Of a stretch of DNA of 64,000 nucleotides, positions 1 through 64,000 are shown one piece after another (position 1 is the first letter of the stretch; each line of letters starts with the position of its first letter). A program made the translations under genes and the position numbers. The notes beneath the pieces are model-generated. The model had not been told where the DNA came from and did no database searches. It worked only from the letters and a program-made list of their open reading frames with translations. This stretch comes from Alphaproteobacteria bacterium (GTDB lineage Bacteria; Pseudomonadota; Alphaproteobacteria; Sphingomonadales; JAKSBY01): positions 57,103 through 121,102 of the forward strand of contig JAJFIV010000012.1 of NCBI GenBank assembly GCA_021774625.1. The letters are read 5' to 3'.

Positions 1-1423
1 ATTTGCCCTGACATTTGGCGCTCAGACACGGCAGGGACGGATTGACTTCATAAAGAGCCCGTTCCAGGCCATGGCCCAGATGATTGTGCTGGGCGAGCTC
101 TGCCACCCGGCTAACTTCATAGCTCAGGCTTTTTGCAATGGTTTTCTTTTCATTGGCAATTTCGGCAACGCTTGCAATCAATTGCGACGCCAGCAGTTCA
201 TGGAAGATCGCCATCCGGTCCCGGTCATCCCGGTGCTGCGCATCGGCAATCGCCGGCCCCAGACCGTCGAAGCAAACGGCAACCCGGCGGTATCGGACCG
301 GTCCGGCCGGATCAAGAAACATGCAGACTTTTGCAATCATCTCCGCATCCGCCTTGGGATTGGGCGCTAATTCCACGGCGGGTTTGACATTGATCAGACG
401 TTCCATCCGGTCAGAAAGGACATCGTGGCTTAACGCCTGCTGACTCCATTCAAGGAAATTCTGTTCCCGAATATAAGCGGCGGCAGGGACGATATTTTCG
501 GCAAAAGCCTGCGCCAGATGCCGCCGGTCGGCATAGGTCTTGCCGTTAAAGTTGATCGGCTTGCTGAGACTCCAGTTTTTCATGCCGGATCGTTTTTGCG
601 GGACAATGCCGTCCACCCACTGAGCGAGATCATTAAGATTCCAGCGCTCGGCCGGGTTATCATTCAGAAGGCCGCGCAGCATTACGCCCATGGCTCCGGG
701 GATTTCATGCTTGCCGCATAGCGCACGGAATGATCCGTGATGAATGCGTGCGGCCAGAAAGGCTTCGGGCGCCTGATCATAACCGGGCCACTGATTAAGA
801 TAACAGGTGAGGATGGCCGCGCCCAGCGCGAAAAGATCCGCGGTTTCATTGGCTTCCCCGCGGCCAAAGGGGTCGGCAACGGCCCTTTCCAGTGGTTCGA
901 AAGCGGCAAGCTGGCCTGAGCCTGCGGGCATGCTGATACATTCACCAAGAATAATTGCATTGTCACCGGGCACGGCGAAAAAGATATTATTGGGCCGGAT
1001 CGCGCGGTGCGTGATGTCCCGTTCATGCAGGGTGCTGAGGGCGCTGATGGCTGCAGGGATCAGTTGCTTTCTGATCAGCCTTTCGGTCACATTGGGATGG
1101 ACGCCGCCCGCCGACATGAGCGCCTCCCCCAGCGGCCGTTCAAACAACGTAACCAGTCGCACACCATCCTTGCCGGCCGGCATGACTTCCTGATCGACAG
1201 GATTGACAAGGTTGGTTACCGGCGCCTGTAAAAGCGACTTTGCCACATCATTGCGGCTGGGAATGGCGCGCTCCTGAACCAGGCCATAGACCGGATGTTT
1301 GGGATTATCGGCATCGGAAGCCGCATAGGCCTTTCCGCCCGGCGAATCGAACGCGGGCAGCGCACTGGCAAAATCAACCTGATATGCCGCATGATATTCG
1401 CCTGTCTGGTCGCGGGCCGCCAT
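1..1423 (-). CDS. Protein kinase-fold protein, probable pseudokinase (partial; C-terminus outside window)
   Basis: Hand translation of the minus strand from ATG at 1423 (MAARDQTGEYHAAYQVDFASALPAFDSPGGKAYAA...) is open through the kinase-like region, with ERDITHRAIRPNNIFF (catalytic-loop position), AIILGECISMPAG (DFG position) and ADLFALGAAILTCY (DxxxxG helix). Not in the supplied ORF track. Confidence 0.75.
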   Translation of the reverse strand, partial: MAARDQTGEYHAAYQVDFASALPAFDSPGGKAYAASDADNPKHPVYGLVQERAIPSRNDVAKSLLQAPVTNLVNPVDQEVMPAGKDGVRLVTLFERPLGEALMSAGGVHPNVTERLIRKQLIPAAISALSTLHERDITHRAIRPNNIFFAVPGDNAIILGECISMPAGSGQLAAFEPLERAVADPFGRGEANETADLFALGAAILTCYLNQWPGYDQAPEAFLAARIHHGSFRALCGKHEIPGAMGVMLRGLLNDNPAERWNLNDLAQWVDGIVPQKRSGMKNWSLSKPINFNGKTYADRRHLAQAFAENIVPAAAYIREQNFLEWSQQALSHDVLSDRMERLINVKPAVELAPNPKADAEMIAKVCMFLDPAGPVRYRRVAVCFDGLGPAIADAQHRDDRDRMAIFHELLASQLIASVAEIANEKKTIAKSLSYEVSRVAELAQHNHLGHGLERALYEVNPSLPCLSAKCQGK

Positions 1424-1513
1424 GTCTTACACCCCATATTGCTTATGCAAAAATGGCAAAATTCACCGCTTACAGCATAATGCCGGGACGTTTAAGACAG
1501 TGTTAAGCTTATT

Positions 1514-2773
1514 CTAAATTGCAAATAAGCCTTTGATCGTCTCGAAAGGGGCCAGGGCGGCGGATTGTCCGACGGAAGCGACGGCCAGATCGCCGGAAAG
1601 GGTACGGGCCGCCACCTGCTGGACAGCCCGGACATCAATGGCGTCGACTTTTTCAATCATTTCCCCGATTGCCAGCGGGCGGTCAAAAATCAGCATCTGG
1701 CGGCCCAGCTGTTCAATCCGGGAGGTCGAACTTTCCAGCGACATGAGAAGGCCGGCCCGTAACTGGGCGCGGGCGCGGGCGACTTCGGCCTCATCAGCCC
1801 GGTCTGCCAGTTTTTTCATTTCTTCAGCAATTACCGGCATCAGGGCGCCCGCCTGTTCCGGATCCGTCCCGGCATAAATACCGAACAGCCCGGTATCGGC
1901 ATGGGAGGAGGTGAAGGAATAGACCGAATAGGCCAATCCCCGGTTTTCGCGGATTTCCTGAAACAGCCGTGATGACATGCCGCCGCCGAGTACCGTGGAA
2001 AACACCTGAAGCGCATAATAATCGGGATCGGTATAAGGAATGCTGGCAAAACCCAGAGACAGATGAAGCTGCTCCAGCTGCTTTTCAATCCGGCATTCGC
2101 CGCCGCCAAATCTGGCAGGCTCGAAGGCCCGGACCCGCTCTGCAGGCAAATCGGCAAAGGCCGTTTCGATCAGGCTGACGATATCGCCGTGAGAGACATT
2201 CCCCGCCGCCGCGACCACCATGGACGAGCCACGGTAATGGGTGTTCATATAGGAGCGGATCAGGCCGGGCGTGAAGTTCCGGATACTTTCCTCGGTTCCC
2301 AGAATGGAGCGGCCCAAAGGCTGGTCGGGAAAGGCTGTTTCCTGCAGCTTGTCGAAAATAATATCGTCCGGCGTATCATTGACCTGGCCCACCTCCTGCA
2401 GGATCACATCCTGTTCCCGCGCCAGTTCTTTTTGGTCGAACAGAGAATTTTGCAGGATATCGGCGAGGATATCGGCGGCAAGCGGCACATCTTCTTTCAT
2501 GACCCGGGCGTAATAGGTCGTATGATCGCGGGAGGTATAGGCGTTGAGATGCCCGCCCACGGCTTCGATCTCTTCGGCGATGGCCCGTGCCGTGCGGCGT
2601 TTGGTTCCCTTGAATGCCATATGTTCCAGCAGATGCGAGACGCCGTTCTGCTCTTTCTTTTCATAGCGTGCACCGACATCGGCCCAGATACCGATCGAGG
2701 CGGTTTTCAGATGCGGCATATTTTCGGTGATGACCCGGATGCCGTTTTTCAATCGGCTGAGTGTGACTGTCAT
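1514..2773 (-). CDS. M16 family zinc peptidase (mitochondrial processing peptidase-like)
   Basis: 419 aa; inverted zinc motif HLLEH (VSHLLEHMAFKGT) and full-length M16 architecture. Confidence 0.93.
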   Translation of the reverse strand: MTVTLSRLKNGIRVITENMPHLKTASIGIWADVGARYEKKEQNGVSHLLEHMAFKGTKRRTARAIAEEIEAVGGHLNAYTSRDHTTYYARVMKEDVPLAADILADILQNSLFDQKELAREQDVILQEVGQVNDTPDDIIFDKLQETAFPDQPLGRSILGTEESIRNFTPGLIRSYMNTHYRGSSMVVAAAGNVSHGDIVSLIETAFADLPAERVRAFEPARFGGGECRIEKQLEQLHLSLGFASIPYTDPDYYALQVFSTVLGGGMSSRLFQEIRENRGLAYSVYSFTSSHADTGLFGIYAGTDPEQAGALMPVIAEEMKKLADRADEAEVARARAQLRAGLLMSLESSTSRIEQLGRQMLIFDRPLAIGEMIEKVDAIDVRAVQQVAARTLSGDLAVASVGQSAALAPFETIKGLFAI

Positions 2774-4164
2774 ACGAACGCTCTTTCGGAAATATAGCTT
2801 TTCAGTCCATCAAGATCGGCAGTCAGGGACTTAAAGTGCTCCCGCCGGGTAAACAGATCGGCAAGATCATCGGGCAGGGGAGGGTGGACGCCGGTCGCTT
2901 TTTCCACCGCAGCGGGGAACTTTGCCGGATGCGCGGTGGAAAGGCAGACCACGGGTCCCTCAATTTTCCTCCGGAACGATTGCGCTGCCCTCACCCCCAC
3001 CGCCGTGTGTGGGTCGATCAGATAGCCGGACTGTCTGTAGACGTCGCCAATGGTATCTAGCGTAACGCCGTCATCGACGCGCATGGCAGAGAATGTGGCG
3101 CTGAGCCGCGCCATATGAGGCTCTGTGAGCACAATCCCCCCGTCGTTGGATATTTTTATCATTTGTTGCCTGACAGCATCGCCGTCCCGGCCCAAAAGGT
3201 CAAATAAAAGCCGTTCAAAATTACTTGATTGCTGGATATCCATGGCCGGGCTGAGGGTCTGCTGGACCGTTCCCTTGCTGTAATCCCCGGATCGAAACGC
3301 ACGGGCCAGGATATCGTTCTCATTGGTGGCGATGATCAGTTTTTCGATGCCGAGCCCCATCCGACCGGCGGCGTAACCCGCAAAGACATTGCCGAAATTA
3401 CCGCTCGGGACCGAGAATGTGATTTTTTTGTCCGCACCGCCAAGCCGGCTTGCCGCATAAAAATAATAGACGGTCTGCGCCGCGATCCGCGCCCAGTTGA
3501 TGGAATTAACGGCATTAAGCCGGTGTTGTTCGCGAAAGGCAGCATCGGCAAACAGGGCTTTGACCAGGGCCTGACAGTCATCAAAGGTGCCATCGATGGC
3601 GATATTGAATATATTATCGGCCCGGACTGTGGTCATCTGGCGGCGCTGGACGTCTGATATCCGCCCGGAAGGGTGCAGCATGAACAGTTTCACCCGCTTT
3701 GATCCCTTAAAGGCGTCAATGGCGGCGGACCCGGTGTCGCCAGAGGTTGCGCCCACGATCGTGATATGCATCCCGCGCCTTGCCAGAATATGATCCAGCA
3801 GCCGGCCCAGAAACTGCAGGGCGAAATCCTTGAAGGCGAGGGTCGGGCCGTGGAACAGTTCCAATACCCACAAATCATCGCCAATTTCCTTAAGCGGAGC
3901 GATGTCCGGATGACGGAAGCCGGCGTAAGCATGCTTCAGCAGTGTCTGCCGGCTATCTTCATCCATTGAACCCGTCATAAAGGGGCTGAGGATATGATCC
4001 GCAACCCCGGCATAGGATTGGGCGACAAAGCCTTCGCGCGCTTTGGCGTCAATCGCAGGCCAATGGTCCGGCACATAAAGCCCGCCATCGGATGCCAGGC
4101 CGGTCAGGGCCACCCCTTCAAAATCAAGCGGGCGGGCACCCCCTCTGGTGCTTATATAGTGCAA
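2770..4164 (-). CDS. thrC: Threonine synthase
   Basis: 464 aa; MHYISTRGGARPLDFEGVALTGLASDGGLYVP and HGPTLAFKDFALQFLG PLP-lysine region; 4-bp overlap with the M16 gene. Confidence 0.96.
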   Translation of the reverse strand: MHYISTRGGARPLDFEGVALTGLASDGGLYVPDHWPAIDAKAREGFVAQSYAGVADHILSPFMTGSMDEDSRQTLLKHAYAGFRHPDIAPLKEIGDDLWVLELFHGPTLAFKDFALQFLGRLLDHILARRGMHITIVGATSGDTGSAAIDAFKGSKRVKLFMLHPSGRISDVQRRQMTTVRADNIFNIAIDGTFDDCQALVKALFADAAFREQHRLNAVNSINWARIAAQTVYYFYAASRLGGADKKITFSVPSGNFGNVFAGYAAGRMGLGIEKLIIATNENDILARAFRSGDYSKGTVQQTLSPAMDIQQSSNFERLLFDLLGRDGDAVRQQMIKISNDGGIVLTEPHMARLSATFSAMRVDDGVTLDTIGDVYRQSGYLIDPHTAVGVRAAQSFRRKIEGPVVCLSTAHPAKFPAAVEKATGVHPPLPDDLADLFTRREHFKSLTADLDGLKSYISERAFV

Positions 4165-4218
4165 AGAGACCTCCAGCCTCGGTCAAATAAGGCGCGTCAC
4201 TCTAGTGAGGGTGGGGGA

Positions 4219-4941
4219 TCAAGGCAAGTCCGGCATTTTCCGCACATGATAGGCAGCAAAGACCCCGAGCAGGACAAGAGCGAGACCGTACCAGGTGATG
4301 GCATATTGCAAATGGTCGTTGGGGATGTCGATGCGGGTCTGGCCGCCAATGGGATAGCCGCCGGGATTGGGTGTTGCATCCGCTTCGATGAAAAGCGGGG
4401 CGACCGGGGCGATTTCCATATCGCCCGCCATTTTTTCAATGTTGGCGGCGTACCAGACAGTGCCGTCCAGCCGATCATCGGGGGTGAACCATCCGGGATG
4501 CCTGCTTTCCCTGGCAAGACCGGTGACGGTTACCGTTCCTGTCACCTGCGCCATAAGTCTGGTTTGCGGATTTTTTCTTTCAGGTGGCACCCACCCGCGA
4601 TTGACCAGGATCGTTGGACCGCCGTCCGCCCGGATCAGGGGGGTGATGATCTGATAACCGGGACCGCCATCAGGGCTGACGGTAAAGAGATGACGTTCCT
4701 TTTCATGAATAAATCTGCCGGTGGCTGAAACGGGACGGTAAATCCAGTCTTCAGGCGTCCGGACCCGGGCGGGCAGGGACGCCGGCCTTTCCGCCATTTG
4801 CCGGTCGATAGTGGCAATCAGATCTGATTTCCATTGTAGCCGCTGCACCTGCCAGCTGCCTAGGCCGATCAGCACAATCAGCGCCGCCACGGTCAGGCCC
4901 AGCGCCCAGGGACCAGGGCGGATGAATTTAATGCCAGTCAT
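4219..4941 (-). CDS. SURF1 family cytochrome oxidase biogenesis protein
   Basis: GLGSWQVQRLQWKSDLI and VNRGWVPPERK motifs; internal start MTGIKFIRPG chosen because of overlap with the upstream gene. Confidence 0.88.
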   Translation of the reverse strand: MTGIKFIRPGPWALGLTVAALIVLIGLGSWQVQRLQWKSDLIATIDRQMAERPASLPARVRTPEDWIYRPVSATGRFIHEKERHLFTVSPDGGPGYQIITPLIRADGGPTILVNRGWVPPERKNPQTRLMAQVTGTVTVTGLARESRHPGWFTPDDRLDGTVWYAANIEKMAGDMEIAPVAPLFIEADATPNPGGYPIGGQTRIDIPNDHLQYAITWYGLALVLLGVFAAYHVRKMPDLP

Positions 4942-5311
4942 CGTGCCCACTGCCGCTTTGGCCTTCGCCCGCCCGGTGATGATATTGCAGCGCAATCAGA
5001 ACACCTTTAAAGGGCCGCAGCAGACCCAAGGACAGTAACAGGATCAGGGGCAGCCAGAGCACGGCATGCACCCAGTAGGACGGTTCATACTTGACTTCCA
5101 CAATCAGCGCGGAAAAAGCTACGATAAAGCCGACAATCAGAATGATGAACACCGCCGGGCCGTCGCCGCTATCGACCCTGGCATAATCCAGATCGCAATC
5201 GGGGCAGGTTTTGGCGACCGTCAGATAGCCGGAAAAAAGCGGCCCCGTGCCACAGCGCGGACAGCGGCATTTTATTCCGGCTTTAAAAGGAGAAATATGC
5301 GGGGAAGGCAC
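4928..5311 (-). CDS. DUF983 family protein
   Basis: CRCPRCGTGPLFSGYLTVAKTCPDCDLDY zinc-ribbon-like segment followed by two TM segments; GTG start inferred to avoid overlap with coxC. Confidence 0.8.
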   Translation of the reverse strand: MPSPHISPFKAGIKCRCPRCGTGPLFSGYLTVAKTCPDCDLDYARVDSGDGPAVFIILIVGFIVAFSALIVEVKYEPSYWVHAVLWLPLILLLSLGLLRPFKGVLIALQYHHRAGEGQSGSGHDDWH

Positions 5312-5321
5312 CGCTCTTCGC

Positions 5322-6137
5322 TTAGTGGGCCGCCGGAACGCCTGCGCCCCAGACATAGATGGCCGCGAACAGGAAGAGCCAGACCACATCGACAAAATGC
5401 CAGTACCAGGCGGCAGCTTCAAAACCGAAATGATGATCGGGTTTGAAATGGCCACGATAGGCGCGAACCAGACAGACCGTCAGGAAAATGGTGCCGATCA
5501 GCACATGGGCGCCATGAAACCCGGTCGCCATATAGAAGGTCGAGCCGTATATGCTGCCGGAAAAGCCAAAAGAGGCATGGATATATTCATAAACCTGAAA
5601 ACCGGTAAAGGACGCCCCCAACAGCACCGTCAGCCATAGGCCTTTTTTCAAACCCTCCCGGTCGCCATGAACCAGGGCATGATGCGCCCAGGTCACTGTG
5701 GTGCCCGACAAAAGCAGGATCAGCGTATTGACAAAGGGAATATGCCAGGGATCGAAGGTTTCAATCCCCGTTGGCGGCCAGACGGAACCAACGGCTTCCG
5801 TCGGGAACAGCGAGGCGTTGAAATAAGCCCAGAACCAGGCGAGGAAAAACATCACTTCCGAGGCAATGAACAGGATCATGCCGTAGCGCAGACCGATCTG
5901 AACCACCGGCGTATGATCGCCCTTATGTTCGCCCTCATTAATCACATCGGCCCACCAGGCATACATTGTGTAGAGAACGCCGAGGGTGCCGGCGATAAAG
6001 ATATAGCCGAAGCCGTTCCAGTCATGCATCCAGCCGATGGCGCCGATGGCCATCAGAAGAGCAGAAAAAGATCCGACCAGCGGCCACGGGCTCGGGTCTA
6101 CCAGATGATAGTCATGTTGAACTTCTTCATGCGCCAT
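5322..6137 (-). CDS. coxC: Cytochrome c oxidase subunit III
   Basis: [20 protein letters not shown]...[13 protein letters not shown]...[12 protein letters not shown]. Confidence 0.97.
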
Positions 6138-6156
6138 AGGTCTGGTCCTTATTCAA

Positions 6157-6708
6157 TCAGTTTTCCAGAGGAAAAAAAGTGTAGGAGAGCACAATTTCCT
6201 TCACATCGTTTAAATTGGGATCATCGGCAATGGCCGGATCGATATAATAGGTGACCGGCATATCGACGGTCTGCCCCGCTGCCAGCGTTTGCTCGGTAAA
6301 GCAGAAACAGTCGATTTTGGTGAAATACTGCCCGGCCTTGAAAGGCGTCACATTAAAGACGGCGGTGCCGGTCACGGTTTTGCGGGAAAGATTGGTGGCT
6401 TCATAGAAGGCGATGGCCTGTTCGCCGATCCTGACGGTTTGCGGTCCGTGGGCCGGACCAAAGCGCCAGGCAATGCCGTTGGTGTTGGCATCAAACCGGA
6501 CCTTGATCTCCCGGTCCAGGACAGGCTGCGCCTCGGCATTTTCCGCTGCAACCTGTGTTGTGCCGCCATAACCTGTGACCTGACAGAATAGTTCGTAAAG
6601 CGGGACAGCCGCATAAGCGGCCCCGACCATTCCGGCTGCTATCAGCAGTAAAAGGACCGCCAGGCGGTTATTCTGCGTATTATTTTGCGTCAGTGTCGTC
6701 ATTACCAC
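6157..6708 (-). CDS. ctaG: Cytochrome c oxidase assembly protein CtaG/Cox11
   Basis: VPLYELFCQVTGYGGTTQ and KIDCFCFTEQTLAAGQTVDMPVTYYIDP. Confidence 0.95.
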   Translation of the reverse strand: MVMTTLTQNNTQNNRLAVLLLLIAAGMVGAAYAAVPLYELFCQVTGYGGTTQVAAENAEAQPVLDREIKVRFDANTNGIAWRFGPAHGPQTVRIGEQAIAFYEATNLSRKTVTGTAVFNVTPFKAGQYFTKIDCFCFTEQTLAAGQTVDMPVTYYIDPAIADDPNLNDVKEIVLSYTFFPLEN

Positions 6709-6830
6709 CCCGCCTGCATTTTCACGAAGGATATAACAAAAATCAGCAATACAAAACCCAAGAGCAGCGCGCCGACAGCAAAGTTTTTGCTGCGGAGCTT
6801 CTTATCCAGATGCCGCCGGTCGTTCATCAT
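6702..6830 (-). CDS. CoxF-like small membrane protein (42 aa)
   Basis: Hand translation [46 protein letters not shown]-type overlap with the ctaB stop and short overlap with ctaG; single TM; below the ORF-track length cutoff. Confidence 0.75.
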
Positions 6831-7741
6831 AAAATCCTTCCAATCAGGGCCTCGAGCGCCAGGGCTGCAAACAGCGAAAAGAGATAAAGAATGGAAAACC
6901 CGAAAAAGCGTTTGGCCGTTTCCGTCCGCGGGTCGCGCTGGACGCGGGACGCTCCGAATACAAAGGCTGCGCCCATAAGGATTGAAAGAGCGCCATACAC
7001 CGGGCCGGCAAAGCCTAAAATCCAGGGCAGGGCGCCGGCGGGGCCGACAATCAGGGCATAGAGGAAAATCTGCTTCCGGGTTGCTTTCTCGCCAGCAGTC
7101 ACCGGCAGCATGGGAATGCCGGCCTTTTCATAATCGCCAGCGCAGAACAGCGACAGCGCCCAGAAATGCGGCGGCGTCCAAAAAAAGATCAGGGCGAACA
7201 GAACCAAAGGCTCGATGCTGATGCCGCCCGTCACCGCCGCCCAGCCGATCACCGGCGGCAAGGCGCCGGCAACCCCGCCAATGACAATATTCTGCGCGGT
7301 GCGGCGCTTCAGCCACATGGTGTAAACCACGCCGTAAAAAAAGATGGTGAAGGCCAGCAGGCCCGCCGCGAGATAATTCACAAACAGCCCCATGGCGATT
7401 ACCGATGCGATGCCGAGCGTAAGACCAAAACCTAGCGCCGCGCCACGATCCAGCCTGCCGCCCGGAATGGGCCGGCGGCTCGTGCGGGCCATTTTGGCGT
7501 CGATATCCGCCTCATACCACATGTTCAGCGCACCCGAAGCACCGGCGCCAATGGCGACAAACAGGATAGCGGCAAATGCGATGGCGGGATGAAGACTTCC
7601 TGGCGCAATCACCAGCCCGGTAAAGGCGGTGAAGATCACCAGTGACATCACCCTGGGCTTCAACAGCGCAAAATAATCGCCGACGGCCGCTTCGCTCTGG
7701 GCGTAGCTTTCAGGAGCATTTATGACGGCGGGCTCACTCAC
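6827..7741 (-). CDS. ctaB: Protoheme IX farnesyltransferase
   Basis: UbiA-type motif [23 protein letters not shown]; position between coxA and ctaG. Confidence 0.95.
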
Positions 7742-7756
7742 GATCAGACCGGCTCC

Positions 7757-9391
<1,635 letters not shown>

Positions 9392-9408
9392 TTAAATCCC
9401 TCTGGTAA

Positions 9409-10344
9409 CTATTTGTTGACGTCGGCCGCGGCAAGCCGGACGGGTGCGGTGCCATTCATGGCGTAAACGGATTTGGCGCGGCCCAGCCAGGCCTGATAGT
9501 CGGCCTCGCTCACCACTTCGACAACGATGGGCATAAAGGAATGATCCTTGCCGCAGAGTTCCGAACACTGGCCATAAAAGGTGCCGATTTCCGTTGCCTG
9601 AAACCAGGTTTCATTGACCCGGCCCGGCACCGCATCAACCTTGATGCCAAAGGCCGGGACTGTCCAGGCATGGAGCACATCATCGGCCGTCACCAAAACT
9701 TTCACAACTTTATTTACCGGCACCACCACCCTGGTATCGGTGTCGAAAAGCCGGAATATCTCGGGCGGAGAGCTCCGGCCCAGCATATTCTGCAGGTCGG
9801 ACAGCATGGCCTGTTTGTCCCGTGCGTCATCCGGACTGAGATTGGCGCCGTAATAGGAAGCCGGGATCATAATAGCGTCAAAACTCAGCCCGCCTTCGTC
9901 CGGATATTCATAAGTCCAGTTCCATTGATGGCCGGTGGCTTTCAGCACAATATCCGCCTCGGGAATGACGTCTTGATAATAAAGCAACCGAAAGCTGGGA
10001 ATGGCAATGACAATCAGAATGATAATCGGCGCAACCGTCCAGATAATCTCAATGAAGGTGTTATGCGAGGTTTTTGAGGGTTCCGGATTGGCTTTCCTGT
10101 TATAGCGGATCATCACCCAAAGCAGCAGCAGAAAAATAATGGCCGTGATCACCGAGATGATGATCAGCAGCAGGTTATGGAACCCGGTCAATTGCTCCAT
10201 GATCGGCGAGGCTGGTTCCTGAAACCCCATCTGTCCGTCTGCGGGCTTGCCGATCCGTCCGCTCTGCGCCAATGCCGCCGGTCCGAAACCTGAAATACTA
10301 ACGATCAGAAGAGTTAAAACGGCAAAAACCTTTTTAACGATCAT
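9409..10344 (-). CDS. ctaC: Cytochrome c oxidase subunit II
   Basis: CuA motif FYGQCSELCGKDHSFMPI; GHQWNWTYEYP. Confidence 0.97.
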   Translation of the reverse strand: MIVKKVFAVLTLLIVSISGFGPAALAQSGRIGKPADGQMGFQEPASPIMEQLTGFHNLLLIIISVITAIIFLLLLWVMIRYNRKANPEPSKTSHNTFIEIIWTVAPIIILIVIAIPSFRLLYYQDVIPEADIVLKATGHQWNWTYEYPDEGGLSFDAIMIPASYYGANLSPDDARDKQAMLSDLQNMLGRSSPPEIFRLFDTDTRVVVPVNKVVKVLVTADDVLHAWTVPAFGIKVDAVPGRVNETWFQATEIGTFYGQCSELCGKDHSFMPIVVEVVSEADYQAWLGRAKSVYAMNGTAPVRLAAADVNK

Positions 10345-10643
10345 GATGCTGATACCTTCCTTTATTCAAGATATGACTGACCCAAACCACAATTAACGCA
10401 CCCGGCCAGACGCGCCTGTTTCAAACTCATATTATGGACGTTTGCCCGTGTCCCCCCAGTAAAAGGCTCAGCCCGAATATACTGGTAACTCATCGATCTT
10501 ATAACAGATTTCTTCGGCCCGGCAAGCCCCTGCGACGTCCTGACACGTGAGGCTTGGAATCCCGGTAAAACTTGCTTTCCCGGCCGGCCGGGCCATGTTA
10601 AAGCCATGCCTATATCATTTTGATTAACGACTGGTAGACAGAC

Positions 10644-12080
10644 ATGACCGTGATTTTAAACGCCGACAGCCCGGATTTCTTTTTCCGCTCCACCGCCATG
10701 GACGAAGATCGCGTCCAGACTCTGGTGGAAGACGCCATCGGCGCCATGGATGACGGCGAGCTGTATCTGGAATTCAGCCAGTCCGAAAGCCTCGCCTTCG
10801 ATGATGGCCGCCTGAAAAATGCGAGCTTCAACACGGAACAGGGCTTCGGCCTCAGGGGCGTGATCAATGAAGCCACCGGCTATGCCCATTCTTCCGATCT
10901 GTCGGAGGATGCTATCCGCCGCGCCGGGGAGACGGTGCAGGCGGTGCGCGCCGGGCGCACCGGCACGGTCGCGGAAAACCCGCGCGGCACCAACCGGGCG
11001 CTTTATGCCGCTGACAATCCGCTCACGGACATCCCCTTTGAGCAGAAAGTCAGGCTGCTGGAGGAAATTGATACTTATGCCCGGAATCAGGATTCCCGCG
11101 TCCGCCAGGTCAGCGCCTCCCTTTTCGGCGAATGGCAGGTGGTGGAGATTATCCGTGCCGGCGGCCAGCGGGTGCGCGATATCCGTCCGCTGGTCCGGCT
11201 CAATGTCTCGGTTATACTGGGTGAAGGCGAGCGGCAGGAATCCGGCTTTCACGGCTCCGGGGGCCGTTTTGGCTATCACGAGTTTTTCGCCCCCGATAAC
11301 TGGCGGAACCATGTGGCCGAAGCCATCCGCCAGGCAGAGGTTAATCTCCAGTCGATCCCCGCCCCCGCCGGTGAAATGGAAGTGGCGCTTGGCCCGGGCT
11401 GGCCAGGGGTTCTGCTGCATGAAGCCGTCGGCCATGGCCTGGAAGGCGATTTCAACCGCAAACAAACCTCGGCCTTTTCCGGACTGATCGGTGAACGGGT
11501 GGCCGCAAAAGGCGTCACCGTGATTGACGACGGCACCATGGAACAACGCCGTGGCTCGCTGACCGTCGATGATGAAGGCACGCCCACTTCGCGCAATATC
11601 CTGATTGAGGATGGCATTCTTAAAGGTTATATGCAGGACCGGCTGAATGCCCGGCTCATGGGGGTCGCGCCCACCGGCAATGGCCGCCGCCAGAATTACG
11701 CCCACGCCCCGATGCCGCGCATGACCAACACCTTCATGCTGGCCGGTGACAGACAGCCGGAAGAAATCATCGCCGCCATGAAAGACGGCGTCTATGCCGT
11801 GAATTTCGGCGGCGGTCAGGTCGACATCACGTCGGGCAAATTTGTTTTTTCCTGCACCGAGGCCTATCGCGTCCAGAACGGCAAAATCGGCGCGCCCGTC
11901 AAAGGCGCAACCCTGATCGGCAACGGGCCCGAGGCCATGAAAAAAGTCCGCATGATCGGCAATGACCTCAAACTCGACACCGGCGTCGGCACCTGCGGCA
12001 AAGCCGGCCAGTCCATCCCCGCCGGCGTCGGCCAGCCGACACTTTTGATGGATGGCCTGACCGTCGGCGGGACCGGTTAG
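10644..12080 (+). CDS. tldD: Metalloprotease TldD
   Basis: LLHEAVGHGLEGDFNRK (HExxxH) and C-terminal GTCGKAGQSIPAGVGQPTLLMDGLTVGGTG. Confidence 0.95.
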   Translation: MTVILNADSPDFFFRSTAMDEDRVQTLVEDAIGAMDDGELYLEFSQSESLAFDDGRLKNASFNTEQGFGLRGVINEATGYAHSSDLSEDAIRRAGETVQAVRAGRTGTVAENPRGTNRALYAADNPLTDIPFEQKVRLLEEIDTYARNQDSRVRQVSASLFGEWQVVEIIRAGGQRVRDIRPLVRLNVSVILGEGERQESGFHGSGGRFGYHEFFAPDNWRNHVAEAIRQAEVNLQSIPAPAGEMEVALGPGWPGVLLHEAVGHGLEGDFNRKQTSAFSGLIGERVAAKGVTVIDDGTMEQRRGSLTVDDEGTPTSRNILIEDGILKGYMQDRLNARLMGVAPTGNGRRQNYAHAPMPRMTNTFMLAGDRQPEEIIAAMKDGVYAVNFGGGQVDITSGKFVFSCTEAYRVQNGKIGAPVKGATLIGNGPEAMKKVRMIGNDLKLDTGVGTCGKAGQSIPAGVGQPTLLMDGLTVGGTG

Positions 12081-12237
12081 TCTGATCCAAAGCCGGCCGT
12101 AGAGTTTACCGTATCATGCAATTCGCCGGACACCGGTAGATCGTCACCGGTTTCCCATTTTGGGACAGATTTGATTGCTAATGAGGGGTTGACCTTCCTC
12201 TGCGACTCGCCGAGAATTTGCGGTGAGGGTGAAATTT

Positions 12238-12702
12238 ATGACGGATCAACTGACAATTGCGCCACTGGGTCAAAGCGATGAATGTCTGCTTGCCGGTCTT
12301 TTACTTGCCAATGAGTTAGTCACCGAGGATCTGGTCGGCGATAACAAACAGTTTTTCACCTTTCACACAGCGGAAGGGAAGCGGGTCGGGATCGGCGGGC
12401 TTGAGCTTTACGGGGAAGATGCTCTTATCCGCTCGATCGTGACCCTCGATTCTTTTCGCGGCGCCGGATGTGGCGGCGAAATTATCCGGCTGCTGGGCGA
12501 TGTTGCCTGCCGCCAGGGCGCCTGCAATCTTTATCTTCTGACGACAACGGCTGCCCCCTTCTTCCTGAAGCACGGTTTTGAGGAGGTCGAGCGGCAGGAC
12601 GTGCCGGAATCAATCCGCGGGACCGAGGAATTTTCCCGGCTCTGCCCCCATGACGCCGTGGCGATGGTCCGCCGGATACCGCAAAAACACATGGCCGAAT
12701 AG
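12238..12702 (+). CDS. GNAT acetyltransferase, ArsN2-like
   Basis: GVGGLELYG-like GIGGLELYGEDALIRSIVTLDSFRGAGCGGEI, LYLLTTTAAPFFLKHGFEEVERQDVPESIRGTEEFSRLCPHDAVAM resembles ArsN2 family C-termini. Confidence 0.75.
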   Translation: MTDQLTIAPLGQSDECLLAGLLLANELVTEDLVGDNKQFFTFHTAEGKRVGIGGLELYGEDALIRSIVTLDSFRGAGCGGEIIRLLGDVACRQGACNLYLLTTTAAPFFLKHGFEEVERQDVPESIRGTEEFSRLCPHDAVAMVRRIPQKHMAE

Positions 12703-12760
12703 GGCGCTGTTTCTCAATACTGCCGGCCATTCTGGGTGAACGGGGCCAGACCCGCAGAGA

Positions 12761-13510
12761 TTATTTCTTGCCGGTAAACAGATGCCAGCCGTCGGGGCCG
12801 AGCCGCTCCAGGGGCTGAAAGCGGATTTTGTAGGCCATTTTTTTGCTGTCTTCGATCCAGTAGCCGAGATAAACATGGCGGAGGCCGGCCTTTTGCGCTT
12901 TTTTTATATGATCGAGAATCATATAGGTGCCGAGGCTGCGGTCCGCCTCCTCCGGATTATAAAAGCTGTAAACCATGGAAAGGCCGTCCGCCATCACATC
13001 GGTCAGGCAGACGCCCAGAAGCGGGCCACTCTTTGGCTTTTCGGGGTCAAGCTCCCGTTTGCGGTATTCCACAAGCGTCGTGTTGACCGGGCTGTTTTCC
13101 ACCATATCGGCATATTCGACAATATCCATGCCCGCCATGCCGCCGGTCGCATGGCGGCTGTCGAGATAATGTTTCAAAAGACTGTATTGTTCTCCGCTGA
13201 CATACGTATCCACCGGCCGCGCAACCAGATCGGCATTGGCGCGGATAATTTTCCGCATCGACCGTTTGGCTTCGAACTCCAGCGCCAGAACGCGGACGGA
13301 AATGCAGGCGTTGCAGTTTTCACAGGCCGGACGGTAGGCAACCTGCTGGCTGCGGCGAAAGCCGACCCGGCTCAGCGCATCATTCAATGATTGGGCTTCG
13401 CCGCCCTTCAACTCCGTAAAAACCTTGCGCTCTTCCCTGCCTTCCAGATAGGCGCAGGGCGTCGCCGCGGTCACATAGAATTTGGGGAATTGCAGGGACT
13501 GGTTGGTCAT
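12761..13510 (-). CDS. bpt: Aspartate/glutamate leucyltransferase (arginyltransferase family)
   Basis: FYVTAATPCAYLEGREERKVFTEL...GFRRSQQVAYRPACENCNACISVRV; LGYWIEDSKKMAYK. Confidence 0.94.
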   Translation of the reverse strand: MTNQSLQFPKFYVTAATPCAYLEGREERKVFTELKGGEAQSLNDALSRVGFRRSQQVAYRPACENCNACISVRVLALEFEAKRSMRKIIRANADLVARPVDTYVSGEQYSLLKHYLDSRHATGGMAGMDIVEYADMVENSPVNTTLVEYRKRELDPEKPKSGPLLGVCLTDVMADGLSMVYSFYNPEEADRSLGTYMILDHIKKAQKAGLRHVYLGYWIEDSKKMAYKIRFQPLERLGPDGWHLFTGKK

Positions 13511-13534
13511 ATTCTCACCGGTCTTTGATTTCTT

Positions 13535-15385
13535 CTACATAAGACCATAATACCAAGGTGCAAATAAAGAGTAAGCAATCCAGATAACAAAAATAAGCGG
13601 GGTGCCCACTTTCATAAAGTCGCTGAAACGGTAATGGCCGGGTCCCATCACCAGAAGGTTGGTCTGATAGCTCATGGGCGTGGCGAAGGAACAGTTGGCG
13701 GCGAAAATAACGGCAATGACAAAAATCATCGGGTCAACGCCCAGTTGGCTGGAGAGCGATAATGCAATCGGAGTAAATAACACAGCGGTGGCATTGTTGC
13801 TCAGGACATTAGTCAGCAGGGCAACCAACAGGAAGAATGCCGAGAGAATGACCGGAATAGGCGCGTCCGCAACCACATTGATCATCAGATTGGCCAAATA
13901 GACCGCCCCGCCGGTATAATTCAGCGCGGTCCCCATGGCGAGCGCGGCCCCGACAATGAAAATCACTCGGCGGTCTATTGCGCGCGCTGCCTGGCGAACA
14001 TTCAGACACCGCCCCAGCACCATCAGGGTCGCGCCGGCGACGGCGGCGATCGTTATCGGGACAAGCCCGGTTGAAGCCAGAGCCACGACGCCGGCAAAAA
14101 CAGCAAGCGCCCGGGTTGCCTGCATGGAGGACGGCAGATCGGTCGCCGACCATTCCATCAGCAGGACATCACGGTTGTTGCGCAGACCGAGCACATCGGA
14201 CCGCTTGCCGATGACCAGGATCACGTCGCCGGCTTCCAGCCGGATCGAATCCATCGCCTGCCTGATCATGCGCGACCGCCGCTGAATGCCCAATACGATG
14301 CAATTGGTCTGGCGGTGAAAGCCGAATTGCTGCAGGGTCCGGCCGTCGAGACGGGACGCTGGGGCAATCACTGTTTCCGCCAGCATGAAATCCTTGGCGA
14401 TTTTTTGTTTGTCGTCTTCGCTTTCCTCTTCTTCGGTCTCCAGAACACCTCTTAAAAGGCCCGGTGATTTGGCAAGAATTCCGGTCAGGGTCTGGCGGGT
14501 GGTAGCGATAATCAGCTCGTCACCCGGCGCAAGGGTTATATCGTCATAAGGCGGCAGCAGAGCCTGTTCGCCGCGCTGGATCATGCGAATGGTCAGGTCC
14601 GGCAGGTCCGGGAACATGCCCGCTGTCGCTTTCAGGCCGTCAAGCCGGCTGTTCCGGGTCACTTCGATTTCAACAATGAACTGCTTGCCGCTTTTGCCGA
14701 CAATTTCGCCTGCCATGCTGGCCCGGTCCTTCAGCAGAAAAGGGGCGACAAATGTAATATAGGCGAAACCCGCACCGGCCAGAACCAGTCCCGGAATGGT
14801 GATATCGAAAAACCCCAGTTGCATGCCATTCGCGCTTTCCATCGCGCCGGAGACCAGCAGGTTGGTCGAGGAACCGATCAGGGTCAGGTTGCCGCCCAGA
14901 ATGGCCGCGAAGCTCAGGGGAATCATAACAAGGCTCACGGTGCGCCCGAGTTTTTCCGAAAGCGCGCTGAGGATCGGGATAAAAATCACCACCACCGGTG
15001 TATTGTTGAGAAGTGCACTGGTGGCCATTACCGTAATCAGGGCAAACAGAATTGTCAGTTTGGGGTATGAGGCGCCGTATCTGACCAGCAGCCCCGCCGC
15101 CCCTTCCAATGCGCCGGTCTGCACCATGCCCTGGCCAATCACCAGGAGGGCGAGAATGGCGACCAGAGCCGGGTCGGCAAATCCCGCCAGCAATTGCCGC
15201 ATGCCAATGGCCTGTCCGCCATCAACGGGGGCCATCGGCGCGACATAAAACAGGATCAGCAGGGCCGCGACCACCGCCGCCGACGTCACTTCCATCTGGA
15301 TTCGCTCGAACGCGTAGGCGACAATCGCCGCTAAAATCACCGCAAATGTCACCCACATCTGGATGGAAGGATCAATGGCTAACAC
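13535..15385 (-). CDS. SLC13/DASS-type permease with TrkA-C (RCK_C) domains
   Basis: Hydrophobic N/C halves with LLNNTPVVVIFIPIL and LSNNATAVLFTPIALSLS, central TrkA-C-like segments. Confidence 0.9.
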   Translation of the reverse strand: MLAIDPSIQMWVTFAVILAAIVAYAFERIQMEVTSAAVVAALLILFYVAPMAPVDGGQAIGMRQLLAGFADPALVAILALLVIGQGMVQTGALEGAAGLLVRYGASYPKLTILFALITVMATSALLNNTPVVVIFIPILSALSEKLGRTVSLVMIPLSFAAILGGNLTLIGSSTNLLVSGAMESANGMQLGFFDITIPGLVLAGAGFAYITFVAPFLLKDRASMAGEIVGKSGKQFIVEIEVTRNSRLDGLKATAGMFPDLPDLTIRMIQRGEQALLPPYDDITLAPGDELIIATTRQTLTGILAKSPGLLRGVLETEEEESEDDKQKIAKDFMLAETVIAPASRLDGRTLQQFGFHRQTNCIVLGIQRRSRMIRQAMDSIRLEAGDVILVIGKRSDVLGLRNNRDVLLMEWSATDLPSSMQATRALAVFAGVVALASTGLVPITIAAVAGATLMVLGRCLNVRQAARAIDRRVIFIVGAALAMGTALNYTGGAVYLANLMINVVADAPIPVILSAFFLLVALLTNVLSNNATAVLFTPIALSLSSQLGVDPMIFVIAVIFAANCSFATPMSYQTNLLVMGPGHYRFSDFMKVGTPLIFVIWIAYSLFAPWYYGLM

Positions 15386-15482
15386 AAATTGTATTCCTTG
15401 GTTGTTTACACGAAATGCAACACACCCCGCGTTGGCAGTATATACCAGATAACAGGAATGAGAAGTGGATTAGAGCAGGCTG

Positions 15483-16406
15483 TTATTGCCCGGGTCTGGC
15501 TCCCGGCGCCAGAACAGGCGCTTCGCGCAAAACCAGAATGGTGATCCGCCGGTTTTCCGGCCGGAAAGGGGAATCGGGGAACAGCGGTTCGGTCGCCGCC
15601 TTGCCGGTGGCTTCAGAAAAGCGATCTGTTGAAACACCGCTCGCGCGCAATACGCGCCGCGCCGCATTGGCGCGATCCGCGGAAAGTTCCCAGTTGGTGT
15701 AATTTGCTTCGCCGCGCAGGGTGCTGGCATCCGTGTGGCCCATAATGGCGACCCGGTTGGGCATTTTTTCGACAACGGTTCCAACTTCTTCGATCAGCCG
15801 CGTGGCATAGCCGTACATATCCGCAGTGCCTTCCTGGAACATGGAGCGGCGATCCTTGTCGATGATCTGGATGCGCATGCCGTCCGGCGTCTGTTCGATC
15901 AGGATCTGGTCTTCATGCTGCGTCAGTTCCGGGGATTGCTGCACCGCCTGCCTGATGCGGTCGGCGGCATCCTCGAACATGGCGTTTTCCCGTTCGTTGA
16001 TCTTGCTCTCGAAGGCCTCGGCTGCTTCCGCATCTTCGTCCTGACTGGCTTCGGTGGGCGGCGGCGCATTGATATCGACCGCGACTGCGCCGGAGGATTG
16101 TGCGCCGTCGGTTGAAAGCGATGTGCCGCCCAAAACAGCGCCCGAGCCGGAACTGGAAGACGTGCTGGCCGTGGTCGGGGTGAAATAATCCGCGAGGCCC
16201 TCCAGGGTCTCCTTGTCGGAAATATTCAGCAGCCACAGCATCATGAAAAAGGCCATCATCGCGGTCACAAAATCCGCATAAGCCACTTTCCATGCGCCAC
16301 CATGATGGCCGCCCGCCACTTTCTTGATCTTCTTGATAATGATTGGTCTTTTTTCTTCGTCCGCCAAAGCCTGAATTCCTGAGTCTGCGGGATAATCAGC
16401 CTTCAC
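15483..16406 (-). CDS. motB: Flagellar motor protein MotB
   Basis: GGHHGGAWKVAYADFVTAMMAFFMMLWLLN (plug/TM with essential Asp) plus OmpA-like GHTDAS...NWELSADRANAARR. Confidence 0.93.
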   Translation of the reverse strand: MKADYPADSGIQALADEEKRPIIIKKIKKVAGGHHGGAWKVAYADFVTAMMAFFMMLWLLNISDKETLEGLADYFTPTTASTSSSSGSGAVLGGTSLSTDGAQSSGAVAVDINAPPPTEASQDEDAEAAEAFESKINERENAMFEDAADRIRQAVQQSPELTQHEDQILIEQTPDGMRIQIIDKDRRSMFQEGTADMYGYATRLIEEVGTVVEKMPNRVAIMGHTDASTLRGEANYTNWELSADRANAARRVLRASGVSTDRFSEATGKAATEPLFPDSPFRPENRRITILVLREAPVLAPGARPGQ

Positions 16407-16454
16407 TTTCAGATTTTTAGGTTAATTTTGCGTTGAAACTTTATTGCCGCCCTT

Positions 16455-16515
16455 CAATACGCCCTCACTTCGTTCGTTCTGAGCAGGGCTGCAAGCCCGT
16501 GTCGAAGTGCGGCGT
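16455..16515. repeat. Candidate dispersed intergenic palindromic repeat
   Basis: gttcgttctgagcagggctgcaagcccgtgtcgaagtgcgg resembles the GTTCGTCCTGAGC...GTCGAAG-type intergenic repeats; internal hairpin GGGCT-gca-AGCCC at 16486-16498. Confidence 0.45.
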
Positions 16516-16521
16516 CCCTTC

Positions 16522-18903
16522 CTATTCCACCGGCCTTAATTCCATCTGCCCGCTGGCATTTTCCAGGACTGTCTCTTTATCCGTCAGAATCCTGATCGAG
16601 CGGCCGTCGAGCCAAAGCGGCGTCATGTCGCTGTAATGAGGGGAGAGGATGTTGCCGGACTGGCCGGTGGGGAGAATAAAACGGGAATTTTCCAGATCAG
16701 CCAGGTCGTATATGGCCCGCATGCTGGCCCCGAATCCGCCTTCGAACGCACGGCCTTCCGCGAAGGAGGCGCTGGCCACATTGATGCTGTAGCGATGGCC
16801 GCCATTCTCGGTTTTGATACTGAACAGATCGCCGAGCACAGGCAGCCCGCCAAAGGGCTGATGCCCCTGGACAATGGGATGAGCACCGCCCCATGTCCAG
16901 TCCCGCCAGTTCGGGCCGAACTGATCAATAAGGCCGTTCAAGGCCGCATCATAAGCCTCCGTTACAATCTCGCCGCAGGTCTCTTTGGGCTCGGTATCAA
17001 CCTTGTCGCACCAGCGGGCCTGGCCGTTTTGATCTGTCAGCACCGCTTTGATAAATAGCGGCTTTGGTCCCCAGAAACGGGGAAAATCCTCCCCCAGTTC
17101 ATCGCTGTAAACCAGCCGGGCCACCTGCCGGTGCCAGGCCATGAAAATCAGCGGCTCCGGACGATCCGCCGCCATGTTCCGGTCCCATTGGTTCAGGGCC
17201 GCGAGGGCCTCATCCTCCCGCTGGTCGATGAATGATAAAAGGACCGGCAGAATATCCTCCGCCATGGCGGACCGGGTATCCGCATGAATGGCCGCGAAGC
17301 TTTCGACTGAATGCTTATCTGTGGCAAGCAGGCGGTCGCGAATCGTGTCCGCGCGGTAGGGAGCCGCCCACACGGATGTCAGAAAGTGCGGATAATCATT
17401 ATTCACAATTTTCTGGTTGGCGGTGGCGACGAATCCTTCAGCCGGGTTCAGACTTTGCGGCAATTCCTCGAATGGAATAAAGCCCTGCCAGTCATAGCGG
17501 GCGTCCCAGCCGGGCGCCGGGATCAGGCCATGGGTCTTATTCTCCGGCCCGCGGACCGGCACGCGGGCCGGGGCGATAAAGCCGATATTGCCGTCTGTAT
17601 CCGCATAGACGATATTCTGCTGCGGCACGGTAAAATGCCGCATGGCGTCCCGGAAGTCCCTCCAATCCCTGGCCTCCATCATCGACCGGCCGATATTGGC
17701 GGTCGAATCCGCCGGCATCAGCGCCGTCCACTGAAAGGCGAGGCTATAACCGTCGGGCAGGATTTCCCGAACGCTTTCCATAACATCGGAAATGATCGGC
17801 CCGTGGCGGCTTTCCCGGACGGTCAGGATCACGGGCTCCGCATTCTTCACCGGAATGATTTCTTCGCGGATTTTAAAGGGCCGTGGTCCGCCGGGGGCCA
17901 GATACTGGCCATCCCCGGCACTCTTTTCGATATACAGATCCTGGGTATCCGGTCCGGTATTGGTGAAACCCCAGGCGATGCGGTCATTGCGTCCCAGAAC
18001 CACAAAGGGCAGCGAGGGCAGGGTGCCGCCCACCACATTTCCGCCATTCAGCGAGAGATGCGCCAGATACCAGATAGACGGCGTGTTCAGGCCCAGATGC
18101 GGATCGTTGGCCAGCAACGGTCTGCCGCTTGCCGTGCGCGCGCCGGACACCACCCAGTTATTGGATCCGGCGCCTTCGGGGCGCTGATATTCTTCGGTCG
18201 CAAAACCGGACTTAAAAGGGATGTCCCGGTAGAGTTGCGCCAGATCGGGCAGTGGCGTTACCGCATCACCGGGATAAGGCGGATAGAATTCTTCCAGCTG
18301 TTGTTTTGTGAGTTTCGCCGCAAGGCCCAGGCGCGCCAGTTCCGATCCCCAGTTGCCGCTGAGATTCCAGGCCATCATTTTTAGCCAGGAGAGTGAATCT
18401 ACCGGTGTCCAGGGCTCCGGTTCAAATCCCAGAATCAGAAATTCCGGCGGCAGCGCGCCGTGCCAGTTATCAATCCGCGCATTGATGCCGTCCACATAAG
18501 CCTGAAACATTGCCCGGGTTGCCGGGTCCAGTCCGGCGAAAGCCTCTTCCGCTTTCCTGTAAACGCCGAGGGTGCGGATGAAGCGGTCGATGCCAAGCGT
18601 TGGCTCGCCAATGATCTCCGAAAGCCGTCCGGCAGCGGTCCGGCGGTTAAATTCCATCTGCCACAGCCGGTCCTGGGCATGGGTGAAGCCGAGAGCGAAA
18701 AACAGGTCATGTTCAGTTTCCGCATAGATATGCGGCACGCCGTTTTCATCGCGGATAATACTGACCGCCTGTTCCAGGGCCGCCATTTCCATTTCGCCGC
18801 CGGTATCCAGCAGCGAGGTGCGCAGCCACAAAAACCCGCCAAGACTGACAACCAGGATAAGCCCCAAAAGCCCGGTTAAAATACGCAAAACCCACCGTTT
18901 CAT
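16522..18903 (-). CDS. Penicillin acylase family protein (Ntn hydrolase)
   Basis: 793 aa; EGAGSNNWVVSGARTASGRPLLANDPHLGL, characteristic autoprocessing Gly-Ser-Asn-Asn-Trp site. Confidence 0.93.
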   Translation of the reverse strand: MKRWVLRILTGLLGLILVVSLGGFLWLRTSLLDTGGEMEMAALEQAVSIIRDENGVPHIYAETEHDLFFALGFTHAQDRLWQMEFNRRTAAGRLSEIIGEPTLGIDRFIRTLGVYRKAEEAFAGLDPATRAMFQAYVDGINARIDNWHGALPPEFLILGFEPEPWTPVDSLSWLKMMAWNLSGNWGSELARLGLAAKLTKQQLEEFYPPYPGDAVTPLPDLAQLYRDIPFKSGFATEEYQRPEGAGSNNWVVSGARTASGRPLLANDPHLGLNTPSIWYLAHLSLNGGNVVGGTLPSLPFVVLGRNDRIAWGFTNTGPDTQDLYIEKSAGDGQYLAPGGPRPFKIREEIIPVKNAEPVILTVRESRHGPIISDVMESVREILPDGYSLAFQWTALMPADSTANIGRSMMEARDWRDFRDAMRHFTVPQQNIVYADTDGNIGFIAPARVPVRGPENKTHGLIPAPGWDARYDWQGFIPFEELPQSLNPAEGFVATANQKIVNNDYPHFLTSVWAAPYRADTIRDRLLATDKHSVESFAAIHADTRSAMAEDILPVLLSFIDQREDEALAALNQWDRNMAADRPEPLIFMAWHRQVARLVYSDELGEDFPRFWGPKPLFIKAVLTDQNGQARWCDKVDTEPKETCGEIVTEAYDAALNGLIDQFGPNWRDWTWGGAHPIVQGHQPFGGLPVLGDLFSIKTENGGHRYSINVASASFAEGRAFEGGFGASMRAIYDLADLENSRFILPTGQSGNILSPHYSDMTPLWLDGRSIRILTDKETVLENASGQMELRPVE

Positions 18904-19002
18904 ACTTTCTGCAATCCCCAGCTAGACTCTGCGGATAACATAACCTTATTTTGGACATTCTGTCGTGGACAAATCATATTTTTAGCAGGCAAGGAGAGAC
19001 GC

Positions 19003-19887
19003 GTGGCAAAAGTGGCATTCATCGGGCTCGGCGTGATGGGATATCCCATGGCGGGGCATCTGGCAATGGCCGGGCACCGGGTGACCGTCTATAACCGCAC
19101 CATGGCGCGGGCGGCAAAATGGGTGAAAGAATTTGAACAGGCCGGCAAGGGCGGTCATGTGGCGGCTCATACGCCTAAGGCCGCCGCCGAGAGCGCCAAA
19201 ATCGTCCTGATGTGCGTCGGCGCCGACAGGGATATCCGTGACGTGGTCTTTGGTGATCAGGGGGTGCTGGCAGGCATGAAGGCCGGCGCCGTGCTGGTGG
19301 ATCACACCACGGCGTCCGCCGCTATCGCCCGCGAGCTGCATGAAAAGGCCGGGGAAAAAGAGATCGGTTTCCTTGATGCGCCGGTATCCGGCGGGGAAGC
19401 GGGGGCGGTCAACGGCCAGTTGACGGTCATGATCGGTGGCGGAGAAGCACCCTTTAAAAAAGCCCGCCCGGTCATCAAAACCTACGCCAAGATGATGAAA
19501 CTTCTCGGCCCGGCAGGGTCCGGCCAGACCGCGAAAATGGTCAATCAGATTTGTATTGCGGGTATCGTTCAGGGCCTGTCGGAAGCGCTGCATTTCGCCC
19601 TGGAGGCCGGTATGGACGCCAATGCGGTGGTTGATGTGATCTCCAAAGGGGCCGCGCAATCCTGGCAGATGGAAAACCGGGCCTCAACCATGATTGATGA
19701 CAAATTCGATTTCGGCTTCGCGGTGGACTGGATGCGCAAGGACCTGGCCATTGTGCTCGCAGAAGCCCGAAGGCTCGGCGTCAGCCTGCCGCTGACGGCG
19801 CTGGTCGATCAGTTCTACAACGATGTGCAGAAAATGGGCGGCAGCCGTCAGGATACCTCAAGCCTGATCCGCCGCTTCAGGGAGTGA
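19003..19887 (+). CDS. NAD(P)-dependent 3-hydroxyisobutyrate dehydrogenase-family oxidoreductase
   Basis: GLGVMGYPMAGHLAMAGHRVTVYNRT and FLDAPVSGGEAGAVNGQLTVMIGG. Confidence 0.93.
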   Translation: MAKVAFIGLGVMGYPMAGHLAMAGHRVTVYNRTMARAAKWVKEFEQAGKGGHVAAHTPKAAAESAKIVLMCVGADRDIRDVVFGDQGVLAGMKAGAVLVDHTTASAAIARELHEKAGEKEIGFLDAPVSGGEAGAVNGQLTVMIGGGEAPFKKARPVIKTYAKMMKLLGPAGSGQTAKMVNQICIAGIVQGLSEALHFALEAGMDANAVVDVISKGAAQSWQMENRASTMIDDKFDFGFAVDWMRKDLAIVLAEARRLGVSLPLTALVDQFYNDVQKMGGSRQDTSSLIRRFRE

Positions 19888-20615
19888 CCTGGCGTCATAG
19901 CCTTCTCATCCTGATTCCGCTGGCAGGTGTCATCGGCGTGTTCGCAATGCCGCCAATCTCTCAGGAACCGGCTTATCATCTGTTTGCGGACACGCGTGAC
20001 TTGGCGGGGATTCCCAATATTGGCAATGTATTGTCGAACGGAGCTTTCCTGATTGCCGGTTTAATCGGCCTTCATTATCTGCGGCGGCATGGCCGCTTCC
20101 GTGACTGTCCCGCCTGGTGGGTCTTTTTTATCGGAGTTGCGGTGATCACTTTCGGGTCCGGCTATTATCACTGGCAGCCCGGCAACGGGACCCTGGTCTG
20201 GGACCGGCTTTCCATGACCATTGCCTTTACTGCCGTCACCGCGGCTTTCATTGCTGATTATGTTTTGAAACGATTAGGATCGCCGCTCCTGTTTCTGCTC
20301 GTGCCCCTGGGTGCGGGAAGTGTCTGGTACTGGCATCTCTTCAATGACCTGCGGGCTTATTTTGCCATTCAGGGCATGGTTTTTCTGACTCTGCTGACGG
20401 TTCTTTTTCTCTTTGGCCCGAAAGGCAGGGAGCGGGGGTTTATCCTGCTGGCACTCGGCTCTTATGCTTTTGCTTTTCTCTTCGAACAATCTGACGGATT
20501 TGTCTTTGGTCTGACCGGCGGCACAATCAGCGGTCATAGTATCAAACATCTTTTTGCCGGTCTGGCGCCCTATTGGCTGTTTCGCTTGTTATCTTCCAGG
20601 ACTGGCACGCGCTGA
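19884..20615 (+). CDS. Ceramidase-domain-like integral membrane protein
   Basis: YHLFADTRDLAGIPNIGNVLSNGAFLIAGL, FGSGYYHWQPGNGTLVWDRLSMT, SGHSIKHLFAGLAPYWLFRLL. Confidence 0.75.
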   Translation: MTWRHSLLILIPLAGVIGVFAMPPISQEPAYHLFADTRDLAGIPNIGNVLSNGAFLIAGLIGLHYLRRHGRFRDCPAWWVFFIGVAVITFGSGYYHWQPGNGTLVWDRLSMTIAFTAVTAAFIADYVLKRLGSPLLFLLVPLGAGSVWYWHLFNDLRAYFAIQGMVFLTLLTVLFLFGPKGRERGFILLALGSYAFAFLFEQSDGFVFGLTGGTISGHSIKHLFAGLAPYWLFRLLSSRTGTR

Positions 20616-20679
20616 CGGAACAAAAGCCTTGTTGCCGCGTTCTCCCTTCATAATAACTTGCATAATGGGAATCAGGCAG

Positions 20680-21120
20680 ATGGATATCTATGACCGGCTA
20701 ACGAAAGATCATGACCGGCAGCGGGAATTGCTGCGCAAAATCTCTGAAACCGAGGGCGACAGTGAAAATCGGCGGCGGCTGTTTGCGGCTTTAAAAGAGG
20801 AAGCGGATTCCCATGCGGCGGCGGAAGAGCAGACCTTTTACGCTGCGCTGATCGAAAAACCGGACGGTCAGGAGAAAGCCCGCCATAGCATCGCTGAACA
20901 TAAGGATGCCAATGATCTGCTGGAGGAACTGGATGAACTCGATATGGGTAGCGGTGGCTGGCTGCAGAAACTCAAAAAACTGCGCCATGAACTGGAGCAT
21001 CATGTGAAGGAGGAAGAAGAAGAGGTCTTTCCTCTTGCGAAGACTCTCATTGACGAAAGCCGGGCCCAAGACCTGGCCAAAAAATTCGAAGCCCGCAAGC
21101 GTCTGGAAAAATCGACCTAA
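20680..21120 (+). CDS. Hemerythrin domain-containing protein
   Basis: MDIYDRLTKDHDRQRELLRKI...HAAAEEQTFY...HIEFIQ-spaced H/E pattern ELEHHVKEEEEEVFPLA. Confidence 0.87.
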   Translation: MDIYDRLTKDHDRQRELLRKISETEGDSENRRRLFAALKEEADSHAAAEEQTFYAALIEKPDGQEKARHSIAEHKDANDLLEELDELDMGSGGWLQKLKKLRHELEHHVKEEEEEVFPLAKTLIDESRAQDLAKKFEARKRLEKST

Positions 21121-21280
21121 ACAGGGACTTCTCGCTTCTGGCCTGGATTTCCATAGGCTTGATGGAGGATCGCAATCCCTTGTTGTTCCAGAATATCATT
21201 CTTCTGTTGAACAATATCTTCGGGGTTTACCGCTGGCTGATCAGAAGGCAGGAAAGCTGAATTTTCCGGCATTTCTGCGC

Positions 21281-21308
21281 TTGACAGCGCATCGCCAATC
21301 CCTATAGT
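21281..21308 (+). promoter_or_regulatory. Sigma70-type promoter upstream of rpsD
   Basis: TTGACA (21281-21286), 16-bp spacer, TATAGT (21303-21308). Confidence 0.65.
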
Positions 21309-21424
21309 GCGCGCTTCACGAATGGGCGGAATGCGATTTCCGCCCGCGCGGGCTGTTTGAAAATTCAGCTGTCTGAAAATTCAATCGGGCCCGTGGCGCA
21401 ATAACTCATAGAAAGCGATTCGAC

Positions 21425-22036
21425 ATGTCGAAAAGAATTGAAGCCAAGTATAAAATTGACCGCCGGATGGGCGAGAATATCTGGGGCCGCCCCAAAAGCC
21501 CCGTGAACAAGCGCGAATATGGCCCCGGCCAGCACGGGCAGCGCCGCAAAAGCAAACTTTCCGATTTCGGGATTCAGCTGCGCGCCAAACAGAAGCTCAA
21601 AGGTTATTACGGCAATATCACGGAAAAACAGTTCCGCAAGATTTATCATGAAGCCGTCCGCCTCCGCCAGGAAACCGGCAGTGCGCTGATCGGTCTTCTG
21701 GAACGCCGCCTGGATGCGGTGGTTTACCGGGCAAAGTTTGTGCCCACCGTTTTTGCCGCCCGTCAGTTTGTCAATCACGGCCATGTGACGGTGAACGGCA
21801 AGCGGGTGAATATCCCGAGCTATCGGGTGAGCGAAGGCGATGTCATTGAAGTTCGTGAAAAAGGCCGCGGCATTCCCATGCTGATGGAGGCCATGCAGAG
21901 CCCTGAGCGGGATATTCCGGAATATATCAGCCTGGACGGCTATAAAGCGACCTTTGTCCGGTCGCCAACTCTGGACGAAGTGCCTTATCCGGTCCGCATG
22001 GAACCCAACCTTGTGATTGAATTTTACTCGCGGTAA
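21425..22036 (+). CDS. rpsD: 30S ribosomal protein S4
   Basis: [42 protein letters not shown]...[12 protein letters not shown]4 domain. Confidence 0.98.
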
Positions 22037-22058
22037 ATTCCGAACCATTCAGTTTCTG

Positions 22059-22087
22059 AAAAGCCGCGGTTTTCCGCGGCTTTTTTA
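22059..22087 (+). terminator. Rho-independent terminator of rpsD
   Basis: AAAAGCCGCGG-TTTT-CCGCGGCTTTTTT hairpin plus U-tract. Confidence 0.9.
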
Positions 22088-22103
22088 TTGCAGGAGCGAT
22101 GTT

Positions 22104-22625
22104 ATGATCATCAGACCGGCTCTCGAGAAAGATCATACCGAACTGTCCCGCATTATGCGGCAATCCATCCGTTTGGGCTGCCGCAAAGCCTATGGGGGTG
22201 AAGTGGTCGATGCCTGGACGGACGAAGCCAACACGGTGTTTGAATTCACCATCCCCGAGCGTACCTTTGCCGGGGAGCGGGCGGGAAAATTGCTCGGATT
22301 CTGTTCCTGGGTGACGCAGGCGGATGATGCCGCTGTTCCTGAGCCGCGTGATACGCCCATTGATCCGGCCACCGGCTATGCCCGCATTAACCGCATGTTT
22401 CTGCTGCCGGACGCCTTCGGTACAGGTTTGGCCCGGTCCCTGCTGCAGACAACGGAAGACGCCGCCCGCAAAGATGGATTTTGCCGTTTCGTGCTCTGGT
22501 CGAGCCTCAATGCGCTTCGTTTTTACAAGGCCGCCGGTTATCGGGAAAGGGAAGAGGAAATCGTTCCGGTCACAAAAAATTATCGGATTCCGATTATTAA
22601 AATGAGCAAAGAAGCCGGATTCTGA
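22104..22625 (+). CDS. GNAT family N-acetyltransferase
   Basis: MIIRPALEKDHTELSRIMRQSIR...RINRMFLLPDAFGTGLARSLLQTTEDAAR...LNALRFYKAAGY. Confidence 0.82.
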   Translation: MIIRPALEKDHTELSRIMRQSIRLGCRKAYGGEVVDAWTDEANTVFEFTIPERTFAGERAGKLLGFCSWVTQADDAAVPEPRDTPIDPATGYARINRMFLLPDAFGTGLARSLLQTTEDAARKDGFCRFVLWSSLNALRFYKAAGYREREEEIVPVTKNYRIPIIKMSKEAGF

Positions 22626-22690
22626 TCCTGGCCATTCAGAAAATCGAAAGTTTTTACCGCTAAGCTGCCTTCATAAACCGGAGAGCAGCC

Positions 22691-23245
22691 ATGAAACCGG
22701 TATGGACGGTCGCGTTTGCGATGTTTTCCTTGCTGACCACGCCATTTGGCGCTGGCCAGGCGGGAGAAGACGGTCCCGAAAATCCCGCTGGATATCAGAT
22801 CAAATTCACCGAGGCCCTGACCCTTCTAGAAAGCGACCGGATTGAGGATATCGACCGTGCGCTCGGGCTTTTGGAACGCGCCGCCAGGGAAGGCGCGCCG
22901 ATCCACGTCATTCTCGGCGATCTCTACAGCCGCGGCACCCGGGCGCCGCGGGACTTTCAGAAGGCCGCCCGGTGGTATCTGATTGCCGCTGAAAGCGGCG
23001 ATGGTATCGGCCAGCTTGAAATGGGCAAGCTTTATCTGGATGGCCGGGGCGTCGCCATTAACCTTGTCATGTCTATTCTTTATCTTGAACTCGCCCGCGG
23101 GCGTATCCGGGATGCCGGGCTGAAACGGGAAGCGGAAAAACACCTCGCCCGCGCCAAGCGTCATGCCTCCCTCGAAGACTGGCGGGAAGTCAAAAAGCGC
23201 CTCGACACATGGCGGCCCAAACCGCTCAGCGAACTTTTAAATTAG
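22691..23245 (+). CDS. SEL1-like repeat protein, exported
   Basis: Signal peptide then GDLYSRGTRAPRDFQKAARWYLIAAESGDGIGQLEMGKLYLDGRGVAIN. Confidence 0.85.
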   Translation: MKPVWTVAFAMFSLLTTPFGAGQAGEDGPENPAGYQIKFTEALTLLESDRIEDIDRALGLLERAAREGAPIHVILGDLYSRGTRAPRDFQKAARWYLIAAESGDGIGQLEMGKLYLDGRGVAINLVMSILYLELARGRIRDAGLKREAEKHLARAKRHASLEDWREVKKRLDTWRPKPLSELLN

Positions 23246-23373
23246 AGGCTTGACCCTACTTCAGTTCCACCTCGCTAGTCATGTGAGTCACATAAGAACA
23301 AAAACGGAACATCTTGTTGCTTCCGGGGATGGAATCCGTTATCTTCAGAAGACAAATATAAAAGGAGCCTACC

Positions 23374-23733
23374 GTGAGTGAGGAAAATAACTGCCATGAC
23401 CGATGCATCAATTATATCGAATTTAATGTCGCCGACGTGGCCCGGGCGAAGGATTTTTACGGCCGGGCATTCGGCTGGACCTATACGGATTACGGCCCGG
23501 ACTATTGCTCATTTTCCGACGGCCATATGACGGGCGGTTTCACGGCTCTGGGCCCGGTCAGGCCCGGCGGGCCGCTGGTGGTGCTGTATGGCGAGAACCT
23601 GGCGGAAATCCAGGCGGGGATTGAGGCGGCGGGCGGCGTCATTGTGAAGCCGGTCTTTGATTTTCCCGGCGGCCGGCGTTTCCATTTTACCGACCCGGAT
23701 GGTTACGAACTTGCCGTCTGGACAGCGGCTTAG
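23374..23733 (+). CDS. VOC (glyoxalase-fold) family protein
   Basis: INYIEFNVADVARAKDFYGRAFGWTYTDYGPDYCSFSDG...RRFHFTDPDGYELAVW. Confidence 0.92.
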   Translation: MSEENNCHDRCINYIEFNVADVARAKDFYGRAFGWTYTDYGPDYCSFSDGHMTGGFTALGPVRPGGPLVVLYGENLAEIQAGIEAAGGVIVKPVFDFPGGRRFHFTDPDGYELAVWTAA

Positions 23734-23803
23734 GCGTTGCAGTCCCGCTGCTAAACTTGTGACTTGATTGCGCGCCCGTTCTATTCCACACTGTGTCCAT
23801 CCT

Positions 23804-25789
<1,986 letters not shown>

Positions 25790-25813
25790 GGTAATGGTAT
25801 GGGCGTCCCATAA

Positions 25814-25830
25814 TTAAGTATACCGTCCCC
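25814..25830 (+). repeat. REP-like motif, copy A
   Basis: TTAAGTATACCGTCCCC; exact reverse complement of 63335-63351. Confidence 0.7.
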
Positions 25831-25871
25831 GGAACCGAAACTAATGTGCCGACGAAAAAAGGGTATTTGTT

Positions 25872-26342
25872 ATGCTAATTCGAATAGCTGCTATTTTTCT
25901 AACCACTATCATCTCAATAAACATACACTCTACCGTATACGCCAAGGACGAAGAAACCAATCTTGGCCGTTTGATGTGGTCGGCATTTTCTTGTGCAACT
26001 TATGCCGAACTTTCCGGAAGCAAAGATGAACAGGCGCGTCTCTTCCTAATTGGTTACAACGCAGGGAAGGCATTTCTAGAAGGTGTAAAAAATGGGACTA
26101 TTTCTGAAGCCCAGGCGCAAAAAGCGCCCATCGGCGTTTTGATGAATCTCGGCGGGCCAAGCATCGACTTCATGGTCGGAGCGATTTTCAAAAGTTCAAG
26201 CAACAACGCCTACGATAGTGTCGTGAAAAAAAACGAATATGGCGTACTGCTTGAACCATCCAAGTGGGTCACGGACGACAAGCTCAAAAATGCTAGAGCG
26301 GAGAACAAGTATCATAATTCGAATTGCGAATTGATCCAATAA
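25872..26342 (+). CDS. Exported hypothetical protein
   Basis: 156 aa; signal peptide MLIRIAAIFLTTIISINIHSTVYA; no family recognised. Confidence 0.65.
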   Translation: MLIRIAAIFLTTIISINIHSTVYAKDEETNLGRLMWSAFSCATYAELSGSKDEQARLFLIGYNAGKAFLEGVKNGTISEAQAQKAPIGVLMNLGGPSIDFMVGAIFKSSSNNAYDSVVKKNEYGVLLEPSKWVTDDKLKNARAENKYHNSNCELIQ

Positions 26343-26361
26343 CCTCGGATTTCGCAATTCC

Positions 26362-26386
26362 GGTGACAGTTTACTTAATTCCCAAC
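26362..26386 (+). repeat. REP-like motif, diverged copy B (inverted relative to copy A)
   Basis: ccggtgacagtttacttaattccc matches the reverse complement of the copy A region (TTCCGGGGACGGTATACTTAATT) with a few mismatches. Confidence 0.5.
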
Positions 26387-26685
26387 TTTATCTGTCTCAC
26401 GCTCTGTTTTGTGGTATCTGGATATCTGGGGGCAGTACATAATTAATTTGCGTGGATTATGGTGCAGTTTACCAAATGCACTTGATCATTGCTCTTTGGC
26501 AGTGGCAATCATCCCGCCCGGGTTGCGCTGCAACTCAACCTTGGGCGGGTCCCGCACCCCCGTTTCTTATGCAAACCGCCGGCTTCAGGGTCAATAACAG
26601 AGGCGGTCAATTCAGTTTGTTGCCGGCGCCGCCGTCTTTCCAGGTTGAAGATTTTACATAATTCGGGTATACTGAGAGGGTATGC

Positions 26686-26712
26686 GGAGCCCTGCCGGGC
26701 TCCGTTTTGTGT
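26686..26712 (+). terminator. Possible rho-independent terminator
   Basis: GGAGCCC-TGCC-GGGCTCC followed by gttttgtgttt. Confidence 0.6.
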
Positions 26713-26870
26713 TTGCTGGCGGCGGCGAAAAACCGGTCGGAAAAAGTCACTGATTCCGCTCCGGATGGATTTGTTAAGTATTTGAATATAAAGCGATACT
26801 TTATGGCATTCGTGGGAAATAATTTTCCGGGTTTCCCGGGTCCGTCTGATGTGTCCTTACGGGGATTGTC

Positions 26871-27683
26871 ATGAGCCGCTCCGGTCATCCTCTCTTCGAC
26901 CTTGACGCCTATCTGGGGCGCATCGGCCTTGCCGCGCCGCCCCCCGTCAGCGAGGACGGATTGCGCGCCCTGCATCAGGCGCAGGTTTTCACTATCCCGT
27001 TCGAGAATCTGGATATTCATCTCGGCCGGGGCATTGATGTTGCGCCGGGCGCGATTTTCGACAAGCTGGTCCGCCATCCCCGCGGCGGCTATTGTTTTGA
27101 GTTGAACGGGCTTTTGTTTCAGGCGTTGCGGGTCCTCGGCTTTGAGGCCCGCCGGGTGCTGGCGCGGGTTTTTATCGAACCGGGCCAGCCTTCGGGGCGC
27201 ACCCATCTCGCCATTCTTGTCCGCCTTGGCGGCCGCGACTGGCTTTGTGATGCCGGATTTGGCGGCGGCACGCCCCGCCATCCCCTGCCGTTTGAGACGG
27301 ACCGGGTGGCCGCCCAGTTTGATGACCGCTACCGGCTGACCGGCCATCCCCTCGGGATCATGCTGCAGAATGACGCGGGACAGGGCTTTCGGGATTATTA
27401 CTGTTTTACCGATGAGCCGGTGATCGCGGCGGATATCGCGCTTGGCAATCATTACACATCCACCGCCCCCGCCTCGCGCTTTGTTTTGCACCGGACGGCG
27501 GTTCTGCCAAGCGCCGCGGGCCGCCAATCGTTGATCGATTATCAGTTGCTGCTGACCGGGGCGGGAGAAAAACAGCGGCGGGAAATCGCCGGGGGGCAGG
27601 CCTATCTAAATTGCCTGAGAGACATTTTCGGCATTGATCTTGGCGTGACGCCTGATAAGCTGAAGCCCTTACCGACTGCATGA
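26871..27683 (+). CDS. nat: Arylamine N-acetyltransferase
   Basis: FENLDIHLGRGIDV...RHPRGGYCFELNGLLFQALRVLGF (catalytic RGGYCFE) and THLAILV. Confidence 0.95.
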   Translation: MSRSGHPLFDLDAYLGRIGLAAPPPVSEDGLRALHQAQVFTIPFENLDIHLGRGIDVAPGAIFDKLVRHPRGGYCFELNGLLFQALRVLGFEARRVLARVFIEPGQPSGRTHLAILVRLGGRDWLCDAGFGGGTPRHPLPFETDRVAAQFDDRYRLTGHPLGIMLQNDAGQGFRDYYCFTDEPVIAADIALGNHYTSTAPASRFVLHRTAVLPSAAGRQSLIDYQLLLTGAGEKQRREIAGGQAYLNCLRDIFGIDLGVTPDKLKPLPTA

Positions 27684-27693
27684 GGTTCTCAAC

Positions 27694-28464
27694 ATGAGAG
27701 TGACCGTCTGCCAGCTGCCCAATGACCAGGACGAGATGGAAAGCGCCTGGCAAAAACTGCTCCATCATACCCGTTCCAAATGCTCCGACTTTGTCCTGCT
27801 GCCGGAAATGCCTTTCTCGCCGTGGCTGGCGGCCTCAAATAAAGTGAGCCCCGCTGACTGGAAAAAATCGGTCAAAAGGCATGAAGAATGGCTGGAACGC
27901 TGCCGCGAATTTGCGCCGGCGACGGTCGTCACCACCTGCCCGGTGATTGCCGGCGGGAAGCGGCTCAACCGCGCCTTTGTCGTGTGTGCCCGCGAAGCGC
28001 CGAAAGTGGTCCATGAAAAATATTATCTGCCCAATGAACCGGGCTTCAGGGAAGCGGACTGGTATGACCGCGGCAATGGAAGCTTCGAGAGTTTCGATGC
28101 CTGCGGTATCCGCGCCGGAGTGATGATCTGTACCGATCTGTGGTTTTTTGAGCATGCCCGCGCCTATGGCAGGGCCGGCATTCATCTGCTGCTTGTGCCG
28201 CGGGCCACGCCTTATGATACGGTGGATAAATGGATGACCGGCGGGCGGGCGGCGGCGGTGGTCTCCGGCGCCTATTGCCTGTCGTCCAATCTTTACAACC
28301 CGCCGGGCGAGGGCGCCAATCTCGGCGGGCTCGGCTTTATTATCGATCCCGATGGCGGCGTAATGGAGGCGACGGCCCCGGACAATCCGTTCTCGACCGT
28401 CGAGATTGATCTGCAGCGGGCCGAACGCGCTAAAAAGACTTATCCCCGTTACGTCCAGGAATAG
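27694..28464 (+). CDS. Carbon-nitrogen hydrolase (nitrilase superfamily)
   Basis: VLLPEMPFSPW (Glu), HEKYYLPNEPGF (Lys), RAGVMICTDLWFFEHAR (Cys). Confidence 0.9.
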   Translation: MRVTVCQLPNDQDEMESAWQKLLHHTRSKCSDFVLLPEMPFSPWLAASNKVSPADWKKSVKRHEEWLERCREFAPATVVTTCPVIAGGKRLNRAFVVCAREAPKVVHEKYYLPNEPGFREADWYDRGNGSFESFDACGIRAGVMICTDLWFFEHARAYGRAGIHLLLVPRATPYDTVDKWMTGGRAAAVVSGAYCLSSNLYNPPGEGANLGGLGFIIDPDGGVMEATAPDNPFSTVEIDLQRAERAKKTYPRYVQE

Positions 28465-28522
28465 CGTCCCGTAAACAGATGGTGATATATCCGCCTGAGG
28501 CCTTCTGCTATGTTTATGGCAG

Positions 28523-29107
28523 ATGATAAAGGAGAAGATGATGGTGCGTTTTTTAGCAATCGCCGGGCTGTTTTTTGGCTCAATTTTGGTCGTTGGTGCA
28601 CAGGAGCCGGAAGAAAAGGTTGATCCCGCACTCAAGGAGCAGGCCGGGCCGATGACGGTCGAGCGGCTCAACGATCTCATTTTCCTGCTGGATGAAAATG
28701 CCGAACGGACGGCCAATAGCTGGGTGTTCAGAATCAACGATCTCCCGCTGACTGTTGTCAGCGACCCTGCGGCCGACAGGATGCGGATGGTGATCGGCAT
28801 TGCTGAGGCAGACAGTTTAACGCCGGAACTTTTGGAGCGCCTGATGCAGGCCAATTTCGATTCCGCCCTTGATGCCCGCTATTCCCTGGCGCAGGACATA
28901 TTATGGTCGACTTATATTCATCCCCTTTCCAGCCTGACAACGGATGAATTCATCTCCGGCCTGACCCAGACCATGAATCTCGCCCTGACCTACGGGACAT
29001 CTTACTCCTCAGGCCTGTTCACGTTCGGTGGCGGTGACAGCGGGGATATTATCCAGCGGGAAGAACTCAACCGTCTGCTGAAGGGAAATCCTGGTCAGCC
29101 AACATAA
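28523..29107 (+). CDS. Exported hypothetical protein, possibly YbjN/secretion-chaperone-like fold
   Basis: Signal peptide FLAIAGLFFGSILVVGAQ; MTVERLNDLIFLLDENAERTANSWVFRINDLPLTVVSDPAADRMRMVIGIAEAD. Confidence 0.6.
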   Translation: MIKEKMMVRFLAIAGLFFGSILVVGAQEPEEKVDPALKEQAGPMTVERLNDLIFLLDENAERTANSWVFRINDLPLTVVSDPAADRMRMVIGIAEADSLTPELLERLMQANFDSALDARYSLAQDILWSTYIHPLSSLTTDEFISGLTQTMNLALTYGTSYSSGLFTFGGGDSGDIIQREELNRLLKGNPGQPT

Positions 29108-29111
29108 AAAC

Positions 29112-29153
29112 AACTAACAATTGAATTATAAATATTTATTTCAATTATTAGTT
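29112..29153. repeat. AT-rich imperfect inverted repeat
   Basis: AACTAACAATTGAATTATAAATATTTATTTCAATTATTAGTT; arms match at about 17/21 positions. Confidence 0.5.
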
Positions 29154-29264
29154 CAATATATAAACTTTGTTCTCATTAATACTATTTTATCTCACTTTAA
29201 ATTAAAATAATCCCAATAATTATTTATAGAGTTGTTTCAATTGCTGTAAGTGCAAGGGGTTAAT

Positions 29265-29558
29265 ATGATGAATATTCAACTATTAGCTCGCTTGGGGGTT
29301 CGCGAAAAGATTTATTTTGGTTTTGGCGGTGTATTGCTTCTGGCTGTTGCCGCTACCATATTTGCAATTATCGAGATTTCGACATTATCGGAAGATTTCG
29401 ACCGTTATACTGATCTGGCGCAGGACGCCCTGTTGGCATCCGAAATCAATGCCGACATGGCAAAGACGCAGATGAATTGCAATTACGCTATGTCCCCGGA
29501 ATTCCGGAATTCCGGAATTACCACGCTGGGCATTTATTCCTCCCTTGATTGTATTTAG
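29265..29558 (+). pseudogene. Truncated methyl-accepting chemotaxis protein N-terminus
   Basis: LARLGVREKIYFGFGGVLLLAVAATIFAIIEISTLSEDFDRYTDLAQDALLASEINADMAKTQMN then breaks at (CCGGAATT)x3; no HAMP or signalling domain follows. Confidence 0.65.
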
Positions 29559-29604
29559 TAATTGAATACTGCTAATTATTGACACGAATTTAGCTGCAAT
29601 AACG

Positions 29605-30891
29605 TCACTTCTCTTCCAAACTTTGCTCAAATTTGCTTGTGCAATAATGCCGATCAAAACTCTTCCGCTCTAAAAGAGTCCAATATTTCCCTAGCAGTAG
29701 CGCGGAATCTAACGGCACAAACTCCTGCTGAGTTTTTAACGCGCTATTGCGGACCTGCAGAGCTTCTTGTTGCATGCTTTTACACGCCCCAATATCTGAT
29801 GTGGTTTCTATTATCGTAGCGAATAATACTGCCGCTTTGGTTTCCAAATATGCCCGCATATATGAATCACAAGAATCTCGATATGCTTTGAGTTTCAATA
29901 TCCTCCGCGCGTTCGCCAACGATTGACGCAGGCGCCCTAAAGCAGCCAATATTCGTCCATTTTCCTCCAAATCAGAGGCCAATGAAAAAACGTAACTATC
30001 AATCGCAATAATATCTTCATTGACAGGATTAAGAAGAGGGTCAGATAGTGGATACGAAGTATCACGCAATTCTGCCCGGGACCAACTTTCTTCTCGCAAT
30101 TCTTCGAGGCGGGCCTCTGTCTTCGGGTCAATTTTCTGCCCCTTGCGTTTTGCCACCAGTGCTTCTTCAATGAGCAGTTGATCATTTGTGTCCGCTATGC
30201 CGTTATTTGGGTCGCGCAAAGCACTCTCGATATGCCGAATTTGGCCGCTATATATGCCGCCCTTTCCTAGCATCGCCCGTTCTTTTTCTAACTCTTCATC
30301 GGTCATCAGGGCTTCCCAGTCCGTCTGCCGATATTGCTCAAGAATATCCTTTTGCATGTTCAGAAATTGACGGGCACGGTTTAAATAGGTTTCGTCTTCC
30401 GTGAAGCGCCATAGCCAGTAATTGGCCCTAATTGTATCAAAATAGCGCCCCACCAGAGAATTGATGAATAATTGCGAGACCATTGAAAATCCCGGACTTG
30501 GAAAATCCGTTGCCGAACCAAATTGCAGTGAACGGAACGCAACAAATGGCGCAATTTCGTTTAAAAGATCTTTGTCGCCCGCATCGATGGCGAAAGACAT
30601 TGTATTTCCAAAATCAGAACCCCTGAGGTATGCGTCCGCTAAGGATTGATCAGGATTCGTAATTTCTTTTTTTGTGCGGCGGATAAATTTATCGTTCAAA
30701 TAGGGTTTTGTCTGTTTTTTCCAGGATGCGTAATTTTTTGCATGCGCGTCCTCAACGATCCTGCAAACTTCATCAGAAACTTGAGCAATTATAGGGGAAT
30801 ACGGCACGGGAACTAAAATTGCGCAAATGCAGCAGATTTTGAGACCCCCCCTAATCCAACGCTGATTTCTATGAGTCATCCTCTCCATCAC
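29605..30891 (-). CDS. Exported hypothetical protein, helical, no recognised family
   Basis: 428 aa; N-terminal hydrophobic export signal, predominantly alpha-helical. Confidence 0.6.
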   Translation of the reverse strand: MMERMTHRNQRWIRGGLKICCICAILVPVPYSPIIAQVSDEVCRIVEDAHAKNYASWKKQTKPYLNDKFIRRTKKEITNPDQSLADAYLRGSDFGNTMSFAIDAGDKDLLNEIAPFVAFRSLQFGSATDFPSPGFSMVSQLFINSLVGRYFDTIRANYWLWRFTEDETYLNRARQFLNMQKDILEQYRQTDWEALMTDEELEKERAMLGKGGIYSGQIRHIESALRDPNNGIADTNDQLLIEEALVAKRKGQKIDPKTEARLEELREESWSRAELRDTSYPLSDPLLNPVNEDIIAIDSYVFSLASDLEENGRILAALGRLRQSLANARRILKLKAYRDSCDSYMRAYLETKAAVLFATIIETTSDIGACKSMQQEALQVRNSALKTQQEFVPLDSALLLGKYWTLLERKSFDRHYCTSKFEQSLEEK

Positions 30892-31027
30892 CTCTCTCCG
30901 TCCGTTATGGTTAACTGGCGTATATGATTATGCTGCGGCACAGATATGGCGTATTGGAGGCAATGGGCGCTTGAGGTTGTCCGGGTGGGGGAATAGTGAT
31001 CTAGTTCGGCCTTGGGGAGTGCCCGGG

Positions 31028-31054
31028 GATTGCTTCGCTCCGCTCGCAATGACA
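31028..31054. repeat. Dispersed intergenic palindromic repeat
   Basis: gattgcttcgctccgctcgcaatgaca, the widely distributed ATTGCTTCGCTCCGCTCGCAATGAC type; encodes spurious LSLRAERSNP. Confidence 0.7.
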
Positions 31055-31380
31055 GTCCAGGGGACATCCCGGCTGATACCTCGCCGGACATTTCGCGCCT
31101 GTTTATAAACCCCCTTCTCACGTCTGCCCCTCCCGCAAACTGAAAATGCCTGAAGGCCCCTTTGCTGTCGCCATGACTACCACCAGGGGCTGTTCACAGT
31201 ATCGTTATCAAAACATAAACCCGTCAACCGGAAAATTCACATCTCCATCTTGCGAAAATCCGAAATACAATCTATCCGCTAATCTCACGCAGCCATCCTC
31301 CACCATTCCGGCCGGACGGTCACCGTGCGGAACTGGCAGATATCCATAACAGAAGCCCGGTTGATCGTGTTTCTGGCCGG

Positions 31381-32127
31381 CTAGGTCGCATCATGAAAGA
31401 TAATGCCGAGCGTATAGCGATTGCCGGTAAGGACCGGGCTGACGCCGTGGCGCATATTCACCCGGTATGTGCGCCTGGTCCCCTGGGCGGGCCGGTAACG
31501 GGTCGCAAAAATAATCATTTCGCCCAGTTCAGGTGACAGGGAATGGCAGCGGGACTGCATGCGGGGGCGCTGTTCGGTGAGAATGAATTCGCCGCCGGTG
31601 AAATCCCCGTGTTTGTCACTCAATATAATCGCCGCCTGAAGGGGGAAAACCACGTCGCCATAAATATCCTGATGCAGGCGGTTATAATCGCCGGAGCCGT
31701 ATTTCAGGATCAGGGGTGTCGGCCTAGGCTGTCCATGGGCGTGGCATATCGTCAAAAAGTCTTCCAGTCTGTCGGGAATGGAGTGATCAATGCCGATATG
31801 GACGGCCCAGTCGCGGGCCACAGGCGCCAGCCCTTCATAAAGACGGTTGCGCAGCCCGGTCACCATCGGCGGAAGAGGGTAAGAAAAATACTGATATTCT
31901 CCCTCCCCAAATCCGTGCCGTTGCATGATGATTTTTGACCGGAAGCGCTGAGGCTGATCATATAAGGTGCGAACTGTTTCACATTCCGCCGTTGTCAGGA
32001 TAGCGGGCGTTTTGGCGTATCCCTGGCGGTGAAGGCTGGCCCTGATCGCGGGCCAGTCAAGTTTATCCAGCCGCTCACGCAGCGCCAGAGAAACGGGCCT
32101 ATCCATATTCCTAACCCCGCTCGCCAT
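31381..32127 (-). CDS. 2OG-Fe(II) oxygenase
   Basis: NRLHQDIYGDVVFPLQAAI (HxD), MRHGVSPV (distal His), NRYTLGIIFHDA; overlaps the 3' end of ada. Confidence 0.85.
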   Translation of the reverse strand: MASGVRNMDRPVSLALRERLDKLDWPAIRASLHRQGYAKTPAILTTAECETVRTLYDQPQRFRSKIIMQRHGFGEGEYQYFSYPLPPMVTGLRNRLYEGLAPVARDWAVHIGIDHSIPDRLEDFLTICHAHGQPRPTPLILKYGSGDYNRLHQDIYGDVVFPLQAAIILSDKHGDFTGGEFILTEQRPRMQSRCHSLSPELGEMIIFATRYRPAQGTRRTYRVNMRHGVSPVLTGNRYTLGIIFHDAT

Positions 32128-33196
32128 GGATCAGCTTTTTCTTGCGGCCAACGCCCCAGCGATAGCCGGTCAGGCCGCCGTTCTTGCCCACCACCCGGTG
32201 ACACGGAATAGCCAGGGCGATTTTATTGGCGCCGCAGGCAGTCCCGACCGCGCGGACCGCCCTGGGCGCGCCAATCCTTTGGGCGATATCAGAATAGGTA
32301 GCCAGTTCGCCCACCGGTATATCCTGCAACGCCTGCCAGACCCGATGCTGAAAGGCGGTGCCCTGAATATCAAGCGGCAGAGACAGGCCCTTTTTCGGCA
32401 TGTCCAGATAATCGATGACAGTGGCGACCCAATCCTTCAGCCGCGCATCGTTCGCAACCAGCTCCGCTTCTGGAAAACGGTCCTGCAGCTCGGCTTCAGC
32501 CTCATCCGGATCATCGGCAAACTGAATGGCGCAGACGCCTTTGTCGGTCGCGCCCACAACCAGAGGCCCCAGAGGGGAGGGAGAGACAGTATAATAAATC
32601 ACCAGTCCCGCACCGCCCTTTTTATAATGGGCGGGCGTCATGCCGAGCGTCTTGGCGTCCTTCTCGTAAAAACGGCTGGAAGAACCATAGCCTGCGCCAT
32701 ATATGGCTTCGGTCACGGTGCCGCCATCCTTGAGTTCTGCTGCGAACCGTTCCCGCCGCTTGGCCTTGGCATATTGTTTGGGCGTCACGCCGGTCATGTC
32801 CCTGAACAGCCGGTGAAAATGGAAGGGGCTGATGCCTGCCTCGGCGGCCAGGTTTTCCAGGGTAAGGGCGTCTTCCGCCTCCTTAATCCTTATGCAGGCC
32901 GCTTCGATGGTTTTTTGTTGCAGATCCAGTGGCGACAGGCCTTTCGGAGCGCAGCGTTTACAGGCCCGGTATCCGGCGCGTTCGGCCTCCACGGCCCCGG
33001 CAAAAAATTCGACATTCTGCCGCTTCGGCTTGCGTGCCGGGCAGGTGGGACGGCAATAAATACCCGTTGTGCGGACCGCAAGCACAAAGGCGCCATCGGC
33101 GTCCGCATCCCGGTTAAGGCAGGCCTTCCAGCGGGCCTGATCTGACATTTCGGATTTCATAAGGTTAAGAGTATGGGGCATTTGTTTTTCCTTCAA
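32111..33196 (-). CDS. ada: Bifunctional transcriptional activator/O6-methylguanine-DNA methyltransferase Ada
   Basis: TTGIYCRPTCPARKPKRQNVEFF, AraC-type HTH, IPCHRVVGKNGGLTGYRWG. Confidence 0.97.
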   Translation of the reverse strand: MKEKQMPHTLNLMKSEMSDQARWKACLNRDADADGAFVLAVRTTGIYCRPTCPARKPKRQNVEFFAGAVEAERAGYRACKRCAPKGLSPLDLQQKTIEAACIRIKEAEDALTLENLAAEAGISPFHFHRLFRDMTGVTPKQYAKAKRRERFAAELKDGGTVTEAIYGAGYGSSSRFYEKDAKTLGMTPAHYKKGGAGLVIYYTVSPSPLGPLVVGATDKGVCAIQFADDPDEAEAELQDRFPEAELVANDARLKDWVATVIDYLDMPKKGLSLPLDIQGTAFQHRVWQALQDIPVGELATYSDIAQRIGAPRAVRAVGTACGANKIALAIPCHRVVGKNGGLTGYRWGVGRKKKLIHGERG

Positions 33197-33268
33197 TGAT
33201 TTCCATCATCATTTACGGGAAAATCAAACAGCCGGCACTCCGCTCCTTGCGGCTTATTTTTCTCGCGC

Positions 33269-34912
33269 TTACTTTGCCGGATTAAGGGCATCGCCGAGGT
33301 CGGAAAGAATACCGAAAGGGTTTTCGGCCCTGCGCTGGGCGATAATATCGTAGCCGAGCCGCTGTGCACAGCTTGCATAAAGCGCATTGCCTCCGGCCTT
33401 TTTGCATTTCACGGCGGCTTCTTCTGCCTGTTGTGTGTCGCCGGCCGCCAGATATGCCGTGACAAAGGACGGCAAGAGGCCTTCCTCCGCTCCGAGAGTC
33501 GCCCTGGCTTTTTCAAGGACCGAGAGGGCGTTATCCGGGGTTCCGGCCCGGCTCAGATAATCGGCCCGGGTCACATACATATCAGGGGTCGCCAGATCGT
33601 GTTCCGTTGCTTTGCTGATCTGCTGGATGGCATTCTCGTTCTGGCCGATGGAATTATAGAGCTGATAGGCAGCCATATGGATCGCCGGGACCTCAATCCT
33701 ATCACCAGAGGGAATCCAGTCAGTGGTGTTTTGGACGCCCTGACCTGCCGCCTCATTGAGCCTCGCCAGCGATAAGGAAGCCGCCGCGATCCGTTGCAGA
33801 AACAATCCGCTTTCGCCGGTTTTGGTAATCCGGAATAATCCTTCCGTTTCCGGCAGCTTTTTGGAGCGTTCCCGGTCATAGGATTGGGACAGATAGGTTT
33901 TTAGACTGGCAATCCGTTCTTCCGCATTCAGGTGATCCTCGGCGCCACCGTCCAGACCTTTGAAAACGCCTTCCACCAGACCGGCTCCGGCCTGATCCAT
34001 AAGGCTGGACAAGTCTGCATTTTGCACTCCGGCCTTTTGCGACTGGCGTTGCAGCATTGCTGTCGCCAACCCCTGCAAAACCTGCATTTCTTCCGAGCGG
34101 GTCCGGGCATATTCCGTCAGTTTGTTGATCGAGACTTCCGCCTGATTGCGGCGATAACCGGCGGCAATCATGAGATCAAGCCCGAGTATGTCCGCATCAT
34201 CCTCGGCGCCGCGGGACCATGCCGTGCTGGTGAGATTATCGGTGACCGCATTGAAGGAATAAACGCCGATCGAGGCTTTGCTGTTTTCATCCGTCTGGAT
34301 TTTCAGTTCGCCGCCCTCCATTTTGGCATCGGAAAAAGCATCATGCAGATAAAAGCCCATCCCGACGGCATTGGCGATTTCCTTCTGTCCGCCGAATATC
34401 CCCTTTTTTTCGTTATGGTTCAGAAGAATATGGGATAATTCATGGGCCAAAACAAAGGTGAGTTCGTCCTCGCTTTCTACACTCATCAGCAGCCCGATAG
34501 ACAGGATCAGTGCGCCATACGGATCGGCCTCGGCATAATAACCGTCACCGGTAACCAGAAAAAGCTGAACCGGTGGTTTGTACCCCTGCCAGCCGGCCAT
34601 CAGTTTATCCGTCAGGCCATACAGGTAGGCTTCGATTTCATCATTAACGATAAGGTTGCGGTTAAGCGTGACAATCCGGGCGGTTCTGGGGTCCAGAGCG
34701 CCGGAATATTCCTTTCCCAGCTTCGTCAGTTTTTTGGTGAATTTTTTTTCGGCATTTTTTTGCTTTTTCGCGCTCGCCTGCTTGTTGTTGTATTTTTCAA
34801 GCTGGGTGACTTTGGCTTTCGCTTTTTCGTCTTTCTTGTCAGCCCAGACCGGTGATGAGCAGACAAAGCCCGCCAGCGATAAAATGATCAGAGATTTTGT
34901 AAAAAGTTTCAT
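33269..34912 (-). CDS. M48 family metalloprotease with C-terminal TPR-like region
   Basis: FVLAHELSHILLNH (HExxH), signal peptide, helical repeats at C-terminus. Confidence 0.9.
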   Translation of the reverse strand: MKLFTKSLIILSLAGFVCSSPVWADKKDEKAKAKVTQLEKYNNKQASAKKQKNAEKKFTKKLTKLGKEYSGALDPRTARIVTLNRNLIVNDEIEAYLYGLTDKLMAGWQGYKPPVQLFLVTGDGYYAEADPYGALILSIGLLMSVESEDELTFVLAHELSHILLNHNEKKGIFGGQKEIANAVGMGFYLHDAFSDAKMEGGELKIQTDENSKASIGVYSFNAVTDNLTSTAWSRGAEDDADILGLDLMIAAGYRRNQAEVSINKLTEYARTRSEEMQVLQGLATAMLQRQSQKAGVQNADLSSLMDQAGAGLVEGVFKGLDGGAEDHLNAEERIASLKTYLSQSYDRERSKKLPETEGLFRITKTGESGLFLQRIAAASLSLARLNEAAGQGVQNTTDWIPSGDRIEVPAIHMAAYQLYNSIGQNENAIQQISKATEHDLATPDMYVTRADYLSRAGTPDNALSVLEKARATLGAEEGLLPSFVTAYLAAGDTQQAEEAAVKCKKAGGNALYASCAQRLGYDIIAQRRAENPFGILSDLGDALNPAK

Positions 34913-34921
34913 GCCCGGCCC

Positions 34922-35287
34922 CTATTTGCAGCTTTTCCCAATTCCCATGCCCCCCAGGGTCTGCTGATCCTGTTTGGCTGCGGTTTTGACTTTTTCGCAA
35001 TCGACAAGCTTGGGTTCCCTGTCAAGCAGGACATCCTGGCTGTCGATCCAGATAACGCCCTCCGCCGTCCGGATTTTTAATAAACCCAGATCATTTTCTT
35101 GCAGAATTTCCAGGCCGACCAGACCTGGGTCCCTGGGTTTTTCTTCAATAAAGTCGCCATTTTCCGAGTAAATGGCATAAATCTGGCCGGTAAATTCTTT
35201 TATATGAACCGGTTCCGCGGCATTTGTCGCCGTGAAGGCAAAGATTGCCAATAAGGCCAATCCGGCTATTTTCCATAATCTGATCAT
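34922..35287 (-). CDS. Small exported protein, possible SH3-like
   Basis: MIRLWKIAGLALLAIFAFTATNAAEPVHIKEFTGQIYAIYSENGDF...GLLKIRTAEGVIWIDSQDVLL. Confidence 0.65.
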   Translation of the reverse strand: MIRLWKIAGLALLAIFAFTATNAAEPVHIKEFTGQIYAIYSENGDFIEEKPRDPGLVGLEILQENDLGLLKIRTAEGVIWIDSQDVLLDREPKLVDCEKVKTAAKQDQQTLGGMGIGKSCK

Positions 35288-35330
35288 TTTTTCTTCCCGT
35301 TTGTTTTGTAATTTCCCGTCCAAATACCGG

Positions 35331-36857
35331 TCAACTTTCCCTGGTTTCGGGTTTTTTGATTTTCCCACCGGTCAGTTTTCTCCAGAACGCTGATCCTGTC
35401 GTCCGAAAAAACGTCACGCCGCGGGCGCAAAAGGAGCTGACCTTTTTCTCCGTATCATCGAAAATAAAACCGATGCTCGCAACGGAAATCCCGACGATGC
35501 CCACCCAGTTGGTGGGCGGCGCCCGGTACTGTAAATGGTACAGGGTCGCCACCAGCAGGGGGAAGGTTGCGATTGTCAGCGCAAACATCCATGAACAAAG
35601 CAGCGGCGTTTTCTTATAGAATGAATCCAGCCATTTGATCGCCAGCGTCCCGCCTCTTTTGCGGAGATTCCGCAGCCGCAGACCCAAAAGCATGACAAAG
35701 AACAGGGTCAGCGCTTCCACGACATTGTTATTCAGTATCCACGGCAGATTATCGCCCGGCGTATAATAATCCGGCCCCCAGAGAATCAGGTTATCGAGCG
35801 CCATGGCGTGATGCTGCACCCCCGGCAGCTGTCCGTGAACCGGCGAGAAAGCGGCATCATTGATGCCGGCGATATTGATGCCCAGCAAGACGATTTTACC
35901 GGTCAGCGCATCACCAAGCGCGGTTTGCTCCGCATTGGCGTCATTGCTGAAAAGAACCGGAGAAATGGTGGGAAAATAGGGACAGGGTTGCCGATAACGG
36001 TCCTCCCCCGCAAATCCGCCAACGATGGCCAGCCAAAGCTGGGTCAGGGACTCCCAAAGCGACGCATAGGGATTTGCCGCGATGATGCGGCAGGTTCCCG
36101 CGGTGTCTTCCGAAAGGCCATTTTGCAGTTCTGCGACCCGGGTCCCCCATTGAAGGGAAAGCGGGGATGTAAACCGTCCGGGGTTGATCGCGGTCGGACT
36201 CGCCATCGCGGATTCACAGTTTTTGCCAATCACCGCATTCTGCGCAGATGTTTGTCCGGCGAGATAATTCGCGCAGAATATCTCATAGAGCGCCAGGGCC
36301 GCCGTCTTTTCCTTTCCCACAATGGGTGGATAAGCGCCGCCATATCCCTCCCATTTCACCAGAGGCGTCTGAAAGGCGCTTTCCTTGGCAAGGATATTTT
36401 CATCCGACCCGGTGGCTGCCAGCAAAACGGGAATCTGGGTTCGCCCGCCCGCGCCGGAATTATACGCCGCCAGTAAATTCGCATAGGTATCAAGGCCGTC
36501 GTCCTCCCGGCGCTGGGTATAAAGCAGATCAATAAACAGTGCTTTCGGTTTATGCCTCAGAATATCCCGGACAAGGCCCGCCTGCTGCCGGTAACTCAGC
36601 GGCCATCCGCTGTTGATATGTTCCAGAAATGCTTCATCAATTAAGACCACACTGACCGCATCCTGCCCGGCGGAGTCGTGGAAGGGGGCCATCATGCGTG
36701 AAAAAACATCGCCGGCCTGCCTGTCGGTCGCCCCCTCCAGTCCAAAGGGGTCAAGAACCAGGATCAGAAAGGCCGACACAGCCAGAAACGCAGCGCGGAT
36801 AGCCGACTGGAAATAGGTCTGATATTCATCTGCGCCGGACACGGCCACCCCTCCCAA
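35331..36857 (-). CDS. CHASE2 domain-containing membrane protein
   Basis: VVLIDEAFLEHINSGWPLSYRQQAGLVRDILRHKPKALFIDLLYT...GKIVLLGINIAGINDAAFSPVHGQLPGVQHHAMALDNLI followed by TM segments. Confidence 0.85.
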   Translation of the reverse strand: MGGVAVSGADEYQTYFQSAIRAAFLAVSAFLILVLDPFGLEGATDRQAGDVFSRMMAPFHDSAGQDAVSVVLIDEAFLEHINSGWPLSYRQQAGLVRDILRHKPKALFIDLLYTQRREDDGLDTYANLLAAYNSGAGGRTQIPVLLAATGSDENILAKESAFQTPLVKWEGYGGAYPPIVGKEKTAALALYEIFCANYLAGQTSAQNAVIGKNCESAMASPTAINPGRFTSPLSLQWGTRVAELQNGLSEDTAGTCRIIAANPYASLWESLTQLWLAIVGGFAGEDRYRQPCPYFPTISPVLFSNDANAEQTALGDALTGKIVLLGINIAGINDAAFSPVHGQLPGVQHHAMALDNLILWGPDYYTPGDNLPWILNNNVVEALTLFFVMLLGLRLRNLRKRGGTLAIKWLDSFYKKTPLLCSWMFALTIATFPLLVATLYHLQYRAPPTNWVGIVGISVASIGFIFDDTEKKVSSFCARGVTFFRTTGSAFWRKLTGGKIKKPETRES

Positions 36858-37054
36858 AGTGTATACCCCGGTTTTTTATTAACTTTTTATATACCATAAA
36901 AATAGGGTCAAGGACCACCAAAGCCTATATTTTTGTATGCTGGCGCAGCTATTTGCGATTTTTTTGCGGCAAACAAATAACCGCATGGACAGACTCCTGT
37001 TGAGGCCAGGGGCATATATCGATATATGTTCGCCATCCACCCACAAGATCATGA

Positions 37055-38266
<1,212 letters not shown>

Positions 38267-38393
38267 GGTGATCTGCATGATGAGAAGACCGGCGCCGTTT
38301 ATTCTGATTTTTATCCGCGATTTCAAGGAAATTTATGACATCCAGCTTGACACGGCAGGCGGTCGTTAAAAGCATAGGGAAGGCAGAGAAGTA

Positions 38394-39251
38394 ATGGACT
38401 CAGCACTCCTTGCCACGCTTTTGATCCTGACCTCCGCGCTGATCCATGCGATCTTCAATACGTTTTTGAAGTCGCACCCGGACCGGCTGATATTCTGGGC
38501 GATACTGGACAGCACGGGCGCGGTTCTGGCGCTTCCCTTTGTTTTTTTTCTTCCCCCTCCGAGCCCGGACTTATGGATTTGGATCGCTCTGTCGGTTGGG
38601 ATTCATACAGCTTATCAACTGTTGCTGAGCGCCGCCTATCGTTATGGCGATCTATCGCTGGCTTACCCGGTGGCGCGCGGTATGGGGCCCCTTCTTGTTG
38701 CGCTTGCGGCGCCATTTTCTGTGGGAGAAAATCTGGAGCCTCTGGAATGGATTGGCATTCTGCTGCTGAGTGGCGGCATCGCTTCGCTTGCCTTCACATC
38801 GCATAACGGGAAAAGCGCGGGCCAGAAGACGGGCAAGGCACTTTTTTTCGCCGTACTGACCGGCTTTACAATCGCCGGATATACAACGGTGGACACGATC
38901 GGGGTCAGGTTACAGGAGAATGCCTTCACCTTCATTGTCTGGCTGTATATTTTTCAGGGACTTGTCATGGGGCCCGGCGTCGCCATTTTCCGCCGCCGGT
39001 CATTTCTGCCGGCAGTCCGGAAGGATTGGCGGGCCAGTGTGGCGGTGAGTGTTCTGACACTGACCGGGTATACCCTGGCACTGCTCGCCTTTCGCCTGGG
39101 CGGGTTGGCGGAAATCGCCGCGTTGCGCGAAACCAGTATCGTCTTTGCGGCCATTCTCGGTGCGATTTTCCTGAAGGAATCCCTGAGCCGGTACAAAATG
39201 ACCGCCATCCTCGTCATCGCCATCGGCGCGGTCACCGTAAAGGTTGTTTAG
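38394..39251 (+). CDS. DMT superfamily (EamA) transporter
   Basis: About ten TM segments, two EamA-like repeats: YGDLSLAYPVARGMGPLLVAL, LGGLAEIAALRETSIVFAAILGAIFLKE. Confidence 0.88.
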   Translation: MDSALLATLLILTSALIHAIFNTFLKSHPDRLIFWAILDSTGAVLALPFVFFLPPPSPDLWIWIALSVGIHTAYQLLLSAAYRYGDLSLAYPVARGMGPLLVALAAPFSVGENLEPLEWIGILLLSGGIASLAFTSHNGKSAGQKTGKALFFAVLTGFTIAGYTTVDTIGVRLQENAFTFIVWLYIFQGLVMGPGVAIFRRRSFLPAVRKDWRASVAVSVLTLTGYTLALLAFRLGGLAEIAALRETSIVFAAILGAIFLKESLSRYKMTAILVIAIGAVTVKVV

Positions 39252-39419
39252 CCGCCGCTAATGCCAAAATTTACCATAATCAGGATTTTTCTTGCATCCG
39301 TCCCGATCCTCTCCGACCATGGGGATTGCGAATCAGATAAAAATAACAATGCCCGGACCGAGCGCCGGAAGCGACTTTTCTCCCCGGCGTTTGGCGGGCC
39401 AGCCAAATGAGGGGAAGAT

Positions 39420-41444
39420 ATGACCGGAAAAGAAGGCGCCAGACCCCGGGCCGTCGCACTCGTCGGCCCTTATCAAAGTGGTAAAACCACGCTTTTGGAA
39501 AGCATCCTCCATATGACGGGCATGACCGGCCGCAAGGGCTCGGTCACGGCCGGAACAACCGTTGGTGATTCGTCGCCGGAAGCCCGCGCCCACCTGATGG
39601 GTGTGGAGCTGAATGCCGCGACCGCGGTTTTTATGGATGACAGCTTTACCTTTCTGGACTGTCCCGGATCGGTGGAATTTTTTCAGGATACGCTCAATGC
39701 CGTGATCGGCGTCGATGCGGCCATTGTGGTGTGCGAGCCGGACCCGGTCAGGGTGATGGCGCTGACCCCTTATACCAAGGCGCTGGATGATCAGGGGGTG
39801 CCTTATATCATTTTTGTCAACAAGATCGACAAGGCCGTGGGGCGCGTTCAGGAGTTGAAGGACGCCCTGCAGGCGGTTTTGAACAAGCCAGTGGTGCTGC
39901 GGCAGATCCCGCTGCGGGACGGTGAAAACATCACCGGCTATGTGGACCTTGCCAGTAGCCGGGCCTATGTCTATCGCAAGGAAGGGCCGTCCAAAGTCAT
40001 CGACGCACCGTCCGATGAGGGGGAGCGCATCGCCGATGCCCGCTATCAGATGCTGGAAACCCTGGCGGATTTTGACGATCACCTGATGGAAGAGCTTCTG
40101 GAAGATGTCGACCCGTCCAGGGATGAGATTTTCAGCGACCTGACTGCGGATTTACGCGAAAGGCTGATTGTTCCCGTCATGTTTGGCGCCGGCGATACGG
40201 AGCACGGCGTGTTCCGTCTGCTGAAGGTGCTGCGCCATGAAACGCCGGACCTGAAAGCCACCATGAAGCGTATCGGCGCCGATGCCATCGCTGGCGATGT
40301 TTTGGGTCAGGTGATCAAAACCTATTACACCCAGCATGGCGGCAAGCTGTCGCTGACCCGTATTTATAAAGGGAAGGTGAAGGAAGGCGATATCCTGAAT
40401 GGCGAGCGGGTGTCGGGTGTTCTGAAAATGATGGGCGGGCAGACGGAAAAACTGTCCGCCGGCAGCCCGGGCAGGATTGTCGCTCTTGCCCGCATGGACG
40501 GAGTGAAGACCGGCGACACGCTGAAGGCGGAACCCGGCGGTGATAGTCTTGCCAAGGCGGAGGCCCTGGCGCCGGTCTATGGGCTGGCGGCCTATTCCCA
40601 GTCCCGCGGCGATGAAGTGAAGCTGACCGCGGCGCTTTCCAAGGCGTCGGAAGAAGACCCGTCCATTTCCTATGAGCAGAATCCCGATACCCATCAGCTG
40701 GTGATCTGGGGGCAGGGGGAAATGCATCTCCGGGTCGCCGTGGAGCGGCTGAAAAGCAAATCCGGCCTGTCCCTGCGGACGGAGCAGCCGCAGGTCCCCT
40801 ATAAGGAAAGCATCCGCAAGAGCATTGTACAGCGGGGCCGCCACAAGAAACAGTCCGGAGGGCATGGCCAGTTCGGCGATGTTGTGATTGAGGTCAAGCC
40901 GTTGCCGCGCGGATCGGGATTTCAGTTTACGGAAAGCATCAAGGGGGGCGTGGTGCCGAAGCAATATATCCCGAGCGTGGAAGCCGGTATCAGGGATTAT
41001 ATGGTGCAGGGGCCGCTGGGCTTTCCGGTGGTTGATTTTGCGGTCGAGTTGCAGGACGGCTCCTATCACAGCGTTGACAGTTCCGATCAGGCCTTTCGCA
41101 TCGCCGGACGCATTGCGGTGGTGGAAGCGCTGCCGAATTGTCAGCCGGTGCTGCTGGAGCCGATCCTTTCAGTGGATGTTTTTGTGCCGAGCGAATTCAC
41201 ATCGAACGTCAACGGGCTGATTACCGGCCACCGCGGCCAGATGCTCGGCTTTGACGCCCGGCCGGGCTGGACCGGCTGGGACGTGGTTCATGCCTATCTG
41301 CCGCAGTCGGAAATGGTGAATCTGATCGTTGAACTGCGCTCCCTTACGCAGGGCACAGGCACCTTTAACTGGCAATTTGATCATCTTTCGGAACTGGTAG
41401 GGCGTCTCGCCGATCAGGTGGTAAGCGAGCGGTCGGCAGCTTAG
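39420..41444 (+). CDS. Elongation factor G-like protein
   Basis: GPYQSGKTTLLES P-loop, FLDCPGSVEF, VNKIDKA, EF-G domains IV-V; divergent from canonical FusA. Confidence 0.93.
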   Translation: MTGKEGARPRAVALVGPYQSGKTTLLESILHMTGMTGRKGSVTAGTTVGDSSPEARAHLMGVELNAATAVFMDDSFTFLDCPGSVEFFQDTLNAVIGVDAAIVVCEPDPVRVMALTPYTKALDDQGVPYIIFVNKIDKAVGRVQELKDALQAVLNKPVVLRQIPLRDGENITGYVDLASSRAYVYRKEGPSKVIDAPSDEGERIADARYQMLETLADFDDHLMEELLEDVDPSRDEIFSDLTADLRERLIVPVMFGAGDTEHGVFRLLKVLRHETPDLKATMKRIGADAIAGDVLGQVIKTYYTQHGGKLSLTRIYKGKVKEGDILNGERVSGVLKMMGGQTEKLSAGSPGRIVALARMDGVKTGDTLKAEPGGDSLAKAEALAPVYGLAAYSQSRGDEVKLTAALSKASEEDPSISYEQNPDTHQLVIWGQGEMHLRVAVERLKSKSGLSLRTEQPQVPYKESIRKSIVQRGRHKKQSGGHGQFGDVVIEVKPLPRGSGFQFTESIKGGVVPKQYIPSVEAGIRDYMVQGPLGFPVVDFAVELQDGSYHSVDSSDQAFRIAGRIAVVEALPNCQPVLLEPILSVDVFVPSEFTSNVNGLITGHRGQMLGFDARPGWTGWDVVHAYLPQSEMVNLIVELRSLTQGTGTFNWQFDHLSELVGRLADQVVSERSAA

Positions 41445-41470
41445 TAATCGATTTATACGATTATTAATAC

Positions 41471-41525
41471 GATTATAATCGGTTTGATATTCATCAAGGC
41501 GTTCCGCTATATTCTGTATAGAATT
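41471..41525 (+). promoter_or_regulatory. Palindromic elements upstream of dps
   Basis: Perfect palindrome CGATTATAATCG (41471-41482) and interrupted palindrome ATTCT-gtat-AGAAT (41512-41525), 30-85 bp upstream of the ATG at 41556. Confidence 0.4.
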
Positions 41526-41555
41526 TAGCATCAATCAGGAATGAGGTGAGCCAAG

Positions 41556-42026
41556 ATGGATATCAATATCGGTATTGAAAAAGCGGAACGGGAAAATATT
41601 GCGGAGGGTCTCTCGCGGCTTCTGGCGGACAGCTATACGCTTTATCTGAAGACCCATAACTATCACTGGAATGTCGCCGGCCCCATGTTCCAGACGCTCC
41701 ACACCATGTTCGAGGCGCAATATACGGAACTGTGGCAGGCACTGGATGAAATCGCCGAGCGCATCCGGGCGTTGGGCGTATTCGCGCCGGGCACCTACAA
41801 GGCTTTCGCGGAGCTTAGCAGCATTCCGGAAGAGGATGGTGTGCCGGCGGCGGAGGACATGATCCGCAATCTGGTGGCGGGCCATGAGGCGGTGGTGCGC
41901 ACTGCGCGCTCAATTTTCCCAGTTGCGGAACGGTCGAGCGATGAGCCAACCGCCGATCTTCTGACCCAGCGCATGCAGGTGAGTGAAAAAACCGCCTGGA
42001 TGCTCAGGAGTCTGCTGGCGAAATAA
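41556..42026 (+). CDS. dps: Dps family DNA-binding/ferritin-like protein
   Basis: [52 protein letters not shown]. Confidence 0.94.
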
Positions 42027-42060
42027 GAAAAAGACCGTTCATCCGGCCCCTGGATATCTT

Positions 42061-42795
42061 TCAGTCCTGGGCCCGCTTTAAAGCATTTTCGACCGCCCGG
42101 AGCTGGGCATCGACCGAAATGGTGATTTCCGAAGTGACTTCCAGCTTCCGGTCTTCGAAAATATCTTTTTCAGGATATTTTTTCCGCCATTGGCCGACCT
42201 TTTTATCACGCGCCCGGATCAGCTCCGCCATTTGCGGTTTGAACAGGCGGAACATGGCCGTCAGCCAGCGGTTGACCGCCCAGGACGGATGGGTGTGATC
42301 AATCTCGTAACGGTCCAGCATCGGAATCAGTTCGTCCGCGCCATACCAGGTTTCATCGGTCACCCAGCGGTTGACGGTGAACATCTTGATGGGAAAACCC
42401 TTTTTATCCATTGAAATGGATATCAGGTGGGTCCCGATACGGTCGTCATTCTCTTTTTGAGGATGCGCAAGCGCATAGGGCTCCGCCCCGTCGGGAATGC
42501 CGTCATAACGCATGAAGGTATGAAAATGGCCATGCTCACCGGGCCGGTCGCTTTTGGGATGGGCATGATAGTAATATTGACCGTGGGTTTCCCAGTCTAC
42601 CGCATCGCCCGGCGGATAATGATCCCATTCATAAAAGGTGTCGTGAAAACGGATAATTTCCCGGACAAGATTGCTTTTGGCCTTTTTCAGAACCCGGTAA
42701 CAGCCCCGAATTTCCTGCCCGGCGGCAGCCATGTGCTCTAAATCTGCGCTGGGCAGCGCGGCAAGCCCGGTATTTGCTTTTTTCCCGTCACTCAT
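42061..42795 (-). CDS. DUF6969-like His-rich protein
   Basis: 244 aa; HGQYYYHAHPKSDRPGEHGHFHTFMRYDGIP...DHTHPSWAVNRWL; family assignment from memory. Confidence 0.7.
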   Translation of the reverse strand: MSDGKKANTGLAALPSADLEHMAAAGQEIRGCYRVLKKAKSNLVREIIRFHDTFYEWDHYPPGDAVDWETHGQYYYHAHPKSDRPGEHGHFHTFMRYDGIPDGAEPYALAHPQKENDDRIGTHLISISMDKKGFPIKMFTVNRWVTDETWYGADELIPMLDRYEIDHTHPSWAVNRWLTAMFRLFKPQMAELIRARDKKVGQWRKKYPEKDIFEDRKLEVTSEITISVDAQLRAVENALKRAQD

Positions 42796-42807
42796 GGGCG
42801 CAGTTTG

Positions 42808-43659
42808 TCATTCGGAAGCGCTGCGGACAAGACGAAATCCGACCAGAATATGTTTGATGTCATCAGGACGGCTGTGACGCGCGGCCGGCCGGCAGACGCC
42901 GCAGCCGCTGTCATCCCATGAGCCGCCTTTGACAATATGCCGGCCGGCGGGTCCCTCTGTGGATGTCCATTCAAACACCTGTCCGGCGGCATCAAGCATG
43001 CCATATGGACTGGCGCCTTCAGGGAAGGAATTGACCGGCATTGTATCGAAGGGCCCGTTATCATGGCTGTTGAGGCGGGCGGCATCAAACATGTCGCTCC
43101 AGGGAAAAGCCCGGCCGTCCGCGCCCCGTGCAGCCTTTTCCCATTCCTGCTCCGTCGCCAGCCGCCAATCTTCACCGGTTTCCACTGAAAGCCAGGCGGC
43201 ATAGGCTTGCGCATCGTGATAGGAGACCATAACAACGGGATGGTCTTCCCGCCCTTCAGGCGCTTTGCCGCCGGTCCAGGCGAAACGGCGGGTGCTTTCA
43301 TAAGGATGAATCAGGCCATAACCATCCCAGGTTTCCCTCTCGACATCCGGTGCGGGATAACCGGTCGCGTTGATAAAGACGGCATAGTCCCGGCTTGTGA
43401 CCAGACTTTTCATGATATGGAAGGCAGGCAGAGCGACGTCCTGCCGGGCCGGTTCATTTTCGTACCATTCCTGATTGCGGGTCGCGGAATGGCCGTAGGC
43501 GGACTCGTCAAGGCGGTAGGCCATTTCCCGCTCCGCCCGGTCAGAGCCTGTTATAAAAGAGCCTTCCGGGACGGTTACTGTTTGCGGACCTGACGAGGCC
43601 GCGTCACAGGCGCTTAAAAAGACAAAAAACAACAGCGCCAAACCATGCAGGGCGCGCAT
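42808..43659 (-). CDS. SUMF1/formylglycine-generating-enzyme-fold lipoprotein
   Basis: Lipobox FLSAC; VPEGSFITGSD, VVMVSYHDAQAYAAWLS, WRLATEQEWEKAARG, IVKGGSWDDSGCGVCRPAARHSRP, VGFRLVR. Confidence 0.9.
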   Translation of the reverse strand: MRALHGLALLFFVFLSACDAASSGPQTVTVPEGSFITGSDRAEREMAYRLDESAYGHSATRNQEWYENEPARQDVALPAFHIMKSLVTSRDYAVFINATGYPAPDVERETWDGYGLIHPYESTRRFAWTGGKAPEGREDHPVVMVSYHDAQAYAAWLSVETGEDWRLATEQEWEKAARGADGRAFPWSDMFDAARLNSHDNGPFDTMPVNSFPEGASPYGMLDAAGQVFEWTSTEGPAGRHIVKGGSWDDSGCGVCRPAARHSRPDDIKHILVGFRLVRSASE

Positions 43660-43715
43660 CCGGATATTGAACCAGAGCGCGCCCCGACATGGCATGTTCT
43701 TTCTTGTCCGGCTTA

Positions 43716-44690
43716 TCAGTTCCCTTTCCTGTATTCTTCAGGCATGAAGAATAAATGGTCCTGATCCGCCATGACGGCGTGGCAGTCGATGCAGAATTGC
43801 ATCCCGCCGGAATTCTTGCCGTTGGTCACACCGAAAGTCGAACCATCCGGCATCAGCATGGTATATTTCCAGTTGCCGCTTTCAGCGTTAAAGCCACCGG
43901 TCATCTTCTCCATCAAAAAGAGCGGTCCGACCTGTACTTCGCCATTATGTGCGACTGTTATACTGTCTTTTGCCAGCACCGAACCAACCGGCAATGTGCC
44001 GGCCTCTTCAAACCGGCCATAGTTAGAGGCTTTGGCGTTGGCGTAATTGTTAACGTAACGGCCGCCATGCGTGCCGGAAACATACGGGACAGTGTTATAA
44101 CTTTGCCAGTCTGTGAAGCCGCCTGCGTTAGCCGCGCCCGCGCCATCAGCAAAAGTCGCTTTAATCTTACCCTTGATGCAGTCATAGGCCGATGCCGCCT
44201 CGGCATCTGTCAGTTCCACACCACCGCCGCCTGCGCAGGGATTGCACGGATTGCAGGGGTTACACGGATTGCAGGCAGCAGCGCAGGGATTGCAAGGATT
44301 GCATCCGCCGGCCTTCATGGCGGCGCAGGGATTGCAGGGGTTGCAGCCACCGCATTTCATGGCGGCGCAGGGATTGCAGGGGTTGCAGCCACCGCATTTC
44401 ATGGCGGCGCAGGGATTGCACGGGTTGCATCCGCCGCATTTCATGGCGGCGCAGGGATTGCATTTATAGGCTGCGGCCACCCTCGGAACGACACAGGTTC
44501 CAGCTGCAGCGCAAGGGTTGGCGCTTTGTGCCGATGCCGCGCTTTCCGTTGATGCTGTATTGCGGCTTGCCGCGTCAGGGTTTTCACCGCCTTCGCTGCA
44601 GGCGGCAACCACAAGACTTGCCGATAGCCCGAACACGCCAACGATGAATGGCATGCCGGTTGTTGATTTTAGTCTGGTCCTGATTGTCAT
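43716..44690 (-). CDS. Lipoprotein with cysteine-rich CNPC repeat domain fused to a cytochrome P460-like domain
   Basis: Lipobox VVAAC; tandem [14 protein letters not shown] units; C-terminal [16 protein letters not shown]...[24 protein letters not shown] (CxxCH haem site). Confidence 0.88.
44224..44469 (-). repeat. 42-bp in-frame tandem repeats encoding [14 protein letters not shown] units
   Basis: ggcggcgcagggattgcaggggttgcagccaccgcatttcat-type unit, about four copies plus shorter CNP units. Confidence 0.93.
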
Positions 44691-44853
44691 GCTTTTTTCC
44701 AGGTTGGGTGAGCCCCAAACATCCCCAAAGCCCACCGGTTAAAATTTAAGTTATTTTTAAAGCCTTGCGCCGGCGAAGTCCATTAAGAGTTAATAGAGTT
44801 TACGTAACGCAGGATCACATTGCTGTGATGCCGGGCAATGATCTGGGACAGCC

Positions 44854-45684
44854 ATGAATTGCAATTCCGTGGTTCACAGGAAATTTTTCTGTGGTAAGGT
44901 CCGGATGGCCGTGCAAGCACAATTCCGGCGCGTAGCGGGGGCGGACAGTTTTATTATGATTTCCTTGAGGGCGGGCTTATCTCTTAAAATACTGTTTTTT
45001 TGCGCTGTTATCGGGCTGATTTGCACCGCCCGGCTTTCGGTCTCCGAAGCACAGACAGTGAACGACGAAAACATCCGGCGGGCGGCGCAGGAAGTCCTTT
45101 CGAATTCCAGTCTCCAGACCACCATGCCGGACCGGGAAGCAATGCCGGAACGTTCTGACCCGCCAACTGTCCCGAAATGGGTGGCCAAGACCATCGGCAT
45201 TATCGTGATAGCCGGCGTCATCATTGGGGTCCTCATTATTTTATATCTTCTGGTCCGTTCTCTGATGGACCGGCGCCTGCGCGGGGGCGGGCTGACGGTA
45301 AAAACGGAAAAAGAACAGACCACAGCCCCTGTTGCGCCCGTCAAAGTAAAAGCCCTGGATGAAATGCCGCTGCCGGCCCTGGCCGATGCGGAAAAACTGG
45401 CCAAAGAGGGGTTCTATACCGACGCCATTCATATTCTTTTGCTGCTCGCAATCGACGATATCCGCAAGCGTTCGCAGGAAATTCTCCATCCCTCCCTCAC
45501 CGGGCGCGAGATTTTTGGCAAAGTGAAGCTGAACACAGACGTCGCCGCGGTTGTAAAATATATCCTGCAAACGTCCGAGCGGGCCTATTTCGGTCAAAAG
45601 AAAGCGGATGAGGGAGACTATCGCACCTGCCGCGACCGCTATCAGCAATTCCAGTCGGCATTCAATGGCAAAGGGGCGCAGTGA
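44854..45684 (+). CDS. DUF4129 domain-containing membrane protein
   Basis: TM segment plus DAIHILLLLAIDDIRKRSQEILHPSLTGREIF...SERAYFGQKKADEGDYRTCRDRYQQF; first gene of the MoxR cluster; upstream start possible. Confidence 0.8.
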   Translation: MNCNSVVHRKFFCGKVRMAVQAQFRRVAGADSFIMISLRAGLSLKILFFCAVIGLICTARLSVSEAQTVNDENIRRAAQEVLSNSSLQTTMPDREAMPERSDPPTVPKWVAKTIGIIVIAGVIIGVLIILYLLVRSLMDRRLRGGGLTVKTEKEQTTAPVAPVKVKALDEMPLPALADAEKLAKEGFYTDAIHILLLLAIDDIRKRSQEILHPSLTGREIFGKVKLNTDVAAVVKYILQTSERAYFGQKKADEGDYRTCRDRYQQFQSAFNGKGAQ

Positions 45685-46919
45685 TGGCGGAACGCGCGGT
45701 CTTTTCGCCGATGATTGTCGCCGCGCTGATCGTGGTCGGTCTTTTGTCTTTTCTCGGCGCGATTCTGATTTTTACCTATGGCGAGGACAGCGGGCAGGCG
45801 ACGACGGTCGACGCCAACGCTTATTCCCGGTCGGCTATCGGCCACAGGGCGTTTGTCGATCTGTTGAAAAGACTTGATATTCCGGTCCTTGTCAGCCGCT
45901 ACCGCTCGGCGGAAAAGGCTCTGTATCAGGATGTACTGATGGTGATGGAGCCGGATGCCACCGAAGAGGCCATGGAGGATATCCTGACGGCGGATATGAT
46001 CATTGTGGTGCTGCCGAAATGGCGCGGCGGCCGCAGCCGGGAAAAACCCCTATGGCTGGGCCGGATGAGCCTGATTGACGAAGAAAAGGTGAACAGGGTC
46101 CTTAAGAGCATTGATCCGGAAGCAGCAATCACCCGGCCCGAGGAAAAACCGGTCTGGGCAATGAGTGAGGAGCTGCCCGACCCGGACTTACCTGATCCGC
46201 AGCTTATTTCCGGCGCCGGTACGGGCCTCGCGCCTCTCCTGACAAGCGACCGGGGCATTCTGGTAGGCGAGCTGCAGACGGATGATCAGACCATATGGGT
46301 GGTTTCTGACCCGGATCTTTTTTCCAATCACGGGCTGGCGCGCGGCGATAATGCGGTGATCGCCGTCAATCTTGTTGCACTGTTCCGGGCCGGGGACCAG
46401 GGACTGGTGATTGATGAAACCCTTCACGGCTTTCAGATTGACCCCAACCTTATCAGAAGCGCGCTGAGATTTCCTTTTGTCCTGGCAACTGTTTTGGGTC
46501 TTGCGGCTATTGGTTTTCTGGTATGGGCCGCCACCGGCAGGTTTGGCGCGCCCCTGCCGGTCGGCAAGACCCTTGCGCCCGGCAAAGCCACCCTGATCGA
46601 AAATACCGCGGGCCTGCTGGAATTCGGCAAGCACAACAAGGAAGTGCTGCGCCAGTATCTGGAACGGGCAACCCATGAGGTGGCGCTGGCGGTACATGCG
46701 CCAAAAAATCTTTACGGCCGGGCGCTGGTTGAATGGCTGGACCGGGTGGGACGCGGACAGGGCCAGAAAATACCGTGCAAAACCGTTTATAACCGCGCCG
46801 ATGTGGTTGCCCGCAGCGACTATGCCGATGGCGGGACACTGCTGAAAGTGGCGCAGGACATTTACCATTGGAAAAAGGAGATGCTTCATGGACCTCGAAA
46901 CCGTCCGGGTCATCAGTGA
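45681..46919 (+). CDS. DUF4350 domain-containing protein
   Basis: [29 protein letters not shown]...[26 protein letters not shown]...ETLHGF. Confidence 0.82.
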
Positions 46920-47844
46920 AAAATTAAGGGAGCAGGTCAGAAAGACCGTTATCGGCCAGGATCTGGCGCTTGATCTTATGCTGATCGGCCTTTTGTCGGA
47001 AGGGCATATCCTGCTGGAAGGGGTTCCCGGCACGGCGAAAACCCTTTTGGCGCAATCTTTCGCCGCCAGCCTGAAAATGCAGTTCGGCCGGGTGCAGTTC
47101 ACGCCCGATCTGATGCCGGGCGATGTGATAGGCACCAATCTGTTTAATTTCAAGACCAATGAATTTTCCCTCGTCAAAGGGCCGATTTTCACCCAGATAC
47201 TGCTCGCGGACGAAATCAACCGCACACCGCCCAAAACCCAGGCGGCGCTGTTGCAGGCGATGCATGAAAGAACGGTGACCATCGAAAGCGAGACCCATGA
47301 CCTCGGAGCCGGGTTCATGGTCATCGCCACGCAAAATCCCATCGAACAGCAGGGCACCTATCCGCTGCCGGAAGCGCAGCTTGACCGCTTTTTGTTCAAG
47401 CATGTTCTGGATTATCCGAGCCGTGAAGAGGAGCGGGAAATTGTCAAACGCCATGGCCATCGCGTGACCATGCCGCAGCTTCAGGATTTCGGACTGGAAC
47501 AGGTGTCGAATCTTGATGATCTGATTGCTGTGCGAAAAGTCATCGAGGGTATCACCATTTCCGATGAAATTATCGATTATATCGTCGATCTGATCCGGGC
47601 GACCCGGGAACATCCCTCGCTCTCTGTCGGCGCTTCGCCCCGCTCCGCCAACATGCTGACGCGGGCCGCGCGGTCCTTTGCGGCGCTTGACGGCCGCGAT
47701 TATGTGATTCCCGACGATATCAAAACCCTGTCGCTGCCGACCCTGCGGCACCGGGTGGTGCTGGCGCCGGGCGCGGAGATTGAGGGCCTGACAGCTGATC
47801 GGGTGATCCGTCAGATTGTCGATCAGGTTGCTGCGCCGAGATAA
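46888..47844 (+). CDS. MoxR family AAA+ ATPase
   Basis: [21 protein letters not shown] Walker [51 protein letters not shown]. Confidence 0.97.
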
Positions 47845-47853
47845 GGTTCCCTG

Positions 47854-49164
47854 ATGAGACCGACACTCAGAACAGTTTTTATGTTGGGGGCCGCTGCCAT
47901 AGCGGCGCTGCTGCTGGCGATTTTTCACCCGTCCGTTGCGGTTTTCAGCCTGGCGGCCGCCGGTGTTATCCTGGTGTTGTTTTTGCGGGACGCCGTGATC
48001 AGCCGCCCCGGTACCGGTTTTGATGCCCGCTACCGGCTGCCGCAATGCCTTTATATCGGGGTTGCGGAACCGCTGGAGGTTGCCATATCCCTGCCGCCTG
48101 CCTGGATGGGGCGCAATTTCGAAATGCTGTGCGATGTGGCGGGTTTCCTGAAACCGCCGGAGAAGATCCCTGTACTTTTGGCGCCCGGCCATGAAAATTA
48201 CTTTGAATTTCCGCTGGAACCCTATCAGAGGGGTGCCGCAACCGTCCGGAAATTATGGCTGCGCTGGCAGGGGCCGCTATCGCTGGCCAGCTGGACCAGA
48301 GAGGTTGAAATCAACGGCGAACTGGCCATTATCCCCAATGTCAGGGCGGTGAAAGCAGCGGCGATCGAGCTTTCGTTCCGGGAGTCCCTTCTTGGCATGA
48401 AACCGCAAAGCCAGCAGGGTGAGGGCACGGAATTTGTGGCGCTGCGGGAATATACGCCCGGCCTTGATCACCGGTCTATCGACTGGAAACGTTCGGCGCG
48501 GCACATGGCGCTTGTGTGCAAGGAATTTCAGACCGAACGCAATCACCAGATTATTCTCGCTTTCGATACCGGGCAGTTGATGAGCGAACCGCTGGGGGCG
48601 GTCCCGCGGCTGGATCATGCGGTGAATGCCGGACTTTTGCTTGCTTTCATGTCTTTGAAAAGCGGCGACAGGATCGGAATGATGGCGTTCGATTCCAAGG
48701 TGCGCCTGTATGCGGAGCCGGTGCGGGGCATTCATGCCTTTCCGCGCATTCAGCATATGACGGCCAATCTGGAATACCGGCATGACGAAACCAACTTTAC
48801 GCTGGCGCTGGCGACCCTGATGGGCCGGCTGAACCGGCGCTCCCTGATTATCCTGCCGACGGAATTTGTTGATACCATCACCGCCGAACTGATGATCGAA
48901 AACATACAAAGACTGGCGCGCCGCCATCTGGTGGTGTTCGTCACGATGAAGGACCTTGACCTTTATGCAACGGCAGAGGCGGACCCGGCGCGGTTCCATC
49001 AGGTGACCAAATCCGTGGTGGCCGGCGACTTTATCCGGGAACGCAAAGTGGTTCTTGAAAAACTGCGGCGCATGGGCGTGCATTGTATCGATGCGCCGCC
49101 GGCACATGTCGGGGCCGACCTGGTGAACCGTTATCTTGCCATCAAGCGGCAGGAACTGATTTAG
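47854..49164 (+). CDS. DUF58 domain-containing protein
   Basis: EGTEFVALREYTPGLDHRSIDWKRSARHMALVCKEFQTERNHQIILAFDTGQLM. Confidence 0.95.
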   Translation: MRPTLRTVFMLGAAAIAALLLAIFHPSVAVFSLAAAGVILVLFLRDAVISRPGTGFDARYRLPQCLYIGVAEPLEVAISLPPAWMGRNFEMLCDVAGFLKPPEKIPVLLAPGHENYFEFPLEPYQRGAATVRKLWLRWQGPLSLASWTREVEINGELAIIPNVRAVKAAAIELSFRESLLGMKPQSQQGEGTEFVALREYTPGLDHRSIDWKRSARHMALVCKEFQTERNHQIILAFDTGQLMSEPLGAVPRLDHAVNAGLLLAFMSLKSGDRIGMMAFDSKVRLYAEPVRGIHAFPRIQHMTANLEYRHDETNFTLALATLMGRLNRRSLIILPTEFVDTITAELMIENIQRLARRHLVVFVTMKDLDLYATAEADPARFHQVTKSVVAGDFIRERKVVLEKLRRMGVHCIDAPPAHVGADLVNRYLAIKRQELI

Positions 49165-49173
49165 GAAGTCACG

Positions 49174-50184
49174 ATGGAAGCAGGGCTGAAAAGTTATAAA
49201 TTCCGCAAGGACCGCGAAGCCACATGGGTCGAGCTCGATGCCCTGGTGGCGCAGGCGGAAAAGAAAGGCGTAAAATCGCTCAGCGCAGAGGAAATGATGC
49301 GGCTGCCCAACCTTTACCGGGCAACTCTGTCTTCGCTTTCCGTGGCGCGGTCCATTTCGCTTGACCTCAATGTGGTGCGCTATCTGGAAAGCCTTTGCGC
49401 CCGCGCTTATTTTTTCATTTACGGCGCCCGGTCCACCTTGAGGGACGCCATCAGCGAATTTTTTCTCGTTTCTTTTCCCGGCGCCGTCTGGAATGCCCGC
49501 TGGCATATGATGCTCTCATTGGGGTTGCTTATTCTCGGCATCCTTGTCGGCTATCTTCTGGTCGGGCAGAATGCGGACTGGTATTACAGTTTCATTCCGC
49601 AGGAACTGGCCGGCGGGCGTTCGCCCACCTCAACCACCGAGGCGCTGCGGGGTGTGATTTATGACAGTGAGGAGACGGCGGCAGAGACCCTTTCCGCCTT
49701 CGCCTCCTTTCTGTTCAGCCATAATTCGATGGTCGCCATGCTGTCCTTTGCGCTTGGTTTTGCCCTGGGCATTCCGACCATACTTTTGATGTTTTATAAC
49801 GGGCTGACCATCGGCGCGCTGACATCGCTTTATGCCAGCCGCGGGCTTGGCTGGGATTTGTGGGGATGGCTGCTGATCCATGGTGTGACGGAGCTTCTGG
49901 CCATCGCCCTTTGCGGCGGGGCGGGAATTATCCTGGCCTCCAGCCTGGTCGTTCCCGGGCAGTATAGCCGGCTTGAAATGCTGGCCCGCAACGGCAAACG
50001 CGCCGGACAGATCGTAATCGGCGCGGTGGCGATGCTGTTTTTTGCCGCCCTGCTGGAAGGGTTCGCCCGGCAACTGATCAACGATATTTCAGTCCGCTAC
50101 ACCATTGCCTTCCTGTCGGGGGCCTTCTGGCTCAGCTATTTTATCGGATTGGGCAGAAAGGCTAAATATGGCCGGCAAAGCTGA
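49174..50184 (+). CDS. Stage II sporulation protein M-like membrane protein
   Basis: FFLVSFPGAVWNARW, HNSMVAMLSFALGFALGIPTILLMFYNGLTIGAL, LIHGVTELLAIALCGGAG. Confidence 0.93.
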   Translation: MEAGLKSYKFRKDREATWVELDALVAQAEKKGVKSLSAEEMMRLPNLYRATLSSLSVARSISLDLNVVRYLESLCARAYFFIYGARSTLRDAISEFFLVSFPGAVWNARWHMMLSLGLLILGILVGYLLVGQNADWYYSFIPQELAGGRSPTSTTEALRGVIYDSEETAAETLSAFASFLFSHNSMVAMLSFALGFALGIPTILLMFYNGLTIGALTSLYASRGLGWDLWGWLLIHGVTELLAIALCGGAGIILASSLVVPGQYSRLEMLARNGKRAGQIVIGAVAMLFFAALLEGFARQLINDISVRYTIAFLSGAFWLSYFIGLGRKAKYGRQS

Positions 50185-51103
50185 AGGGATCAACGCCAAC
50201 ACCACCTATATTGACAAGCGCGCGATCCGCGAGGTGGTTACGCCGGAAGGTGTTGCGCTGCGGCTGCAGCTGGCTGACCGCGGCGAGAGGGCGGTGGCGG
50301 TTATTCTGGATCTGGTGTTCATTTTTCTTTCCATCATCGCCCTGGTGATCGGCATCGTTTTGTTTGTTGGCGGGTTTGGCGGGGGATCGGTATTTCTGCC
50401 CCTTGTCATTTTGATTTCCTTCGCTTTTCGCAGTTTTTATTTCATGTTTTTTGAACTGAGATGGCACGGCCAGACGCCGGGAAAACGGATATTGGGCATC
50501 CGGGTCGTCAGCCGGTCCGGCGGCAGCCTGCAGGCGGACGCGATCATCGTGCGCAATCTGATGCGGGAACTGGAACTGTTTCTGCCGATGACCCTGTTGC
50601 TGGGTGGCGGCGGTTACGGCGATGAGGCCTGGGCGAGCCTGCTGAGCATCCTGTGGGCTTGCGTGTTTCTGTTTCTACCTTTTTTCAACAAGGACCGGCT
50701 GCGCGCCGGGGACATTGTCGCCGGCACCTGGGTGATCGCCACCCCGAAAAGCGCATTGCTGCCGGATGTGGCGGATGACCGGCGGGACGGCATCGGCGGC
50801 AGGGATGTTCAACTTGCCGCCCAATACCGCTTCACCAGAAAACAGCTTGGCGCCTACGGAATCTATGAATTGCAGACCCTGGAGCATGTCTTGCGCCAGA
50901 AGGGGCCGGACAGCAGGAATGTGCGGGCTGTCGTGGCGGAGCGGATTGGCAAAAAGATCGGCTGGGAAGGCCCGGAATATAAGACCGAACCCGAAGCCTT
51001 TTTACAGGGCTTTTATACCGCGCTCCGGCAGCATCTTGAAACCAAAATGCTGTTCGGCGTCAAACGCCGCAGCAAGCATGACAAGGAGAAAGGCGGGCGC
51101 TGA
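50168..51103 (+). CDS. RDD family protein
   Basis: RGERAVAVILDLVFIFL, WHGQTPGKRILGIRVVSRSGGSLQADAIIVRNLMRELE; start MAGKAEG. Confidence 0.93.
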   Translation: MAGKAEGINANTTYIDKRAIREVVTPEGVALRLQLADRGERAVAVILDLVFIFLSIIALVIGIVLFVGGFGGGSVFLPLVILISFAFRSFYFMFFELRWHGQTPGKRILGIRVVSRSGGSLQADAIIVRNLMRELELFLPMTLLLGGGGYGDEAWASLLSILWACVFLFLPFFNKDRLRAGDIVAGTWVIATPKSALLPDVADDRRDGIGGRDVQLAAQYRFTRKQLGAYGIYELQTLEHVLRQKGPDSRNVRAVVAERIGKKIGWEGPEYKTEPEAFLQGFYTALRQHLETKMLFGVKRRSKHDKEKGGR

Positions 51104-51135
51104 CTTGAGGTCTGCGCCCGCCCGAAAAGCCTGCA

Positions 51136-51882
51136 TCAGTCGAAAACCGCCGCCAGTTGCGTGACGTCCGCCCCCTCCTTGACGGCACGAAGGTCGTGAT
51201 AGGCAATGGTCACAACCACAGACGACAGCGCCGTAATCAAAGCTGATGGGATCAGGCTCGCGATGAGGTAACCAGGCGAAATATTTCCGGCGAGAAACTC
51301 ATCGGAAAAAACGAATCCCAACATCGCGGCAGGAACAAAAATCAGGATATACAGAAGAACAACGAGGCCCAAAATTCTGAGGCGGAAGCCTTTTGTCAAT
51401 TCTATGCTGCGGCTGATGCTGGCAAAAACACCGGGTCTCTCAATCACTGCCACAGGAACAACAACATAGAGCATGGTGAGCAAGACAATACCGGGTATGA
51501 TGAGAAGAAAAAAACCAATGCCCACTGCTATGCCGGTTATCAGCGCTACGCCAAAGACAGGAAGCATAGTGGAAAGACCCTTGCTAAGAATGTCACCCAT
51601 ACCTGCAGGTTCGTTCTTTAAACTTTTAAACGTGCCATAAACCAAAGCGGCTGTCAGAAGATAACTAAGCAAAGTGCCGATGATGCTGCCTATGGCGCCT
51701 GCGATGCTGAATAAACTGTTAGCCGCGGGACCGCCGTTGGTAACGTAAATATTAAAAAGCGTATTGGGCAGAAAAAGAATGATAGCGAGCAGTCCGAACG
51801 GAACGATGTTTTTTATCAGCACCGAAAAACTGCGGCCTAAAATCGACCCTACCCTGAAATCCGTGATTGGTTCCTGATCCAT
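51136..51882 (-). CDS. Multi-TM membrane protein, paralogue 1
   Basis: MDQEPITDFRVGSILGRSFSVLIKNIVPFGLLAIILFLP...SSVVVTIAYHDLRAVKEGADVTQLAAVFD. Confidence 0.8.
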   Translation of the reverse strand: MDQEPITDFRVGSILGRSFSVLIKNIVPFGLLAIILFLPNTLFNIYVTNGGPAANSLFSIAGAIGSIIGTLLSYLLTAALVYGTFKSLKNEPAGMGDILSKGLSTMLPVFGVALITGIAVGIGFFLLIIPGIVLLTMLYVVVPVAVIERPGVFASISRSIELTKGFRLRILGLVVLLYILIFVPAAMLGFVFSDEFLAGNISPGYLIASLIPSALITALSSVVVTIAYHDLRAVKEGADVTQLAAVFD

Positions 51883-51958
51883 GATTAGCCCCTTGTTTGT
51901 TTTGGAGGGCAGATGGTTGCAAATTTCGGAGCCAAAGGAAACTGAAAATACCTTTGGC

Positions 51959-52699
51959 CTAGTCGAAGACTTTTGCGACCATGTTGGCATCCCCGCCTTC
52001 CTTGAGAACGCGCAGATCATGGTAGGTGACGATCACCACTACCGAGGAATAGGCGGAGAACAGAGAGAACAGGATCGCCCGGGAAATATAATAACCGACG
52101 GTGTGCCCGCCTTCGGCGCGCTCACCGAAATGGAGAAGTTCGATGACGATCAAGAGGGCGACGGAGGCGAGAACCAGTAAAAGAAAGAGCCCGAAAATCC
52201 TGCCACGCACGCCTTCGGTTAGCTCAAAATTCCGCTTGAAAAGCCCTCGGATTGTCACCTGTTCAACAGCATAAATCGGAATAACTATAAAAAACAGGGC
52301 GGACATGATAACGGCTGGCAGCACCCAGGCCATATAGCCGATGCTGAGGATCAAAGACAAAACCAGTGCCGGGCCCAAAACGGCGATTACTGCAAAATTC
52401 CCTTCAGCGATAAGGGCGCGTGCATCGGCTTTCTCATTGCGCAAAATCCTGAAAACACCTGGAAGCAGGGCGGCAACGGTTAGTGAATCGAACAGCACGC
52501 CGATAAAAATAGCGGTGAAGGTTTGGATGCTAAACAGTGAGTCCGAAAGATCATTCTGGATATAGATATCGAAGACGGTGCCCGGCAGATAAAGAATAAG
52601 CGCAATCAGCCAGAAGGTCAGGACATTCTGCCCCATAACCGTGAAGCTGCGGCGCAGAATGAGCCCGGCGCGGAATTCGGTAATTGATTGGTTCCGCAT
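51959..52699 (-). CDS. Multi-TM membrane protein, paralogue 2
   Basis: MRNQSITEFRAGLILRRSFTVMGQNVLTFWLIALILYLP...SSVVVIVTYHDLRVLKEGGDANMVAKVFD. Confidence 0.8.
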   Translation of the reverse strand: MRNQSITEFRAGLILRRSFTVMGQNVLTFWLIALILYLPGTVFDIYIQNDLSDSLFSIQTFTAIFIGVLFDSLTVAALLPGVFRILRNEKADARALIAEGNFAVIAVLGPALVLSLILSIGYMAWVLPAVIMSALFFIVIPIYAVEQVTIRGLFKRNFELTEGVRGRIFGLFLLLVLASVALLIVIELLHFGERAEGGHTVGYYISRAILFSLFSAYSSVVVIVTYHDLRVLKEGGDANMVAKVFD

Positions 52700-52837
52700 G
52701 GCTTCCCCTATGGTCTTGCTGCCGGTCTTATCGCTCTATCGGATTCTCCGGGTGCGCGCAAATGATATTGCGCGGTACGGGCCGCGTCTGATTCCAGGCG
52801 GCCCGGTGTGGCGGCTGTGAGAAGGGAGCGCGTGTGG

Positions 52838-53536
52838 TTAGGCTACGCTGGCCAGTTTGCGCTGGCGTTTATTCTGGTACATGGCCCGGTCGGCAGTGGT
52901 GAGAAGTTTGGATACGGTGGAATCCGCGCCATAGGGGGCAATGCCCACGCTGGCGAGAATCTCGATAGGCCGTCCTTCATAAATAACCGGTTTTTCTTCC
53001 AGTTCCGCGCGGATCTGCTCGAGCCGTCTGGCGCCAAGCTTTATATTGCTGCGGTCAAGCACCACGATAAATTCATCGCCGCCCAGCCGGGCTGCAAAGT
53101 CTGCGGTGCGGATGCTGTTGCTTAAATGATTGGCAACATATTGCAGAACCCGGTCGCCGGCCTCATGACCGCGGGTGTCATTGATTCCCTTAAATGAATC
53201 CAGATCAAAAAACCCGATCACACCCCGCTCATCATAACGCAGGGCATTGGAAAGGACGCGCCGCAGATATGTTTCAAGGCCGCGGCGGTTGGCAATCCCG
53301 GTCAATTCATCGGTAATGGAAAGGGATTCAAGATAGGAAATGCGGTCCCGTTGTTCGGCAAGCCGTTGTTCAGCCAGGGCGGCGTAGCTTAAAACCTCAT
53401 TGATCAAAGCCCAGTCGTCATTGTCAAGGTGTGAACCATGATCGGTGGCGCTTTCCACCAACTGGTTCGCAATACGTCCCACATAGGGGTTCAATTCCGC
53501 ACTCAATTCAATCGCCAGAGAGACTTCGTGTCCCAT
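52838..53536 (-). CDS. GGDEF domain diguanylate cyclase
   Basis: DELTGIANRRGLETYL...FDLDSFKGINDTRGHEAGDRVL...ARLGGDEFIVVLDRS. Confidence 0.93.
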   Translation of the reverse strand: MGHEVSLAIELSAELNPYVGRIANQLVESATDHGSHLDNDDWALINEVLSYAALAEQRLAEQRDRISYLESLSITDELTGIANRRGLETYLRRVLSNALRYDERGVIGFFDLDSFKGINDTRGHEAGDRVLQYVANHLSNSIRTADFAARLGGDEFIVVLDRSNIKLGARRLEQIRAELEEKPVIYEGRPIEILASVGIAPYGADSTVSKLLTTADRAMYQNKRQRKLASVA

Positions 53537-53723
53537 AGCCCAATCTCCGTTTTCGGGTTAACCTTCCCCATGGATGGTTGAAGCAAACATCGTGCCAATT
53601 TTTGTGATATGAATATTTCATAAGAATCAATAGGATGGCGTTTTCCGGAGTAAATCAGGGTGGGAAAAATTTTCAGGATTTAGGCCCTGACCGGGTAAAA
53701 AATGCTATGCTGGGCGCAAAAAT

Positions 53724-55049
53724 ATGCAGGGAGAACAAATGCGACAGATAGACTGGTTTCTTGCGGGGCTTCTGACCCTGTTCGGAGCCTACAGCGTGAC
53801 GGGGTCCGCCGCCCCTGCCGGCGAAGGGGAAATGAGCCCCTTCGAGCAATCCCGTCTTTACCGCGAACAGGCGGCAAAATCTTATGGCGAGGGCAATCTG
53901 GCGGGGGCCTATGACGGATTTCAAAAAGCTCTTGAGCTGGTTCCCAATCATCCCGGCCTGATGTCCAACCTTGCCGTCATTGCGGCCCAACGGGGAGAGG
54001 CTGATAAAAGCCTGGACTGGCTGGAACATTATGCGGATCTTGGACTTGTCGCTGACCTGACACAGTTTGAGGAAATGAAAGTCCTGGCGGACCACCCCCG
54101 GCTGGCGGAGATAAAGGCCCATCTGAATGCCAATGGCGAACCGGCCGGCGATGTAACGAAGGTATTGGTGTTGGCTGATAAAATCCGCATTGGCGAAGGC
54201 CTTGTCTATGATGAGAGGGCGGACCGGTATCTGATTTCCAGTGTAGGGGAAAGAGCGATTTACAGTATTGACCGCACTGGTGGGATGCAGCCGTTTCTTG
54301 ACGGGGCAGGCCTGGCTATTGCCGGGATAACCGGCATGAAAATTGCCCCGGAAGCTGGGATCCTGTGGTTTGCCGGCGCTGGATTGCCGCCGGTTCCCGG
54401 CCTTGCGGCAGAAGAGCGCAACCGGTCCGCGGTTTATGCCACTGATTTGGATGGGAAAATTATTAAACGGCTGGATATGCCGGGGCAGGGCCATTTGTTC
54501 GGCGATCTCATTCTCTCGAAAGACGGGGGCATTTATGTGTCGGACAGCGGGGACGCGCCGGCCATTTACCGGCTTTCGGCGAAAACCGGACAGTATGAAA
54601 GGATTGCCGGCGGCCCGGCTTTCGGGTCGCTACAGGGGCTGGCATTTTCAGGCGACGAACAAACGCTTTATTTTGCCGATTATTCCACCGGCCTTTATGC
54701 GCTCGACAGGACCACACGGGAAGTCGCCGCGCTGAGGCCATCGGAAAAGACTACCCTGCTGGGTATTGACGGCCTTTATTTTTACAAAAACAGTCTGATC
54801 GCCATCCAGAATGGGGTGACCCCCAACCGGGTCATCCGCCTTCGGCTCGATAACGCTGGACGCCGCATCGAACGGGTGGAGACATTGGCCGCCAATCATC
54901 CGGACATTGCCGATCCGACACTGGGTTTTATCAGGAAGGATGACTTTCTTTTCATCGCCAACAGCCAATGGCCTAAATTCGGCCGCGGTACACCGGCGCC
55001 GGATGAACTGGATCGGATCGTCATTCTGAAAGTCCCGTTAACGCCGTGA
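53724..55049 (+). CDS. Exported protein with TPR-like N-terminus and SMP-30/beta-propeller-like domain
   Basis: GAYDGFQKALELVPNHPGLMSNLAVIAAQRGEADKSLDWLE then IGEGLVYDERADRYLISSVGERAIYSIDR...DLILSKDGGIYVSDSGDAPAIYRL. Confidence 0.8.
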   Translation: MQGEQMRQIDWFLAGLLTLFGAYSVTGSAAPAGEGEMSPFEQSRLYREQAAKSYGEGNLAGAYDGFQKALELVPNHPGLMSNLAVIAAQRGEADKSLDWLEHYADLGLVADLTQFEEMKVLADHPRLAEIKAHLNANGEPAGDVTKVLVLADKIRIGEGLVYDERADRYLISSVGERAIYSIDRTGGMQPFLDGAGLAIAGITGMKIAPEAGILWFAGAGLPPVPGLAAEERNRSAVYATDLDGKIIKRLDMPGQGHLFGDLILSKDGGIYVSDSGDAPAIYRLSAKTGQYERIAGGPAFGSLQGLAFSGDEQTLYFADYSTGLYALDRTTREVAALRPSEKTTLLGIDGLYFYKNSLIAIQNGVTPNRVIRLRLDNAGRRIERVETLAANHPDIADPTLGFIRKDDFLFIANSQWPKFGRGTPAPDELDRIVILKVPLTP

Positions 55050-56303
55050 TCCCGGTTTCAGGCTGCGGCCTTTTTTAACGCTTTCCGGACCGAATTTTTC
55101 ACGGATCGCATCGACGGCCCGTTCCGCCCCGGCTTTTCGCGCCTTGCCGGGATCAATCAGGTCCGGCGGATCGGCAAGATGCGGATCGGCGAATTCGGCA
55201 ATACCAACCCCGATCAGGCGATATTTTTGCCCCCTGGCTTCCTTTTTCAGCAAAGAACGGCTTTCCTCAAATAATATGCTGGCAAGCTGGGTTGGGGCGC
55301 CAAGCGTATGCGAGCGGCTGATGCTTTTGTGACGCGCTGTTTTCAGTTTTAATGTTACGGTCTTGCCGGCCATTTCCTTTTGTTTCAGGCCTGCCGAGAC
55401 CCGCTCGCAAAGCGGCCACAGTTTTTTTTCCAGATTGTCATAATCGCTGATGTCCTCGAAAAATGTCGTTTCGGCGGAAATGCTTTTCCGTCTGCTTTCC
55501 CGATTGATTATGCGGGCGTCCTCACCGCGGGAAAGCCGGGCCAGTCTGCGTCCCATGACGCCATAACGGCGGATCAGGTCCTCCTCTGCCATCTGCTGCA
55601 ACTGGCCGATGGTTTTGATGCCGTCGCGGCGCAGCCTGTCATTCAGCGCCTTGCCGACCCCCCAGATCAAAGTGACCGGTTTCGTCTTAAGAAATACCAG
55701 GGTTTCCGCCCGGCCGATCACCGCGAATCCCCGGGGCTTGTTGAGATCGGAAGCAACCTTTGCGAGGAATTTATTATGGCTGAGGCCGATGGAAACCGTA
55801 ATGCCGATTTTGCGGTGAATATCCCCGGCGAGCCGGGCCAGGCTTTCCGCTGCGCTGCTTTTATGCAGCCTTTCGGTGCCCGAAAGGTCAAGAAAGGCCT
55901 CATCGATGGAAATGGGCTCGATAGCGGGCGTTATTTTCTCCATCAGGGCGCGGACCTCACGGCTGACCGCCGCATATTTTTTCATGCTTGGCTTGATCAC
56001 CACCGCTTCCGGGCAGGCCTGTAACGCCTTGAACATCGGCATGGCGGAATGAATGCCATAGGTGCGCGCCACATAGCAGGCTGTGCTGACGACGCCGCGT
56101 TTGCCGCCGCCGATAATGACCGGCTTATCGGCCAGTGAGGGGTTATCGCGTTTTTCCACGGCGGCGTAAAAGGCATCACAATCCAGATGGGCAATGGTCA
56201 GGTCGAACAGCTCGGGATGGTCAAGAACACGCGGGCTGCCGCAGACCGGGCAGCGTTGGACCCTACGGGGGCTTTTTTTACAGCAATCGCGGCAGAGGAT
56301 CAT
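55038..56303 (-). CDS. dinB: DNA polymerase IV (Y-family)
   Basis: IAHLDCDAFYAAVEKRDNPSLADKPVIIGGG...ISIDEAFLDLSGTERL; N-terminal CxxC..CxxC extension. Confidence 0.96.
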   Translation of the reverse strand: MILCRDCCKKSPRRVQRCPVCGSPRVLDHPELFDLTIAHLDCDAFYAAVEKRDNPSLADKPVIIGGGKRGVVSTACYVARTYGIHSAMPMFKALQACPEAVVIKPSMKKYAAVSREVRALMEKITPAIEPISIDEAFLDLSGTERLHKSSAAESLARLAGDIHRKIGITVSIGLSHNKFLAKVASDLNKPRGFAVIGRAETLVFLKTKPVTLIWGVGKALNDRLRRDGIKTIGQLQQMAEEDLIRRYGVMGRRLARLSRGEDARIINRESRRKSISAETTFFEDISDYDNLEKKLWPLCERVSAGLKQKEMAGKTVTLKLKTARHKSISRSHTLGAPTQLASILFEESRSLLKKEARGQKYRLIGVGIAEFADPHLADPPDLIDPGKARKAGAERAVDAIREKFGPESVKKGRSLKPGSRR

Positions 56304-56335
56304 TTTGCCCTGGCTCCGGCCCCAATCTCATGGCG

Positions 56336-57001
56336 CTAATATCCAAATTCCGTCAGTTGCGCAGCGATATAATCTGCCGCCTTTTCCCAGTTGTCGATCC
56401 GCATATGTGCCCCGCTAGCAGGCTCTACAAGGCCGGCGAGCCGGGCGTCCGCGACAAAATGGATGCGATGAACATCGGGGGCATGTTCGGCGACGGAGGA
56501 AATATTCTCCGGCAGGTCGTCAATGAAAAAAACCGGTGCCTCATGATAATTGGTAATGGCCTGAACCGCTAGGCCTTTAGGGCCGCGATTGGCGATCAGG
56601 GGATAATCCATGCCATGCCCGGCAAGAGACGTCTGCCGTTTTGCTTTTTGCTCGGCGGGAACGTTGCTGAGGATTATAATCTGCGCCCGCTGTGATAGTT
56701 TTTCGAGGGCCCCTGCCGCACCGTTGACCGGAGGGCAGCTCTGCACGCATTCCCTGAAAAACCCGCCTATTAAATCCGGAATATCGGTTTTGTCGACGGG
56801 ATACCCGGTCTCCCGGCATTTGATATTTCCGGCAAGTTGAAAACTCGCCAGATCAAGGAAAAGGCCTTGCTTCGACAGGAATTTTTCCAGGGGGGCGACG
56901 AAGTGAACCAGAACCTCATCCGCATCGGTAAGAATTAACGGACGGCTGCCTTCCAGAGACAGGTGTGGCATTTGTTTTGAGATAAGCAAAGGATCATACA
57001 T
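56336..57001 (-). CDS. HAD-like hydrolase
   Basis: LILTDADEVLVHFVAPLEKFL (variant motif I), QIIILSNVPAEQKAKR, VFFIDDLPENISSVAEHAPDVHRIHFVAD. Confidence 0.8.
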   Translation of the reverse strand: MYDPLLISKQMPHLSLEGSRPLILTDADEVLVHFVAPLEKFLSKQGLFLDLASFQLAGNIKCRETGYPVDKTDIPDLIGGFFRECVQSCPPVNGAAGALEKLSQRAQIIILSNVPAEQKAKRQTSLAGHGMDYPLIANRGPKGLAVQAITNYHEAPVFFIDDLPENISSVAEHAPDVHRIHFVADARLAGLVEPASGAHMRIDNWEKAADYIAAQLTEFGY

Positions 57002-57278
57002 GCTGCCACCTTACTGTGTTTGCCAATACATGTCTTTCCATAAGAGTGACAAACAATTGCAGGTGCAAGTTCTGTAAAATATAAATTCGGAAGTAGAAAA
57101 ATAGCTCTTTATAGTCTGCAAGCGTAACTTTTCCTTAGGAATAGGGTGGTATCCACAAAAGGTATCTATTATTAGCATATCCGGAATTATGCCGTCAGGA
57201 TTAAAGTGGCGAAAATAGCAGCGGACTTGGTGTATGAGTAATATAGTCAGCGGGTCCCAAAATTTATCCGGGGGAGTT

Positions 57279-57644
57279 ATGGCCAAAAAGATTCTGATTG
57301 TCGAAGATAACGAACTGAATATGAAGCTCTTCAGTGATCTTTTGCACGCCCACGATTATGAGACCATTCAAACCCGGGATGGGATGGCGGCGCTTGATCT
57401 GGCGCGCCAGCACCGGCCGGACTTGATTCTGATGGATATCCAATTGCCGGAAGTTTCCGGACTGGAAGTGACCAAGTGGATTAAGCAGGATGAGGAATTG
57501 AAGTCGATTCCCATCATTGCCGTAACCGCCTTCGCCATGAAGGGGGATGAGGAAAAAATCCGTCAGGGGGGGTGCGAAGCTTATATAGCCAAACCAATTT
57601 CCGTGGCGGGTTTTTTGGAAACCGTCCGAAGTTTCGCTGGATAG
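57279..57644 (+). CDS. divK: Single-domain response regulator DivK
   Basis: [35 protein letters not shown]...[22 protein letters not shown]; directly upstream of pleD. Confidence 0.95.
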
Positions 57645-57654
57645 GTAAGTAATA

Positions 57655-59025
57655 ATGACTGCACGTGTTCTCGTCGTTGATGATATCCTCCCGAACGTTA
57701 AGCTTCTGGAAGCGAAGCTGACCAGCGAATATTTTGACGTATTGACGGCAACTTCCGGCCCCGATGCGCTCGATATCGTCCAGCGGGAACAGCCGGATAT
57801 TGTTCTTCTTGACGTTATGATGCCGGGTATGAACGGATTTGAGGTTTGCAAGCGGATCAAAAGCGAACCGACCACGGTGCATATTCCGGTCGTGATGGTA
57901 ACGGCGCTGGATCAGGCGTCCGACCGTGTCGCAGGGCTTGAAGCAGGAGCCGATGATTTTCTCACAAAGCCGGTTCAGGATCTGGCGCTTTTCGCCCGGG
58001 TGCGCTCGCTGGTCCGCCTTAAGGTTATGATGGATGAGCTTCGGAACCGGGAAACCACCGGCCTCAGCATGGGGGGAACCGGCGCGCAGGAAATTGACAC
58101 TAAAATCAGCCCGGCCGATACCCAAATCCTGCTCATTGAGGAGCAGCAGAATGTTGCCGACCGGTTAATCAGGCATTTGTCGGAACTGGCGACACTGACC
58201 CACCTGAAAGGCGGCGATAAAATCGCCGAAAGGGCCCGGGAAAAAAACTATGATCTGGTTATTGCGAGCCTGACCATGACAGACACAGACGGCCTTCGCA
58301 TATGTTCGCAGTTTCGTACTTTCGATGAAACCCGGCAAATACCTGTGCTGGTTCTGGTCGATGAAGGCGATACCAAGCAACTGGTAAGGGCTCTTGAAAT
58401 GGGGGTTAATGACTATCTGATCCGACCGGTCGACCGTCTGGAACTGCTGGCCCGTGTCAAAACCCAGTTGAAACGAAAACGTTTTGCGGACCGTCTTCGT
58501 GAAAATTTCCATCTCAGCATGCGGCTGGCCACGACCGATGCGGTCACCGGGCTTTATAACAGGCATTATATGACCAGCCATCTGGATACGTTGCTGAGAA
58601 GCGCCCGCGAAAACAACAAACCGCTCTCCATCGCCATGCTGGATATTGATCATTTTAAGATCATCAATGACACCCATGGTCATGCAGCGGGGGATGAGGT
58701 GCTGCATGAATTTTCCCAGCGCATTGCCCGCAATGTGCGGGGCGTTGATCTGGCTGCGCGGTATGGCGGGGAGGAATTTGTCGTCATCATGCCGGAGACA
58801 GAACTGGAAACGTCCTTGACCATAGCCGAGCGGTTGCGGGCCACCGTCGCCGACCAAATCTTTGCAGTCGAGACCGCGGATAAACCGCTGAATGTGACGG
58901 TCAGCATCGGTCTCGCGACCCTGTGCGACGGGATCCGGACCAGCGCCGAACTTCTGGAAAAAGCCGACGAGGCACTTTATAAGGCAAAGCATGAAGGCCG
59001 CAACCGGATGGTTGTTGCTGCCTAG
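57655..59025 (+). CDS. pleD: PleD: two receiver domains plus GGDEF diguanylate cyclase
   Basis: ARVLVVDDILPNVKLLEAKL, second REC-like domain, ARYGGEEFVVIMPET. Confidence 0.96.
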   Translation: MTARVLVVDDILPNVKLLEAKLTSEYFDVLTATSGPDALDIVQREQPDIVLLDVMMPGMNGFEVCKRIKSEPTTVHIPVVMVTALDQASDRVAGLEAGADDFLTKPVQDLALFARVRSLVRLKVMMDELRNRETTGLSMGGTGAQEIDTKISPADTQILLIEEQQNVADRLIRHLSELATLTHLKGGDKIAERAREKNYDLVIASLTMTDTDGLRICSQFRTFDETRQIPVLVLVDEGDTKQLVRALEMGVNDYLIRPVDRLELLARVKTQLKRKRFADRLRENFHLSMRLATTDAVTGLYNRHYMTSHLDTLLRSARENNKPLSIAMLDIDHFKIINDTHGHAAGDEVLHEFSQRIARNVRGVDLAARYGGEEFVVIMPETELETSLTIAERLRATVADQIFAVETADKPLNVTVSIGLATLCDGIRTSAELLEKADEALYKAKHEGRNRMVVAA

Positions 59026-59199
59026 AGTCTTTTCTGATTAGGTTGACGTATTCCGCGCCCGTCACTGGTTTCCGGCGCAACCGCCCGACAGGATACCATA
59101 AGCGGGTGGCCGGGCGAGTTTCAAAAAAGACGCTCAGGATGAACGGGTTTGCCTGTCTCAAAGGCTCAGCCGTTCGTACCGGGCAGGGCCGAGAATCCG

Positions 59200-59580
59200 C
59201 ATCGCAGGACAGGAAAAGCGGAGGACTTCTGTTGCCCGGTGTCCTCCAGACCGCGGAAATGCTTCTGTTGCCCGGCGCATTCCAAGCCGCGCTACTTATC
59301 TGTTAACCAGATTCAATGAAGAATCACGGTTACGCTGCAAGAGCGAATGCCTCATTATCGTTGGCATTTGTGAGTTTGACCCATTACGGCGGTATCATGC
59401 CGGGCGAAAGAATACGTCTTTGAACATCCGTCGATCCTGGTTCGCCCCCATCAGAGACCGCCCAAACCTTGCATGCCGGGCGGTCTGTGGTGGAGGCGCC
59501 GGGTACTGCCCCCGGGTCCGAAATGTCTATTACACGCGTCGTTTATCGCCATAGCCGGCGAACCGGCACCCCTAATATAA
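59200..59580 (-). ncRNA. ssrA: Circularly permuted two-piece tmRNA (alphaproteobacterial type)
   Basis: Minus strand: acceptor piece ...ACCCGGGGGCAGTACCCGGCGCCTCCACCA (3' end at 59490), spacer 59450-59489 with AGACCGCCC/GGGCGGTCT hairpin, coding piece starting GGGGGCGAACCAGGATCGACG (59449), tag frame ANDNEAFALAA* at 59365-59330, two CCGGGCAACAGAAG pseudoknot-type repeats. GGGGGCG pairs with CGCCTCC (one G-U). Confidence 0.93.
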
Positions 59581-59648
59581 GTGATTTGGGTTAAGATTTG
59601 AAGAGAAACCTGTAAAATAAGAGGGATTCGAGCAAAAACGGGGACGTC

Positions 59649-60113
59649 ATGCCATCTTCAGCCACTTTCAGCATTCACCAGCTTACATCCAACAACGCGG
59701 AACTCATGGAGCGGATAAACACCATGTTCGGCGCGGCCTTTGAGGAGCCGGAACATTATTGCGACAAGCGTCCCTCTGCCGCCTATCTCGAAAAGCTGCT
59801 GGGTCAGGATCATTTTATCGCGCTTGCTGCCATGAATGAGGGCGAGGTGGTCGGCGGCCTTGTGGCCTATGTCCTGCAGAAATTCGAACAGGAACGCAGC
59901 GAAATCTATATCTACGATATCGCCGTCGATAAGCGTCACCGCCGCAAGGGCATTGCCACCGCCCTGATTAGCAAAGTCCGGACTATCGGCGCGGAGCGTG
60001 ACACCCATGTCATCTACATCCAGGCCGACAAGGGCGACGAAGCCCCCACCGCGCTCTATTCAAAGCTTGGCACGCGCGAAGAGGTGCTGCATTTTGATAT
60101 CGAGGTGGAGTGA
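59649..60113 (+). CDS. AAC(3)-I family aminoglycoside 3-N-acetyltransferase-like GNAT
   Basis: HFIALAAMNEGEVVGGLVAYVLQKFEQERSEIYIYDIAVDKRHRRKGIATALI...VIYIQADKGDEAPTALYSKLGTREEVLHFDI closely resembles AAC(3)-I. Confidence 0.88.
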   Translation: MPSSATFSIHQLTSNNAELMERINTMFGAAFEEPEHYCDKRPSAAYLEKLLGQDHFIALAAMNEGEVVGGLVAYVLQKFEQERSEIYIYDIAVDKRHRRKGIATALISKVRTIGAERDTHVIYIQADKGDEAPTALYSKLGTREEVLHFDIEVE

Positions 60114-60163
60114 GGGGCCATTGCCGGGAATCCTTTTTATGGGTATGTGACCTAAACTAAAAT

Positions 60164-61552
60164 TCACTCGGTATCTGAAATTTCCTCGAAATAACCATCG
60201 ATGTCTGAAGGCGACATGAATACGCCATCCAATACAATGCCATGCACGTCCCGTGCACCGGCAATGTCCAGCAAGGGATTTGCGTCAAGCATGACGAAGT
60301 TTGCCGAGAAGCCTTCGGCAATGGCGCCATGGTCTTTGTCGATGCCGAGGAATTCAACCGGGTTGATGGTGGCTGCCTGCAGGGCCTGCAAAGGTGTGAC
60401 GCCTGCCTCTGTCCAGATTTCCATTTCGTCCCAAACACTATAGCCGGGATAGACATGAAGATAACCGGTATCTGTTCCGGTCATCAGCCGCACACCCTGT
60501 TCCTGAAGAAAACGGATCATCTTTTTTACGGTATTGAATGTTCCCCGGTAAAGTTCTGCCCGTTGCTCCGGCGGCGGCAGGAACTGTTCATTGACCCTTG
60601 CCTGCAGGTCCCAGCTTTCCAGCACGCCTTCGGTCACGAGGGAATTGTGCTCTTCCAGCAATTCCTTTTCCGCCCACATTCGGTAGCTGGCCTGATAGAC
60701 GGTGGCGGTTGGCGTGAGCCATGTTCCGTTTTTTTTGAAAGCTGTGATGGCGGCAAGTGTTTCATCATTGCCGCAGCCATCATCGTTAAATTCACACCAT
60801 GGCATGATCAGATGTTCCAGCGATGCCTGCCCGGCGTCGGCCGCTTCTACGGGTGTCACATCGGATGGTATGTGGCCGCTAAAGGCGAATCCTGCTGCCG
60901 TGGCCTGTTGTGCTATTGCAAAATAAACATCGCGGTCAAGCTGCCCATGAACCTTGACAAAATCAACTCCGGCGGATTTGAGGTCTGCGATGACCCCTTC
61001 AACCTGATCGACATTTTCCACGGTCACGCGAAACGGCCAGTTATCCGTCGGACCATCAAGCGTCGGGCCAGCCACGAACATCTTCGGGCCGATCAAATCG
61101 GTATTATTCACCCGGTTGCGCAACTCCACGGGCTTATCCATCGCCCACCCCATGTCCCTGACGCCCAGCACCCCATTTTTCAACATAGGGGGAAAAGCGG
61201 CCTGCCATTCCCAGATACCGAAATGCACATGCATATCGTAAAGGCCAGGGATGACATATTTTCCCGTTGCATCCACTGTCTGTGCCGCACCGGGGCGGGT
61301 GATTTCGCCAGCAGGCGCGATCGTGTCAATCCGGTTATCCACGACGATAATTGAATAATTTTCGAGAATATCCCCCGTGCGCATATCAATGATATTTACG
61401 CCTTTAATCAGCAGCGGATTTTTCTCACTGTCCGGTGGATTCGTGGAACCCTGATCGCAGCCAGCCAAAAGAGCCGTCGCAAAAAGTACGATCAGATTGA
61501 TTTTCAGGTTTTTCATTTTGAGCCGCCCTGTTGTTTCGCCAGGCTCGTGCAA
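60164..61552 (-). CDS. Amidohydrolase family protein (lipoprotein)
   Basis: Lipobox LLAGC; GKYVIPGLYDMHVHFGIWEW (HxH), FSGHIPSDV, MTGTDTGYL. Confidence 0.93.
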   Translation of the reverse strand: MHEPGETTGRLKMKNLKINLIVLFATALLAGCDQGSTNPPDSEKNPLLIKGVNIIDMRTGDILENYSIIVVDNRIDTIAPAGEITRPGAAQTVDATGKYVIPGLYDMHVHFGIWEWQAAFPPMLKNGVLGVRDMGWAMDKPVELRNRVNNTDLIGPKMFVAGPTLDGPTDNWPFRVTVENVDQVEGVIADLKSAGVDFVKVHGQLDRDVYFAIAQQATAAGFAFSGHIPSDVTPVEAADAGQASLEHLIMPWCEFNDDGCGNDETLAAITAFKKNGTWLTPTATVYQASYRMWAEKELLEEHNSLVTEGVLESWDLQARVNEQFLPPPEQRAELYRGTFNTVKKMIRFLQEQGVRLMTGTDTGYLHVYPGYSVWDEMEIWTEAGVTPLQALQAATINPVEFLGIDKDHGAIAEGFSANFVMLDANPLLDIAGARDVHGIVLDGVFMSPSDIDGYFEEISDTE

Positions 61553-61707
61553 AGGATCATAAAGCAGGGTTTGTGGTTCGCAAGGAAAACAGGTGATGTA
61601 TTAATGGAAGGGCCTGGCATTCCGGCATTCCAGGTCCATTATCCGACAGCCGCGGGTGTACTATGGCCCGGCTTGACATCAGTTTAATCTTATATAATAT
61701 ATATGTT

Positions 61708-62079
61708 ATGGAAAAAATTGGTTATATAGATACACCGCCGAATCTTGATGCCGTTTTTGCGGCGCTGGCGGACCCGACGCGGCGGGCGATCCTGACGCGG
61801 CTGGCGGCGGGGCAGGCGTCGGTCAATGAGATCGCGGAACCTTTCGCAATCAGCCAGCCGGCGGTCTCAAGGCATCTGAAGGTGCTGGAGCGGGCCGGGC
61901 TGATCGAACGCGGCATTGACGAACAGCGCCGCCCGGCGACGCTGAAGGCGGAACCGATGGCGCTGGCCGTCGACTGGCTGACGCAATTCAGGGAATTCTG
62001 GGGGAAAAGCTTCGATCAGCTTGATGACCTTCTCCTCACACTGAAACAATCAAACGAACAGGAACCAGACAATGAGTGA
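61708..62079 (+). CDS. ArsR-family transcriptional regulator
   Basis: LDAVFAALADPTRRAILTRLAAGQASVNEIAEPFAISQPAVSRHLKVLERAGLIER; start taken at MEKIGY. Confidence 0.94.
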   Translation: MEKIGYIDTPPNLDAVFAALADPTRRAILTRLAAGQASVNEIAEPFAISQPAVSRHLKVLERAGLIERGIDEQRRPATLKAEPMALAVDWLTQFREFWGKSFDQLDDLLLTLKQSNEQEPDNE

Positions 62080-62581
62080 CTTACCGGAATATATTCTTGA
62101 CCGCGTCTTCGACGCCCCCCGCGACATGGTCTGGCGCGCCTGGACCGACCCCGCGTTGCTCGCGCGCTGGTACGGCCCCAATGTGGAAACCATTATCCAC
62201 AAATTTGACCTGAAACCCGGCGGCGTCTGGCTGAATGAAATGAAATGGGGCGACAAGTCCAATTGCAGCAAAATGACCTTTCAGGAGGTTGTCGCGCCGG
62301 AAAAACTGGTCTGGCATCACACCATGACGGATACCGACTGGAACATCGCCGCCAACCCCATGATGCCCGACTGGCCCCGCATCCTGCTGACCACGGTAAC
62401 GTTCGAGGAGAATGGCGCCACCACCAATGTCCGCCTGACCCAGATCCCCTTTGAGGCCACCGCCGCCGAAATCGCCTGCTTCAAAGAAGCTATGGCCGGC
62501 ATGGATAAAGGCTGGGGCAGCGGCTATGCCATACTGGATGAGATGCTGCGGGAATTGCGGGGAAGTGGGAACGGCAAGTAA
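62072..62581 (+). CDS. SRPBCC/AHSA1-domain protein
   Basis: LDRVFDAPRDMVWRAWTDPALLARWYGPN; overlaps the ArsR gene stop. Confidence 0.94.
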   Translation: MSDLPEYILDRVFDAPRDMVWRAWTDPALLARWYGPNVETIIHKFDLKPGGVWLNEMKWGDKSNCSKMTFQEVVAPEKLVWHHTMTDTDWNIAANPMMPDWPRILLTTVTFEENGATTNVRLTQIPFEATAAEIACFKEAMAGMDKGWGSGYAILDEMLRELRGSGNGK

Positions 62582-62588
62582 GCCTTGC

Positions 62589-62912
62589 TTACGTCGTCAC
62601 GACGGTCATATGACCGATACCCCGGGACCGGGGCTTAAGGGCAATTTCCACGTCGCGGTTGAGTTTCATCGCAAAGTCGAGCAGCTTTTGCATGGAAAAA
62701 TTGTCCAGTTCGCCCCGCAGTAATCTGGAAACTTCGCTCTGATTGACGCCGAGGAGTTTTCCAGCCGCAACCTGCGTGAGTTTGCGCTGTTTGATAATCT
62801 GGCCGAGTTGGAAAACCAACGCCGCCTTGGCATTCAGCTCTGCCGAATCCTCAAGTCCAAGATCAGCAAACACGTTGGCGCCGTCTGATACTGTTTTCTT
62901 TTGCCGTGCCAT
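62589..62912 (-). CDS. XRE-type antitoxin
   Basis: LGQIIKQRKLTQVAAGKLLGVNQSEVSRLLRGELDNFSMQKLLDFAMKL; downstream of toxin-like ORF. Confidence 0.9.
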   Translation of the reverse strand: MARQKKTVSDGANVFADLGLEDSAELNAKAALVFQLGQIIKQRKLTQVAAGKLLGVNQSEVSRLLRGELDNFSMQKLLDFAMKLNRDVEIALKPRSRGIGHMTVVTT

Positions 62913-62915
62913 TGC

Positions 62916-63281
62916 TCAGTCCTTTCTTTTCCGGTGCATTTCTTCCGCCATTTTTAGCCGTTGCCGGATGACATCTATCTCATGTTTGGGCGTTGCGATC
63001 CCGCGCTTTGATTTTTTCTGGAAAGCATGCAGTACATAAACCACACCAGCCAGTCTCACTGTATAAACAGCCCGGAAGGTATCGCCGTCATGATTTGCAA
63101 TCACCTCCAACACACTGCGGCTGGAAAAACCTTTCAGCGGCTTGACATCCTTCGCGGACCCGCCGCGCTGCGCCGCATAGAGCGCGTAACCCATCAACAC
63201 CCGGGCTGGACGCGGAAAACAGCGGATATCCTCACGCACTTTTTCAACCACAAAGGCAACGGGCTTAACGTTCATCACCAT
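62916..63281 (-). CDS. RelE/HigB-like (phage Gp49-like) toxin
   Basis: VKPLKGFSSRSVLEVIANHDGDTFRAVYTVRLAGVVYVLHAFQKKSKRGIATPKHEIDVIRQRLKMAEE. Confidence 0.9.
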   Translation of the reverse strand: MVMNVKPVAFVVEKVREDIRCFPRPARVLMGYALYAAQRGGSAKDVKPLKGFSSRSVLEVIANHDGDTFRAVYTVRLAGVVYVLHAFQKKSKRGIATPKHEIDVIRQRLKMAEEMHRKRKD

Positions 63282-63334
63282 ATTATGGGAACATTCCCAT
63301 AAAATTGCAAATGAATTCCTGGGGACGGCATTAA

Positions 63335-63351
63335 GGGGACGGTATACTTAA
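63335..63351 (-). repeat. REP-like motif, copy C
   Basis: GGGGACGGTATACTTAA; exact reverse complement of 25814-25830. Confidence 0.7.
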
Positions 63352-63652
63352 CTCTGTATCCCCCGTCTTTTCGGGCCGGTTTTTTGTTTCCTGAGTGTGC
63401 GACTGGTCAGGCTCTCAAGCTTGTCCAGAAAATCCGCCCCGCCAAGCGGGCGACCGGTGCGCTCGCTGGACTGAATGGCATCCCGCGTCTCGTCATCCAG
63501 GCCTCACAGCCCGCTTTGGCGCATGATTTTGCCATCAAATCAAGATAGGTCCGGTAATCTCCGGCAGAGAAAAACACTTCCTGCCGACGATTGCCGCGCT
63601 GGGTCACATGATGGGGATGGTGCGGAACCACAAGGCGTGCCAGACGTGCCAT
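63350..63652 (-). pseudogene. REP-associated tyrosine transposase (RAYT) remnant, internally deleted and frameshifted
   Basis: N-terminus MARLARLVVPHHPHHVTQRGNRRQEVFFSAGDYRTYLDLM; C-terminal RTGRPLGGADFLDKLESLTSRTLRKQKTGPKRRGIQS* in another frame close downstream. Confidence 0.85.
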
Positions 63653-63691
63653 AATGCTATATTACTGAAAAATATGACCAATCACAATAAA

Positions 63692-63702
63692 TAAGTATAC
63701 CG
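63692..63702 (+). repeat. REP-like motif, partial copy D
   Basis: TAAGTATACCG, inverted relative to copy C across the transposase remnant. Confidence 0.5.
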
Positions 63703-63925
63703 TTGTCTAATTGAATTTTCACCCTCGGTGGTAATTTTGTTCTTTTATTGCCACTTTTATGGTTGTCTGCGAGGTCAGTGGAACGGCTTTGAGGCCTTAA
63801 CAGGTTCCACGCCTCATGATAGCGATCAAAAGAATGGATGCCTCTTTGTCCCCAACGTCATTGATCGCGTAACGGCAGCATACACGAGGTCATCCCCTGC
63901 CGGCAAAAGGGCGATCCTTGGGGGA

Positions 63926-64000
63926 TTACGCTTTTCGCCAATCAAAATCCTGTTCGCTGATCCACAGCTTGTGCATCAGAACGGCCAGCTTCCTTGCAAC
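63926..64000 (-). mobile_element. C-terminus of an IS110-like transposase (partial, runs off window)
   Basis: Hand translation VARKLAVLMHKLWISEQDFDWRKA* resembles IS110-family transposase C-termini. Confidence 0.65.

Follow-up and report, generated by a model that had tools for sequence, protein, structure and literature searches.

What does a dense run of cysteines do in front of a haem domain, and which of the neighbouring genes serves it? The window, i.e. the whole 64,000-nucleotide stretch of DNA analysed here, raises this question through a gene that joins tandem CNP units to a cytochrome P460 domain (Table 1). The gene can start at ATG 44690, which has an AG-rich stretch upstream and gives 324 residues, or at GTG 44735, which gives 339; residue numbers of this CNP-P460 protein follow the 339-residue (GTG) form. 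From the N- to the C-terminus, the protein consists of a signal peptide with lipobox, a short linker with CVVPR, the Cys block and the P460 domain, and it contains 28 cysteines. A 10-residue stretch of its leader is similar to the [KR]xLLSSTxxP leader that recurs in relatives, and as judged from its sequence the protein is probably exported and lipid-anchored. A sequence-only reading of this DNA had pointed to a repeat at 44224-44469. The repeat is real, but that span takes in just a portion of the 324-residue protein, and the reading had overlooked the haem domain as well as the export signal and the operon. Export of the protein, which the reading had presumed, is borne out by the signal peptide with its lipobox.

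Table 1. Features of the CNP-P460 locus, in positions of the window.
Feature	Position	Strand	Evidence
CNP-repeat/cytochrome P460 gene	43716..44690	minus	ORF and translation; matched by 11 further genomes of the order
Signal peptide, lipobox VAAC (Cys46)	44598..44690	minus	Sequence inspection and leader comparison
Single CVVPR motif	44481..44495	minus	FGE consensus CxPxR plus one residue in the first gap
Cys-repeat block, 4 x CNPCAAMK[C/A]GGCNP, then a 20-residue run of CNP units	44235..44462	minus	TRF, translation, composition
Cytochrome P460 domain, PF16694	43719..44219	minus	E=9e-8, above curated cut-off; profile comparison
Lys256 (LAKDS)	43968..43970	minus	On haem-crosslinking Lys78 of M. 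capsulatus P460 in two alignments
Haem c motif CIDCH	43779..43793	minus	Translation and alignment of relatives
Exported FGE-sulfatase-domain protein, PF03781, lipobox LSAC	42808..43695	minus	Pfam, E=6.7e-43
CGVC (GGSWDDxGCGxC) at the place of the FGE copper site	42892..42903	minus	Invariant Cys columns in 17-sequence alignment
DUF6969 protein (candidate maturation enzyme), PF22308, lacking a signal peptide	42061..42795	minus	Pfam, E=3.3e-83
Terminator-like hairpin with T tail just past DUF6969	42030..42051	minus	Position only; 1 found, shuffles average 4.1

TRF detected a 42-bp unit in 4.3 copies at 44281-44462 (92% matches, score 294), which together with the translation confirms the near-identical in-frame repeat followed by CNP units that the earlier reading had described. 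The block spans residues 92-167, with 22 cysteines in 76 residues; adding the two cysteines just upstream gives 24 in ~95 residues, where about two dozen in about 105 had been estimated. The triplet NPC occurs 14 times in the protein. This is not explicable by composition, since the maximum over 5000 residue shuffles was only 3. Two of the unit copies are identical in DNA, and in the fourth unit Ala replaces one Cys. On average, the four units share 37.8 of their 42 bases. Simulations based on the unit amino acids and local codon usage gave 33.9 (sd 0.84), and only 3 of 20000 reached the observed value. Likeness above the synonymous expectation supports a recent duplication or homogenisation of the units, as had been proposed. 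The genome is a draft of 35 contigs, and its assembly may have collapsed identical copies. A role of the cysteines in metal binding or disulfide formation, also put forward in the earlier reading, is plausible. Two plus-strand ORFs run antisense over the repeat (43755-44552 and 44192-44647); we rejected them, as they merely reflect the minus-strand repeat read from the other strand.

A search of 100 relatives matched the protein in 11 other genomes. Ten of these matches have a P460 domain, and nearly all ten carry an NPC-rich region of differing unit and length; one is a contig fragment without this region. The eleventh (G074) is weak and has no Cys repeat. The relatives retain cysteines and NPC triplets but differ in how many there are and how they are spaced. 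Conservation of the cysteines among homologues, which the sequence-only reading had raised, is what we found, and the copy number, which it had expected to vary between strains, varies between relatives, the repeat unit and its length differing across genera. Some NPC proteins are small, exported and stand alone, with 70-110 residues (74 in L069), and the leader motifs [KR]xLLSSTxxP or KKTxxxLSVAALA recur in both the P460 and the stand-alone forms. Three loci from a phylum-wide genome draw (L150 432-1169, L153 2223-3068 and L155 2235-3053) encode, beside DUF6969, proteins with NPC blocks on both sides or in front of a SoxA/TsdA-type cytochrome c domain. Because the SoxA/TsdA-type domain replaces P460 in these DUF6969-linked NPC proteins, it is the repeat that stays constant and the haem domain that can be exchanged. 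By sequence comparison, the Cys module is a unit of its own, joined to two or more haem c domains that are unrelated to each other.

Some variants deserve mention. Two relatives (L083 215-1162 and L098 769-1812) have, besides their N-terminal block, an extra NPC block within the P460 domain just after KDSF. At L027 7003-8615 and L036 1505-4971, a sulphur-transport (PF04143-like) gene lies near the CNP gene, and at L027 a DsbD-like gene is nearby as well.

The P460 assignment of the haem domain rests on a PF16694 match of 33 bits (cut-off 27) and on a profile of 18 relatives, which hhalign matched to solved P460/c'-beta chains with a probability of 97.6. According to a 2025 review, the haem crosslink of M. 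capsulatus P460 is Lys78, where solved c'-beta proteins have Phe or Met (PMC11928373). Lys256 falls on this crosslinking position, which argues for a P460-type haem in the CNP-P460 protein. Glu276 falls on Asp102, the distal carboxylate, in one alignment and elsewhere in the other, and some relatives have Lys or Arg at this residue. A structure model of the domain with one relative was too poor for use (pLDDT 35). The same genome has two further P460 genes. In other genomes, P460-like proteins without CxxCH adjoin haem-bearing P460 paralogues (L083 4592-5728 and L075 4763-5884) and are apparently haem-less.

In the explanation that ranks second among the rivals, the haem domain might oxidise a small compound of nitrogen or sulfur, with the CNP cysteines either taking up the product (as S-nitroso or persulfide) or relaying electrons to a linked cytochrome c. 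SoxA and TsdA proteins act on sulfur compounds, and two unrelated haem c domains (P460 and SoxA/TsdA-like) share the module. Class I cytochrome c genes often adjoin DUF6969, the crosslink Lys position is present, and two genomes have a sulphur-transport gene, one of them also a DsbD-like gene, close to a CNP gene, all of which would be consistent with such chemistry. However, the distal carboxylate for hydroxylamine oxidation aligned inconsistently, and a haem domain is missing altogether from many CNP proteins. We consider this explanation improbable.

The genes next to CNP-P460 offer another approach to its function. On the minus strand, CNP-P460, the exported FGE-sulfatase-domain protein and DUF6969 form a tight three-gene operon with gaps of ~20 and ~12 bp, whose end is possibly marked by the hairpin. 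DUF6969 has no signal peptide and is therefore probably cytoplasmic. Invariant over 43 sequences are H59, H77, H79, H88, H90, H92, H123, D64, D67, E87 and E219, a His/Asp/Glu pattern that would be expected of a metal enzyme. Its enzyme activity is a guess, because searches of the PDB found no solved relative (only chance matches to heat shock proteins) and no known relative or structure was found; a single-sequence structure model was too poor for use (pLDDT 49). A defence role gained no support, as PADLOC gave no match, and the viral contigs searched contained no DUF6969 relative. One genome has a tandem pair of DUF6969 genes (G015:C74:54466-55823). In a literature that leaves out most subscription papers, we found no paper naming DUF6969, none containing CNPCNPC, and none bringing together cytochrome P460, cysteine-rich and repeat; nor did a term search of the 2025 review (PMC11928373) reveal any mention of a Cys-repeat extension of P460.

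How closely DUF6969 and the repeats travel together can be seen across 387 genomes of the class, in which CNP-type repeats were scored by the DNA pattern CNPC(x0-10)NPC. This pattern was present in 50 genomes and DUF6969 in 92. Of the pattern-positive genomes, 44 also had DUF6969 (Fisher 1e-25), and with at least three pattern matches the fraction was 39 of 40; these Fisher values are descriptive, since the genomes are related and their independence is overstated. The sole exception at three or more matches (G394) is a 91%-complete genome, and the other sampled members of its genus have DUF6969. As a control, MNIO enzymes occurred in 150 of the same 387 genomes and showed no association with CNP (p=0.53 and 0.73).

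This linkage extends to Cys repeats of other sequence. A Cys-repeat ORF lies within the ~1.5 kb flank at 11 of the 30 best DUF6969 loci, and under a strict filter 6 of 20 DUF6969 loci from genomes without the CNP pattern had Cys-repeat ORFs within 4 kb. In such genomes, the adjoining exported Cys repeats are CCAAEG, GCSPCG, AKCGAAKCSPCG and GDCGGSACGG; for instance, in G012 (same order) DUF6969 is adjoined by a CCAAEG lipoprotein. The genome studied here encodes a second DUF6969 (G000:C1:6181-6774; L074 6112-6894), directly downstream of an exported KCGAK-repeat protein of 91 residues (L074 6933-7205). DUF6969 is therefore linked to, and co-occurs with, Cys repeats of several unrelated sequences. 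That unrelated Cys repeats fill the same place beside DUF6969 is the best evidence that it acts on or for cysteines. The CNP pattern is absent from about half of the genomes with DUF6969, several of whose loci have no nearby Cys repeat, and the same holds for many DUF6969 loci overall. Conversely, some NPC proteins can evidently do without DUF6969, as three genomes of one genus (L013, L014 and L015, from G063, G057 and G099) have P460 proteins and no DUF6969. Of these P460 proteins, the two that are complete carry NPC repeats; the genes adjoin a mechanosensitive-channel gene.

These data bear on whether the repeat has any specific chemistry. Disulfide-bonded Cys repeats might simply form a stalk, flexible or rigid, that keeps the haem domain off the membrane, with DUF6969 serving the assembly of the haem protein. 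The low-complexity composition of the repeat and its freedom to vary in length among relatives would suit a stalk. Yet, haem-less stand-alone repeats are linked to DUF6969 too, and cysteine is the element conserved among the unrelated sequences that fill the same place. A passive spacer is therefore unlikely, and we regard it as very improbable.

A more serious alternative, and our main rival explanation, is that the module is an unmodified, metallothionein-like binder of Cu(I)/Zn(II), with DUF6969 as a metal-loading or thiol-protecting chaperone. The same linkage and co-occurrence would be expected in that case, the Cys density is very high with CxxC spacing, and the His/Asp/Glu cluster of DUF6969 could merely hold metal. 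Invariance over 23 columns, however, appears catalytic. Moreover, plain metallothioneins seldom have a dedicated linked protein. On balance, an unmodified binder seems somewhat unlikely.

The middle gene of the operon needs separate discussion, because the sequence-only reading had tied the CNP units to the CxPxR consensus of FGE. This tie gained no support: the CNP-P460 protein contains no CxPxR, only CVVPR, and the neighbour has no C-x4-C pair. In FGE, the copper Cys pair is Cys336/341 in human and Cys272/277 in S. coelicolor (PMC4505483). The neighbour shares the FGE/SUMF1 fold, with PF03781 and matches to the structures of FGE, EgtB, OvsA and PvdO, but differs in having GCGxC for C-x4-C and a linked CNP-P460 protein that offers no CxPxR substrate. 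Its scores against NCBIfam EgtB, SenA, PvdO and OvoA were far under the cut-offs. At 16 of 16 checked loci, a close relative (51-62% identity) immediately precedes DUF6969 in the same orientation. By sequence the protein belongs to a tight subfamily, which is no FGE by the copper-site feature, since GGSWDDxGCGxC stands where FGE has C-x4-C.

The reading nevertheless came near something real, namely an FGE-domain gene in the operon, which recurs beside DUF6969 in other genomes, and a C-x-x-P-R motif in the P460-type proteins. In the form C-x-x-[PA]-R-[LVI], a single copy of this motif (CVVPR or CFVPR) is present in 16 of 25 P460-type relatives and in 1 among other proteins, placed either ahead of the repeat, following the signal peptide, or between two repeat blocks. 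Every P460-type protein with an intact N-terminal part and a DUF6969 or FGE-like gene within 2.5 kb has the motif, except L148, whereas stand-alone CNP proteins lack it, bar one cut by a contig end. The motif may be a recognition or processing site. The conserved operon partner and CVVPR could also be taken to mean that the FGE-like neighbour turns repeat cysteines into formylglycine. Against this stand the lack of CxPxR in the CNP-P460 protein, the departure of the neighbour from the Cys pair spacing of FGE (PMC4505483), and the many CNP genes that have no adjoining FGE-like gene. Nothing supports a direct action of FGE on the CNP units, and we consider formylglycine formation extremely unlikely.

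The explanation that we prefer, with a confidence somewhat short of even, is that DUF6969 matures the exported Cys-repeat module, which then binds a soft metal beside a redox haem, like a bufferin or metallothionein and with the FGE-like protein assisting. The repeat would provide an array of thiols at the N-terminus of a haem c protein that is exported and probably held by a lipid anchor. DUF6969 would be a cytoplasmic, metal-dependent enzyme, likely using iron, that modifies the repeat cysteines or the backbone prior to Sec export, and the exported FGE-like protein would help outside the membrane. The mature module might hold a soft metal, Cu(I) being the likeliest, next to the redox-active haem; alternatively, its end function could be thiol redox beside the haem. 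The whole would then resemble a cytochrome with a bufferin or metallothionein attached. The layout of the protein, its haem domain, the operon and the linkage and co-occurrence of DUF6969 with Cys repeats are observed; we infer that DUF6969 is an enzyme, that it works on the repeat, which metal is bound and how the FGE-like protein takes part. We saw no conserved copper gene in the neighbourhoods examined, which speaks against this explanation.

More tentatively still, DUF6969 could represent a new metal-dependent, peptide-modifying family that acts on the cysteines of exported Cys-repeat proteins (NPC, KCG, CCAAEG and others), and its products a new, MNIO-independent class of haem-coupled, modified metal-binding proteins. 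DUF6969, a domain of unknown function present in about a quarter of the sampled genomes of the class, gains a testable candidate substrate in the exported Cys-repeat proteins, and the small stand-alone partners (70-110 residues) make such a test simple. The co-travel of repeat and DUF6969 suggests an undescribed way to make metal-binding or redox-active proteins.

With the P460/c'-beta superfamily, the CNP-P460 protein shares a PF16694 match above cut-off, a C-terminal CxxCH and the crosslink Lys position, but it differs in the Cys repeat before the domain, which in L083 and L098 also occurs inside it. With metallothioneins, the module shares high Cys density and CxxC spacing; in contrast to them, it is exported, built of tandem CNP units, fused to a haem domain and linked to a DUF6969 gene. 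Pfam metallothionein families gave no match to the CNP-P460 protein or the small CNP proteins tested.

The precursors of bufferins and oxazolins are Cys proteins exported through Sec; before export, a cytoplasmic iron enzyme (MNIO) modifies them, and the products bind copper (PMC12452194). Some bufferins are fused to PF03781, the precursors may exceed the typical RiPP size, and according to preliminary results of the same authors enzyme recognition seems to involve the signal peptide (PMC12452194). Likewise, the CNP system has a Sec-exported Cys-repeat partner, a linked cytoplasmic candidate enzyme, recurrent leaders and an FGE-domain protein. However, its repeat is NPC rather than EGKCG or Buf1/Buf2, its linked protein is DUF6969, and it includes haem c fusions. 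The genome has 0 matches to the MNIO enzyme (PF05114), so that we rejected an MNIO partner elsewhere in it, and 0 to the DUF2063 partner (PF09836); hence, the CNP system is not a member of the bufferin class. If DUF6969 modifies its partners, bufferin-like products would be reached by a second, independent route, in this case in fusion with haem c domains, with consequences for periplasmic metal and redox chemistry. Should the inference hold, the CNP system works like the bufferins, without the bufferin enzymes.
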